From assembly GCA_021792405.1 (NCBI GenBank), contig JAJYUU010000023.1, positions 1 to 41,297 of the forward strand: a stretch of DNA of 41,297 nt, written 5' to 3'. The position numbers and the translations under genes are program-made. The DNA comes from Actinomycetes bacterium (GTDB lineage: Bacteria; Actinomycetota; Actinomycetes; Streptosporangiales; Streptosporangiaceae). The notes under the pieces are model-generated. The model saw nothing but the letters and a program-made list of their open reading frames with translations. It searched no databases and had not been told where the DNA came from. Below, piece by piece: positions 1 through 41,297 of this stretch. The stretch's first letter is position 1, and the number at the start of each line of letters is the position of its first letter.

Positions 1-2
1 TG

Positions 3-392
3 TCCGGCCCGGCCGGCCGGGCCGCCTGGCTGCGCCGCAGGGCAACCGGCATCCCCGCCGCCCCCGCCAGCCTCCCCCTCGACATCGCCGAGGCCACCGA
101 CACCATCCCCGTCCACCTCCGCCGCGCCGTCCGCCGCCGGGACCAGCACTGCCGGTTCCCCGGCTGCGACCTGCCCGCCGCCGGCTGCGAAGTCCACCAC
201 ATCATCCACCGCAAAGACGGCGGCCGCCACGCCCTCACCAACCTGGTACTTTTGTGCAGATTCCACCACCTCATCGCCATCCACCGATGGGGCTGGACCC
301 TCACCCTCCACCCCGACGCCACCACCACCGCCGTCAGCCCCGACGGCACCAAGACACTGCACAGCCACCCACCGCCCGGCCACGCCGCATAG
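3..392 (+). CDS. HNH endonuclease-domain protein (DUF222/13E12 type), 3' part only
   Basis: An open frame runs in from the window edge and ends at TAG 390-392, giving the last 129 residues of a protein whose start lies outside. It contains an HNH nuclease core: paired cysteines (CRFPGCDLP), then VHHIIHRKDGG, then the downstream N and H of TNLVLLCRFHH. The HNH fold binds a divalent metal and cuts or nicks DNA. In actinobacteria this C-terminal module usually follows a DUF222 region in the multi-copy 13E12 family, whose role is unclear and which often looks mobile. The gene runs towards parA (convergent) and sits where parB would be expected. The domain call is firm; the DUF222 part is inferred because it is not in the window. 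Confidence 0.8.
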   Translation, partial: SGPAGRAAWLRRRATGIPAAPASLPLDIAEATDTIPVHLRRAVRRRDQHCRFPGCDLPAAGCEVHHIIHRKDGGRHALTNLVLLCRFHHLIAIHRWGWTLTLHPDATTTAVSPDGTKTLHSHPPPGHAA

Positions 393-468
393 CTGAGCGT
401 TTCGCCACTGACGGGGTTCGCGGCGCAGCTACTAGTCAGCCGCGCAGCCACCCCGTCGCACTGAAGGC

Positions 469-498
469 CACTGCCAGCCGAGACACTGCCAGCCGAGA
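469..498. repeat. 15-bp tandem duplication between HNH gene and parA
   Basis: The unit cactgccagccgaga occurs twice back to back (469-483 and 484-498), just beyond the parA stop codon. No hairpin with a T-run is obvious. It lies in the 114-bp gap between two convergent genes and probably arose by replication slippage. Confidence 0.7.
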
Positions 499-506
499 CA
501 TCTGGC

Positions 507-1874
507 CTAGCTGGCTGGCTGCTGGACGTTCCGCCACGCCAGTTCCTTCGCCGCCTCCAGATAGGCCAGCGCCCCGGTCGAGCCGGGATCGTAGGTCATC
601 ACGGACTGGCCGTAGCTCGGAGCTTCCGAAACTCGGACACTCCGCGGAACGACCGCACCCAGCACTACCGCACCGAAATGCTCCCTCACCTCGTCCGCCA
701 CCTGCGATGCCAGCCTCGTGCGGGCGTCATACATGGTCAGCAGGATCGTCGTGACCGACAGCGATGGGTTCAGGTGACTACGCACGAGCTCGACCGTTCG
801 CAGCAACTGCTCGAGCCCCTCCAGCGCGTAGTACTCGCACTGGATCGGGATCAGTACCTCGGGAGCAGCGACGAGCGCATTGACCGTCAGCAGCCCGAGC
901 GATGGCGGGCAGTCGATGAGGATGTAGTCCAGGCCGGCCGCGTCGTAGGAAGCCAGTGCCCGAGCCAGTCTGGACTCTCGTGCCACCATGGGCACAAGCT
1001 CGATCTCCGCCCCCGCAAGGTCGATGGCGGCCGGCGCGCAGTACAGATGCTGGAAGCCAGTCACCGGGCGGACCACCGCGCTCAGCGGCTGGCCCTCGAC
1101 GAGCACGTTGTAGACCGATGGGATGCCGGAGTGGTGGTCGACGTCCAGCGCCGTCGAAGCGTTGCCCTGCGGGTCGAGGTCGATCACCAGTACGCGCCCG
1201 CCATGCATGGCCAGGCTCGCAGCCAGATTCACGGCGGTAGTCGTCTTGCCGACGCCGCCCTTCTGGTTGGCGATCGTGATGATCCTGCATGCGGGCGGCC
1301 TCGGCCAGATGTCACCGCCCGACCGCGCTACGACCGCTGCCTGAGCAGCCCGAGCGATCGGCGTGTCGGCCGACGCCTCGTGAATAGACACCTCGTCCTC
1401 GCTCTCGCCTGTTCGCTCGCCCGCAGCCACCGACCGCTCGCATTGAGCATGTTCCGCCCGTTGGGCATCCGCTGGCTCAGTTTCACGTGAAACCCCCGCC
1501 AGCGCACGCTCTCGTGCCGGACGCCGCTCTCCTGTATTCCAGCCGGTTACGGCCGCGGACCCAGAGCCTAGGCCAACTTCGCCAGCACGGTCACCAGCAT
1601 CCCGAGTCTCGGCGAGCGCGGTGGCCTCTGAGGTGCCGCTAGGCCACCCGAGGCCCATCCGCGCCGCTCGCCGCGCATAACGACCGGGCAAAGCCGTCGC
1701 TGCCGGACTCAAATCTACTTTTCCGGAAAACGGCTCAAGAATTGGCCCGGCACCACCGGCCGCCGGCCTCGCACCCGGCGGCGTACCCGCCGCTGGCGCT
1801 TCCGTGCTGCTCGACAGCTCAGGGCCTGCGGAGGGCTCCTGCGGCCAGCCCAGCCCCGCTGCCGAATTCGTCAT
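507..1874 (-). CDS. parA: ParA/Soj chromosome-partitioning ATPase with long N-terminal extension
   Basis: ParA is the Walker-type ATPase that moves ParB-parS complexes and so segregates the origin. The deviant Walker A motif KGGVGKT lies at about residues 205-211, followed by the DLDPQGNAS and DCPPSLG motifs. ATG 1874 was chosen because it has the upstream GGAGAAG sequence. The open frame continues to 2066, but that would overlap rsmG. This gives 455 residues, of which about 195 precede the ATPase domain. This extension is rich in Ala, Gly, Pro and Glu, is probably disordered, and is longer than the usual few dozen residues. It is the last gene of the leftward rpmH-rnpA-yidD-yidC-jag-rsmG-parA block. 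A parS site lies within its coding sequence. The usual partner parB is not found downstream. Confidence 0.92.
   Translation of the reverse strand: MTNSAAGLGWPQEPSAGPELSSSTEAPAAGTPPGARPAAGGAGPILEPFSGKVDLSPAATALPGRYARRAARMGLGWPSGTSEATALAETRDAGDRAGEVGLGSGSAAVTGWNTGERRPARERALAGVSRETEPADAQRAEHAQCERSVAAGERTGESEDEVSIHEASADTPIARAAQAAVVARSGGDIWPRPPACRIITIANQKGGVGKTTTAVNLAASLAMHGGRVLVIDLDPQGNASTALDVDHHSGIPSVYNVLVEGQPLSAVVRPVTGFQHLYCAPAAIDLAGAEIELVPMVARESRLARALASYDAAGLDYILIDCPPSLGLLTVNALVAAPEVLIPIQCEYYALEGLEQLLRTVELVRSHLNPSLSVTTILLTMYDARTRLASQVADEVREHFGAVVLGAVVPRSVRVSEAPSYGQSVMTYDPGSTGALAYLEAAKELAWRNVQQPAS
1480..1493. promoter_or_regulatory. parS: parS centromere-like site (ParB binding)
   Basis: GTTTCACGTGAAAC is a perfect 14-bp palindrome identical to the core of the near-universal bacterial parS consensus. 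It lies inside parA, where it encodes Val-Ser-Arg-Glu-Thr at residues 128-132, about 4.6 kb from the dnaA start. ParB loads here to start partition-complex formation. It was the only perfect copy I noticed in the window. Confidence 0.9.
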
Positions 1875-1977
1875 TCGCCGCTTCTCCCATCCAGCCCCGT
1901 CACGCCCGGCGCACGCCGCCGCACCGGTGATCCGCATCGTGCACGTCCCCCAGCGGATCACGGGTAAGCCTGCTTGG

Positions 1978-2769
1978 CTACCCGCCGCCGCGTCTGCTGT
2001 TCGGGCGCTTACGGCTGCCAGCCGGAACCGCGGGATTCCCGGTAACGTCCCGGCGACCCGGGCCACGGCCCGCAGCGTGGCTGACGCCCCGGAGTCCGCT
2101 GCCCGCTGTGCCGCGGTGCTCAGGAGCGGTGAACGTCACCACTGTGGCAGTGGCAGCACCACTAGGGCTACCTGCCCGGACTACTTTCGCATCGGTGACT
2201 CCGAGCCGAGCCAGGGCAGGACGCGCTTTCGCCAACTCAGCCTCCGCCGATGATCCCTTGATCGCCAGCACCCGGCCACCCGGCCGGAGCAGGCCAAGAG
2301 TCAGACTCGCCAGCTTGTCCAGCGGGGCAACGGCCCGTGCCGTCACAACATCTGCGGCGACCTGGCCGGCGAGATCCTCCGCCCTAGCCCGAACCACTTC
2401 GGCATTAGTCAGGCCAAGTTCGGCGACGGTCTCGGTCAGGAACTCCGCCCGCCGGGCCAGTGGCTCCAGCAGCGTGACCCGCGCCTGCGGTGCGAGCAGA
2501 GCCAGCACGATGCCAGGCAATCCCGCGCCTGAACCCACATCCACCAGCAGGCAGCGCGCCGGCAGCAGGTGCGCTACCGCCGCGCAGTTCAGCAGGTGCC
2601 GATCCCATACCCGGTCCGCCTCTGCCGGGCCGACAATGCCGCGCTCCACGCCGCTGACCGCCAGGATCTCGGCGTACTTCTCCGCCTGCGGCAGCGCATC
2701 GCCGAAGATCTCCGCCGCTGCCGGTGGTACGACTAGCCCAGATACCGCTGGACTCACGCCATCGCGCAT
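1978..2769 (-). CDS. rsmG: 16S rRNA (guanine-527-N7)-methyltransferase RsmG
   Basis: RsmG (GidB) methylates N7 of G527 in 16S rRNA using S-adenosylmethionine; loss of it causes low-level streptomycin resistance in other bacteria. The 263-residue protein has the Rossmann-type SAM site (LVDVGSGAGLPGIVLALL, about residues 75-92), preceded by the family sequence VWDRHLLNCAAV and followed by VTARAVAPLDKL. The last 45 or so residues are basic, low in complexity and probably extend past the usual fold. The ATG at 2769 lies 37 bp downstream of the jag stop. It belongs to the conserved jag-rsmG-parA order, so co-transcription from the rpmH side is likely. Confidence 0.93.
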   Translation of the reverse strand: MRDGVSPAVSGLVVPPAAAEIFGDALPQAEKYAEILAVSGVERGIVGPAEADRVWDRHLLNCAAVAHLLPARCLLVDVGSGAGLPGIVLALLAPQARVTLLEPLARRAEFLTETVAELGLTNAEVVRARAEDLAGQVAADVVTARAVAPLDKLASLTLGLLRPGGRVLAIKGSSAEAELAKARPALARLGVTDAKVVRAGSPSGAATATVVTFTAPEHRGTAGSGLRGVSHAAGRGPGRRDVTGNPAVPAGSRKRPNSRRGGG

Positions 2770-2806
2770 CCGGGTGCCTTTCGCCGCCGAACTCTCGGTT
2801 CTGCCA

Positions 2807-3511
2807 TCAGCCGACCGGCAGGACTACCACTCGCCGGTCCGGCTCCTCGCCTTCCGACTCGCTCCGCAACCCTGCTGCGGCGACCGCATCGTGCACGATC
2901 TTCCGCTCGAATGGATTCATCGGCCACAGCTTTTTGGGCATACCAGTCCGGCGGACTTCCTCGGCGGCGTCAGTGCCTGCCTCGGCGAGCTCCGTCCGGC
3001 GCCGCTGCCGGTACCCGCCGATGTCCAGCATCATTCGCGTCCGGTAGCCCGTCCGCTGGTGCACGGCAAGTCGGGTTAGCTCCTGGAGTGCCTCCAGCAC
3101 CTCGCCACGTCGCCCGACAAGCTCATCTAGCGTGGCCCCGACCACCGAGACGACTGCGCGATCACCCTCGACGTCCATGTCAATGTCGCCGTCAAGGTCG
3201 GCAACATCCAGCAGTCCCTCGATGTAGTCAGCTGCTACCTCGCCCTCGAGTTCCAGATCCGCCACCGAGTGACTGCGGCGTTCATTTGACCCGTCTGCGG
3301 CAGCGTCGCTCCCGGCCTCGTCCGCCGGCTCGTCATCGCCCTCGTCCGCAAGCGAGCCGCCGTCCTCGTCCAACCTGTCGCCCGCGCGGCCATCCATGTC
3401 TGTACCTGAGTCCATCGTCTGCACCGAGCCCGGCTCGTCGTACTCGTGACTGTCGCCATCGCGGTCCTGCTGGCCAGCATGCTGCCCCGCGAAATCGTCC
3501 TGCTGGCTCAT
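2807..3511 (-). CDS. jag: Jag-type single-stranded nucleic-acid-binding protein (KH + R3H)
   Basis: Jag (SpoIIIJ-associated, KhpB-like) proteins bind RNA through a KH-type and an R3H domain and are genetically linked to YidC. ATG 3511 is preferred over starts at 3571-3531 because AAGGAGG lies 8 bases upstream of it. The 234-residue product begins with about 85 residues that are strongly acidic (Asp/Glu runs) and probably disordered. A KH-like segment follows ([20 protein letters not shown]), then an R3H segment with GYRQRRRTELAEAG and the PMNPFERKIVHDAV motif near the C terminus. It lies between yidC and rsmG, as in most actinomycetes. Confidence 0.9.
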   Translation of the reverse strand: MSQQDDFAGQHAGQQDRDGDSHEYDEPGSVQTMDSGTDMDGRAGDRLDEDGGSLADEGDDEPADEAGSDAAADGSNERRSHSVADLELEGEVAADYIEGLLDVADLDGDIDMDVEGDRAVVSVVGATLDELVGRRGEVLEALQELTRLAVHQRTGYRTRMMLDIGGYRQRRRTELAEAGTDAAEEVRRTGMPKKLWPMNPFERKIVHDAVAAAGLRSESEGEEPDRRVVVLPVG

Positions 3512-3590
3512 GCCAGGCTCCTCCTTGATCCCCATCCCTGACCGCATCGTCGCGCCGCCCAGCACGAGCACTCCCGCCGGAACTGGACCG

Positions 3591-4766
3591 TCAGTTCTTG
3601 CCCGACCGTTTGCTGCGCGACTGTCGCTGCGTCTGGTGCCTCACGAGCTTAACCTCGGGCGCCTCGGGCTGCGGCTCCGGCTCCGAACGCTTGCCCAGGC
3701 GCTTCAGCATGCCCGCCGCCGTCACGCCACCCGCGGCCGCGCCGTTGGCGCTTCTGCCGTTGGCGCTTCTTCCGCTCGCGCGGCTGCCGTTCGCGGCCGG
3801 TCGGCTCGCGCGGCTGCCGTTCGGCTGCGAACCGCTCTGCTGCGAACCGCTCTGCTGCGAACCGCTCTGGCCCGCCGCTGTGGCCGGCTTCGGCTTGCTC
3901 GCTCCGCCGGTCAGCGACTTCGCGACCCTCCCGGTCAGCGAGTTGGCAGTAGCTGTACCCGGGGTTCCCCCGCCTTCGGTCGCCATGGCCGGCGGCGTGT
4001 ACGGATACCGCCTGCCGAGCAGGAACTGCTGAACAAGCGTCCAGACGTTCGTAGTGACCCAGTACAGCACCAGGCCGAAAGGCCAGTACAGACCCGTCAG
4101 CGCGAAGAACGGCATGATGTAGGTCATGTACTTCTGCGACGAAGCCATCGGGTTATCGGGCGAAGCCGTCGGCATCATGCCACGCCGCTGGCTCTGGCGG
4201 ATCGTCAGGAAGGTCGTGACCATGCTGATCGCAACGGCGCCGACGATGACCAGTTTCGAGTGCAGCGGGACATGCGCGGTGCCGGTGAACAGCACCTTGT
4301 CCGCGATCGACGCACCGAGGATCTTGGCCTGTTTGCCCGCGTGCACCATCGCGGCCGGCAGCCCGTAATTCGGCGTGCCACCCTTGTACTCTGCAATCGC
4401 CTTCAGCACCTCGAACAGCGAGAAGAACAACGGCAACTGCAGAACGACCGGCAGACAGCCCATCAGCGGGTTGACGCCCGCCTCCTGGTAGAGCTTCATC
4501 GTCTCTTGATTCAGCGTCTGCTTATCGTTTTTGTACTTCTTGCGCAACGCGGCCATCTGCGGCTGCAGCGACGACATGGCCCTGGTCGTGTGCATCTGCT
4601 TGATGAACAGCGGCACCATGACGAGCCGCATCAGCATGACCAGGATCACAATCGACAGAGCCCAGGTCCAGCCGCTCGTGGCGCCGAAAAGCGGATTCAG
4701 CACGTTGTAAATGTGCGTGAAGATCCAGCCAACTGCCTCATAGAGGTAATTCAGTGGATTCGACAA
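3591..4766 (-). CDS. yidC: Membrane protein insertase YidC (Oxa1 family)
   Basis: YidC inserts and folds membrane proteins, alone or with SecYEG. The 391-residue protein has the Gram-positive layout without the large periplasmic domain. Hydrophobic segments lie around residues 33-55 (including a positively charged stretch with R47), 104-121, 170-190 and 216-245. The conserved NPLMGCLPVVLQLPLFFSLF segment lies between them. From about residue 260 the tail is low in complexity, with Ser/Gln/Gly and Ala/Asn/Gly repeats. It ends in a very basic stretch (RQSRSKRSGKN), which in other YidC proteins helps ribosome contact. The start lies 4 bp from the yidD stop, so coupling is likely. Confidence 0.95.
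   Translation of the reverse strand: MSNPLNYLYEAVGWIFTHIYNVLNPLFGATSGWTWALSIVILVMLMRLVMVPLFIKQMHTTRAMSSLQPQMAALRKKYKNDKQTLNQETMKLYQEAGVNPLMGCLPVVLQLPLFFSLFEVLKAIAEYKGGTPNYGLPAAMVHAGKQAKILGASIADKVLFTGTAHVPLHSKLVIVGAVAISMVTTFLTIRQSQRRGMMPTASPDNPMASSQKYMTYIMPFFALTGLYWPFGLVLYWVTTNVWTLVQQFLLGRRYPYTPPAMATEGGGTPGTATANSLTGRVAKSLTGGASKPKPATAAGQSGSQQSGSQQSGSQPNGSRASRPAANGSRASGRSANGRSANGAAAGGVTAAGMLKRLGKRSEPEPQPEAPEVKLVRHQTQRQSRSKRSGKN
3826..3870. repeat. Three 15-bp tandem repeats in the yidC tail
   Basis: The unit tgcgaaccgctctgc repeats at 3826-3840 and 3841-3855, with a near-copy ending tgg at 3856-3870. On the coding strand it specifies the pentapeptide pattern QSGSQ within the disordered C-terminal tail of YidC. 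In-frame copy-number change would leave the reading frame intact. Confidence 0.8.
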
Positions 4767-4770
4767 CCTG

Positions 4771-5118
4771 CTAGCTCCCTTGTGCTCTGCTCACGACGTC
4801 CGAGCCCCGACCTCCGAGCTCATAACCAACCGGCGGCTCTGCCGCGGAGTGCTGCTCTTCCTCCGAGCCGGGGACTGGATCAAGTCCGCCGGCATGGAAC
4901 GGATGGCAGCGGCTCAGCCGGCGCACCGCCAGCCATGAGCCCCGCAGTGCACCGTGTCGCTGCACGGCCTCGAGCGCATAGGCACTGCACGACGGGTAGA
5001 ACCGGCACCGCGGTCCCAGCAGCGGGCTGACGAACCGCCGGTACACGGTTAGCAGCCCCACTAGCAGCCAGCCGGCAGGCGACAGTGCCCGGCCATCCGG
5101 CCCAGACTCGCGGCTCAC
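4771..5118 (-). CDS. yidD: Membrane protein insertion efficiency factor YidD
   Basis: YidD is a small membrane-associated protein that helps YidC-dependent insertion. The family signature is clear: [19 protein letters not shown], followed by [17 protein letters not shown] place the start at GTG 5118 because it overlaps the rnpA stop in a GTGA arrangement, typical of translational coupling. An upstream start at 5196 would lie inside rnpA. The product is 116 residues, with a non-conserved tail after the signature. Its place between rnpA and yidC is the standard one. Confidence 0.93.
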
Positions 5119-5477
5119 TGGCTCACCACCACACCCTGCCGCCGAAGCAAGGCTCTGATTACCAGGTCGAGGTCGGCGGCAAGATCCGCCTGGCAAGCTG
5201 CCGCCGCGCGCGGCGCAGCGCGCACTATAAGCAGGCTACCTCCCGGCAGCGATGGCAGGTACCCGCGGACCAGATGCCGCAGCCGCCGTCGCACCTTATT
5301 GCGGACAACAGCCGGGCCTACGGCCTTGCTGACCACGAAGCCGACCCGCGCGGCCTCCCGGCTCTCGCGCCGGACCAGCAAGTGGCCGGATAGCAACGGC
5401 CGCCCGGACCGGCTGCCATCTCGGACGGCGACGGCAAAGTCGGAACTTCGTCGCATCCGCGCTATCGCGGGAAGCAT
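5115..5477 (-). CDS. rnpA: Ribonuclease P protein component
   Basis: RnpA is the basic protein subunit that helps the RNase P RNA remove 5' leaders from tRNA precursors. The chosen ATG 5477 gives 120 residues, the normal family size, beginning [14 protein letters not shown]. The longer frame to 5681 would run through rpmH in another frame. The hallmark RNR-like segment is [16 protein letters not shown], preceded by [10 protein letters not shown]. No strong Shine-Dalgarno sequence is seen, in keeping with coupling to rpmH 26 bp upstream. The stop overlaps the yidD GTG. Confidence 0.93.
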
Positions 5478-5503
5478 GGCAACACGATCGCCGGCCGTCA
5501 GCG

Positions 5504-5641
5504 TCACACGCTGACGCGCGCGCGGCCCTTCCGGCGCCTCGCCGCGAGAATCGCACGACCGGCCCGGGTTCGCATGCGCAGGCGGAACCCGTGTGTCTTC
5601 GCCCGGTGGCGGTTGTTCGGCTGAAACGGGCGCTTGCTCAC
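5504..5641 (-). CDS. rpmH: 50S ribosomal protein L34
   Basis: Reading the minus strand from GTG 5641 gives a 45-residue, very basic protein starting [20 protein letters not shown] and ending GRARVSV. This matches L34, including the conserved [17 protein letters not shown] core. L34 is a structural protein of the large ribosomal subunit. GGAG lies about 7 bases before the start. It is the first gene of the leftward block and is divergent from dnaA, the classic rpmH-dnaA arrangement. Confidence 0.95.
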
Positions 5642-5940
5642 GGGAACTCCAGGTGCGGCAGATCTTGGCTATGGCAGTCACAAATCAACTACAGGTACAG
5701 GCGGCAGCTCTCGGAGCGCTCGCGGCGATCGGTGTCTCCCACTGTCAACACCAGTCGGCGGCGAACTCATCCACGAAGCAGGCCCTACCTGCATCAGGCC
5801 ATGACTCAGCTGCACCGGGATAAGCCGGACCTGTACAAGTTACGCGTCCCCTGCTGGCCGGTCAAACCGGGTGCCCCTGACAAGCAGGCGCCAGCCGACT
5901 GCCGGGTTTCCCGAACGGCGGGTGAAGCGCAGCCCTAGGC

Positions 5941-5949
5941 TGTGGATAG
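5941..5949 (-). promoter_or_regulatory. DnaA box (8/9 match)
   Basis: The minus strand reads CTATCCACA, one mismatch from TTATCCACA. It lies 150 bp before the dnaA start. Confidence 0.55.
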
Positions 5950-6051
5950 TGCGGGCCAAGCGCCGGAGCGCTTATGCCAGTTGCCTCATCCGGGCCCGAC
6001 CCGTATGGCTCCGGAAGCTGCCAGGACCGCTGTAATGCAACGTGCACATGC

Positions 6052-6060
6052 TGTGGAAAA
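6052..6060 (-). promoter_or_regulatory. DnaA box (8/9 match)
   Basis: The minus strand reads TTTTCCACA, one mismatch from TTATCCACA. It lies about 40 bp before the dnaA start, so bound DnaA could cover the promoter or the start region. Confidence 0.55.
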
Positions 6061-6099
6061 ACCTGTTGATCACATGTGGGGGGCTCGGGTGACCGGCCA

Positions 6100-7797
6100 A
6101 TGAGCGACGACGACCTCGGGGAAGTATGGGCCCGCTCGCTGGCCGACCTAGCCGACATGCACATCGAGCCGCACCAGCGCGCCTGGCTGCAGCTGACCAG
6201 ACCGCTCGGGCTCGTCGAGAACACCGCGCTCATCGCGGCGCCCAACGAGTTCGTCAAGGAACAGCTTGAGACCCGGCTGCGCACCCTCATCACCAATGCG
6301 CTCTCCAGGGAACTGGCCCGGAGCATCCAGCTTGCCGTCACGGTCGACCCGAGTGCCACCGCCGATCTCGGCCGGCCCGGCGACCGGTTCCGGCCCGCAG
6401 AGCCGGACGCCGACGGGAGCGGACCGCTGCCAGCGGCTGCGGCAGGCATGCGCCAGGACCTTAACGGCGACCAGCCAGCCGACGGCCAGTACCGCAATGG
6501 CTCCCCGGACCGGCTGGACTTCGATCAGGGCCGAACCGACCTTGGCCGCGGCCTTGCCCCGTTCCCGGCCGGGATGGGTCCGATAGCCGACGCCCGCGCC
6601 GGCATCGGGCCGGACGGCCACGAATTGGACCGTGCCGCGCTGGCCCCGCAGGACGACGGCCGGCCACCGGTGAGCAATCCGCCGCCGGGTCAGCACGCCC
6701 TGCCGCTGCACCGGCCACATGGCCCGCAGCGGTCGGCCGGGCCGTCGTCCGCGCCGGGTCAGGCACGGTTGAACCCCAAGTACACATTCGAGACATTCGT
6801 CATCGGCTCAAGCAACAGGTTCGCGCACGCCGCCGCTGTCGCCGTGGCCGAGGCGCCCGCCAAGGCCTACAACCCGCTGTTCGTCTATGGCGACTCCGGC
6901 CTTGGCAAGACGCACTTGCTGCATGCGATCGGGCACTACGCGCAGAGCCTGTACCAGGGCCTGAAGGTCAGGTACGTGAGCTCGGAAGAGTTCACCAACG
7001 ACTTCATCAACATGATCAGGGACGGCAAGCAGGACGGCTTCCGCCGCCGCTACCGGGATGTCGACGTGCTGCTCGTCGACGACATCCAGTTCCTGGAGAA
7101 CAAGGAAGGAACCCAGGAGGAGTTCTTCCACACGTTCAACACCCTGCACAACGCCAGCAAGCAGATCGTCATCTCCTCAGACCGCGCACCCAAGCGCCTG
7201 GTTACGCTCGAGGACCGGCTCCGCAGCCGGTTCGAGTGGGGATTGCAGACCGACGTTCAGCCGCCGGAGCTCGAGACGCGGATCGCGATCCTGCGCAAGA
7301 AGGCTGTCCAGGACCGCCTGAATGCGCCGCCCGAAGCGCTGGAGTACATCGCGTCGAGGATTTCCACGAACATCAGGGAGCTTGAGGGCGCGCTCATCCG
7401 CGTCACGGCCTTCGCCAGCCTGAACCGCCAGTCCGTCGATTTGCAGCTCGCCGAGTTCGTGCTGAAGGACCTCATCGTCGAGACGCACGGGCCGGACATC
7501 ACCGCGGCCACGATCATGGGCCAGACCGCTTCCTATTTCGGCCTCTCAATCGATGACCTGTGCGGCACCTCCCGGTCGCGCGTGCTGGTCACGGCGCGGC
7601 AGATCGCCATGTACCTGTGTCGTGAGCTCACCGACATGTCGCTGCCAAAGATCGGCCAGCAGTTCGGCGGCCGCGATCACACCACCGTGATGCATGCCGA
7701 ACGGAAGATCCGCTCGCTGATGGCCGAACGCCGGGCCATCTACAACCAGGTAACCGAGCTCACGAACCGGATCAAGCAGCAAGCGCTGTCCGGGTGA
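6100..7797 (+). CDS. dnaA: Chromosomal replication initiator DnaA
   Basis: DnaA-ATP binds origin boxes, melts the DNA and recruits the replicative helicase. Domain I begins [17 protein letters not shown] and ends near residue 90. A Pro/Gly/Asp-rich, probably disordered domain II follows to about residue 225. The AAA+ domain starts at [15 protein letters not shown], with Walker [10 protein letters not shown] at 264-272, Walker [11 protein letters not shown] and the sensor/arginine segment LRSRFEWGL. The C-terminal helix-turn-helix carries the signature [18 protein letters not shown] 6100 was chosen because it matches the usual actinobacterial N terminus; an in-frame GTG at 6076 would add 8 residues. 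The product is 565 residues. The gene lies between two origin-type intergenic regions. Confidence 0.97.
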
Positions 7798-7913
7798 GCA
7801 TGGCAGCGGGACACACCATGGGGTCCACTGCGGCGGCCCTCTCCAGCGCCACTGCGATAAGTCGCAGTCCTGCGCTGCCACCTCGGTCTTCGCACCCGCC
7901 GTATCCGAGCGAC

Positions 7914-7949
7914 TACGCAAAATACGCGCTACACGCAATGTACGCACAC
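7914..7949. repeat. Four 9-bp-phased TACGC/CACGC motifs in oriC
   Basis: Motifs start at 7914 (tacgcaaaa), 7923 (tacgcgcta), 7932 (cacgcaatg) and 7941 (tacgcacac). The first five bases are conserved and the last four vary, in exact 9-bp register, ending four bases before the perfect DnaA box. They could be weak initiator sites or chance. Confidence 0.45.
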
Positions 7950-7953
7950 AGGC

Positions 7954-7962
7954 TGTGGACAA
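7954..7962 (-). promoter_or_regulatory. DnaA box, perfect actinobacterial consensus
   Basis: The minus strand reads TTGTCCACA, the preferred DnaA box of high-GC Gram-positive bacteria. Confidence 0.85.
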
Positions 7963-7965
7963 AGC

Positions 7966-7974
7966 TGTGGATCA
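7966..7974 (-). promoter_or_regulatory. DnaA box, degenerate (7/9)
   Basis: The minus strand reads TGATCCACA. It lies 12 bp from the perfect box in the same orientation, a spacing near one helical turn that would suit cooperative DnaA binding. Confidence 0.5.
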
Positions 7975-8268
7975 GCTTGGGACATCCGGAGGAAAACCCC
8001 ACCCGTCCGGAGGGTAACGCGCGGGTTACGCGCCAGGGCATGCCCGTCGCCCACAGCGGAACCAGCCGGCCCGCGCGCTTCAGGCACAGCCGGTGTGCAC
8101 AGCGACAACAGCCTCTAGCTGGCCGGATCACAGTTATCCCCGGGATCCACCATTCCTATGACGACTACCAGTCCGGTAATGGCAGACAGATACAGATCAA
8201 AGCAGGCAAGTGTCCGGCCGATCGCCGGGTGCGCAATGAGACACCCGACCAGCTAAGGAGGCTGACAG

Positions 8269-9402
8269 GTGAAGATCGTCCTTGACCGCGACGTACTCGC
8301 CGAGGCAGTCGCATGGACTGCCCGTGCCCTGCCTGCCCGCCCGACCATGCCGGTGCTGGCAGGCATCCGCATGCAGGCCGCCGACGAACTCGTGCTGTCC
8401 AGCTTCGACTACGACGTGTCCGCACAGGCGACCGTGACTGTCAGCACGGAAGAAGCGGGCAGTGCCCTAGTCTCAGGCCGGCTGCTCGCCGAGATCAGCC
8501 GGAGCCTTCCGGCTAAGCCAGTGCATATCAGCGTCGAGGACGGGCGTGCGGTGGTCACCTGCGGGAGCGCCACCTTCACCCTGCTGACGATGCCGGAGGA
8601 CGAGTACCCGGCGTTGCCGGAGATGCCGCCCGCCGCCGGCACCATCGGCAGCGACGCGTTCGCGACCGCCGTGAGCCAGTCCGCCACAGCAGCGGGCCGT
8701 GACGATACGCTGCCGGCCCTTACCGGCGTCCGGATCGAAATCGACGGCGAAATGCTGACGCTGGTGTCTACCGACAGGTACCGGCTCGCGGTGCGCGAAC
8801 TGCGCTGGAGCCCGGCCAGGCCCGACCTGATCGCGGCCATGCTGGTGCCGGCCAAGGCGCTTTCCGACACCGCGCGGGCACTGACCAGCAGTGCCCAGGT
8901 CTCGATCGCGCTGGCGTTGCCCGGCACGCAGGCCGGCCAGGGTGACGGCATGATCGGATTCGAAGGCGCCGGACGCCGCACCACGACCCGGTTGCTGAGC
9001 GGCGAGTTCCCGCGGTACCAGTCGCTGCTGCCAAAGACCGTCAACGCGGTGGCCGAGCTGCCGATCAGCGTGCTATCGGAATCGGTCAAGCGGGTCGCCC
9101 TGGTGGCCGAGCGCAACACGCCCGTCCGGCTATCGTTCAGCGCTGGCCAGCTCATGCTGGAGGCCGGCACCGGGGACGAGGCGCAGGCCGAGGAGGTTAT
9201 CGAGGCCGAATTCTCCGGCGACGACCTGTCGATCGCCTTCAACCCGCAGTACCTGCTGGACGGCCTGGCCGCCATCGACTCGGACACCGTGCGCATTTCG
9301 TTCACCGAGTCCGGCAAGCCGGCGCTGCTTACCGGGAAGCCCGGTCCAGACGGCAATCCAGAGTTCCGGTACCTGCTGATGCCGATCCGGCTCGGCGGTT
9401 GA
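8269..9402 (+). CDS. dnaN: DNA polymerase III sliding clamp, beta subunit
   Basis: DnaN forms the dimeric ring that tethers DNA polymerase III and many repair factors to DNA. The 377-residue protein has the typical three-domain clamp pattern: an N-terminal MKIVLDRDVLAEAVAW, a central LTGVRIEIDGEMLTLVSTDRYRLA-like segment, and a C-terminal hydrophobic pocket region ending YLLMPIRLGG. The start is GTG 8269, with AAGGAGG six bases upstream. It follows the origin and leads the dnaN-recF-DUF721-gyrB-gyrA run. A strong hairpin separates it from recF. Confidence 0.97.
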   Translation: MKIVLDRDVLAEAVAWTARALPARPTMPVLAGIRMQAADELVLSSFDYDVSAQATVTVSTEEAGSALVSGRLLAEISRSLPAKPVHISVEDGRAVVTCGSATFTLLTMPEDEYPALPEMPPAAGTIGSDAFATAVSQSATAAGRDDTLPALTGVRIEIDGEMLTLVSTDRYRLAVRELRWSPARPDLIAAMLVPAKALSDTARALTSSAQVSIALALPGTQAGQGDGMIGFEGAGRRTTTRLLSGEFPRYQSLLPKTVNAVAELPISVLSESVKRVALVAERNTPVRLSFSAGQLMLEAGTGDEAQAEEVIEAEFSGDDLSIAFNPQYLLDGLAAIDSDTVRISFTESGKPALLTGKPGPDGNPEFRYLLMPIRLGG

Positions 9403-9414
9403 TCGGCGCTTCCG

Positions 9415-9464
9415 TGATCCCGAAGACTTAGGCACGCTATAGCATGCATAAGTCTTCGGGATCA
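9415..9464. repeat. Perfect 16-bp inverted repeat between dnaN and recF
   Basis: The left arm tgatcccgaagactta (9415-9430) and the exactly complementary right arm (9449-9464) flank an 18-base spacer. As RNA this would be a very stable hairpin filling most of the 80-bp dnaN-recF gap. No T-run follows the right arm, so a standard intrinsic terminator is unlikely. It could slow transcription, set a processing site or bind a dimeric protein. Confidence 0.85.
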
Positions 9465-9482
9465 TGACGAACTGAGGCGTTC

Positions 9483-10661
9483 GTGCACCTGCGCCGGCTC
9501 TCACTGACCGACTTCCGCAGCTACGCCGAAACCGACCTGAACCTTGAACCCGGCATTACCACATTCGTGGGCTCAAACGGCCAGGGCAAGACGAACCTGG
9601 TCGAGGCTGCGGCCTACCTGGCCACCTTCGGCAGCCACCGGGTAGCGACGGATGCCCCGCTGATCAGGAGCGGCGCGGACCGGGCCATCCTGCGGGCAGT
9701 GATCTTCGCGGCAGGCCGCGACAGCCTGCTCGAGGTCGAGATCAACCCCGGCCGGGCCAACCGGGTCAGGCTGAACAAGGCGCCCGCGCGGCCGCGCGAT
9801 GCCCTCGGGGTGTTCCGCTGCGTGCTCTTTGCGCCAGAGGACATAGTGGTCGTGAAGGGCGACCCGGACCAGCGCCGGCGTTACCTCGATGACCTGCTGG
9901 TGGCGTTGCGGCCGCGGTATGCGGCCGTTCGGGCCGACTACGAGAGAGTGCTGCGCCAGCGCACGGCCTTGCTGAAATCAGCCAGGGCGAGCGGCGCAGT
10001 GCCGGCCGGCGCGCTCGAAGTCTGGGACGATCACCTGGTCGCCGCGGGCGCGCAGCTGACCGCCGGCCGGCTCCGGCTGGTCGAGGAGCTGCGGGACCTG
10101 GTGTCCGGCAGCTACAGCGCGGTGTCGGGCAACAATCGCGACACCGGCCTGGAGTACCGGATGTCCGCTCAGCCAGCCGGACACCCCCCGGCCGCCGCAG
10201 GGGCTCCCGCGAGTGCGCCCGCAGCCGCTCCCGCGGCCGCTCCCGCGGCAGCGGAGCCGGACGCCGGGAAGGTGGCAGGATGCCTGCGAGAAGCGCTCGC
10301 TCTGCGCCGGCGGGCTGAGCTGGAACGGGCCGTCTGCCTGGTCGGCCCGCACCGCGACGAGCTGGAGCTCAGCATCGGCGGGCTCCCGGCCCGCGGCTAC
10401 GCCAGTCATGGCGAGTCCTGGTCGATGGCGCTGGCCCTGCGGCTCGCCGCATATCAGCTGTTGCGAGCCGGCGGCGAAGATCCCGTGCTGATGCTTGACG
10501 ACGTGTTCGCCGAGCTGGACAGCGAACGCCGGGAACGGCTCGCCGGGCTGGTAGCCGGGGCTGAGCAGGTGCTGATCACCGCAGCCGTCCGCCAGGACGT
10601 GCCGGGCGGCCTGAGCGGTGCAAGGTTCGAGGTCGCGGAGGGGGCGATCACCAGTGGCTGA
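9483..10661 (+). CDS. recF: DNA replication and repair protein RecF
   Basis: RecF is an SMC-like ATPase that helps load RecA at gaps and stalled forks. The 392-residue protein begins at GTG 9483 with MHLRRLSLTDFRSY. It has Walker A GSNGQGKTN at about 29-37, the family segment VLFAPEDIVVVKGDPDQRRRYLD, and C-terminal signature and Walker B regions (SHGESWSMALALRLAA and VLMLDDVFAELD). A low-complexity Ala/Pro insertion lies near residues 235-260 (ASAPAAAPAAAPAAAEP), a probable flexible loop not needed for the fold. The last codons overlap the next gene. Confidence 0.95.
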   Translation: MHLRRLSLTDFRSYAETDLNLEPGITTFVGSNGQGKTNLVEAAAYLATFGSHRVATDAPLIRSGADRAILRAVIFAAGRDSLLEVEINPGRANRVRLNKAPARPRDALGVFRCVLFAPEDIVVVKGDPDQRRRYLDDLLVALRPRYAAVRADYERVLRQRTALLKSARASGAVPAGALEVWDDHLVAAGAQLTAGRLRLVEELRDLVSGSYSAVSGNNRDTGLEYRMSAQPAGHPPAAAGAPASAPAAAPAAAPAAAEPDAGKVAGCLREALALRRRAELERAVCLVGPHRDELELSIGGLPARGYASHGESWSMALALRLAAYQLLRAGGEDPVLMLDDVFAELDSERRERLAGLVAGAEQVLITAAVRQDVPGGLSGARFEVAEGAITSG

Positions 10662-11217
10662 GCACGGCGGCCGCGCGAGCGATCCGGCGAGTGATCCGGT
10701 CAGCCTGGCCAGGGCCGCGCTGGCGGCCGCCCGCGCTGCCCGCCGGGGCACCGCGTCGGGGCGTGCGGCTAGCCCTGGTCCGGCTGCCGATGCAGCCCCG
10801 AGCACCGCGGGCCGGCCAGGCTTCCCAGGTCGGCCAGGGTTCCCAGTCCAGCCGCCGCGCAGCGATCCGCAGCCGCTGTCCGCGGCGATCGGCGGCCTCC
10901 TGGACGCCGAGGGCTGGGCACTGGCCGCCGCGACCGGCTCGGTCTTCGGCCGGTGGGCGCAGATCGTCGGCGGCGATCTGGCGGCGCACACGACGCCCGA
11001 GCGGCTTACCGACGGCGAGCTGACCGTCACGGCGGATTCGACCGCGTGGGCGACCCAGCTCCGCCTGCTGGCTGGCCAGCTCGTCAAGCGCCTGAACGCC
11101 GAGCTCGGCGACGGGACCGTGCTCCGGGTCAAGGTGAAGGGCCCGATCACCAGCGTCAGGCAGCCTGGTCAGTGGCGGGTCCGCGGTAGCCGCGGTCCGC
11201 GTGACACGTACGGCTGA
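10654..11217 (+). CDS. DUF721 / DciA-like protein
   Basis: This gene follows recF in most actinomycetes, and DUF721 proteins are related to DciA, a loader of the replicative helicase DnaB. I place the start at GTG 10654, which overlaps the recF stop (GTGGCTGA), giving 187 residues. The first 75 or so are Ala/Arg/Pro-rich and probably disordered. The conserved domain starts near AIGGLLDAEGW and has the characteristic WAQIVGGDLAAHT, then a TADSTAWATQLRLLAGQLVKRLN stretch. It probably takes part in replication initiation, but that role is inferred from the family. Confidence 0.85.
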   Translation: MAEHGGRASDPASDPVSLARAALAAARAARRGTASGRAASPGPAADAAPSTAGRPGFPGRPGFPVQPPRSDPQPLSAAIGGLLDAEGWALAAATGSVFGRWAQIVGGDLAAHTTPERLTDGELTVTADSTAWATQLRLLAGQLVKRLNAELGDGTVLRVKVKGPITSVRQPGQWRVRGSRGPRDTYG

Positions 11218-11311
11218 GGCTGACAGCCTGTCCAGGTAAAATGAACAAGCGCACTAGGAACTGACGCCTGGCGGGGGTATCGCGTCGGTGCTAGATGTTC
11301 GCCTGTTCTAG

Positions 11312-13255
<1,944 letters not shown>

Positions 13256-13287
13256 CGGGAACGGGCGGTCCGGCGCTCGTCGCCCGA

Positions 13288-13335
13288 GCCAGCGCAGCAG
13301 TTGACGGGAAGGCCAGCGCAGCAGTTGACGGGAAG
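13288..13335. repeat. 24-bp tandem duplication in the gyrB-gyrA gap
   Basis: The sequence starting gccagcgcagcag and ending ttgacgggaag is present twice with no difference (13288-13311 and 13312-13335). The second copy runs directly into the gyrA ribosome-binding region (ggaaggaaag) before GTG 13347, so copy number changes the leader length. Confidence 0.85.
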
Positions 13336-13346
13336 GAAAGCAGCAA

Positions 13347-15962
13347 GTGCCTGACGTGACCACACCCGAGGCGCCGTCGGAGGGCCAGGGCCGTACCGAG
13401 CCCGTTGACATCCAGGTCGAGATGCAGCGCAGCTTCCTCGACTATGCGATGTCGGTCATCGTCGGCCGGGCGCTGCCGGATGTCAGGGACGGCCTCAAGC
13501 CGGTGCACATCCGGATCCTGTACGCGATGTACGACGGCATGTACCGGCCGGACCGTGGCTTCAACAAGTGCGCTCGCGTCGTCGGCGACGTGATGGGCAA
13601 CTACCACCCGCACGGTGACTCAGCCATTTACGACACCTTGGTCCGCATGGCCCAGGACTGGGCCATGCGGATGCCGCTGATCGACCGGCAGGGCAACTTC
13701 GGCTCGCCCGGCAACGACCCGCCCGCCGCGATGCGCTACACCGAGTGCCGGCTCAGCCCGCTGGCCATGGAGATGCTGCGGGACATCGACAAGGAAACCG
13801 TCGACTTCCGGCCGAACTATGATGGGCGTTCCCAAGAGCCCGTCGTGCTGCCCGCCCGTTTCCCCAATTTGCTGGTGAACGGCTCCGAGGGGATCGCGGT
13901 GGCAATGGCCACTAAGATCCCGCCGCACAACCTGCGCGAGGTTGCCGAGGGCGCACAGTGGTGCCTGCAGAACTTCGACGCCAGCGACGAGGATCTGCTG
14001 GCCGCGCTGCTCGAGCGGATCAACGGACCGGACTTCCCGACGGCCGCGCAGATCGTCGGCAGGCGCGGTATCCAGGATGCCTACCGCACCGGGCGCGGCT
14101 CGATCACGATGCGCGCCGTTGTCGAGGTCGAGGAGGACAGCAGGGGCCGGACCTGCCTGGTCGCGACCCAGTTGCCGTTCCAGGTGAACCCGGACAGCCT
14201 GATCGAGAAGATCGCCGAGCTGGCCACCGACGGCCGGATCCCCGGCATCGCGAACGTCCAGGACGAGAGCAGCGCCCGGGCGGGCCGCCGCATCGTGATC
14301 GTGCTCAAGCGCGACGCGGTAGCCAAGGTCGTGCTGAACAACCTGTACAAGCACACCCAACTGCAGGACACCTTCGGCGCGAACATGGTGGCGCTGGTCG
14401 ACGGCGTGCCGCGCACGCTGCGGCTGGACCAGATGATCAGGCACTGGGTGAACCACCAGATCGAGGTCATCGTCCGGCGGACCCGCTTCCTGCTGCGCAA
14501 GGCGCAGGACCGGATGCACATCGTCAGCGCGCTGCTCAAGGCGATTGACCAGATCGACGCGGTGATCGCGCTCATCAGGGCCAGCGAGTCCGCGAATGCG
14601 GCCCGGCAGGGCCTGATGGATCTGCTGGAGATCGACGATATCCAGGCGGTCGCCATCCTCGACATGCAGTTGCGCAGGCTCGCCGCACTGGAGCGGCAGG
14701 CGCTGATCGAGGAGTACGAGCAGCTTCTGGCCGAGATCGCGGAGTACGAGGCGATCCTGGCCTCGCCGGAGCGGCAGCGGCAGGTGGTGAGCACCGAGCT
14801 CGCCGAGATCACCGAGAAGTTCGGCGACGACCGGCGGACCGAGATCATCGCTTACGACGGTGACATGTCCATGGAGGACCTGATCGCCGAGGAGGACGTG
14901 GTCGTCACGATCACCCGCGGCGGCTACGCCAAGCGGACTAAGACCGACCTCTACCGGGCGCAGCGTCGCGGCGGCAAGGGCGTTCGCGGCGCGCAGCTGC
15001 GCACGGACGACATCGTGGACCATTTCTTCGTCACGACCACCCATCACTGGATCTTGTTCTTCACGAACAAGGGCCGGGTGTACCGGGCGAAAGCGTACGA
15101 GCTGCCCGAGGCGGCCAGGGACGCGCGGGGCCAGCACGTGGCCAACCTCCTTGCGTTCCAGCCGGACGAGCACATTGCCGAAGTGCTCGCGCTGCGGGAT
15201 TATTCCGTGGCGCCCTACCTCGTGCTGGCGACGTCCTCGGGGCTGGTGAAGAAGTCCAGGCTGAGCGACTTCGACTCGCCGCGGTCGGGCGGCCTCATCG
15301 CGATCAACCTCCGCGAGGACGACGAGGTCATCGCTGCCCGCCTGGTGTCCGCTGACCAGGATCTGCTGCTGGTGAGCAGGCACGCTCAGGCGATCAGGTT
15401 CCGTGCCTCCGATGAGGCGCTGCGCCCGATGGGCCGGGCTACTTCCGGCGTCATCGGGATGCGGTTCACCGAAGGCGACAAGCTGCTGGGCATGTACGTG
15501 GTGCGCGAGGGTGCCGACGTCCTGGTCGCCACCGGTGGCGGTTACGCCAAGCGGACTCCCGCTGACCAGTATCCGGTCAAGGGCCGGGGCGGTCTCGGAG
15601 TCGTCACCGCGCGGATTGTCGAAGCCAGGGGTGAGCTGATCGGCGCGCTGATGGTGCATCCCGACGACGAGGTATACGCGATCACCTCGGCCGGCGGCGT
15701 CATCAGGACGTCGGCCGCGGAGATCAAGCTTTCTGGCCGGCAGACCATGGGCGTTCGGCTGGTCAACCTCGGCGAGGGCCAGAGCCTGGTGGCAATAGCG
15801 AGGAACGCCGAGGCAACCGAGACGGTGGCCGTTGAGGGAAGCGACGCGGACGGCGACGGCGGACCCGGTGAGCTTGCGAACCCTGACCCTGACCTCGGTT
15901 CGGACTCGGACCTGGGCCTGGTCGCCGGCGCTGCCGAGGCGGACGATTCGGACGCTGAGTAA
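13347..15962 (+). CDS. gyrA: DNA gyrase subunit A
   Basis: GyrA carries the DNA breakage-reunion activity of gyrase. The 871-residue protein starts at GTG 13347. The quinolone-determining region reads [17 protein letters not shown], with the Ser and Asp linked to quinolone sensitivity intact. The catalytic tyrosine is in [11 protein letters not shown]. The C-terminal beta-pinwheel contains the GyrA box QRRGGKG, needed to wrap DNA. The tail after about residue 820 is Asp/Glu-rich and probably disordered. It lies 91 bp after gyrB, with a tandem duplication in the gap. Confidence 0.97.
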
Positions 15963-16253
15963 TCAGCGCGGTACCGCTTGTGTTCGGTATGGCTACGGGA
16001 CCTGCGTATTGCCTGGTAGTTAGGGCAGCCAACCGTGTATCGTGCCGGAAAGAAGCCTAACAATAGGGCCTAGTTTTCGGGGATGGGCGGCTTCGTAAGG
16101 AAAGCGACCCTCAATGCCAATGCCGCTGGTTGCAACGATGCAGGCGGGTAAAGCGTCATAAGGAGTCGTAGAAGAGGTTCTGTCTCAGCCGGATCGAAGC
16201 GGCCTGACTGGGGATAACCTCGTGACAAGTGGACGGGTGCGGAGGAGGACGGG

Positions 16254-17108
16254 GTGGACAACCGGGTAGAGGCGCCATCGTGGGCGTCTGGCGAGGGTTC
16301 GGGGAGCACGACGCCAGCAGATAACTCGGAGAGCGCACTGATGCCCGGATCCGCAACCTCAGAAGTCCCGGACGGCAGGGCGGCCAGGCCGGCTGCCGCG
16401 TCCCGGCCGGATGCATCGGGCTGGCAGGTGTCGGCCAGCGCCCGTTCGGCGGCTCCCTCGCCCCGCGGCACGGGTGCCGAGCCGTCGCCGTCCCGCTACG
16501 CCGCAGAGCCGGCCGGCCTGGGTAGCCAGGTTGAGGGCCCCACGATGGCGGCCGTAACCGGCGCGGCAAGCAGCGCACGGGGCCTGGCTTCGAAGCTAGG
16601 TGCATCGTTCTCCGGCCTGGCCAAGCCGAAGCCCAGTCCGAAGGTTCCGCCGCCCGGCCGCCCGGCTGGCCCGCCTGGAGCGGCTGGCAGCCGGCCACCG
16701 CAGCAGCCGCCCGGTAGCCGCTCGCCGCAGCCCGGCCAGACTCGCCGGGCGTTGCTGTCCCTGGAGCGGATCGAGCCGATGTCGGTCATGAAGTTCAGCT
16801 TCCTGATCTCCCTGGCCGCCTGGGTCATCATGTTCATCGCGATCGCGGTGATCTACTTCGCGCTCTCGAAGCTGGGCGTCTTCGCCAAGCTCGAGCAGAC
16901 CTGGGGTCTGGTCACCTACAACAAGAGCCAACCGGCAAATACGCTCACGCGCTGGTTCAGCGCCTCTCGGATACTCGAGTACACGGCACTGGTCTGCACC
17001 GTCAACGCGATCCTGTTCACGGCCCTGGCGACGATCGGCGCGGCGCTGTACAACCTGGTCGCGAACCTGACGGGCGGCATCGAGGTAACGCTAAGGGAAT
17101 CCGACTGA
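16254..17108 (+). CDS. DUF3566 membrane protein
   Basis: This family is nearly always next to gyrA and tRNA-Ile in actinomycetes; its function is not established. GTG 16254 follows a strong GGAGGAGG sequence and gives 284 residues. About 165 residues of Pro/Ser/Gly/Ala-rich, probably disordered cytoplasmic sequence come first. Two membrane segments follow, around residues 180-207 (FLISLAAWVIMFIAIAVIYF) and 240-266. The DUF3566 core is the EPMSVMKFSFLISL to LTGGIEVTL stretch. The 291-bp gap before it shows no other gene. Confidence 0.88.
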   Translation: MDNRVEAPSWASGEGSGSTTPADNSESALMPGSATSEVPDGRAARPAAASRPDASGWQVSASARSAAPSPRGTGAEPSPSRYAAEPAGLGSQVEGPTMAAVTGAASSARGLASKLGASFSGLAKPKPSPKVPPPGRPAGPPGAAGSRPPQQPPGSRSPQPGQTRRALLSLERIEPMSVMKFSFLISLAAWVIMFIAIAVIYFALSKLGVFAKLEQTWGLVTYNKSQPANTLTRWFSASRILEYTALVCTVNAILFTALATIGAALYNLVANLTGGIEVTLRESD

Positions 17109-17176
17109 GCGGCTAGTCCCATCTTGCGGTAACCTAGCCCGGCGTGCGAGTTGCTTAGCGTCGCTGGCACGCCTGC

Positions 17177-17250
17177 GGGCCTGTAGCTCAGCCGGTTAGA
17201 GCGCTTCCCTGATAAGGAAGAGGTCGGAGGTTCAAGTCCTCCCAGGCCCA
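17177..17250 (+). tRNA. tRNA-Ile (anticodon GAT)
   Basis: A full 74-base cloverleaf is readable. The acceptor stem is GGGCCTG pairing with CAGGCCC, with discriminator A at 17250. The D-arm contains AGCTCAGCCGGTTAGAG. The anticodon stem CTTCC/GGAAG carries the loop CTGATAA, giving anticodon GAT. The T-arm is GGAGGTTCAAGTCCTCC. CCA is not encoded. Its place after gyrA and DUF3566 is conserved in actinomycetes. Confidence 0.97.
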
Positions 17251-17282
17251 CGGTACCCACGGTCAGATGCTGCCGCGCGCCC

Positions 17283-17308
17283 AGCTGAGGTCCCTTTTCG
17301 GGGCAGCT
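17283..17308. terminator. Possible hairpin terminator between tRNA-Ile and ATPase gene
   Basis: An interrupted stem (agctg/cagct, then ccc/ggg around ttttc) lies between the convergent tRNA and ATPase genes and touches the ATPase stop codon. It could end transcription in both directions. The stem has a bulge and no clear T-run, so support is modest. Confidence 0.3.
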
Positions 17309-18807
17309 TAGCGGTATAGGTCCTGCAGGCCTATCAGGAGCACGTCATCGGCCTTGGCCCGTGCTGTCAGCGCAGTACTGAAGCCTGCTGCGCTGAAGCA
17401 GGCCAGGCGACACTGGCTGGTATCCATTCCCCGGCTGGCGAGGACATCCCTGGCTCGGCGCAGCCGGTCCAGTTGACCGATGCCCATCACCGTGCCCCAC
17501 TTCGCCTCGCCCAGCATCGCCACGGATGCCTTGCTGCCGCCAGACCCAGCCTTGGTCACGGCCAGATCAATCTCGATCTGCTGACGGCCGGCCGGATCAA
17601 CCACGATGCCAGAACCCACCTGGCCCAGGTACCCGCCCAGCATCGATCGGCCTGCTCCGAGCATGTACTGGCGGCACATCGCCTCGAAATGGGGCCCGGC
17701 CACCTGGGCGGCGAACCGTTCGCCGGCTTGGGCCCATACTTCGCGAGCCTGTCCGCTCTCCAGCCGCGCCCAGGACGGCCGCATCACCGCCTCGTAGAAG
17801 TTGATCAGCGGTTCGGTGATGCGGTACCGCGATTTCCCAGCCCTGAACACATCGGGCTCCCGGACCAGCAGATGGCTGTCCTCCAGCACGTTGAGGGGAT
17901 GGGAGATGTCCACGGACTTCCGTCCGATGAAGTTGGCGATGCCGCCCCTGGTGGTGTTGCCCTCAGCTACGGCGGCGAGCACGGAGTGATAGAGCGCAGT
18001 GTCCCGGATCTCAGCTTCCTCCGCGAGCAGATACCTAGCCTCGCGAAACAGCGGGCTGAGCGGCGACAGCACGGTACGGCAGAGCCAGTCGTCGAAGTCG
18101 CCGAGACCGGCGGGCAGGTCGTCGGCGAGGAACTGCCGGCGGTAGGCAGGTGTGCCACCCAGCACTGCGTGCAGGCGAGCCGCGAGCGCAGGGCTGCCGG
18201 AAACGCCCCAGAATTCGGCGGTCGTGCGATAGTCAAAGGGGCGCATGATCAGTTCCAGTTGCGCCCGCCCGCGCAACGGGGCGTTACTGGCTAGCATCGT
18301 CCCCATAATGGACATCGCTGATCCGCACAGAAGGAGTCGCATTCGGCTTTCCCGTACTTGGTACCGGTCAACTTCGCGCTGGATAAGCGACGGGAGCTCG
18401 GGCGCCGACCTGGACAGATAGGGAAACTCATCGATGACGACCAGCAGCGGCGATGTTCCTCGGCCAGACGTGGCCAGGTCGAACAGGTATGAGCAGGCAT
18501 CGTCCCAGCTGGCAAACGAAACTGGCACGGGTGAGCCGGCGTAGCTGGCTAGGGCAGCACCGAACTGCCGGAGCGACTCGCCCTCCGTCGCCGCAGTCGC
18601 GCCGAAGTAAAAACCCCCTACTTGTTCCGCAAGTGAGCGGAGCAGATAGGTCTTGCCCATCCGCCGCCGGCCGCTGACCACGCCCAGCATGGCGTGCGGC
18701 GCGGCGCTGGCCGCGAATGAGCCGAGCGCAGCCCACTCCGATTCCCTGTCAAAGACGTGCGCCGGTTTGGTGATGCCCTTTGCGGGCCGATCGCCTGACG
18801 GGGGCAT
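17308..18807 (-). CDS. ATP-binding protein of the ATPase_2/DUF234 family
   Basis: The 499-residue protein has an AAA-type N-terminal domain with Walker A SGRRRMGKTYLL (about 45-56) and Walker B LLVVIDEFPYLS. A middle winged-helix region follows (GGIANFIGRKSVDISHPLNVLEDSHLL). The C-terminal DUF234 module carries IEIDLAV and LGEAKWG, which fit the D and ExK positions of a PD-(D/E)XK nuclease fold. Such genes are common as isolated accessory genes in bacteria and archaea, and their biological role is unproven. It is a single-gene unit; a 28-bp perfect palindrome lies 31 bp before its ATG and is a likely operator. Its isolation between core genes suggests acquisition by transfer. Confidence 0.85.
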   Translation of the reverse strand: MPPSGDRPAKGITKPAHVFDRESEWAALGSFAASAAPHAMLGVVSGRRRMGKTYLLRSLAEQVGGFYFGATAATEGESLRQFGAALASYAGSPVPVSFASWDDACSYLFDLATSGRGTSPLLVVIDEFPYLSRSAPELPSLIQREVDRYQVRESRMRLLLCGSAMSIMGTMLASNAPLRGRAQLELIMRPFDYRTTAEFWGVSGSPALAARLHAVLGGTPAYRRQFLADDLPAGLGDFDDWLCRTVLSPLSPLFREARYLLAEEAEIRDTALYHSVLAAVAEGNTTRGGIANFIGRKSVDISHPLNVLEDSHLLVREPDVFRAGKSRYRITEPLINFYEAVMRPSWARLESGQAREVWAQAGERFAAQVAGPHFEAMCRQYMLGAGRSMLGGYLGQVGSGIVVDPAGRQQIEIDLAVTKAGSGGSKASVAMLGEAKWGTVMGIGQLDRLRRARDVLASRGMDTSQCRLACFSAAGFSTALTARAKADDVLLIGLQDLYR

Positions 18808-18837
18808 GGATGCCGCCTCTCAGTCTACTAGGACTAC

Positions 18838-18865
18838 AGCTCTAAGGAGTATACTCCTTAGAGCT
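18838..18865. promoter_or_regulatory. 28-bp perfect palindrome upstream of the ATPase gene
   Basis: The half-site agctctaaggagta is followed directly by its exact reverse complement. The centre, TATACT on either strand, could serve as a -10 element for the ATPase gene. A site this symmetric and AT-rich in GC-rich DNA is best explained as an operator for a dimeric regulator, possibly the gene product itself. Confidence 0.75.
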
Positions 18866-18970
18866 ATGCTCCTACTGCTTCGGCATGCCGAGGTCGCAGT
18901 GGGTCAAGGTCACGCCGCTCAGCAAGCGCTGCGCTGGCCCACCGGCCTGGTAAATGTGCCGCCCGGCCAG

Positions 18971-19291
18971 TCAGCGTTTCCTGGCCCGGACCAGTACGCC
19001 GCGCTTGGTCAGCCAGAGCGGAACCTCGGCTTCCTCGGCACGCTCAGGCGGGATGAAATTGTGCCGGCAGTACGCCCGCACGTCCTCGCGAGTCGGGAGC
19101 GGGTAAAACCTGCCGTCCCAGTGTTCGCCTTCGACTTCGCGGAACACCGATGCCACCAGCGCGACCGCTTCCTCCGCATCGAATGACGTCGGCGGGTAGC
19201 CTTCCGGCAGGATCTCGGGGTCACTGTCGCGTGCCGCAGTGGATGCGTAGTACCGCCCGCCCGCAGGACCCTGTCGGCCACAAGGGCGCAA
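18971..19291 (-). pseudogene. 3' remnant of a SAM-dependent methyltransferase gene, frameshifted
   Basis: The frame from 19291 to 18971 encodes a C-terminal segment (GRYYASTAARDSDPEILPEG, then RFYPLPTREDVRAYCRHNF and LWLTKRGVLVRARK) that resembles the end of class I methyltransferases. The expected preceding motif RVLRAGG is present, but in a different frame (GTG 19281), and no SAM-binding domain lies upstream before thyX. The first dozen or so residues of the open frame, upstream of GRYY, look like out-of-frame sequence. I read it as a decayed fragment with one frameshift and a lost 5' part. It could instead be a short active ORF, but no ribosome-binding site supports that. Confidence 0.5.
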
Positions 19292-19338
19292 GAGCGGCCG
19301 CCGGGGCGTCGAGTGGCTGGGCGATCTTCTGCAGCGCG

Positions 19339-20064
19339 CTAGGGGCAGACGCGGCCGTTCCGCTCGAATGCCGCGTGGGTCAGCGGCATCAGGCCCGCCC
19401 AGAGCGTCTCCATCTGCTCAGCCACCATCTCGATCTCACGTTGCGGGAACGACGGGAACGTGGCACCGCTGTGCTTCACCCGCAGCGACAGGAAGTTCAT
19501 CAGCGCGCGGGCATTGCAGGTGGCGTACATCGAGGAGTAGAGCCCGACCGGCAGCACGGTGCGGGCGACCTCACGGGCGACCCCGGCCTCGAGCATCTCC
19601 AGGTACGCCTGGTAGGACTGCCAGCACGCGGCTTGCACCGTCTCGGCGACTAGAGCGTGCTGCTCAGCCGATCCGGCGGTGAAGACGTAAGCGCCTGGCT
19701 TGCCGGACTGGACGAGCTTGCGGTCCGGGCCGGGGACGTAGAACACCGGCTCGAGGGTGCGGTACCGGCCGCTCTCCTCGTTGTAGCTGAACGTCCGGTG
19801 CCGCATGAACTCCCGGAACACGAAGATCGGCGCGCTGACGTAGAACGTCATCGTCGAGTGCTCGAACGGAGTGCCATGCCGGTCGCGCATCAGGAAGTTG
19901 ATGAGCCCGGCTGATCGCTCAGGATCCGCGTCGACGTCGGCAAGCGACTGCTCGCCCTTCGTGGAAACCCTGGCTGCCCAGATCACGTCGGCATCTGAGG
20001 CCGAGTGCTTGACGAGTTCGACGGTCATGTCGCTGCGGAAGGTAATGTCCGGCACGGTCGTCAT
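19339..20064 (-). CDS. thyX: Flavin-dependent thymidylate synthase ThyX
   Basis: ThyX makes dTMP from dUMP using methylene-tetrahydrofolate, FAD and NADPH. The signature RHRTFSYNEESGRY is intact, preceded by FREFMRH. Other conserved segments are RDRHGTPFEHSTMTFYV and the C-terminal LPVGLYSSMYATCNARALMNFLSLR. ATG 20064 gives 241 residues beginning MTTVPDITFRSDMTVELVKH, close to the usual actinobacterial length. Longer starts exist at 20091 and GTG 20178, but the latter would put an AT-rich inverted repeat inside the gene. No strong ribosome-binding site decides between them. It is a single gene between an ATPase remnant region and the cox locus. Confidence 0.93.
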   Translation of the reverse strand: MTTVPDITFRSDMTVELVKHSASDADVIWAARVSTKGEQSLADVDADPERSAGLINFLMRDRHGTPFEHSTMTFYVSAPIFVFREFMRHRTFSYNEESGRYRTLEPVFYVPGPDRKLVQSGKPGAYVFTAGSAEQHALVAETVQAACWQSYQAYLEMLEAGVAREVARTVLPVGLYSSMYATCNARALMNFLSLRVKHSGATFPSFPQREIEMVAEQMETLWAGLMPLTHAAFERNGRVCP

Positions 20065-20156
20065 TGTGCTCGCAGCCACTGTCAGTTCCATAGTCATCAT
20101 CATGCCGAATGGGTCCGGCACTCCTCGCGCCGACGCGCTGGCCCGGTCGCGCGGGA

Positions 20157-20176
20157 GATTAAGAGTTCGCTTAATC
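20157..20176. promoter_or_regulatory. 7-bp inverted repeat upstream of thyX
   Basis: GATTAAG and CTTAATC flank a 6-base spacer. The element is markedly AT-rich compared with its surroundings and lies about 95 bp before the preferred thyX start, a plausible promoter or operator position. Confidence 0.4.
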
Positions 20177-20242
20177 ACCGGTCGCGGTGCCTGCGCCGGG
20201 AGGCTACAGTCGAGCCAACAGCCGGGGTCGAAGGGTGCCGGG

Positions 20243-20509
20243 ATGAGCGCAGAGCCTGCTCAAGCGCTTGACGTGCTGCGTGCGGTGTGGCGTAGTCAGG
20301 GGCAGACATCGGCGAATCTCGACGATGAGAGCGGCGAGAAGAAGTCGTGCAAGCGGATGTCCGACGCCGGCGTCGGGTTTGATGACTTCGCTGCCGGAGA
20401 TCAAGACCTGAGTTCCGCATGGCGGGCCAGGTTGCAGCGGGAAGGCAAGCTGAACCGCGCTGGCGGCAGTATTCGTGACCTTGTCCTTGGCTCGGCCGAA
20501 GTTCACTGA
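20243..20509 (+). CDS. Doubtful small ORF upstream of the first moxR gene
   Basis: An 88-residue frame begins MSAEPAQALDVLRAVWRSQG after a weak purine-rich sequence and ends 32 bp before the MoxR gene. The sequence is mixed hydrophilic with no motif I recognise. The opposite strand is also open here (20204-20506), so coding on either strand is uncertain. It is listed because it would otherwise leave the 20065-20541 interval empty; that interval should also hold the thyX and moxR promoters. Confidence 0.25.
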   Translation: MSAEPAQALDVLRAVWRSQGQTSANLDDESGEKKSCKRMSDAGVGFDDFAAGDQDLSSAWRARLQREGKLNRAGGSIRDLVLGSAEVH

Positions 20510-20541
20510 GCCCGGCCACTGACGGCGAGGAGATTCGCTCG

Positions 20542-21417
20542 GTGGAGTATCCCGGAACCGTCGGCGAACTGACCGAGCGCTTGCGGCAAGGCGGCTACCT
20601 GGCCGACCGGGGCCTAGCCACGGCCCTGCTGGTGTCGCTGTCGCTGCACCGGCCAGTGCTGATCGAGGGCGAGGTCGGCGTCGGCAAGACCGAAGTCGCC
20701 AAGGTCCTTGCTGCCATCTTCGGCCGCAGGCTGATCAGGCTCCAGTGCTACGAGGGCATCGACACCAACCAGGCGCTGTACGAGTGGGACTACGCCCGCC
20801 AGATGTTGCAGATCCGGGCGCTGTCGGAGCACCAGGCGGCCGACGAGCGGGCGGTCGACCGGCTGTTCGGGCCGAAGTTCCTGCTCGAGCGGCCGCTGCT
20901 GGCGGCCGTACGGGCAGGTGATCAGGCCGTGCTGCTGATCGACGAGGTCGACCGGGCCGACGACGAGTTCGAGGCGTTCCTGCTCGAGGTGCTGTCCGAC
21001 TTCCAGATCAGCATTCCGGAAGTCGGCACCATCAGGGCAGAGTCCCCGCCTGCGGTAATCCTCACGTCCAACCGGACCAGGGAACTCCACGACGCGCTCC
21101 GCCGCCGCTGCCTGTATCACTGGATCGGCTATCCGTCGGCCGAGCGCGAAGTCGAGATCGTGATGGTCCGCGAGCCGGGCGCGGCCGAGCTGCTCACCCG
21201 TAAGGTCGTCGCCGCGGTGCACCGGCTGCGCGAGCTCGACCTGGTTAAGCCGCCCGGCGTGGCCGAGACCATCGACTGGGTGCGGACGCTCGGCTTCCTC
21301 GGCGAAAGCGACCTGACGGTACAGTCTGCCGGCGACACGCTGGGCGCGGTTATCAAGGACCGGGACGACCTGGACCTGGTGACGCAGAACCTGGCCGAGA
21401 TAGCCGCCGGTGGCTGA
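20542..21417 (+). CDS. coxD: MoxR-family AAA+ ATPase, CoxD-like (copy 1)
   Basis: CoxD-type MoxR ATPases act as chaperones in building the Cu-S-Mo site of aerobic CO dehydrogenase, working with the VWA protein CoxE. The 291-residue protein has Walker A GEVGVGKTE (about 43-51), Walker B AVLLIDEVDRADDEFEAFLLE, sensor 1 LTSNRTRELHDAL, and the arginine-rich RRRCLYHWIGYP. The start is GTG 20542, with a GAGGAGA sequence upstream. It overlaps a 16-bp tandem repeat at its 3' end and is followed by the VWA gene. A paralogue lies at 35591. The assignment to cox rests on the pairing with coxE and the nearby enzyme genes. Confidence 0.85.
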   Translation: MEYPGTVGELTERLRQGGYLADRGLATALLVSLSLHRPVLIEGEVGVGKTEVAKVLAAIFGRRLIRLQCYEGIDTNQALYEWDYARQMLQIRALSEHQAADERAVDRLFGPKFLLERPLLAAVRAGDQAVLLIDEVDRADDEFEAFLLEVLSDFQISIPEVGTIRAESPPAVILTSNRTRELHDALRRRCLYHWIGYPSAEREVEIVMVREPGAAELLTRKVVAAVHRLRELDLVKPPGVAETIDWVRTLGFLGESDLTVQSAGDTLGAVIKDRDDLDLVTQNLAEIAAGG

Positions 21418-21450
21418 GGATGCCGGTGGCTGAGGATGCCGGTGGCTGAG
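21406..21450. repeat. 16-bp repeat (2.8 copies) at the coxD1-coxE1 junction
   Basis: The unit gccggtggctgaggat is at 21406-21421 and 21422-21437, and its first 13 bases recur at 21438-21450. The unit contains the coxD1 stop (TGA) and GTG/ATG starts. Because 16 is not a multiple of three, each copy puts the next start in a new frame, and only the last copy leads into coxE1. Confidence 0.85.
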
Positions 21451-22569
21451 CACTCACCATTCGCCGCCGTGCTGGCCGGCTTCGCGGGTGAGCTGCGCGC
21501 CGCCGGGATCACCGTCGGGACCGGGGATGTGCTGACCTACGTTTCGGCGATGTCACCGCTCGACCCGTCCGACCTCGTGGACCTGTACTGGGCTGGCCGC
21601 ACAACGCTGGTCAGCCGGCGCGACGACATCGGTGTCTACGAGGAGGTGTTCCGCCGCTACTTCCTGGCCGAGGGCGCTCCGGCCGCGGCGCTGCTGACCC
21701 TGCGGGCCACCGTCTCGGCCGGCACCGAGGTGCCGATGGTCATGCCCGGTGCCGAGCCGGGCCCGGACAAGGACGAGGAGAAGCCGGCACTCGGCTGGAT
21801 GGCATCCGATGTCGATGCGCTGAAGCACCGGTCCTTCGCTACCTGCACGCCGGCCGAGCTCGCCGCGCTGCGCCGGATCATGGCCAGGATCGCTCTGACG
21901 CCGCCGCGGCGCCGGACCCGGCGCACCAGGGCCGCGGCAGCCGGTCGCTCGCCGGATGTCCGCAAGACCATCAGGACCGCCATGCGAAGCCACGGCGAGC
22001 CCGCAAACCTGTACTTCCGGCAGCGCACGATGCGCCTGCGCCCGCTCATCCTGATCCTCGACGTGTCCGGCTCGATGACCGACTACTCGCGCCATCTTCT
22101 TCAGTTTGCGCACTCCGCCAGGCAGGCTGCCGCGAAGGTAGAGGTGTTCTGCTTCGGGACCAGGCTGACCCGGATCACCAGGGCGCTGGCCCACCGGCGG
22201 CCAGACAGCGCACTGGAGCGAGCGGCCGCGACCGTCGTCGACTGGGATGGCGGCACCCGGATCGGGCAGTCACTCGATGAGTTCGTGCGGCGCTTCGGCC
22301 GCGGCGGCATGTGCCGCGGCGGCGTCGTGATCATCTGCTCCGACGGCCTGGACCGCGGCGATCCGGACCAGCTTGCCAGCGCGATGGAGCGACTGTCCCG
22401 GCTGTGCTACCGGCTCGTCTGGCTGAACCCGCACGTGGGTGACGATCCGCAGTTCCGGCCGAGCACACTGGGCATGATGGTGGCAGCGCCGCACATCGAC
22501 CTGCTGCTGTCCGGCCACGACCTGGCCAGCCTGGAGCAGCTAGCCAGGATGTTGCCGGCGCTGAGCTGA
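21436..22569 (+). CDS. coxE: VWA-domain protein, CoxE-like (copy 1)
   Basis: CoxE proteins carry a von Willebrand A domain and cooperate with CoxD in maturing the CO dehydrogenase active site. The 377-residue product has a metal-ion-dependent adhesion site DVSGSM at 209-214, followed by the threonine segment DWDGGTRIGQSLDEF and the aspartate in VIICSDGLDRGD, so the metal site looks complete. The N-terminal half is helical, with a basic Arg-rich hinge around 155-175. ATG 21436 and GTG 21442 are both possible starts; both lie in the third copy of the 16-bp repeat. Two small unknown genes follow. Confidence 0.87.
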   Translation: MPVAEHSPFAAVLAGFAGELRAAGITVGTGDVLTYVSAMSPLDPSDLVDLYWAGRTTLVSRRDDIGVYEEVFRRYFLAEGAPAAALLTLRATVSAGTEVPMVMPGAEPGPDKDEEKPALGWMASDVDALKHRSFATCTPAELAALRRIMARIALTPPRRRTRRTRAAAAGRSPDVRKTIRTAMRSHGEPANLYFRQRTMRLRPLILILDVSGSMTDYSRHLLQFAHSARQAAAKVEVFCFGTRLTRITRALAHRRPDSALERAAATVVDWDGGTRIGQSLDEFVRRFGRGGMCRGGVVIICSDGLDRGDPDQLASAMERLSRLCYRLVWLNPHVGDDPQFRPSTLGMMVAAPHIDLLLSGHDLASLEQLARMLPALS

Positions 22570-22622
22570 CTAGCCGCGGGAGACCAACTGCAAGTCTGAC
22601 GTGAGCATGAGGTGGGACGAGC

Positions 22623-22907
22623 GTGAAGTGGAGTGTCGGAATCGAAGCCGAGGGCGACAAGATCCTCAGCCGCGAGCAGATAGTCGAGCTTGCCGACGCC
22701 GTCGCGGCCAGCGACGGCATCGCCACCGGGATCGGCACCAGCAGGTACGGCGTTCAGCTTGTGGTCGAAGCGGACACCAGGCAGGACGCGATCGGGACGG
22801 CGACTGAGCGCTTCATCGCTGCCGCCGCGAGCGCCGGACTGCCTCCGGCGCCTGTCGTGCGCACCCAGGCGGTCAGCGAGGCCGAGGAAGAATCCGGCTT
22901 CCGGTGA
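22623..22907 (+). CDS. Small conserved-looking protein of unknown function
   Basis: The 94-residue protein begins MKWSVGIEAEGDKILSREQ at GTG 22623. It reads like a small alpha/beta fold: two strand-like stretches (WSVGIEAE and YGVQLVVEAD), with helices between and after. I know of no function. It follows coxE1 by 53 bp, and its stop overlaps the next gene in GTGA, so the two are probably translated together. The acidic tail (SEAEEESGF) is probably flexible. Confidence 0.65.
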   Translation: MKWSVGIEAEGDKILSREQIVELADAVAASDGIATGIGTSRYGVQLVVEADTRQDAIGTATERFIAAAASAGLPPAPVVRTQAVSEAEEESGFR

Positions 22908-23347
22908 TCCGGCTCGGCTCGCTGGCAGGCTATCCGTTCGAGGGGCCGCGGCTGCTCGGCGGCTGGACACCGCCGGCCAGGGCCGCGGTCTACGCGATCC
23001 TGTACAAGCCCGACCCGGACGCCAGACCGGACCGGTACGCCGTCAGCTACGTCGGCCACTGCGACGATCTGTCGGCTGAGCGGTTCCCGTTCCAGCATCC
23101 TCGGGCAGCCTGCTGGATCCGGCGGGCCGGCTCTAAGTGGAAGGTCTATGTCTGCAGCTACGAGGTGCCGGGCGGCACGAGCTCGCATCGCGAGCAGATC
23201 GCCCGTGAGCTGACCGCGATCTACCACCCAAGCTGCAACGACCAGCACTACGACAACGCCTGGGAAGAACACTGGATCGGCGAGTACTCAGCGCCGACTA
23301 CCGGCCCGGTCGCGCGCCGCGGCCCGGACCAGTCCGGCCACCGGTAG
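22904..23347 (+). CDS. Unknown protein, possible GIY-YIG-like fold
   Basis: The 147-residue protein begins at GTG 22904, overlapping the previous stop. The stretch AAVYAILYKP followed by YAVSYVGHCDDLSAERFP has the spacing and shape of a GIY-YIG nuclease core (VYA, then YVG), with a later helix EQIARELTAIYHPSCN carrying a Glu. GIY is not exact and the catalytic Arg and Glu cannot be verified by eye, so this is a suggestion only. It ends 3 bp from the convergent membrane-protein operon. Its link to cox is by position. Confidence 0.55.
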   Translation: MIRLGSLAGYPFEGPRLLGGWTPPARAAVYAILYKPDPDARPDRYAVSYVGHCDDLSAERFPFQHPRAACWIRRAGSKWKVYVCSYEVPGGTSSHREQIARELTAIYHPSCNDQHYDNAWEEHWIGEYSAPTTGPVARRGPDQSGHR

Positions 23348-23350
23348 GTG

Positions 23351-23710
23351 TCAGCGCTGCGGCGCGTAACCCACCGCGTCGTGCAGCCGGGACCGCCGCG
23401 TCCCCGAAGCCGGGCGGGCAACCGCCGCCGCTGGCTCGGCGGGACGGGGGGTCACGTCCGCCACAATCTCCTCGGCCATCCCGTACAGCAGCGGCAGTGC
23501 GCCCGCCACCACGCCGCCGGTCTGGTTGATGTGCTCGACGCCGGGCCCGATCTGCCGGGCGTGCCCGACGATGGTGCGCACGAGTCCAGCGCAGTCCTCC
23601 AGGTTGCCGGCGATCCTGGTGAGCAGCGAGCCGGCCCAGTAGAGGTAGAACGCGAGCCCGGCGATCAGTGCGACGATGGCGACTACGGTCAGGACGACCA
23701 GCGTGGTCAT
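23351..23710 (-). CDS. Small single-pass membrane protein (fifth of five)
   Basis: The 119-residue protein has one hydrophobic segment at about residues 4-28 (LVVLTVVAIVALIAGLAFYLYW), then a helical stretch with heptad-like spacing (LLTRIAGNLEDCAGLVRTI). The tail is Pro/Ala-rich, basic and probably disordered. The ATG overlaps the preceding gene's stop in ATGA. It is the last gene of the leftward cox copy 1 operon. No family is recognised; the shape resembles its four upstream neighbours. Confidence 0.7.
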   Translation of the reverse strand: MTTLVVLTVVAIVALIAGLAFYLYWAGSLLTRIAGNLEDCAGLVRTIVGHARQIGPGVEHINQTGGVVAGALPLLYGMAEEIVADVTPRPAEPAAAVARPASGTRRSRLHDAVGYAPQR

Positions 23711-24009
23711 GACTTCACCTTTCCGAGCACGCGGCCGAGGAACAGATGGTGCTTCAGGCCCTCGGCCAGAACTGCCTCAACGCCGTCAGCGACTTGCGGG
23801 ACCAGCGCCGCGTTGGCGGTGTTCGCGGTCGCCGCTCCGAGCGTGTCGCGCACCTCGACCACCCGCCGGTCGATGACCTTGATGAAGTAGATGAGCAGGC
23901 TCAGCAGCGCCGCCACCGCGAGCACCACGACGAATCCCAGAATGATCGCGACTAGCCATGCCGTGTGCTCAGACGAGTTCATGGCTGCGGCGATCGCCAG
24001 AGTGTGCAT
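23707..24009 (-). CDS. Small single-pass membrane protein (fourth of five)
   Basis: The 100-residue protein starts at ATG 24009 behind GGAGGG. One membrane segment spans about residues 18-43 (WLVAIILGFVVVLAVAALLSLLIYF). The charged linker KVIDRRVVEVRDTLGAAT follows, then a second amphipathic helix ending LGRVLGKVKS. The stop overlaps the next ATG. The function is unknown; the architecture matches the neighbours (short N terminus, one membrane helix, amphipathic cytoplasmic-type tail). Confidence 0.7.
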   Translation of the reverse strand: MHTLAIAAAMNSSEHTAWLVAIILGFVVVLAVAALLSLLIYFIKVIDRRVVEVRDTLGAATANTANAALVPQVADGVEAVLAEGLKHHLFLGRVLGKVKS

Positions 24010-24011
24010 CG

Positions 24012-24299
24012 CTACCCTCCGAGCCTGGCGCGGCCGCGCTGCAGCCCGCCGATGATGATGGTGGCGTGCTCGATCGTGGTGCGCAGCGCTCCCAGTGGCG
24101 CTGTGTTGCGCACGGCGTCCCCGAGTGCGTCGTTGATCTTCGGGGCTTCTCTCCCGATCGAGTAAGCCAGCCGCAGGATCGGCACGACGAGCGCCACCAC
24201 GACTGCCACGATGACGATGCCGATGACGTAGCCGAGTACCCAGCCGAATCGGCTGAAGTGCCCGGCCCCGCTAGCGAGGTAAACGACGTGTCCGGTCAT
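24012..24299 (-). CDS. Small single-pass membrane protein (third of five)
   Basis: The 95-residue protein starts at ATG 24299 (GTG 24302 is an alternative). It has a membrane segment at about residues 19-43 (WVLGYVIGIVIVAVVVALVVPIL). The tail contains REAPKINDALGDAVRNTAPLG and ends in a basic RGRARLGG. It lies 2 bp from the next gene and 6 bp from the previous one, so co-translation is likely. No known family is recognised. Confidence 0.68.
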   Translation of the reverse strand: MTGHVVYLASGAGHFSRFGWVLGYVIGIVIVAVVVALVVPILRLAYSIGREAPKINDALGDAVRNTAPLGALRTTIEHATIIIGGLQRGRARLGG

Positions 24300-24305
24300 C
24301 ACTGA

Positions 24306-24533
24306 TCAGACCGTCTCGCAGAAGTCCCTGACGGGCTTCAGGCTCGCGTTGACCGACGTCAGCCGGTCTGGCACGGTGCTGGTCAGCTGCGCGACCGCCT
24401 GAACCCCGCCGGTCGTGGCGACCAGGTTCGCCCGGATCGCGCTGAGGTGGACGATCACCCGCAGCAATCCGACAGCGGTAATCGCGATGATCAGCGCCGC
24501 GATGATCAAAGTCACCCAGGCTGCTGCTGGCAT
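24306..24533 (-). CDS. Small single-pass membrane protein (second of five)
   Basis: The 75-residue protein starts at ATG 24533 behind AGGAGAG. The membrane segment covers residues 5-26 (AWVTLIIAALIIAITAVGLL). The tail has regularly spaced leucines and valines (VIVHLSAIRANLVATTGGVQ) and ends VRDFCETV. The function is unknown. The tail pattern resembles DUF948-like helices, but too weakly to name a family. Confidence 0.68.
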   Translation of the reverse strand: MPAAAWVTLIIAALIIAITAVGLLRVIVHLSAIRANLVATTGGVQAVAQLTSTVPDRLTSVNASLKPVRDFCETV

Positions 24534-24543
24534 GATCGCTCTC

Positions 24544-24795
24544 CTAACCCAGAAGCTTGGCGACAGAGCCCGCGTAGCGGACGGCGCCGACGGATATTTC
24601 CCTCACCGTGGTGTCGGTCGTGGCCAGGGCGCCGGGCACGCCAGTCAGTTCACCGACCAGCGCTACGCCGCCGGACAGGATGTCGTCGGTCGCGTGCCTG
24701 ATGCGCTCGAGAGCGGCCAGCACCCGGTTGAGCAGGTAGATGACAACAGAAAGCACCACGACCAGCACCGCGTTGCCGATCCACCACAAGACCAT
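24544..24795 (-). CDS. Small single-pass membrane protein (first of five)
   Basis: The 83-residue protein starts at ATG 24795 behind a strong GAGGAGGA sequence. The membrane segment covers residues 4-22 (WWIGNAVLVVVLSVVIYLL), followed by LNRVLAALERIRHATDDILS and a second mildly hydrophobic helix. It comes 37 bp after coxG on the same strand, which ties the whole five-gene group to the CO dehydrogenase operon. The function is unknown. Confidence 0.7.
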   Translation of the reverse strand: MVLWWIGNAVLVVVLSVVIYLLNRVLAALERIRHATDDILSGGVALVGELTGVPGALATTDTTVREISVGAVRYAGSVAKLLG

Positions 24796-24832
24796 GGCTG
24801 TCCTCCTCGTTAGCTAGGCCGAAGAAGGCCGG

Positions 24833-25423
24833 TCAGTACGACGCGGGCTGGTAGGGCAGGAAGAACCGGCGGAACACCCGGGCCAGCGCCATCCGCGCTG
24901 CCCGCAGGCCCAGGGTGAAGCCGCTCGCCGGACTTGCCGTGGCCGCGGCGAGTTGCTCGGCGGACTCACCCCGCTCGATCCGGTTGATCCGGTCGGCCAT
25001 GTTGACCGAGAAGTCGTGCATGAGCACGGCGCTGACATCGGAGATCATGCCCCGGCCGTATTGCGCGGCGGCACCGGACAGTTGCAGATCCTGGGTGACA
25101 TCCACCCGCGTGCCGCGTCCGATCGCGGTCAGCGCGGCGGTCACGATCATGCTGGCCTGACCGCGGCCCTTTTCATCAGCGCCCGCCGCATGCACGACCA
25201 CTCGCCTGGCCGCCTCGTCCCGTTCGGTGATGCCGGCGGTGCCGGCGAACCGCAGCCGGACCGGGCCCATCCTGATCGCCACCGTGCCCTTGTATTTCTC
25301 CCCGCCGAGATCCTCGGTCAGCTCAGCCCCGGGCAGGCAGGTGGCGACCTGCGGGATGTTGCCGAAGAACTGCCATACCTTGTCGACCGGCTCGGCGACC
25401 TCGAAGTCGTTCTTGATCAGCAT
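24833..25423 (-). CDS. coxG: CoxG-type SRPBCC protein
   Basis: CoxG proteins have an SRPBCC (START-like) hydrophobic pocket and link CO dehydrogenase to the membrane; in actinobacteria they have been reported to help move quinone to the enzyme. ATG 25423 overlaps the preceding stop (ATGCTGA) and gives 196 residues. The family start MLIKNDFEVAEPVDKVWQFF is followed by VATCLPGAELTE and YKGTVAIRMGPVRLRFAGTA. After the domain (about residue 150) comes a linker and an amphipathic C-terminal segment (LGLRAARMALARVFRRFFLP) that could bind the membrane. The only coxG in the locus, it probably serves both enzymes. Confidence 0.9.
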   Translation of the reverse strand: MLIKNDFEVAEPVDKVWQFFGNIPQVATCLPGAELTEDLGGEKYKGTVAIRMGPVRLRFAGTAGITERDEAARRVVVHAAGADEKGRGQASMIVTAALTAIGRGTRVDVTQDLQLSGAAAQYGRGMISDVSAVLMHDFSVNMADRINRIERGESAEQLAAATASPASGFTLGLRAARMALARVFRRFFLPYQPASY

Positions 25424-26355
25424 CGGGCCTCGCCCTTCAGGTAAGCGGCTGGATCCTTCTCGAACGCCTGACGGCAACCGCCGCAGCAGAAGTAATAGGT
25501 GACACCCTCGTGCTGCAGCGACAAGGTGCCCGGCCCGGCGGTCACGGCCATGCCGCACACCGGGTCGATGCTCTCCGTGTGCGGAACGGCCGTGGCACCG
25601 GCCAGCGCCCCGGCCAGCGCCCCGGCCGCGCGCAACTGCACCAGCTCGGCCAGGATCGCCACGGCGATCTCCGGATGCGTGGTACTGCCCAGGTCGAGAC
25701 CTGCTGGTACCCGGACCCGGTCCAGTTCCGTCCGCGGCAGGCCGCGGTCCGCCAGGTAACCAAGCACCGCCGCGCCCCGCTTCCGTGAGCCGACCAGGCC
25801 AAGGTAGGCCGGACGGGCGGCCACCGCGCGCTCCAGCACGCCCTCGTCGTCATGGCCCTGGGTGGCGACGACGACGAGCGACTGCTCGTCGACGTCGGCA
25901 GCGGCGAAGTCTGCGGCGTCGACCAGCTCAGCGTGCCAGCCCAGGGTCCGGGCCAGGTCTGCCAGCGTTTGCGCCATCGGGGACCGTCCCACCACCACCA
26001 GGCGGGGAACGGGCATTACCGGCTCGATGTAGACCTCCAGCGCGCCTTCGCTCTGGCAGGAGATCGGGACAACGGCAACTCCTTCTGGCGCGGCGCCGCC
26101 GAACTGGCCGGCGCTGCCAAGCAGCAGCAACTCGGCCCTGCCGGTGGCGATGACTCCCCTGGCAGCGCGGATCACCGCAGGCTCCGCGCACGCCCCGCCG
26201 ATCCAGCCGTGTAGTTCGCCGTCGGCGGTGATGATCGCCCGCGAGCCTTGCTGGCTCGACGACGGGCCCTGGCGCCAGACGACCGTCGCGAGCGCGAACG
26301 CCTCGCCGCGCTGCGCTAGCTCAGCGGCGTGCGTTATGACTTCCCAGCCGTTCAT
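25417..26355 (-). CDS. XdhC/CoxI-family maturation protein fused to a YHS domain
   Basis: XdhC/CoxF/CoxI proteins bind molybdenum cofactor and deliver it, sulfurated, to large subunits of the xanthine oxidase family. The 312-residue protein starts at ATG 26355. The N-terminal XdhC domain has ATVVWRQGPSSSQQGSRAII and GWIGGACAEPAVIRAAR. A Rossmann domain follows (RLVVVGRSPMAQTLADLA, then VVATQGHDDEGVLERAV and YLGLVGSRKRG). The last 50 or so residues form a YHS domain (DPVCGMAVTAG, YYFCCGGCRQAFEKDP). YHS cysteines in other proteins bind copper or other soft metals, which is notable because CO dehydrogenase needs both Mo and Cu. Confidence 0.88.
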   Translation of the reverse strand: MNGWEVITHAAELAQRGEAFALATVVWRQGPSSSQQGSRAIITADGELHGWIGGACAEPAVIRAARGVIATGRAELLLLGSAGQFGGAAPEGVAVVPISCQSEGALEVYIEPVMPVPRLVVVGRSPMAQTLADLARTLGWHAELVDAADFAAADVDEQSLVVVATQGHDDEGVLERAVAARPAYLGLVGSRKRGAAVLGYLADRGLPRTELDRVRVPAGLDLGSTTHPEIAVAILAELVQLRAAGALAGALAGATAVPHTESIDPVCGMAVTAGPGTLSLQHEGVTYYFCCGGCRQAFEKDPAAYLKGEARC

Positions 26356-26368
26356 CGCCCCTGCTCCG

Positions 26369-28759
26369 CTAGTCGTCCGAGCGCACCGGCGGCGCACCCG
26401 AGACGTCCCGGCGATAGGTGATGGCCTCCCAGACCCGGTCCGGAAGCAGCGGCATGTCGACGTTCCGGACGCCGGTGGCGGAGATCGCGTCCATGACCGC
26501 GTTCACGAAAGCCGCCGGACCGCCGACGGCCGCGCACTCCCCGATGCCCTTGGCGCCGATCGGGTGATGCGGGCACGGGGTGACGACCTCGCTGTGCAAC
26601 TCGAAGCCGGGCGTCTCCCAGGCGGTCGGCAGCAGGTAGTCCATGTAGTTCGAACCGACGCAGTTGCCGTCGGCGTCGAAGGTGATGAACTGCATGTTGG
26701 ACATCGCGTAGGCCTCGGTGAGGCCGCCCATGATCTGGCCTTCCACGATCATCGGGTTAATCCGGATGCCGCAGTCGTCGACCGCCACCATGTTCAGCAC
26801 GTCCCAGACCCCGGTGTCCGGGTCGACCTCGACGGTGACGATGTAGACGGCGAACGGCCAGGTCAGGTTCGGCGGATCGTAGTAGGCCGTGGCATCAAGG
26901 CCCGGCTCCATGCCGTCGGGCATGTTGGCGTACGCGGCGATCGCGCACTCCTGGATCGTGACCCCGCGATCCGGGGCACTGCGGACGTAGAACCGGCCGA
27001 GCTCCCACTCGACGTCCTCCTCCGATACCTCGAGGAGGTGCGCGGCCAGCTTCCTGGCCTTGGCCCTGATCTTCCGCGCCACCATGGCCACGGCGGCGCC
27101 GGCCACCGGCGTGCTGCGGGAGGCGTACGTGCCCATCCCGAACGGCGCGGTGTCGGTGTCGCCCTCCTCGACCACGATGTCGTCAGCGGGGATGCCAAGC
27201 TCGTGTGCGACGATCTGGGCCCACGTCGTCTCGTGGCCCTGGCCCTGGCCGCGGGCGCCGGTGCGGACGATGGCCTTGCCGGTCATGTGCACCTTGAGCT
27301 CGGCCGAGTCGAACATCTTGATGCCGAGGATGTCGTACTCCCGGCTGTTGCCCGCGCCGAGCGGCTCGGTCATCGTGGAGATGCCGAGCCCGAGCAGCCG
27401 CCCGCGCTCGCGGGCCTGCGCCTGCTGCTGACGGAAGTTGTCGTAGTCGATCGCCTTCAGCCCGACCTCGAGGCACTTGGCGTACTGGCCGGAGTCGGTG
27501 AGGAAGCCGAACGGGGTCCGGTGCGGGAACGCATCGTCGGGCACGAAGTTCATCCGGCGGAACTCCGCCTGGTCCATGCCGAGATCGGCGGCGGCGGCCT
27601 GCACCATCCGCTCCTGGAAGAACATCGCCTCGGTGACCCGGAACGAGCACCGGTAAGCCACGCCGCCGGGCGCCTTGTTGCTGTAGGTACCCCTGGCGGT
27701 CAGGTGGGCCACCGGGACGTCGTACGCGGCGAAGGCCGAGTGCATCAAGCCGATCTTGAACTTGCTCGGCTGCGCGTCGGAGAAGAACGCGCCGTGGTCG
27801 GCGTCGGTGTGCATCCGGACGGCCAGGATCTTGCCGTCCCGGCGCAGCGCCATCTCGCCCTTCAGGTACACGTCCCGCGCGAACCCGGTCGAGATCAGGT
27901 TGCCTGACTTGTCCTCGATCCACTTGACCGGGCGCTCCAGCAGGATCGACGCCAGGATGGAGCAGACGTAGCCGGGGTACACCGGGACCTTGTTGCCGAA
28001 GCCGCCGCCGATGTCCGGGGAGATGATCCGGATCATGTGCTCGGGAAGTTCGGCCACCATCGCCACCGCTGCCCGGATGATGTGGGGCGCCTGGGTGGTC
28101 ATGTAGACGGTCAGCTTGGACGTCGCGCGGTTGAAGTCCGCGATCGAGCCGCAGCACTCGATCGGCGACGGGTGCGACCGCGGATAGTGCAACTCGAGCT
28201 TGGATACCAGGTCGGCGGACGCGAAAGCCCGGTCGGTGCCGTCCCGGTCGCCGACTTCCCAGTCGTAGATCACGTTGTCCGGCTGGTTGTCCTTGTCATC
28301 GCGGATGACCGGCGCGCCGTCGGCTACCGCCTGCGCGGGATTCACGATGACCGGCAGCGGCTCGTAGTCGACGACGATCGCCTCGCACGCGTCCTTGGCG
28401 ATGTACGGGTCGTCCGCGATGACGCACGCGACCTCCTGGCCCTGGAATCGCACCTTGTCGGTGGCCAGCACGGCCTGGGTGTCGTAGGACAGCGTCGGCA
28501 TCCAGGCGAGGTTGCGGGTGGCCATCATCTCGCCGGTGAGCACCAGGTGCACGCCGGGAATGTCCCAGGCCTTGCTGGCGTCGATCGACTTGATCCGGGC
28601 GTGCGCAAGCGGGCTGCGCAGGATTTCCATGTGCAGCATGCCGGGCAGCACGATGTCATCGGTGTAGTTGCCCTTACCACGGATGAACCGGCTGTCCTCG
28701 ACCCGCTTGCGGCTCGCGCCGAGCCCGCCGATCTTGATTTCGTCTACTGCCTGCGACAT
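26369..28759 (-). CDS. coxL: Aerobic CO dehydrogenase large subunit, form I (copy 1)
   Basis: CoxL holds the Mo-Cu active site that oxidises CO to CO2. The 796-residue protein carries the form I loop AYRCSFR at residues 368-374; Cys371 corresponds to the copper-sulfur ligand. This separates it from form II and xanthine dehydrogenases (AYRGAGR-type). Cofactor-binding segments such as PDIGGGFGNKVPVYPG, GQGQGHETTWAQ and GDTDTAPFGMGTYASR are intact. The active-site glutamate is in GAKGIGECAAVGG near the C terminus. It begins 34 bp after coxS and ends 13 bp before the xdhC-like gene, in the order coxM-coxS-coxL. Confidence 0.95.
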   Translation of the reverse strand: MSQAVDEIKIGGLGASRKRVEDSRFIRGKGNYTDDIVLPGMLHMEILRSPLAHARIKSIDASKAWDIPGVHLVLTGEMMATRNLAWMPTLSYDTQAVLATDKVRFQGQEVACVIADDPYIAKDACEAIVVDYEPLPVIVNPAQAVADGAPVIRDDKDNQPDNVIYDWEVGDRDGTDRAFASADLVSKLELHYPRSHPSPIECCGSIADFNRATSKLTVYMTTQAPHIIRAAVAMVAELPEHMIRIISPDIGGGFGNKVPVYPGYVCSILASILLERPVKWIEDKSGNLISTGFARDVYLKGEMALRRDGKILAVRMHTDADHGAFFSDAQPSKFKIGLMHSAFAAYDVPVAHLTARGTYSNKAPGGVAYRCSFRVTEAMFFQERMVQAAAADLGMDQAEFRRMNFVPDDAFPHRTPFGFLTDSGQYAKCLEVGLKAIDYDNFRQQQAQARERGRLLGLGISTMTEPLGAGNSREYDILGIKMFDSAELKVHMTGKAIVRTGARGQGQGHETTWAQIVAHELGIPADDIVVEEGDTDTAPFGMGTYASRSTPVAGAAVAMVARKIRAKARKLAAHLLEVSEEDVEWELGRFYVRSAPDRGVTIQECAIAAYANMPDGMEPGLDATAYYDPPNLTWPFAVYIVTVEVDPDTGVWDVLNMVAVDDCGIRINPMIVEGQIMGGLTEAYAMSNMQFITFDADGNCVGSNYMDYLLPTAWETPGFELHSEVVTPCPHHPIGAKGIGECAAVGGPAAFVNAVMDAISATGVRNVDMPLLPDRVWEAITYRRDVSGAPPVRSDD

Positions 28760-28793
28760 GTCGTCTCGTTCCCGTCTTCGTCCGCTAGCCGGG

Positions 28794-29327
28794 TCAGTCC
28801 GCCGGTGCCTGCGCGCGCAGCTTCGCCGCCGCCCAGAGCACCGACTTGACGATGTTCTGGTAACCGGTGCAGCGGCACAGGTTCCCCGACAGCGCCCAGC
28901 GGACCTCTTCCTCGGTCGGGTCCGGGTTGCGGTCCAGCAGCGCCTTGGCCGCCAGCATCATGCCGGGCGTGCAGAACCCGCACTGCAGGCCGTGCTCTTC
29001 CCTGAAGCCCTCCTGCAGCGGGTGCAGTTCGCTGGCCGAGGCAAGGCCCTCGACGGTCTGGATCTCGTGGCCGTCCACCTGCACGGCCAGCATCGTGCAG
29101 GACTTGACCGCCTGGCCGTCGACCAGAACCGTGCAGGCACCGCAGTTCGTCGTGTCACAGCCGGTATGGGTGCCAGTGAGCCGCAGGCCCTGCCGGATCA
29201 GGTGCGCGAGCAGCAGCCGCGGCTCGACCTCGGCGATCTTCTTCTCGCCGTTCACGGTGAACTTGATCCGGCGCATCGGCACCTGCGCCGCGGCCTCGTC
29301 CTCGCGATCGGAGTAGACGATTGTCAT
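28794..29327 (-). CDS. coxS: CO dehydrogenase small Fe-S subunit (copy 1)
   Basis: CoxS carries two [2Fe-2S] clusters that pass electrons from the Mo-Cu site to FAD. ATG 29327 gives 177 residues, with a 20-residue acidic N-terminal addition before the plant-type ferredoxin domain. First cluster cysteines lie in [12 protein letters not shown] and the later KSCTM. The second, helical domain has [11 protein letters not shown] and LCRCTGYQN. It starts 2 bp after the coxM stop, so translation is coupled. Confidence 0.95.
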
Positions 29328-29329
29328 GA

Positions 29330-30208
29330 TCAGGCCGCCCTTTCCGCCGGCTCGGCGCTGCATCTGGTGAGAATGCGCTCGACGAACGTCGCCACCATGT
29401 GCCGCTTGTACTCGGCGCTGCCCCGGTGGTCGGTGCGCGGGCGGGCCGCCTCGGCCGCCGCCGAAGCAGCCGCCGCTATCGACTCCGCGGTCAGCGAGTG
29501 TCCGGTCAGCGCCGCCGCTGCCGCGGAGGCCGCAATGGTCGAGGCGCCGACTCCGGTCAGCGCGATTCCCGCTCGCCGCACGACCTCACCCGCGGTCTCC
29601 AGCGAGACTGCGACGCCGACGGTGGCGAAGTCGCCGACGCGCCGCTCCAGCTTGAGGTACCCGCCGCGGCGCTCACCCTGGGCAGCCGGGATGACCGCCT
29701 CGACGGCGATCTCGTCGGGCGCCAGCAGGTTCTGGAACGGCCCGGTGACGAAGTCGGTCATCGGGATCGATCGGCGGCCGTCCGGCCCCTCCGCCACCAC
29801 GGAGCCGCCGAGCGACAGCACCACCGAGGCCCAGTCGCCCTGCGGGTCGGCGTGACACAGCGACCCGACCAGGGTCCCCCGGTTGCGCACGATCGGGTCG
29901 GCGATCAACGGCGCGGCTGCGGCCATCGTGGGCTGCGTCCCCGCCAGCAGCGCAGAGCGCTCGAGGTCGGCGTGGCGGCAGAGCGCGCCGATCCGCAGCG
30001 TGCCGTCCGGGTCGGCGCGATGGTAGCTGAGGCCGGGCAGGTTGTTGATGTCCACGACCAGTTCGGGCGCGGCGAACCGGAGCTTCATCAGCGGGACGAG
30101 GCTCTGACCGCCGGCCAGCACCTTGGCGTTGTCGCCGCCTGCGGCAAGCAGCCGGATCGCCTCGGCGACGGTATGCGGCGCCTCGTACCGGAACCGCGAC
30201 GGGTACAT
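29330..30208 (-). CDS. coxM: CO dehydrogenase medium FAD subunit (copy 1)
   Basis: CoxM binds FAD and is the exit point of electrons to the quinone pool. The 292-residue protein has the FAD-binding loops AGGQS (32-36) and TLVGS (112-116), spaced as in characterised CoxM, and the C-terminal CO dehydrogenase flavoprotein domain ([18 protein letters not shown], then [11 protein letters not shown]). The start ATG 30208 has GGAGG seven bases upstream. It is the first enzyme gene of the leftward operon; a small unknown gene precedes it. Confidence 0.95.
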
Positions 30209-30266
30209 AAGGTTTCCTCCGGTCCTTGTGGCTGTGCCGGGTCTTTCATCGGGGTGTGAGCGCGGC

Positions 30267-30524
30267 TCAGCCCGCTTGGGGTTCCCGGCCCGCCGGCGAT
30301 GCCGGGTCGGCGACTGCCACCGGGCCGGACTCGTAGTCGGGGTCGGGCCGGGGTCGCTGGTGCGGCGGCCATGGGCCGGCCACCGGCTGGCCGGCGACCT
30401 TCAGATAGTCGATCAGCTCGGGCCAGGCCCACACGGTGGGGCTCTTGCCGGTCTTCGGCGCATGCTCCACTAGCTCGTACAGCCGCGGGTTTCCCCTGCT
30501 CTTGCCGTCGGACTCGATCCGCAT
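30267..30524 (-). CDS. Small unknown protein before coxM copy 1
   Basis: From ATG 30524 (after gggggtgcggga) the frame encodes 85 residues starting MRIESDGKSRGNPRLYELVE; a GTG at 30605 would add 27. The middle segment SPTVWAWPELIDYLKVAGQP looks like a short folded core. The tail is Pro-rich (PPHQRPRPDPDYESGPVAVA) and probably flexible. No family is recognised. It lies between the LysR gene and coxM1, 58 bp from coxM1 on the same strand. Confidence 0.5.
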   Translation of the reverse strand: MRIESDGKSRGNPRLYELVEHAPKTGKSPTVWAWPELIDYLKVAGQPVAGPWPPHQRPRPDPDYESGPVAVADPASPAGREPQAG

Positions 30525-30654
30525 TCCCGCACCCCCAGCCGGGTAAGGTGACAGTGCATCCTGCGCCTTCTCCGGCACTACGGCAACAGGCCAATAAGTT
30601 GTCACTTAACTACACAGCTAGCCGGTTACGGAGAACAGCCAACTAGAAGACTTT

Positions 30655-31602
30655 TCAGCTCCAGATGGTCACGTACACCGGCGGCTTGAACCGGGATGGC
30701 GAAACTCCGGCCGACGGTGAGCGCATCAGCTGCATGGCCTCCGGCGTGCCGAGGAACCGTCGCAGCGCGCTGGCCGCGGCACTGCGGTGGTCTCGCTCCA
30801 GCAGCGTCGCGTGCCAGCAGGCCTCGGCCGGCAGTCCGGGCAGCTCGACCAGCGACAGCTCACCCCGGCGCAGCTGCTGCGACACCAGGTGCTCGATCGC
30901 TGGCGCGGCGCCCGTTCCGTCGGCTGCCGCGGCCCAGGCGGCCGTCTGGCTGGGGAAGACGCCGACGTTACTTTCCGGCACGCCGAGCTGCGCCAGCAGC
31001 CGGGCGGCCTGGCTGCCGGGATCAGTGCCTTCGGGGCCGAGCAGCCAGCGCCACTGCCGGGCTCCGCCGCGCAGCCGCGAGTGCCCGGCGGTCACCACAA
31101 CCAGCCGGTACTTGAATATTGCCTCGCTCACTACCGGCATGGCCTGCTCGGCCGCGAGGCCGGGCCCGAAGGCGACGTCGGCGAGGCGGTTAGCGACCAG
31201 CACCGCCTGCTCGCCGGAGGCCGCGACGCCGGTCGACACCTCGACCGGGCCGGGGAAACGGCGGGCGAAGGCTTCGAGCAGCGGTCCGGCCACGAACTCG
31301 GCGAACGTCGACGTCGCGACGACGCGAAGCTGCTCCGGCGCCCCTTGCGCGGCGCGGACTGCCGCGTGCGCCTCGGCGCCGAGCACGACGATCTGTGACG
31401 CCGTGGCCAGCAGCCGGGAGCCGCCGGGCGTCAGCGTCATGCCGGCCGGGCCGCGGGTGATCAGCTGGTCGCCGAGGTGCTGGCGCAGCGCGGTCAGCGC
31501 CTGAGACACGGCCGGCTCGCTGACTCCGAGCGCGCTCGCCGCCGCTGTCACCGAGCCGAGCCTTGCCACCAGGACGAACGCGTTGAGCTGGGTGAGCGTC
31601 AT
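30655..31602 (-). CDS. LysR-family transcriptional regulator, CutR-like by position
   Basis: The 315-residue protein starts at ATG 31602, beginning MTLTQLNAFVLVARLGSVT. The winged helix-turn-helix covers residues 1-60 (ALGVSEPAVSQALTALRQHL). The periplasmic-binding-like effector domain follows (LRVVATSTFAEFVAGPLLEAF onward). In mycobacterial CO utilisers the LysR protein CutR is transcribed divergently from cutBCA. Here the regulator is likewise divergent from the second coxMSL set, with 90 bp between them, and points towards the first set. It probably controls one or both operons in response to CO or energy status. The effector is not known. Confidence 0.88.
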   Translation of the reverse strand: MTLTQLNAFVLVARLGSVTAAASALGVSEPAVSQALTALRQHLGDQLITRGPAGMTLTPGGSRLLATASQIVVLGAEAHAAVRAAQGAPEQLRVVATSTFAEFVAGPLLEAFARRFPGPVEVSTGVAASGEQAVLVANRLADVAFGPGLAAEQAMPVVSEAIFKYRLVVVTAGHSRLRGGARQWRWLLGPEGTDPGSQAARLLAQLGVPESNVGVFPSQTAAWAAAADGTGAAPAIEHLVSQQLRRGELSLVELPGLPAEACWHATLLERDHRSAAASALRRFLGTPEAMQLMRSPSAGVSPSRFKPPVYVTIWS

Positions 31603-31626
31603 GACAACCGCCGTGCGGTGATGCGC

Positions 31627-31640
31627 CCGGCATGTGCCGG
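31627..31640. promoter_or_regulatory. Inverted repeat in the lysR-coxM2 divergent region
   Basis: CCGGCA and TGCCGG arms flank a 2-bp TG centre. It lies in the 90-bp divergent gap between the LysR start (31602) and the coxM2 start (31693). A LysR operator or a -10/-35 blocker is plausible, but short GC-rich inverted repeats are common here. Confidence 0.35.
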
Positions 31641-31692
31641 CCAGGCGAGCCGCGCACACCTTCGTAGACTCATGCGCAGGGAGGGCGATGCG

Positions 31693-32564
31693 GTGCAAGT
31701 CCCCGCGCAGGTCGAGTACGAACGGGCAGGCAGCGTCGAGCACGCGCTCACGCTGCTAGCCAGGTATGGCCCTGCGGCGCGGGTGCTGGCCGGCGGGCAC
31801 AGCTTGATACCCATGATGAAGCTGCGCCTGGTACAGCCGGAGGTGCTGATAGACATCAACGGGATCACCGACCTCTGCTATATCAACCTAACCGGTGCGC
31901 AGCTGCGGATCGGCGCGCTTACCCGGCATGCGCAACTGCTGGAGTCATCGGTCGCGGGCGAGCACTTCGCGATCCTGCACGACGCGGAGCGGGTCATTGC
32001 AGACCCGATCGTGCGCAACTGGGGGACGGTCGGCGGGTCGCTGTGCCAGGCCGACCCGTCCGAGGACCTGTCGGCCGCGTTCGCCGCGATGAAAGGCACG
32101 ATGATCATCCATGGCCCGGACGGCAGCCGCGAGGTTTCCGCGCGCGAGTTCCACGCCGGCCCGTACGAGACGGTGGTGGGGCCGTCGGAGCTGCTGACCG
32201 AGATCAGGCTGCCGATCAGGCCGGGCGGCGGCAGCGGGTACCGCAAGGTGTCGCGCCGGGCCGGAGACTGGCCGGTCGGGGCCGCCGGGGCAGCGGTCTG
32301 GCTGGACGGCGACGTCATTACCGACGCCGGCATCGGGCTGACCGCCGTCGGAGCAACCCACTTCGCCGCCGCCGAGGCGGAGGACTTCCTGCGCGGCCGG
32401 ACCGCCACGCCCCAGACGCTGGCCAGGGCCGGCGAGATAGCCGCCGAGAACTGCCGGCCGGTCAGCGATCAGCGCGGCCCGGCGGACTACAAGCGTCACC
32501 TGGCGTGCGAACTCACCACCAGGGTGCTGGGGGTCGCCGTCGCGCGGGCCCGCGGGCTGATGGC

Positions 32565-32568
<4 letters not shown>
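31693..32568 (+). CDS. coxM: CO dehydrogenase medium FAD subunit (copy 2)
   Basis: This flavoprotein subunit parallels the copy at 29330. GTG 31693 is chosen because AGGGAGG lies 8 bases upstream and it matches the length of copy 1; an ATG at 31672 is possible. The 291-residue product has FAD loops AGGHS (about 32-36) and TVGGS (about 111), then SGYRKVSRRAGDWPVGAAGA and RGPADYKRHLACEL. Its stop overlaps coxS2 (ATGA). It heads the rightward operon coxM2-coxS2-coxL2-coxD2-coxE2. Confidence 0.94.
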
Positions 32569-33028
<460 letters not shown>

Positions 33029-33032
<4 letters not shown>

Positions 33033-35410
33033 CCGGTCCCGGCGTAGCAGGGCAGGAGACCGGGGCGTACGGGGCAATCCCGCGAAAGGAAGACGCCCGG
33101 TTCGTCCGGGGTCAGGGAACGTTCGTCGACGACATCAGCCTGCCCGGCATGCTGCACGGGGCGATCCTGCGCAGCCCGCTGGCGCATGCACGCATCATCT
33201 CGGTCGATGCCAGCGCTGCCCTGGCCCACCCGAAGGTCGAGGCGGTGCTGACCGGAGCCGACCTGGCCGGCCGCGGCCTCGCCTGGATGCCGACGCTGTC
33301 GGCGGACGTGCAGGCGGTGCTGGCCACCGACAAGGTGCGATTCCAGGGCCAGGAGGTCGCGTTCGTGGTCGCGCAGGACCGTTATGCGGCCAGGGACGCG
33401 CTGGAGCTCATCGCGGTGGAGTACGAGCCACTGCCGCCCCTCATCGACGCCCGGACGGCCCTGGCGCAGGACGCGCCGCTGGTCCGGGATGACGTGCCTG
33501 GCCGGGCCGACAATCGCGTCTTCGACTGGAACGCTGGCGACAAGACTGCGACCGATGCGGTGTTCGCAACTGCTGAGGTGAGGGTCGGCTGCGATATGGT
33601 CTATCCCCGTTCCCACCCTGCTCCGCTGGAGACTTGCGGAATCGTCGCCGCTTCCGATGCCGTCACCGGACGGCTCACCGTCTGGTCCACCTCGCAGGCA
33701 CCGCACGCGCACCGCACCTTGTACTCGGTGATCACCGGACTGCCGGAGCACAAGATCCGGATCGTGTCTCCGGACATCGGCGGCGGGTTCGGTAGCAAAG
33801 TGCCGGTCTATCCCGGCTACCTGTGCGCGATCGTCGCGTCGATGATCACCGGGCGGCCGGTGAAATGGGTAGAGGACCGCTCGGAGAACCTCATGTCGAC
33901 CGCGTTCGCTCGCGACTACCACATGCACGGCGAGATCGCGGCGACCGCGGACGGCCGCATTCTCGGCGTGCGCGCCCGGGTGCTTGCCGACCACGGGGCG
34001 TTCAATGCGACCGCGCAGCCGGCCAAGTACCCGGCCGGCTTCTTTCACATCTTCACCGGCTCCTACGACCTGCAGGCCGCATTCTGCGAGGTCACCGGTG
34101 TCTACACGAACAAGGCGCCGGGCGGCGTGGCCTATTCGTGCTCGTTCCGCGTCACCGAGGCCGTCTACCTGGTCGAACGGCTCGTCGACCTGCTGGCGCG
34201 CGAGCTTGGGATGGATCCGGCACAGCTGCGGATGCGCAACCTGCTGCGACCGGAGCAGTTTCCCTATACCTGCCCGACCGGCTGGCAGTACGACTCGGGC
34301 GACTATCCACGGGCTTTCGCGCTCGCGCTGGACCTGGCCGGCTACCAGGGACTGCGGCGTGAGCAGGCGGAACGGCGCGCCCGCGGCGAGTACATGGGCA
34401 TCGGGATCAGCTTCTTCACCGAGGGCGTCGGCGCCGGGCCGCGGGCGCACATGGACATCCTCGGACTGGGCATGGCTGATGGCGCTGACCTGCGGGTGCA
34501 CCCGACCGGGAAGGTCGTGCTGGCGATCTCGGTGCAGACCCAGGGGCAGGGTCACGAGACCACCTTCGCCCAGCTCGTAGCCCACGAGCTGGGGCTGACT
34601 CCGGACGACGTGGAGGTCGTGCACGGTGACACCGACCGGACCCCGTTCGGCCTCGGCACCTACGGTTCCAGGTCCACTCCGGTGTCAGGCGCGGCCGCGG
34701 TGCTGGCGGCGCGGAAGGTGCGTGACCGGGCCCGGCTGGTGGCTGCGGCGACGCTGGAGCTGTCCCCGGACGACCTGGAGTGGCTGGACGGCAAATGGCG
34801 GGTGCGCGGTGATCCGGACCGGGGTGCGGGGATTGCCGAGATCGCCATGGCCGCGCACTCCTCGCTCGAGCTGCCCGACGGGGTGGAAGGTCACCTGGAC
34901 GCATCCGCCGTGTACAACCCGCCGAACCTGACCTTCCCATTCGGGGCCTACATCTGCGTCACCGACGTGGACCCGGCGACCGGCGAGGTCACGGTGCGCC
35001 GTTTCATCGCGGTCGACGACTGCGGCGTGCGGATCAACCCGATGATCGTCGAGGGTCAGGTGCACCGCGGCCTGGCGGACGGCATCGGCATGGCGCTGAT
35101 GCAGGCGATTGCCTTCGACGAGAACGGCAACTGCCTCGGCGGGTCGTTCATGGACTACCTGCTGCCCACCGCGCTGGAGTGCCCGTCGCCCGAGCTGGGC
35201 GCGACCGTGACGCCATCCCCGCATCATCCGGTCGGCGCCAAGGGCATCGGCGAGTCCGCCACGGTCGGATCGCCGCCAGCCGTGGTGAACTCGGTCGTGG
35301 ACGCACTGGCTCCGTTCGGCGTCCGGCATGCGGATATGCCGCTCACACCGGCTAATGTGTGGCGCGCGATCCAGGGCCGTCCGGTGCGGCCTGACTTGGC
35401 TGTGAGCTGA
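33029..35410 (+). CDS. coxL: Form I-type CO dehydrogenase large subunit, variant loop (copy 2)
   Basis: The 793-residue protein aligns with copy 1 along its length, including PDIGGGFGSKVPVYPG, QGQGHETTFAQ, GDTDRTPFGLGTYGSR and the glutamate in GAKGIGESATVGS. The active-site loop reads AYSCSFR at residues 368-374: the copper-ligand-equivalent Cys371 is kept, but the Arg370 seen in copy 1 is Ser. It could be a functional CO dehydrogenase with altered kinetics or an enzyme for a related substrate. The gene overlaps coxS2 by ATGA and is followed by coxD2 after 180 bp. Confidence 0.92.
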
Positions 35411-35590
35411 GCCGGGAATCTTCGCGGCGGCTGGAGAGCTAACAGACGCGTAAGAGCGGTGCGGTCCTTGATCAATGTTGGTTTGGTGTTGCTATAGCGA
35501 CACTAGATTCACATCGATCATGATGCGCGATGGCGGGACCGTCCGCGGCGTCGCTACCAGCGACGCTGATTTCTCATAGATGATGGTGAA
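35411..35590. promoter_or_regulatory. coxL2-coxD2 intergenic region
   Basis: This 180-bp gap is locally AT-rich. It holds ttgatc (35468-35473) and tatagc (35493-35498) with a 19-bp spacer, a weak promoter candidate. It may allow coxD2-coxE2 to be expressed apart from coxMSL2. Confidence 0.25.
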
Positions 35591-36493
35591 ATGAGCGATA
35601 TCGCCGAGCTACTGCCGGACGTACCGACCTTGCTGGCCGCGCTTGACGGCGTCAGCTACCTGGCGGACGAGCCGCTCGGTACGGCGCTGTTCCTCGCCGC
35701 CCGGATGGGGCAGCCGATCCTGCTGGAGGGCGAGCCGGGCGTCGGGAAGACCGAGGCCGCCAAGGCGCTGGCCGATGTGCTGGACACCCCGTTGATCCGG
35801 CTGCAGTGCTATGAAGGGCTGACCTCCGCTGAGGCGCTGTACGAATGGAACTACCCGCGTCAGCTGCTGGCCATCCGCCTGGCCGAGGCCAGGGGCGAGG
35901 CGCCCCGCGAGGCAGACCTGTTCAGCGACGACTACCTGCTGGAGCGCCCGTTGCTGGCCGCGCTTGGCCATCCCGGTCCGCGCCCGGCGGTGCTGCTGAT
36001 CGACGAGGTCGACCGCGGCGACGACGAGTTCGAGGCCTTCCTGTTCGAGCTGCTCGCTGAGTCCGCGGTCACGATCCCCGAGCTCGGGACACGGCGGGCT
36101 GCCTATCCGCCTGTCGTGGTGCTGACCTCGAACCGCACCAGAGACTTGCACGACGCGCTGAAGCGACGTTGCCTCTATCACTGGATTGACTACCCCGACG
36201 TCGGCCGCGTCGCGGCCATCATCCGGCGCCGGGTCCCTGCGGCGGGCGAACGGCTGGCGGCTCAGGTCGCGGCTGGCGTGCACCGGTTGCGGGGCCTTGA
36301 CCTCGCCAAGCCGCCCGGCGTCGCGGAGGCCATCAGCTGGGCGAACGCTTTGCAGGTACTGGGAGCAGCCGAACTCGACGCGAACGCCGCCAGGCAGACC
36401 ATGGGAACGGTGCTCAAGTACGCCGAGGACTTGCAGGCCGCCAGGGCAGCCGATGTCGCTGCCGTCGTCGGCCACGGCTCCGGCGATGGCTGA
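35591..36493 (+). CDS. coxD: MoxR-family AAA+ ATPase, CoxD-like (copy 2)
   Basis: The 300-residue protein is a paralogue of the one at 20542, with Walker A GEPGVGKTE (about 47-55), Walker B AVLLIDEVDRGDDEFEAFLFE, and LTSNRTRDLHDALKRRCLYHW. It probably acts as an ATP-driven chaperone in maturing the second CO dehydrogenase. The ATG at 35591 lies after an AT-rich gap. Its stop overlaps the next gene by 8 bases (ATGGCTGA), so CoxD2 and CoxE2 are translationally coupled. Confidence 0.87.
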   Translation: MSDIAELLPDVPTLLAALDGVSYLADEPLGTALFLAARMGQPILLEGEPGVGKTEAAKALADVLDTPLIRLQCYEGLTSAEALYEWNYPRQLLAIRLAEARGEAPREADLFSDDYLLERPLLAALGHPGPRPAVLLIDEVDRGDDEFEAFLFELLAESAVTIPELGTRRAAYPPVVVLTSNRTRDLHDALKRRCLYHWIDYPDVGRVAAIIRRRVPAAGERLAAQVAAGVHRLRGLDLAKPPGVAEAISWANALQVLGAAELDANAARQTMGTVLKYAEDLQAARAADVAAVVGHGSGDG

Positions 36494-37763
36494 CGAGCGC
36501 AACGAGACAGCACCGGCGGGCGGTCCGGGCGACGGGGACCTGGCCGAGGTGGCGGCGCGATTTGGCGCCGCCCTGCGCCTGGCCGGGCTCCCGGTCGGCC
36601 CCGGCCGCACCGAGCGGTTCGCGGCCGCGGTCACCCTGGTCCGGCCAGCCAACAGGCGAGAACTGTTCAACTGCGCGCTGGCGACTCTCGTCGCGGCTAA
36701 GGATCAGGCCGACACCCTCACGACGGTCTTCACCAGCGTTTTCGGCTCACTGGACGCGGCCGGCGACCTGACTGCCCTGGATCTGCCCGGGCACGGGCAG
36801 CCGCAGTCAGTTCTCATCTCTGAAGCGGCCGCGCTGGCGCGCCTGCATGGTGACACGGTCACGCTGAGCCCGGATGGCCAGGCCGAAGGCGACGACGATC
36901 AGGCCGGCCAGGTAGAGCGGCCCTATCTGGGCAGCCCGGTGGAGCGGCTCGCCGGAACTGACTTCGCCGAGCTGTCCCCCGCCGAGCTGGCCCTGCTGGC
37001 ATCGGCGATGCACGAGATCACGCTGGCGGTGCCGACCCGCCGGTCCAGGCGGCGCAGGCCACGGCCCGGCGGGAGCCGCACCGACATGCGGGCGACCTTG
37101 CGGCAGGCCAGGCGTACCGGCGGACACGCCTTCAAGCTCATCGGAGAGGTCCCGGCCAAGCGACCCCGGCGGCTTGTCGTGCTGTGCGACATCTCCGGGT
37201 CGATGGAGCCTTATGCCAGGGCCATGATCCAACTGCTGTACTGCGCGGCGGGGGGCGCCGATGCGGAGGTGTTCACCTTCGCGACCAGGCTGACGCGGCT
37301 GACCGCCGCGCTTGCCCGGTCGACGCCGGCGATCGCGCTCGCCCGAGCCGCCCTGGCCGCGCCGGACTGGCACGGCGGCACTCAGATCGGCAGGGCCCTC
37401 AAGGAGTTCAACGACCGTTTCGGCCGGCGTGGCATGGCGCGCGGTGCTGTCGTGCTGATCATCTCAGACGGCTGGGATACCGGGGATCCGGAGGTAGTCC
37501 GGCGGGAGATGCAGCGGCTGTCGCTGGTCGCGTTCCGGGTGGTCTGGATGAACCCGCGCACTAAGAGCACGGCCTACCAGCCGCTGGCTGGCGGCATGGC
37601 CGCCGCCTGGCCCTACTGCGACAGCGTGGTGAGCGGCCATTCACTGCAGGCGATGGGCCAGCTAACCGCCGCGCTGGCGGATCAAGTGCGGCGCCGGCCG
37701 GAAATCCGCGCGGTGGATCCGGTCGAGTCGCTCGCCCGCGCGACGGGGTCGCGCGGGCGCTAG
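36486..37763 (+). CDS. coxE: VWA-domain protein, CoxE-like (copy 2)
   Basis: The 425-residue protein starts at ATG 36486, inside the end of coxD2. The metal site DISGSM is at residues 235-240, with the later threonine in DWHGGTQIGRAL and aspartate in VLIISDGWDTGD, so the adhesion-type site looks intact. An Arg-rich linker (RRSRRRRPRPGG) precedes the domain. It is longer than copy 1 by an acidic middle insertion (EGDDDQAGQVE). Its stop shares the palindrome CTAG with the stop of the convergent next gene. It probably acts with CoxD2 in cofactor insertion. Confidence 0.88.
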   Translation: MADERNETAPAGGPGDGDLAEVAARFGAALRLAGLPVGPGRTERFAAAVTLVRPANRRELFNCALATLVAAKDQADTLTTVFTSVFGSLDAAGDLTALDLPGHGQPQSVLISEAAALARLHGDTVTLSPDGQAEGDDDQAGQVERPYLGSPVERLAGTDFAELSPAELALLASAMHEITLAVPTRRSRRRRPRPGGSRTDMRATLRQARRTGGHAFKLIGEVPAKRPRRLVVLCDISGSMEPYARAMIQLLYCAAGGADAEVFTFATRLTRLTAALARSTPAIALARAALAAPDWHGGTQIGRALKEFNDRFGRRGMARGAVVLIISDGWDTGDPEVVRREMQRLSLVAFRVVWMNPRTKSTAYQPLAGGMAAAWPYCDSVVSGHSLQAMGQLTAALADQVRRRPEIRAVDPVESLARATGSRGR

Positions 37764-38569
37764 TCCTCGCCCTCGCCGCTCCAGCCTCGCCGGATCTGCC
37801 GCCGCCGCGTCCGTATCTCGCGGTGCACCTCGCGGCGCGCGTCCCGGATCTGGTCGTGCACCTCGCGGCGCGTGTCCCGGATCTGGCCGAGCACGTCACT
37901 CCCGTAGAACGGTCCGGCCAGGCCGCCAGCCGGACCGGTGCGGTCCTTGCCGCGCTTGCGTGGCTTGCGCTTGACCTCTATGCCGCCCAGGACGCAGGCG
38001 CCTTCGATCCGCAATACGGGCGCATCCGGGTGGGCCGCCTCGTCGGGGTTTCCGGCGATCTCCCGCCCGCCCAGGATCGCGACGCCGTTGTCGACGACCC
38101 GCATCTCGGGCGGTACTGTCACTTGCACTCCGCCGAGCACCGAGATCGCCTTGAGTATTACCTGCCTGCCGGGCAGTACAGCTTCCCTGAAGTCCAGCTC
38201 AGCCCCGCCGAAGACGGTGAAGACGTTGATCACCGGGTCGACATGCCAGGCGCCCTTGCGGCTGGCTCCGCCGAAGATCGCAACGATGCGCCCGGCGCGG
38301 CCCTGCCCGGCTCGCTCGCTGCCAGCCCAGGCCGGGGTCGCTGGCGCCGTGCGCTGACCGGGCAGGTCGTCAAGCAGCGGCACCAGGTCGGCGTGCGTCT
38401 TCGCGGCGTAGATGGCATCGAGCCGGGCGGAGTGCTCCTCAGCGGTAAGACGGCCCTCGGCCAGCGCGTTGTTGATCACGGCTGCGGCTGTATCGCGGTC
38501 GGCGTCGGAGGCCCGCAGCCGGGAATTCGCGTTGAAGTCCTGGGGGTCCATGTAGTTATTGTCTGCCAT
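37760..38569 (-). CDS. DUF1707/LiaF-like protein with coiled C-terminal tail
   Basis: The 269-residue protein starts at ATG 38569. Residues 15-65 form a DUF1707 domain (LRASDADRDTAAAVINNALAEGRL, then EEHSARLDAIYAAKTHADL). A beta-rich domain of the cell-wall-active antibiotics response/LiaF type follows (INVFTVFGGAELDFREAVL, AISVLGGVQVTVPP, VAILGG). The tail has three similar 11-residue units rich in Arg and Glu (QIRDTRREVHD, QIRDARREVHR, EIRTRRRQIRR), probably a helix. LiaF-type proteins sense envelope stress or damp signalling; the partner here is unknown. It is divergent from the ABC-F gene with 30 bp between them. Confidence 0.8.
   Translation of the reverse strand: MADNNYMDPQDFNANSRLRASDADRDTAAAVINNALAEGRLTAEEHSARLDAIYAAKTHADLVPLLDDLPGQRTAPATPAWAGSERAGQGRAGRIVAIFGGASRKGAWHVDPVINVFTVFGGAELDFREAVLPGRQVILKAISVLGGVQVTVPPEMRVVDNGVAILGGREIAGNPDEAAHPDAPVLRIEGACVLGGIEVKRKPRKRGKDRTGPAGGLAGPFYGSDVLGQIRDTRREVHDQIRDARREVHREIRTRRRQIRRGWSGEGED
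37824..37889. repeat. 33-bp in-frame tandem duplication
   Basis: Two nearly identical 33-bp units (37824-37856 and 37857-37889) encode the 11-residue repeats QIRDARREVHR and QIRDTRREVHD in the tail of the LiaF-like protein. Confidence 0.8.
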
Positions 38570-38599
38570 ACCTGCCGGCAGAGGGAACTGGAGACGGTA

Positions 38600-40210
38600 A
38601 TGGGCCACGTGGAGGCGGCACACCTGAGCCATACCCTGCCGGACGGCCGGATGCTGCTCGACGACGTCTCCTTCCGGGTCGGCGAGGGCATCGTGGCAGC
38701 CCTGGTGGGGCCCAACGGCGCGGGCAAGACGACCCTGGTACGCCTGGTCGCGGGCGATCTCGCACCGCAGTCAGGCACTGTGAGCTCCAGCGGCGGCCTG
38801 GGCGTGATGCGCCAGTTCGTCGGCGGAATCCGTGACTCCAGCACCGTGCGCGACCTACTGCTGTCCATCACTCCGCCGCGAGTGCGCGCCGCGGCGCAGC
38901 GGCTGGACGCAGCCGAGCTGGCAATGACGGAGCGCGACGACGAGCCGACCCAGATGCGCTATGCAACGGCCCTGACGGAGTGGGGCGACGCCGGCGGCTA
39001 TGAGGCCGAGGTGCATTTCGACGCCTGCTGCGTGGCAGCGCTAGGCGTCGGCTATGACCGGTGCCAGTGGCGCGAGGTCGCCACGCTGTCCGGTGGCGAG
39101 CAGAAGCGGCTGGTGCTTGAGTCGCTGCTGCGGGGGAAGGACGAGGTCTTGCTCCTGGACGAGCCGGATAACTACCTGGATGTGCCCGGCAAAGTCTGGC
39201 TCGAGGAACAGCTTGCGGCCACGCCCAAGACCGTCCTGCTCGTCAGCCACGACCGTGAGCTGCTGGCGGCCTGTGCCGAGCGGATCATCACGGTCGAGGA
39301 CCGGCATGTCTGGGTACATGGCGGCGGCTTCGCCGGCTACGCGGCGGCCCGGCGAGAACGAAACGAACGGCTGGACGAGCTACGGCGGCGCTGGGACGAA
39401 GAACACGATAAGCTGCGCCAGCTCATGCTGATGTACCGGCAGAAGGCCTCCTACAACGCGGACATGGCCTCCAGGCTCCAGGCCGCGGTCACCCGGTTGC
39501 GCAAGTTCGAGGAGGAAGGGCCGCCTGAGCTCGCGCCGAAGGAGCAGAACGTGCGGATGCGGCTGCGCGGCGGTCGCACCGGCAAGCGGGCGGTGATCTG
39601 CGAGGGCCTGGAGCTGACCGGGCTCATGCGGCCGTTCGACCTGGAGGTCTGGTACGGCGAGCGAGTCGCAGTTCTCGGCTCCAACGGCTCCGGCAAGTCG
39701 CACTTCCTCCGCCTCCTCGCGGGCGAGGAGTCGGTAGCGCACCAGGGCATTGCCAGGCTCGGCGCGCGGGTGGTGCCAGGGATGTTCGCCCAGACGCACG
39801 CGCGGCCCGACCTGGCCGACCGGTCGCCGCTGGAGATCCTGATGACCGAGCATGCGCTGCTCATCAACCAGGCCATGGCGGCCTTGTCACGCTATGAACT
39901 AACAAACTGTGCGCGACAGCCGTTTGCCTCGCTGTCCGGCGGTCAGCAGGCGCGGCTGCAGATCCTGCTGCTCGAACTGGCTGGATCCACGCTGCTGCTG
40001 CTCGACGAGCCGACCGACAACCTTGACCTGGCTAGCGCTGAAGCACTGCAGGATGGACTGGAGTTCTACTCGGGCACAGTAGTGTGCGTTACTCATGACA
40101 GATGGTTTGCAAAGTCTTTTGACCGTTTTCTGGTTTTTGGCGGCGACGGCGCGGTTTACGAGTCTCCGGGCCCGGTGTGGGACGAGACTCGAGTGGACCG
40201 GCCACGCTGA
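38600..40210 (+). CDS. ABC-F family ATPase
   Basis: ABC-F proteins are soluble twin-ATPase factors that act on ribosomes, in translation or antibiotic protection, with no membrane domain. The 536-residue protein has two cassettes: Walker A GPNGAGKTT with signature LSGGEQKRL and Walker B LLLDEPDNYLD, then GSNGSGKSH with LSGGQQARL and LLLLDEPTDNLD. The linker between them is charged and helical (RRWDEEHDKLRQLMLMYRQK). The start at ATG 38600 gives the usual form MGHVEAAHLSHTLPDG; the frame is open far upstream, but that is antisense to the LiaF-like gene. Which subfamily it belongs to, and any resistance role, cannot be said. Confidence 0.92.
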   Translation: MGHVEAAHLSHTLPDGRMLLDDVSFRVGEGIVAALVGPNGAGKTTLVRLVAGDLAPQSGTVSSSGGLGVMRQFVGGIRDSSTVRDLLLSITPPRVRAAAQRLDAAELAMTERDDEPTQMRYATALTEWGDAGGYEAEVHFDACCVAALGVGYDRCQWREVATLSGGEQKRLVLESLLRGKDEVLLLDEPDNYLDVPGKVWLEEQLAATPKTVLLVSHDRELLAACAERIITVEDRHVWVHGGGFAGYAAARRERNERLDELRRRWDEEHDKLRQLMLMYRQKASYNADMASRLQAAVTRLRKFEEEGPPELAPKEQNVRMRLRGGRTGKRAVICEGLELTGLMRPFDLEVWYGERVAVLGSNGSGKSHFLRLLAGEESVAHQGIARLGARVVPGMFAQTHARPDLADRSPLEILMTEHALLINQAMAALSRYELTNCARQPFASLSGGQQARLQILLLELAGSTLLLLDEPTDNLDLASAEALQDGLEFYSGTVVCVTHDRWFAKSFDRFLVFGGDGAVYESPGPVWDETRVDRPR

Positions 40211-40260
40211 GCCGGCGGCTTGCTAGGCTGCATGAGTCTCGGGGGGATGTAAATCAGACG

Positions 40261-40280
40261 CCGGCTTCTCCGGAAGCCGG
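40261..40280. terminator. Stem-loop with TCCG tetraloop after the ABC-F gene
   Basis: CCGGCTTC and GAAGCCGG pair exactly around TCCG, a UNCG-type stable tetraloop. It lies 50 bp after the ABC-F stop and 20 bp before the DLW-39 start. There is no T-run, so it may be a weak terminator or a leader structure for the next gene. Confidence 0.45.
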
Positions 40281-40300
40281 AGCCGGAAGGATCAAGCACC

Positions 40301-40420
40301 GTGAAGAAGCTGCTCGTGATAGTCGTGCTCGGACTGAGCGCGTTCGCCGTATGGCGGAAGGTCAAGGCGGATCGCGCCGAGCTTGACCTGTGGACCGAGG
40401 CGACGACTGCTGACGACTGA
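40301..40420 (+). CDS. DLW-39 family small protein
   Basis: GTG 40301 opens a 39-codon gene: VKKLLVIVVLGLSAFAVWRK, then a basic helix and the ending ELDLWTEATTADD. The length and DLW...TEAT ending match the actinobacterial DLW-39 family exactly. The first 18 residues form one membrane-spanning or signal-anchor segment. The family is usually found near gyrA and tRNA-Ile; here it is about 23 kb away, beyond the cox locus, which suggests the intervening DNA was inserted or rearranged. The function is unknown. Confidence 0.85.
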   Translation: MKKLLVIVVLGLSAFAVWRKVKADRAELDLWTEATTADD

Positions 40421-40440
40421 GCTGCCTGCGGGCCTCGCGG

Positions 40441-41295
40441 ATGAACGGTATGACTGACCGGCCGGACATCACGCTCGCCTGCTGTGGCCTGATCGGCACG
40501 CTGGTCGCTGACGATGGCCTCGTCGAGCGGTCTTATGCCGAGGCCATCGCCACTCAGGGCGTGGTCAGCGGGACAAGCGCGTTCGCCCGCCGGATGGCAC
40601 AGGTGCACCGGGCTCGCGGCCGGTCGGCTGGCGGCGTGCTCCGGCTGCTGTTTCCGGACAACGAGGCCCGCGCTCAGGCTGCTGAGCTGGCGTTCGACCG
40701 CGCGCTGGCGGACGCCATCGGCAGGGTCGCGATGCGGCCGCTGCCCGGCGCCCTTGACGTACTCGATCAGCTGCGGGCGTCCGGCATCCGGGTATGCGTG
40801 CTGACGAGCCTGTCCCGGCGAGTGCTGGACCTGGTCGTGGATGCTGTCGGGCTGGGCTCTCACACCGACCTCGGGCTGAGCGGCAGCGACGACGACGTAA
40901 GGAGAGGCTTTCCGGCGCCAGACCTGATATTGCAGGCCGTGCTGCAGACCGGAGCGGCGTCGGTCGGCGAGGTAGCAGTCATCCACAGCACTGGCGCCGG
41001 TGTGGAAAGCGGCAGCCGATCCGGTGCGAGCATCGTGACTGGGGTTTTGTCCGGACCGCACTCGGCGCGCCGACTGCGGGAAGCCGGTGCCACCCACATT
41101 CTCGGCAGCATCGCCGATCTGCCGCGGTTGCTGCGCCTGGAGATTGGCGCGGACCGGATGCGCGGGTCGGCCGTCGCGCAGAACGGCGATTCCGGTCGGC
41201 TTCAGCCCTTGCGGACCGGACCGGCCCAGCCAGACTCGCCGGGTGTCAGCGTCCCGCCGCAGGTACCTCTCGAGAGCCGTATCTCGGACCTGTAG
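40441..41295 (+). CDS. HAD-superfamily protein, probably catalytically inactive
   Basis: The 284-residue protein has the overall HAD phosphatase layout, similar to phosphonatase-type members: motif I near residue 15, a helical cap (residues 25-95), motif II in GIRVCVLTSLSRR, and a C-terminal SGASIVTGVLSGPHSARRLREAGATHILGSIADL. However, motif I reads CCGLIGTLV, so the nucleophilic Asp is Gly. The motif IV acidic pair is replaced by VIHSTGAGVESG. It therefore probably binds a ligand or protein rather than hydrolysing phosphate. ATG 40441 or 40450 may be the start. The last 50 residues are low in complexity. It lies 20 bp after DLW-39. Confidence 0.8.
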   Translation: MNGMTDRPDITLACCGLIGTLVADDGLVERSYAEAIATQGVVSGTSAFARRMAQVHRARGRSAGGVLRLLFPDNEARAQAAELAFDRALADAIGRVAMRPLPGALDVLDQLRASGIRVCVLTSLSRRVLDLVVDAVGLGSHTDLGLSGSDDDVRRGFPAPDLILQAVLQTGAASVGEVAVIHSTGAGVESGSRSGASIVTGVLSGPHSARRLREAGATHILGSIADLPRLLRLEIGADRMRGSAVAQNGDSGRLQPLRTGPAQPDSPGVSVPPQVPLESRISDL

Positions 41296-41297
41296 CT

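Follow-up and report, generated by a model that had tools for sequence, protein, structure and literature searches.

The window, that is, the whole stretch of 41,297 nucleotides analysed here (contig JAJYUU010000023.1 of assembly GCA_021792405.1, Streptosporangiaceae), carries on its minus strand an operon with the gene order coxM-coxS-coxL-xdhC-coxG-m1-m2-m3-m4-m5, in which m1 to m5 denote five small open reading frames (Table 1). Its CoxL, a member of the lineage termed clade X below, has both features by which form I CO dehydrogenase was recognised, the AYxCSFR loop and a TIGR02416 score above the cut-off (1101.7 bits against 991.15). The XdhC/CoxI-type protein is fused to a YHS domain, for which metal handling in assembly of the MoCu cluster is a guess. 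Facing the operon convergently from the other side are u147, u94, a CoxE-like VWA gene and a MoxR-like ATPase gene. The structural model of u147 (mean pLDDT 74) gave 1ycz as its best Foldseek match (E 6e-3); the resulting GIY-YIG-like domain is odd company for a gas enzyme and is conserved beside this cox clade. No Pfam or NCBIfam match was obtained for u94. A second form I cox cluster (coxM, coxS, coxL, MoxR-like ATPase and VWA genes) adjoins the first; it is without a membrane module of its own, and its CoxL scores 1284.5 bits against TIGR02416.

Table 1. Features of the cox region in the window.
Feature	Position	Strand	Description
MoxR/CoxD-like AAA ATPase	20542..21417	+	
CoxE-like VWA protein	21436..22569	+	
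u94	22623..22907	+	94 aa; convergent, conserved; just upstream of u147
u147	22904..23347	+	convergent; GIY-YIG-like fold by model
m5	23351..23710	-	119 aa; TM helix, conserved GALPLLYGMAE, C-terminal RRSRL extension; type B
m4	23707..24009	-	100 aa; TM helix and tail; type A; tail end EGLxHHLFLGRVLxKV
m3	24012..24302	-	96 aa; TM helix and tail; type A, paralogue of m4
m2	24306..24533	-	75 aa; TM helix and tail; type B
m1	24544..24795	-	83 aa; N-terminal TM helix and tail; type A
CoxG	24833..25423	-	Pfam COXG
XdhC/CoxI-type maturation factor	25417..26361	-	C-terminal YHS domain
CoxL	26369..28759	-	clade X, form I; AYRCSFR loop; TIGR02416 score 1101.7 bits
CoxS	28794..29363	-	[2Fe-2S] subunit
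CoxM	29330..30208	-	FAD subunit
Second form I cox cluster	31702-37763	+	coxM, coxS, coxL, MoxR-like ATPase, VWA

The first-pass annotation had described five genes of 75-119 residues packed after coxG with overlaps or gaps of 2-37 bp, and this proved accurate: all five reading frames exist on the minus strand, and the spacing from coxG through m5 is 37, 10, 3 and 2 bp followed by a 4-bp overlap. The start codon of m3 is GTG, with an ATG one codon downstream. Each protein has a single strong hydrophobic segment near its N-terminus (best 19-residue Kyte-Doolittle mean, with cox-family medians of 2.67-3.30), in agreement with the one membrane helix per protein that had been claimed. The claim that the tails are amphipathic holds in part. 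When the window tails were compared with shuffled versions, their best helical hydrophobic moment stood out clearly for m3 (reached in 61 of 2000 shuffles) and m5 (76 of 2000); those of m1 (324/2000), m2 (405/2000) and m4 (1001/2000) were not clearly above the shuffled tails, so that amphipathicity of all five is unsupported.

The profile search for known families that the annotation had proposed left m1 to m5 below the curated cut-offs of Pfam and NCBIfam. Two candidates for m4, OAD_gamma (oxaloacetate decarboxylase gamma; 18.5 bits, cut-off 27) and VirB8 (17.6 bits, cut-off 23.2), were rejected on the Pfam thresholds. Searching PDB sequences with the m1 profile gave a best E of 0.74; the best match of the m4 profile, the soluble MurE ligase 2wtz (E 0.0044), was taken for chance, and Foldseek returned zero PDB matches for the m4 model. 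The HucM chains in the PDB set were matched by neither the m1 nor the m4 profile, the two that were searched.

To place the module in its own lineage, the window CoxL was scanned against a species-genome collection, and the best 80 of 226 confirmed stretches were kept (83-98% identical over their best segments). In all 59 of these 80 loci that have at least 3.1 kb after coxL, coxG is followed by m1-m2-m3-m4-m5 in that order, and CoxG lies between coxL and m1 in every one; all five genes are still visible before the contig end in 4 of the 21 shorter loci. Since all five are kept in order in 59 of 59 clade loci, the arrangement is far beyond chance, and m1 to m5 constitute a real, conserved five-part membrane module. 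The 59 loci include those of the isolates Trebonia kvetii, Amycolatopsis saalfeldensis, Nocardioides soli, two Kineosporia and Frankia nepalensis, and the module is therefore no assembly artefact. In Nocardioides soli DSM 105498 and Nocardioides sp. Root1257, two culturable carriers of the module, the locus also contains a second coxL. Among the loci with 10 kb downstream, matches were found to u147 in 37 of 39, to u94 in 33 of 39 and to CoxE in 36 of 39. One contig labelled as an Acidobacteria MAG (L092) holds the full clade X cluster, which may reflect inter-phylum transfer or a binning error. No stretch matching the CoxL patterns was found in a viral collection. A single-sequence search with m1 in 150 genomes of the same order retrieved the window's own copy alone, and of the 30 genomes of the order with coxL above the cut-off, only the window's own has a copy below 1190 bits.

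Profiles reached further. Across 346 genomes of the phylum, m1 and m4 each matched in 34, the window's own included; one m4 match (G447, 23 bits), in a genome without m1, was treated as a false positive. A form I coxL or a NiFe-hydrogenase large subunit is present in 32 of the 34 genomes with m1 and in 168 of the 312 without it (Fisher p 1.6e-6), the two exceptions being G360, whose locus L157 has a hydrogenase small subunit, and G402, which is 81% complete. We then tallied the nearest such gene within 12 kb, using 21 coxL and 42 NiFe places; hits in the window itself and four secondary m4 matches were set aside, which kept 37 of 38 m1 and 37 of 42 m4 places. The nearest gene was a NiFe large subunit for 14 m1 and 19 m4 places, a form I coxL for 10 and 9, and neither for 13 and 9; several of the last lie on short contigs or adjoin hydS, NifU, hyp or coxG genes. 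Of 40 distant stretches fetched, which leave out one distant m1 place (G273:C188), 35 contain a structural or accessory gene of cox or hydrogenase (accessory only in 8) and five contain none (L147, L149, L174, L175 and L176). In L142, for example, the neighbours are the NiFe-hydrogenase small and large subunits, then a NifU-Rieske protein, HypF, HypC and HypD, and more generally m1-m2 frequently lie beside maturation genes. CoxG was matched among the distant loci only in L152, L153, L154 and L156, all of them cox loci.

A module specific to cox was thus rejected, distant homologues having been found beside hydrogenases. The annotation had held that homologues mainly without cox genes would make the link positional only. 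Such homologues do exist (14 of the 37 m1 places nearest a NiFe large subunit, 13 near neither gene), and the link nevertheless goes beyond position, because the alternative neighbour is itself a respiratory gas enzyme. All nine genomes with a form I coxL below 1120 bits, a line set after the scores were seen, have m1; the other 40 genomes with form I coxL above the cut-off, none below 1120 bits, have m1 in nine, of which six are in a hydrogenase context, so that the module is missing from the majority of form I CO dehydrogenases. Two second coxL copies below 1120 bits (L226 and L228, in G241 and G338) have no module adjoining, and it is present elsewhere in those genomes. Eight profiles gave no match at E 0.01 in four plasmid loci whose hydrogenases are related to that of L142 (39.6-43.2% identity of the large subunits), and the module is therefore no constant companion of hydrogenases. 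In six loci (L148, L151, L152, L153, L155 and L159) up to three extra, longer m-like single-TM proteins of about 190-270 residues accompany or follow the five. A protein of about 1600 residues is encoded directly before m3-m4-m5 in L147 (3812-8623) and L149 (3887-8740), that of L149 with an N-terminal DUF255 thioredoxin-like domain.

The correspondence between the two contexts extends to single families and to gene order. With profiles made from cox-linked members only, m1, m2, m3 and m4 were recognised separately in hydrogenase loci. These profiles also recognised m5 in 15 runs, all of them other than the group 1l-like kind described next. In hydrogenase-context runs m1 precedes m2 in 20 of 20 with both, m3 precedes m4 in 22 of 22 and m5 follows m4 in 15 of 15, counts in which runs from one family are not independent; run L143 has an inserted m1. 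The order m3-m4-m5-m1-m2, adjoining hydrogenase subunit genes, is found in seven loci of a single bacterial family (L142, L161-L166), and in five of them (L142, L161, L163, L164 and L166) the five genes stand between both subunits; L162 and L165 show one subunit. This recalls the group 1l hydrogenase, which has five TM genes, HylTM1-5, between its small and large subunit genes (PMC9561532, citing Ortiz et al. 2021 PNAS). Judged by the published description, the L142-type loci match the group 1l arrangement, and they are here called 1l-like. The third gene of these 1l-like loci was recognised as m5 by the combined profile only, at 32-47 bits.

When the cox and hydrogenase families were compared by hhalign, the result was strictly diagonal, with probabilities of 99.1-99.7% and scores of 98-139; the best off-diagonal pair reached 97.0% and a score of 62, and reversed-alignment controls stayed at or below 38.5% and 27.8. 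Hydrogenase-linked members had been assigned by their best cox profile (at least 20 bits, limited length), which favours the diagonal in this 5x5 comparison; gene order and the third gene of the 1l-like loci are independent of that assignment. Within the hydrogenase set m1, m3 and m4 were joined at 97-99% and m2 and m5 at 99%, the m2-m3 cross-type signal being weaker at 75-85%. A separate hhalign comparison paired m3 with m4 at 97%. By these profile comparisons the five fall mainly into two homologous types, A (m1, m3, m4) and B (m2, m5); given the m2-m3 signal, both types may share a common origin. The one repeated and diverged architecture proposed initially, a single family of five, is accordingly replaced by two types. 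CoxG showed no profile similarity to m1 to m5.

In the literature, the statement that no described system has this composition is corrected by HylTM1-5 (PMC9561532). Like these, m1 to m5 are encoded as one group of five short proteins, each predicted to have a TM helix, and in loci of the described arrangement each of the five TM genes has an m1-m5 counterpart. The window set differs in following coxG of a molybdenum-copper CO dehydrogenase instead of lying between hydrogenase subunits, in its order (m1-m5 instead of m3-m4-m5-m1-m2) and in the m4 and m5 tail ends. As far as arrangement and homology can tell, the window module is a relative of HylTM1-5, for which the description in PMC9561532 names no function. 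The same source describes in group 1m hydrogenase clusters two single-TM proteins of 82-92 residues, which by description resemble hydrogenase-adjacent m1 and m2 in size and TM helix. A functional analogy is offered by HucM of the group 2a hydrogenase Huc, a helical stalk by which a soluble gas enzyme receives menaquinone out of the membrane (PMC10017518); HucM, however, is described there as one protein in four copies, peripheral to the membrane. CoxG shares the operon with m1 to m5. It has been reported as a menaquinone-binding protein and is a proposed quinone carrier of CO dehydrogenase that would draw the enzyme to the membrane (PMC13240472, PMC4240915); unlike m1 to m5, it is an SRPBCC-type protein. 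Among the papers listed by a literature search that lacked most subscription papers and all preprints, none was found to tie HylTM-like proteins to CO dehydrogenase, and use of the module by CO dehydrogenase thus appears undescribed in the literature searched.

A CoxL tree was built with FastTree from 74 rows thinned from 121 coxL, every third locus of L038-L117 having been left out beforehand; its two outgroup rows, one of them a partial form I sequence, do not fall on one side of a branch. Clade X (local support 100) comprises 18 rows, of which 16 carry the module and 2 are undecided. Another form I clade, clade Y (local support 100), contains L154, L156 and L219, all with the module. Many module-less coxL separate the two clades, 26 rows being labelled 'no'; the window's second coxL was given this label by hand, and the 'module yes' labels of L063, L066 and L099, outside both clades, belong to second coxL copies at most 9 kb from a clade X set. 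L154 and L156 keep the hydrogenase order m3-m4-m5-m1-m2, placed between coxG and coxM in L156 and beside coxM in L154. The cox-module link is loose in the clade Y locus of G249 (L160/L219), where several kb separate the module and the cox genes, the last gene of the module scores nearly alike as m5 (23 bits) and m2 (22 bits), and the contig also carries a hydrogenase. Taken together, the tree suggests at least two uptakes of the module by CO dehydrogenase; the transfer may have run in either direction.

In 320 of 326 cox members more Lys and Arg follow the helix than precede it, with family averages of 1.3-3.7 in the 15 residues after it and 0-0.33 before, an uneven comparison as few residues precede the helix (which starts at residue 3-21); the companion set labelled 'hyd' comprises all distant members, cox-linked ones included. 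By the positive-inside rule, these basic residues predict an N-out/C-in topology with cytoplasmic tails. CO dehydrogenase is reported as mainly cytoplasmic in M. smegmatis (PMC6794299). The AlphaFold model of m4 (mean pLDDT 84, pTM 0.41) has helices at 12-67 and 70-99, of 56 and 30 residues.

The tail ends vary with context. In m4 the end EGLxHHLFLxRV occurs in clade X and in five relatives (L147, L149, L152, L153 and L176), of which only L152 and L153 are cox-adjacent, the others being grouped by their tail; of the genomes behind these unlinked sets, G316 has a related coxL elsewhere, G273 has coxL fragments, and none was found in G413 (64% complete). All three clade Y rows end in QDxYMNAL, 10 of 14 other hydrogenase rows have His-Asp in the tail end, and the 1l-like loci differ again. 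The m5 ends are also context-dependent, the RRSRL extension being confined to clade X members, in an alignment that had one clade Y m5 row and no 1l-like m5. Common to the contexts are the m4 columns W18 at the helix start, G25, V28, V32 and L36 in the helix, and N63-T64 in mid-tail. Ends that change with the enzyme, on an otherwise shared m4, are the pattern to be expected from docking of cognate enzymes by the ends and a common membrane role of the remainder. Not one Cys or His column is common to all contexts. The idea of a heme or metal site at the m4 His pair was rejected, the pair being confined to clade X and the five relatives. A single His near the m4 end is found in clade X, the 1l-like loci and most other hydrogenase forms, and in none of the three clade Y rows; it was therefore not taken for a general ligand but may have a ligand role. 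The CoxG C-terminus varies as well, in small numbers: a hydrophobic helix in four (L182, L184, L188 and L189) of the five loci examined from the canonical coxL side, a basic, amphipathic-looking stretch in clade X and equally in its module-free neighbours, and no tail in clade Y L154 and L156; a module-free tailless CoxG also exists (L201).

Because five distinct families stay together, largely in order, with two form I CO dehydrogenase clades and with [NiFe]-hydrogenases, we lean on balance towards reading m1 to m5 as five subunits of one membrane adaptor used by different soluble respiratory gas oxidoreductases. The five helices would bundle in the membrane, the helical tails would form a short stalk on the cytoplasmic side, and the variable m4 and m5 ends would grip the cognate enzyme. 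Stalk or bundle would thereby bring the enzyme to the membrane, for CO dehydrogenase jointly with quinone-binding CoxG, and its electrons would then reduce menaquinone. Docking of a cytoplasmic enzyme by the tails is the best-supported putative function, and quinone delivery by the module is plausible. Since the contexts share no conserved Cys or His position, the five themselves probably carry no electrons, a view against which a ligand role of the His near the m4 end would count. The membrane platform first suggested, docking the enzyme and passing electrons to quinone, thus remains the best reading and is strengthened by the same families beside [NiFe]-hydrogenases; its specificity for CO dehydrogenase and CoxG as an obligatory partner (present in four distant cox loci only) do not stand. 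Against the adaptor count the unsupported amphipathicity of three tails, the five stretches without an enzyme gene, the many form I CO dehydrogenases without the module, and the adjacency of m1-m2 to maturation genes. More tentatively, the adaptor may be a hetero-oligomeric quinone conduit of three type A and two type B subunits, lifting menaquinone to the docked enzyme. Two CO dehydrogenase lineages and high-affinity hydrogenases would then each have acquired this transferable part on their own, with re-tuning to each enzyme chiefly in the m4 and m5 ends.

We regard as rather unlikely that the five are a pure membrane tether or scaffold that holds the enzyme, quinone arriving via CoxG for CO dehydrogenase or via other subunits for hydrogenase. 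The absence of a common Cys/His column, CoxG in all 59 clade X loci and tail ends that vary with the enzyme would all suit a tether, but it has no obvious need for five distinct families in fixed order. That m1 to m5 are maturation or membrane-insertion factors, for cluster assembly or metal delivery (copper/molybdenum for CO dehydrogenase, nickel/iron-sulphur for hydrogenase), is improbable: m1-m2 do frequently adjoin moxR/coxE, NifU-Rieske or hyp genes, and a His lies near the m4 end in all contexts except clade Y, but the cofactors of the two enzymes are unrelated, the 1l-like loci place the genes between structural subunits, and the missing common Cys/His column argues against metal handling as well. 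Small membrane genes of unrelated function hitch-hiking with these operons, as the five enzyme-free stretches of 40 and one family with m3-m4-m5 apart from m1-m2 and from cox would allow, are very hard to reconcile with the same five families in conserved order beside two unrelated enzyme classes and in two separate form I coxL clades.

With the window module, HylTM1-5 gains a second context, CO dehydrogenase. How electrons from the soluble enzymes that scavenge atmospheric CO and H2 reach the respiratory membrane is a live question, and one module with two unrelated enzymes separates what is common in its function, on the membrane and quinone side, from what is enzyme-specific, in the tail ends, both being testable in culturable strains. 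The distribution of m1 to m5 suggests that unrelated air-gas enzymes may feed respiration by way of a common docking part in the membrane.
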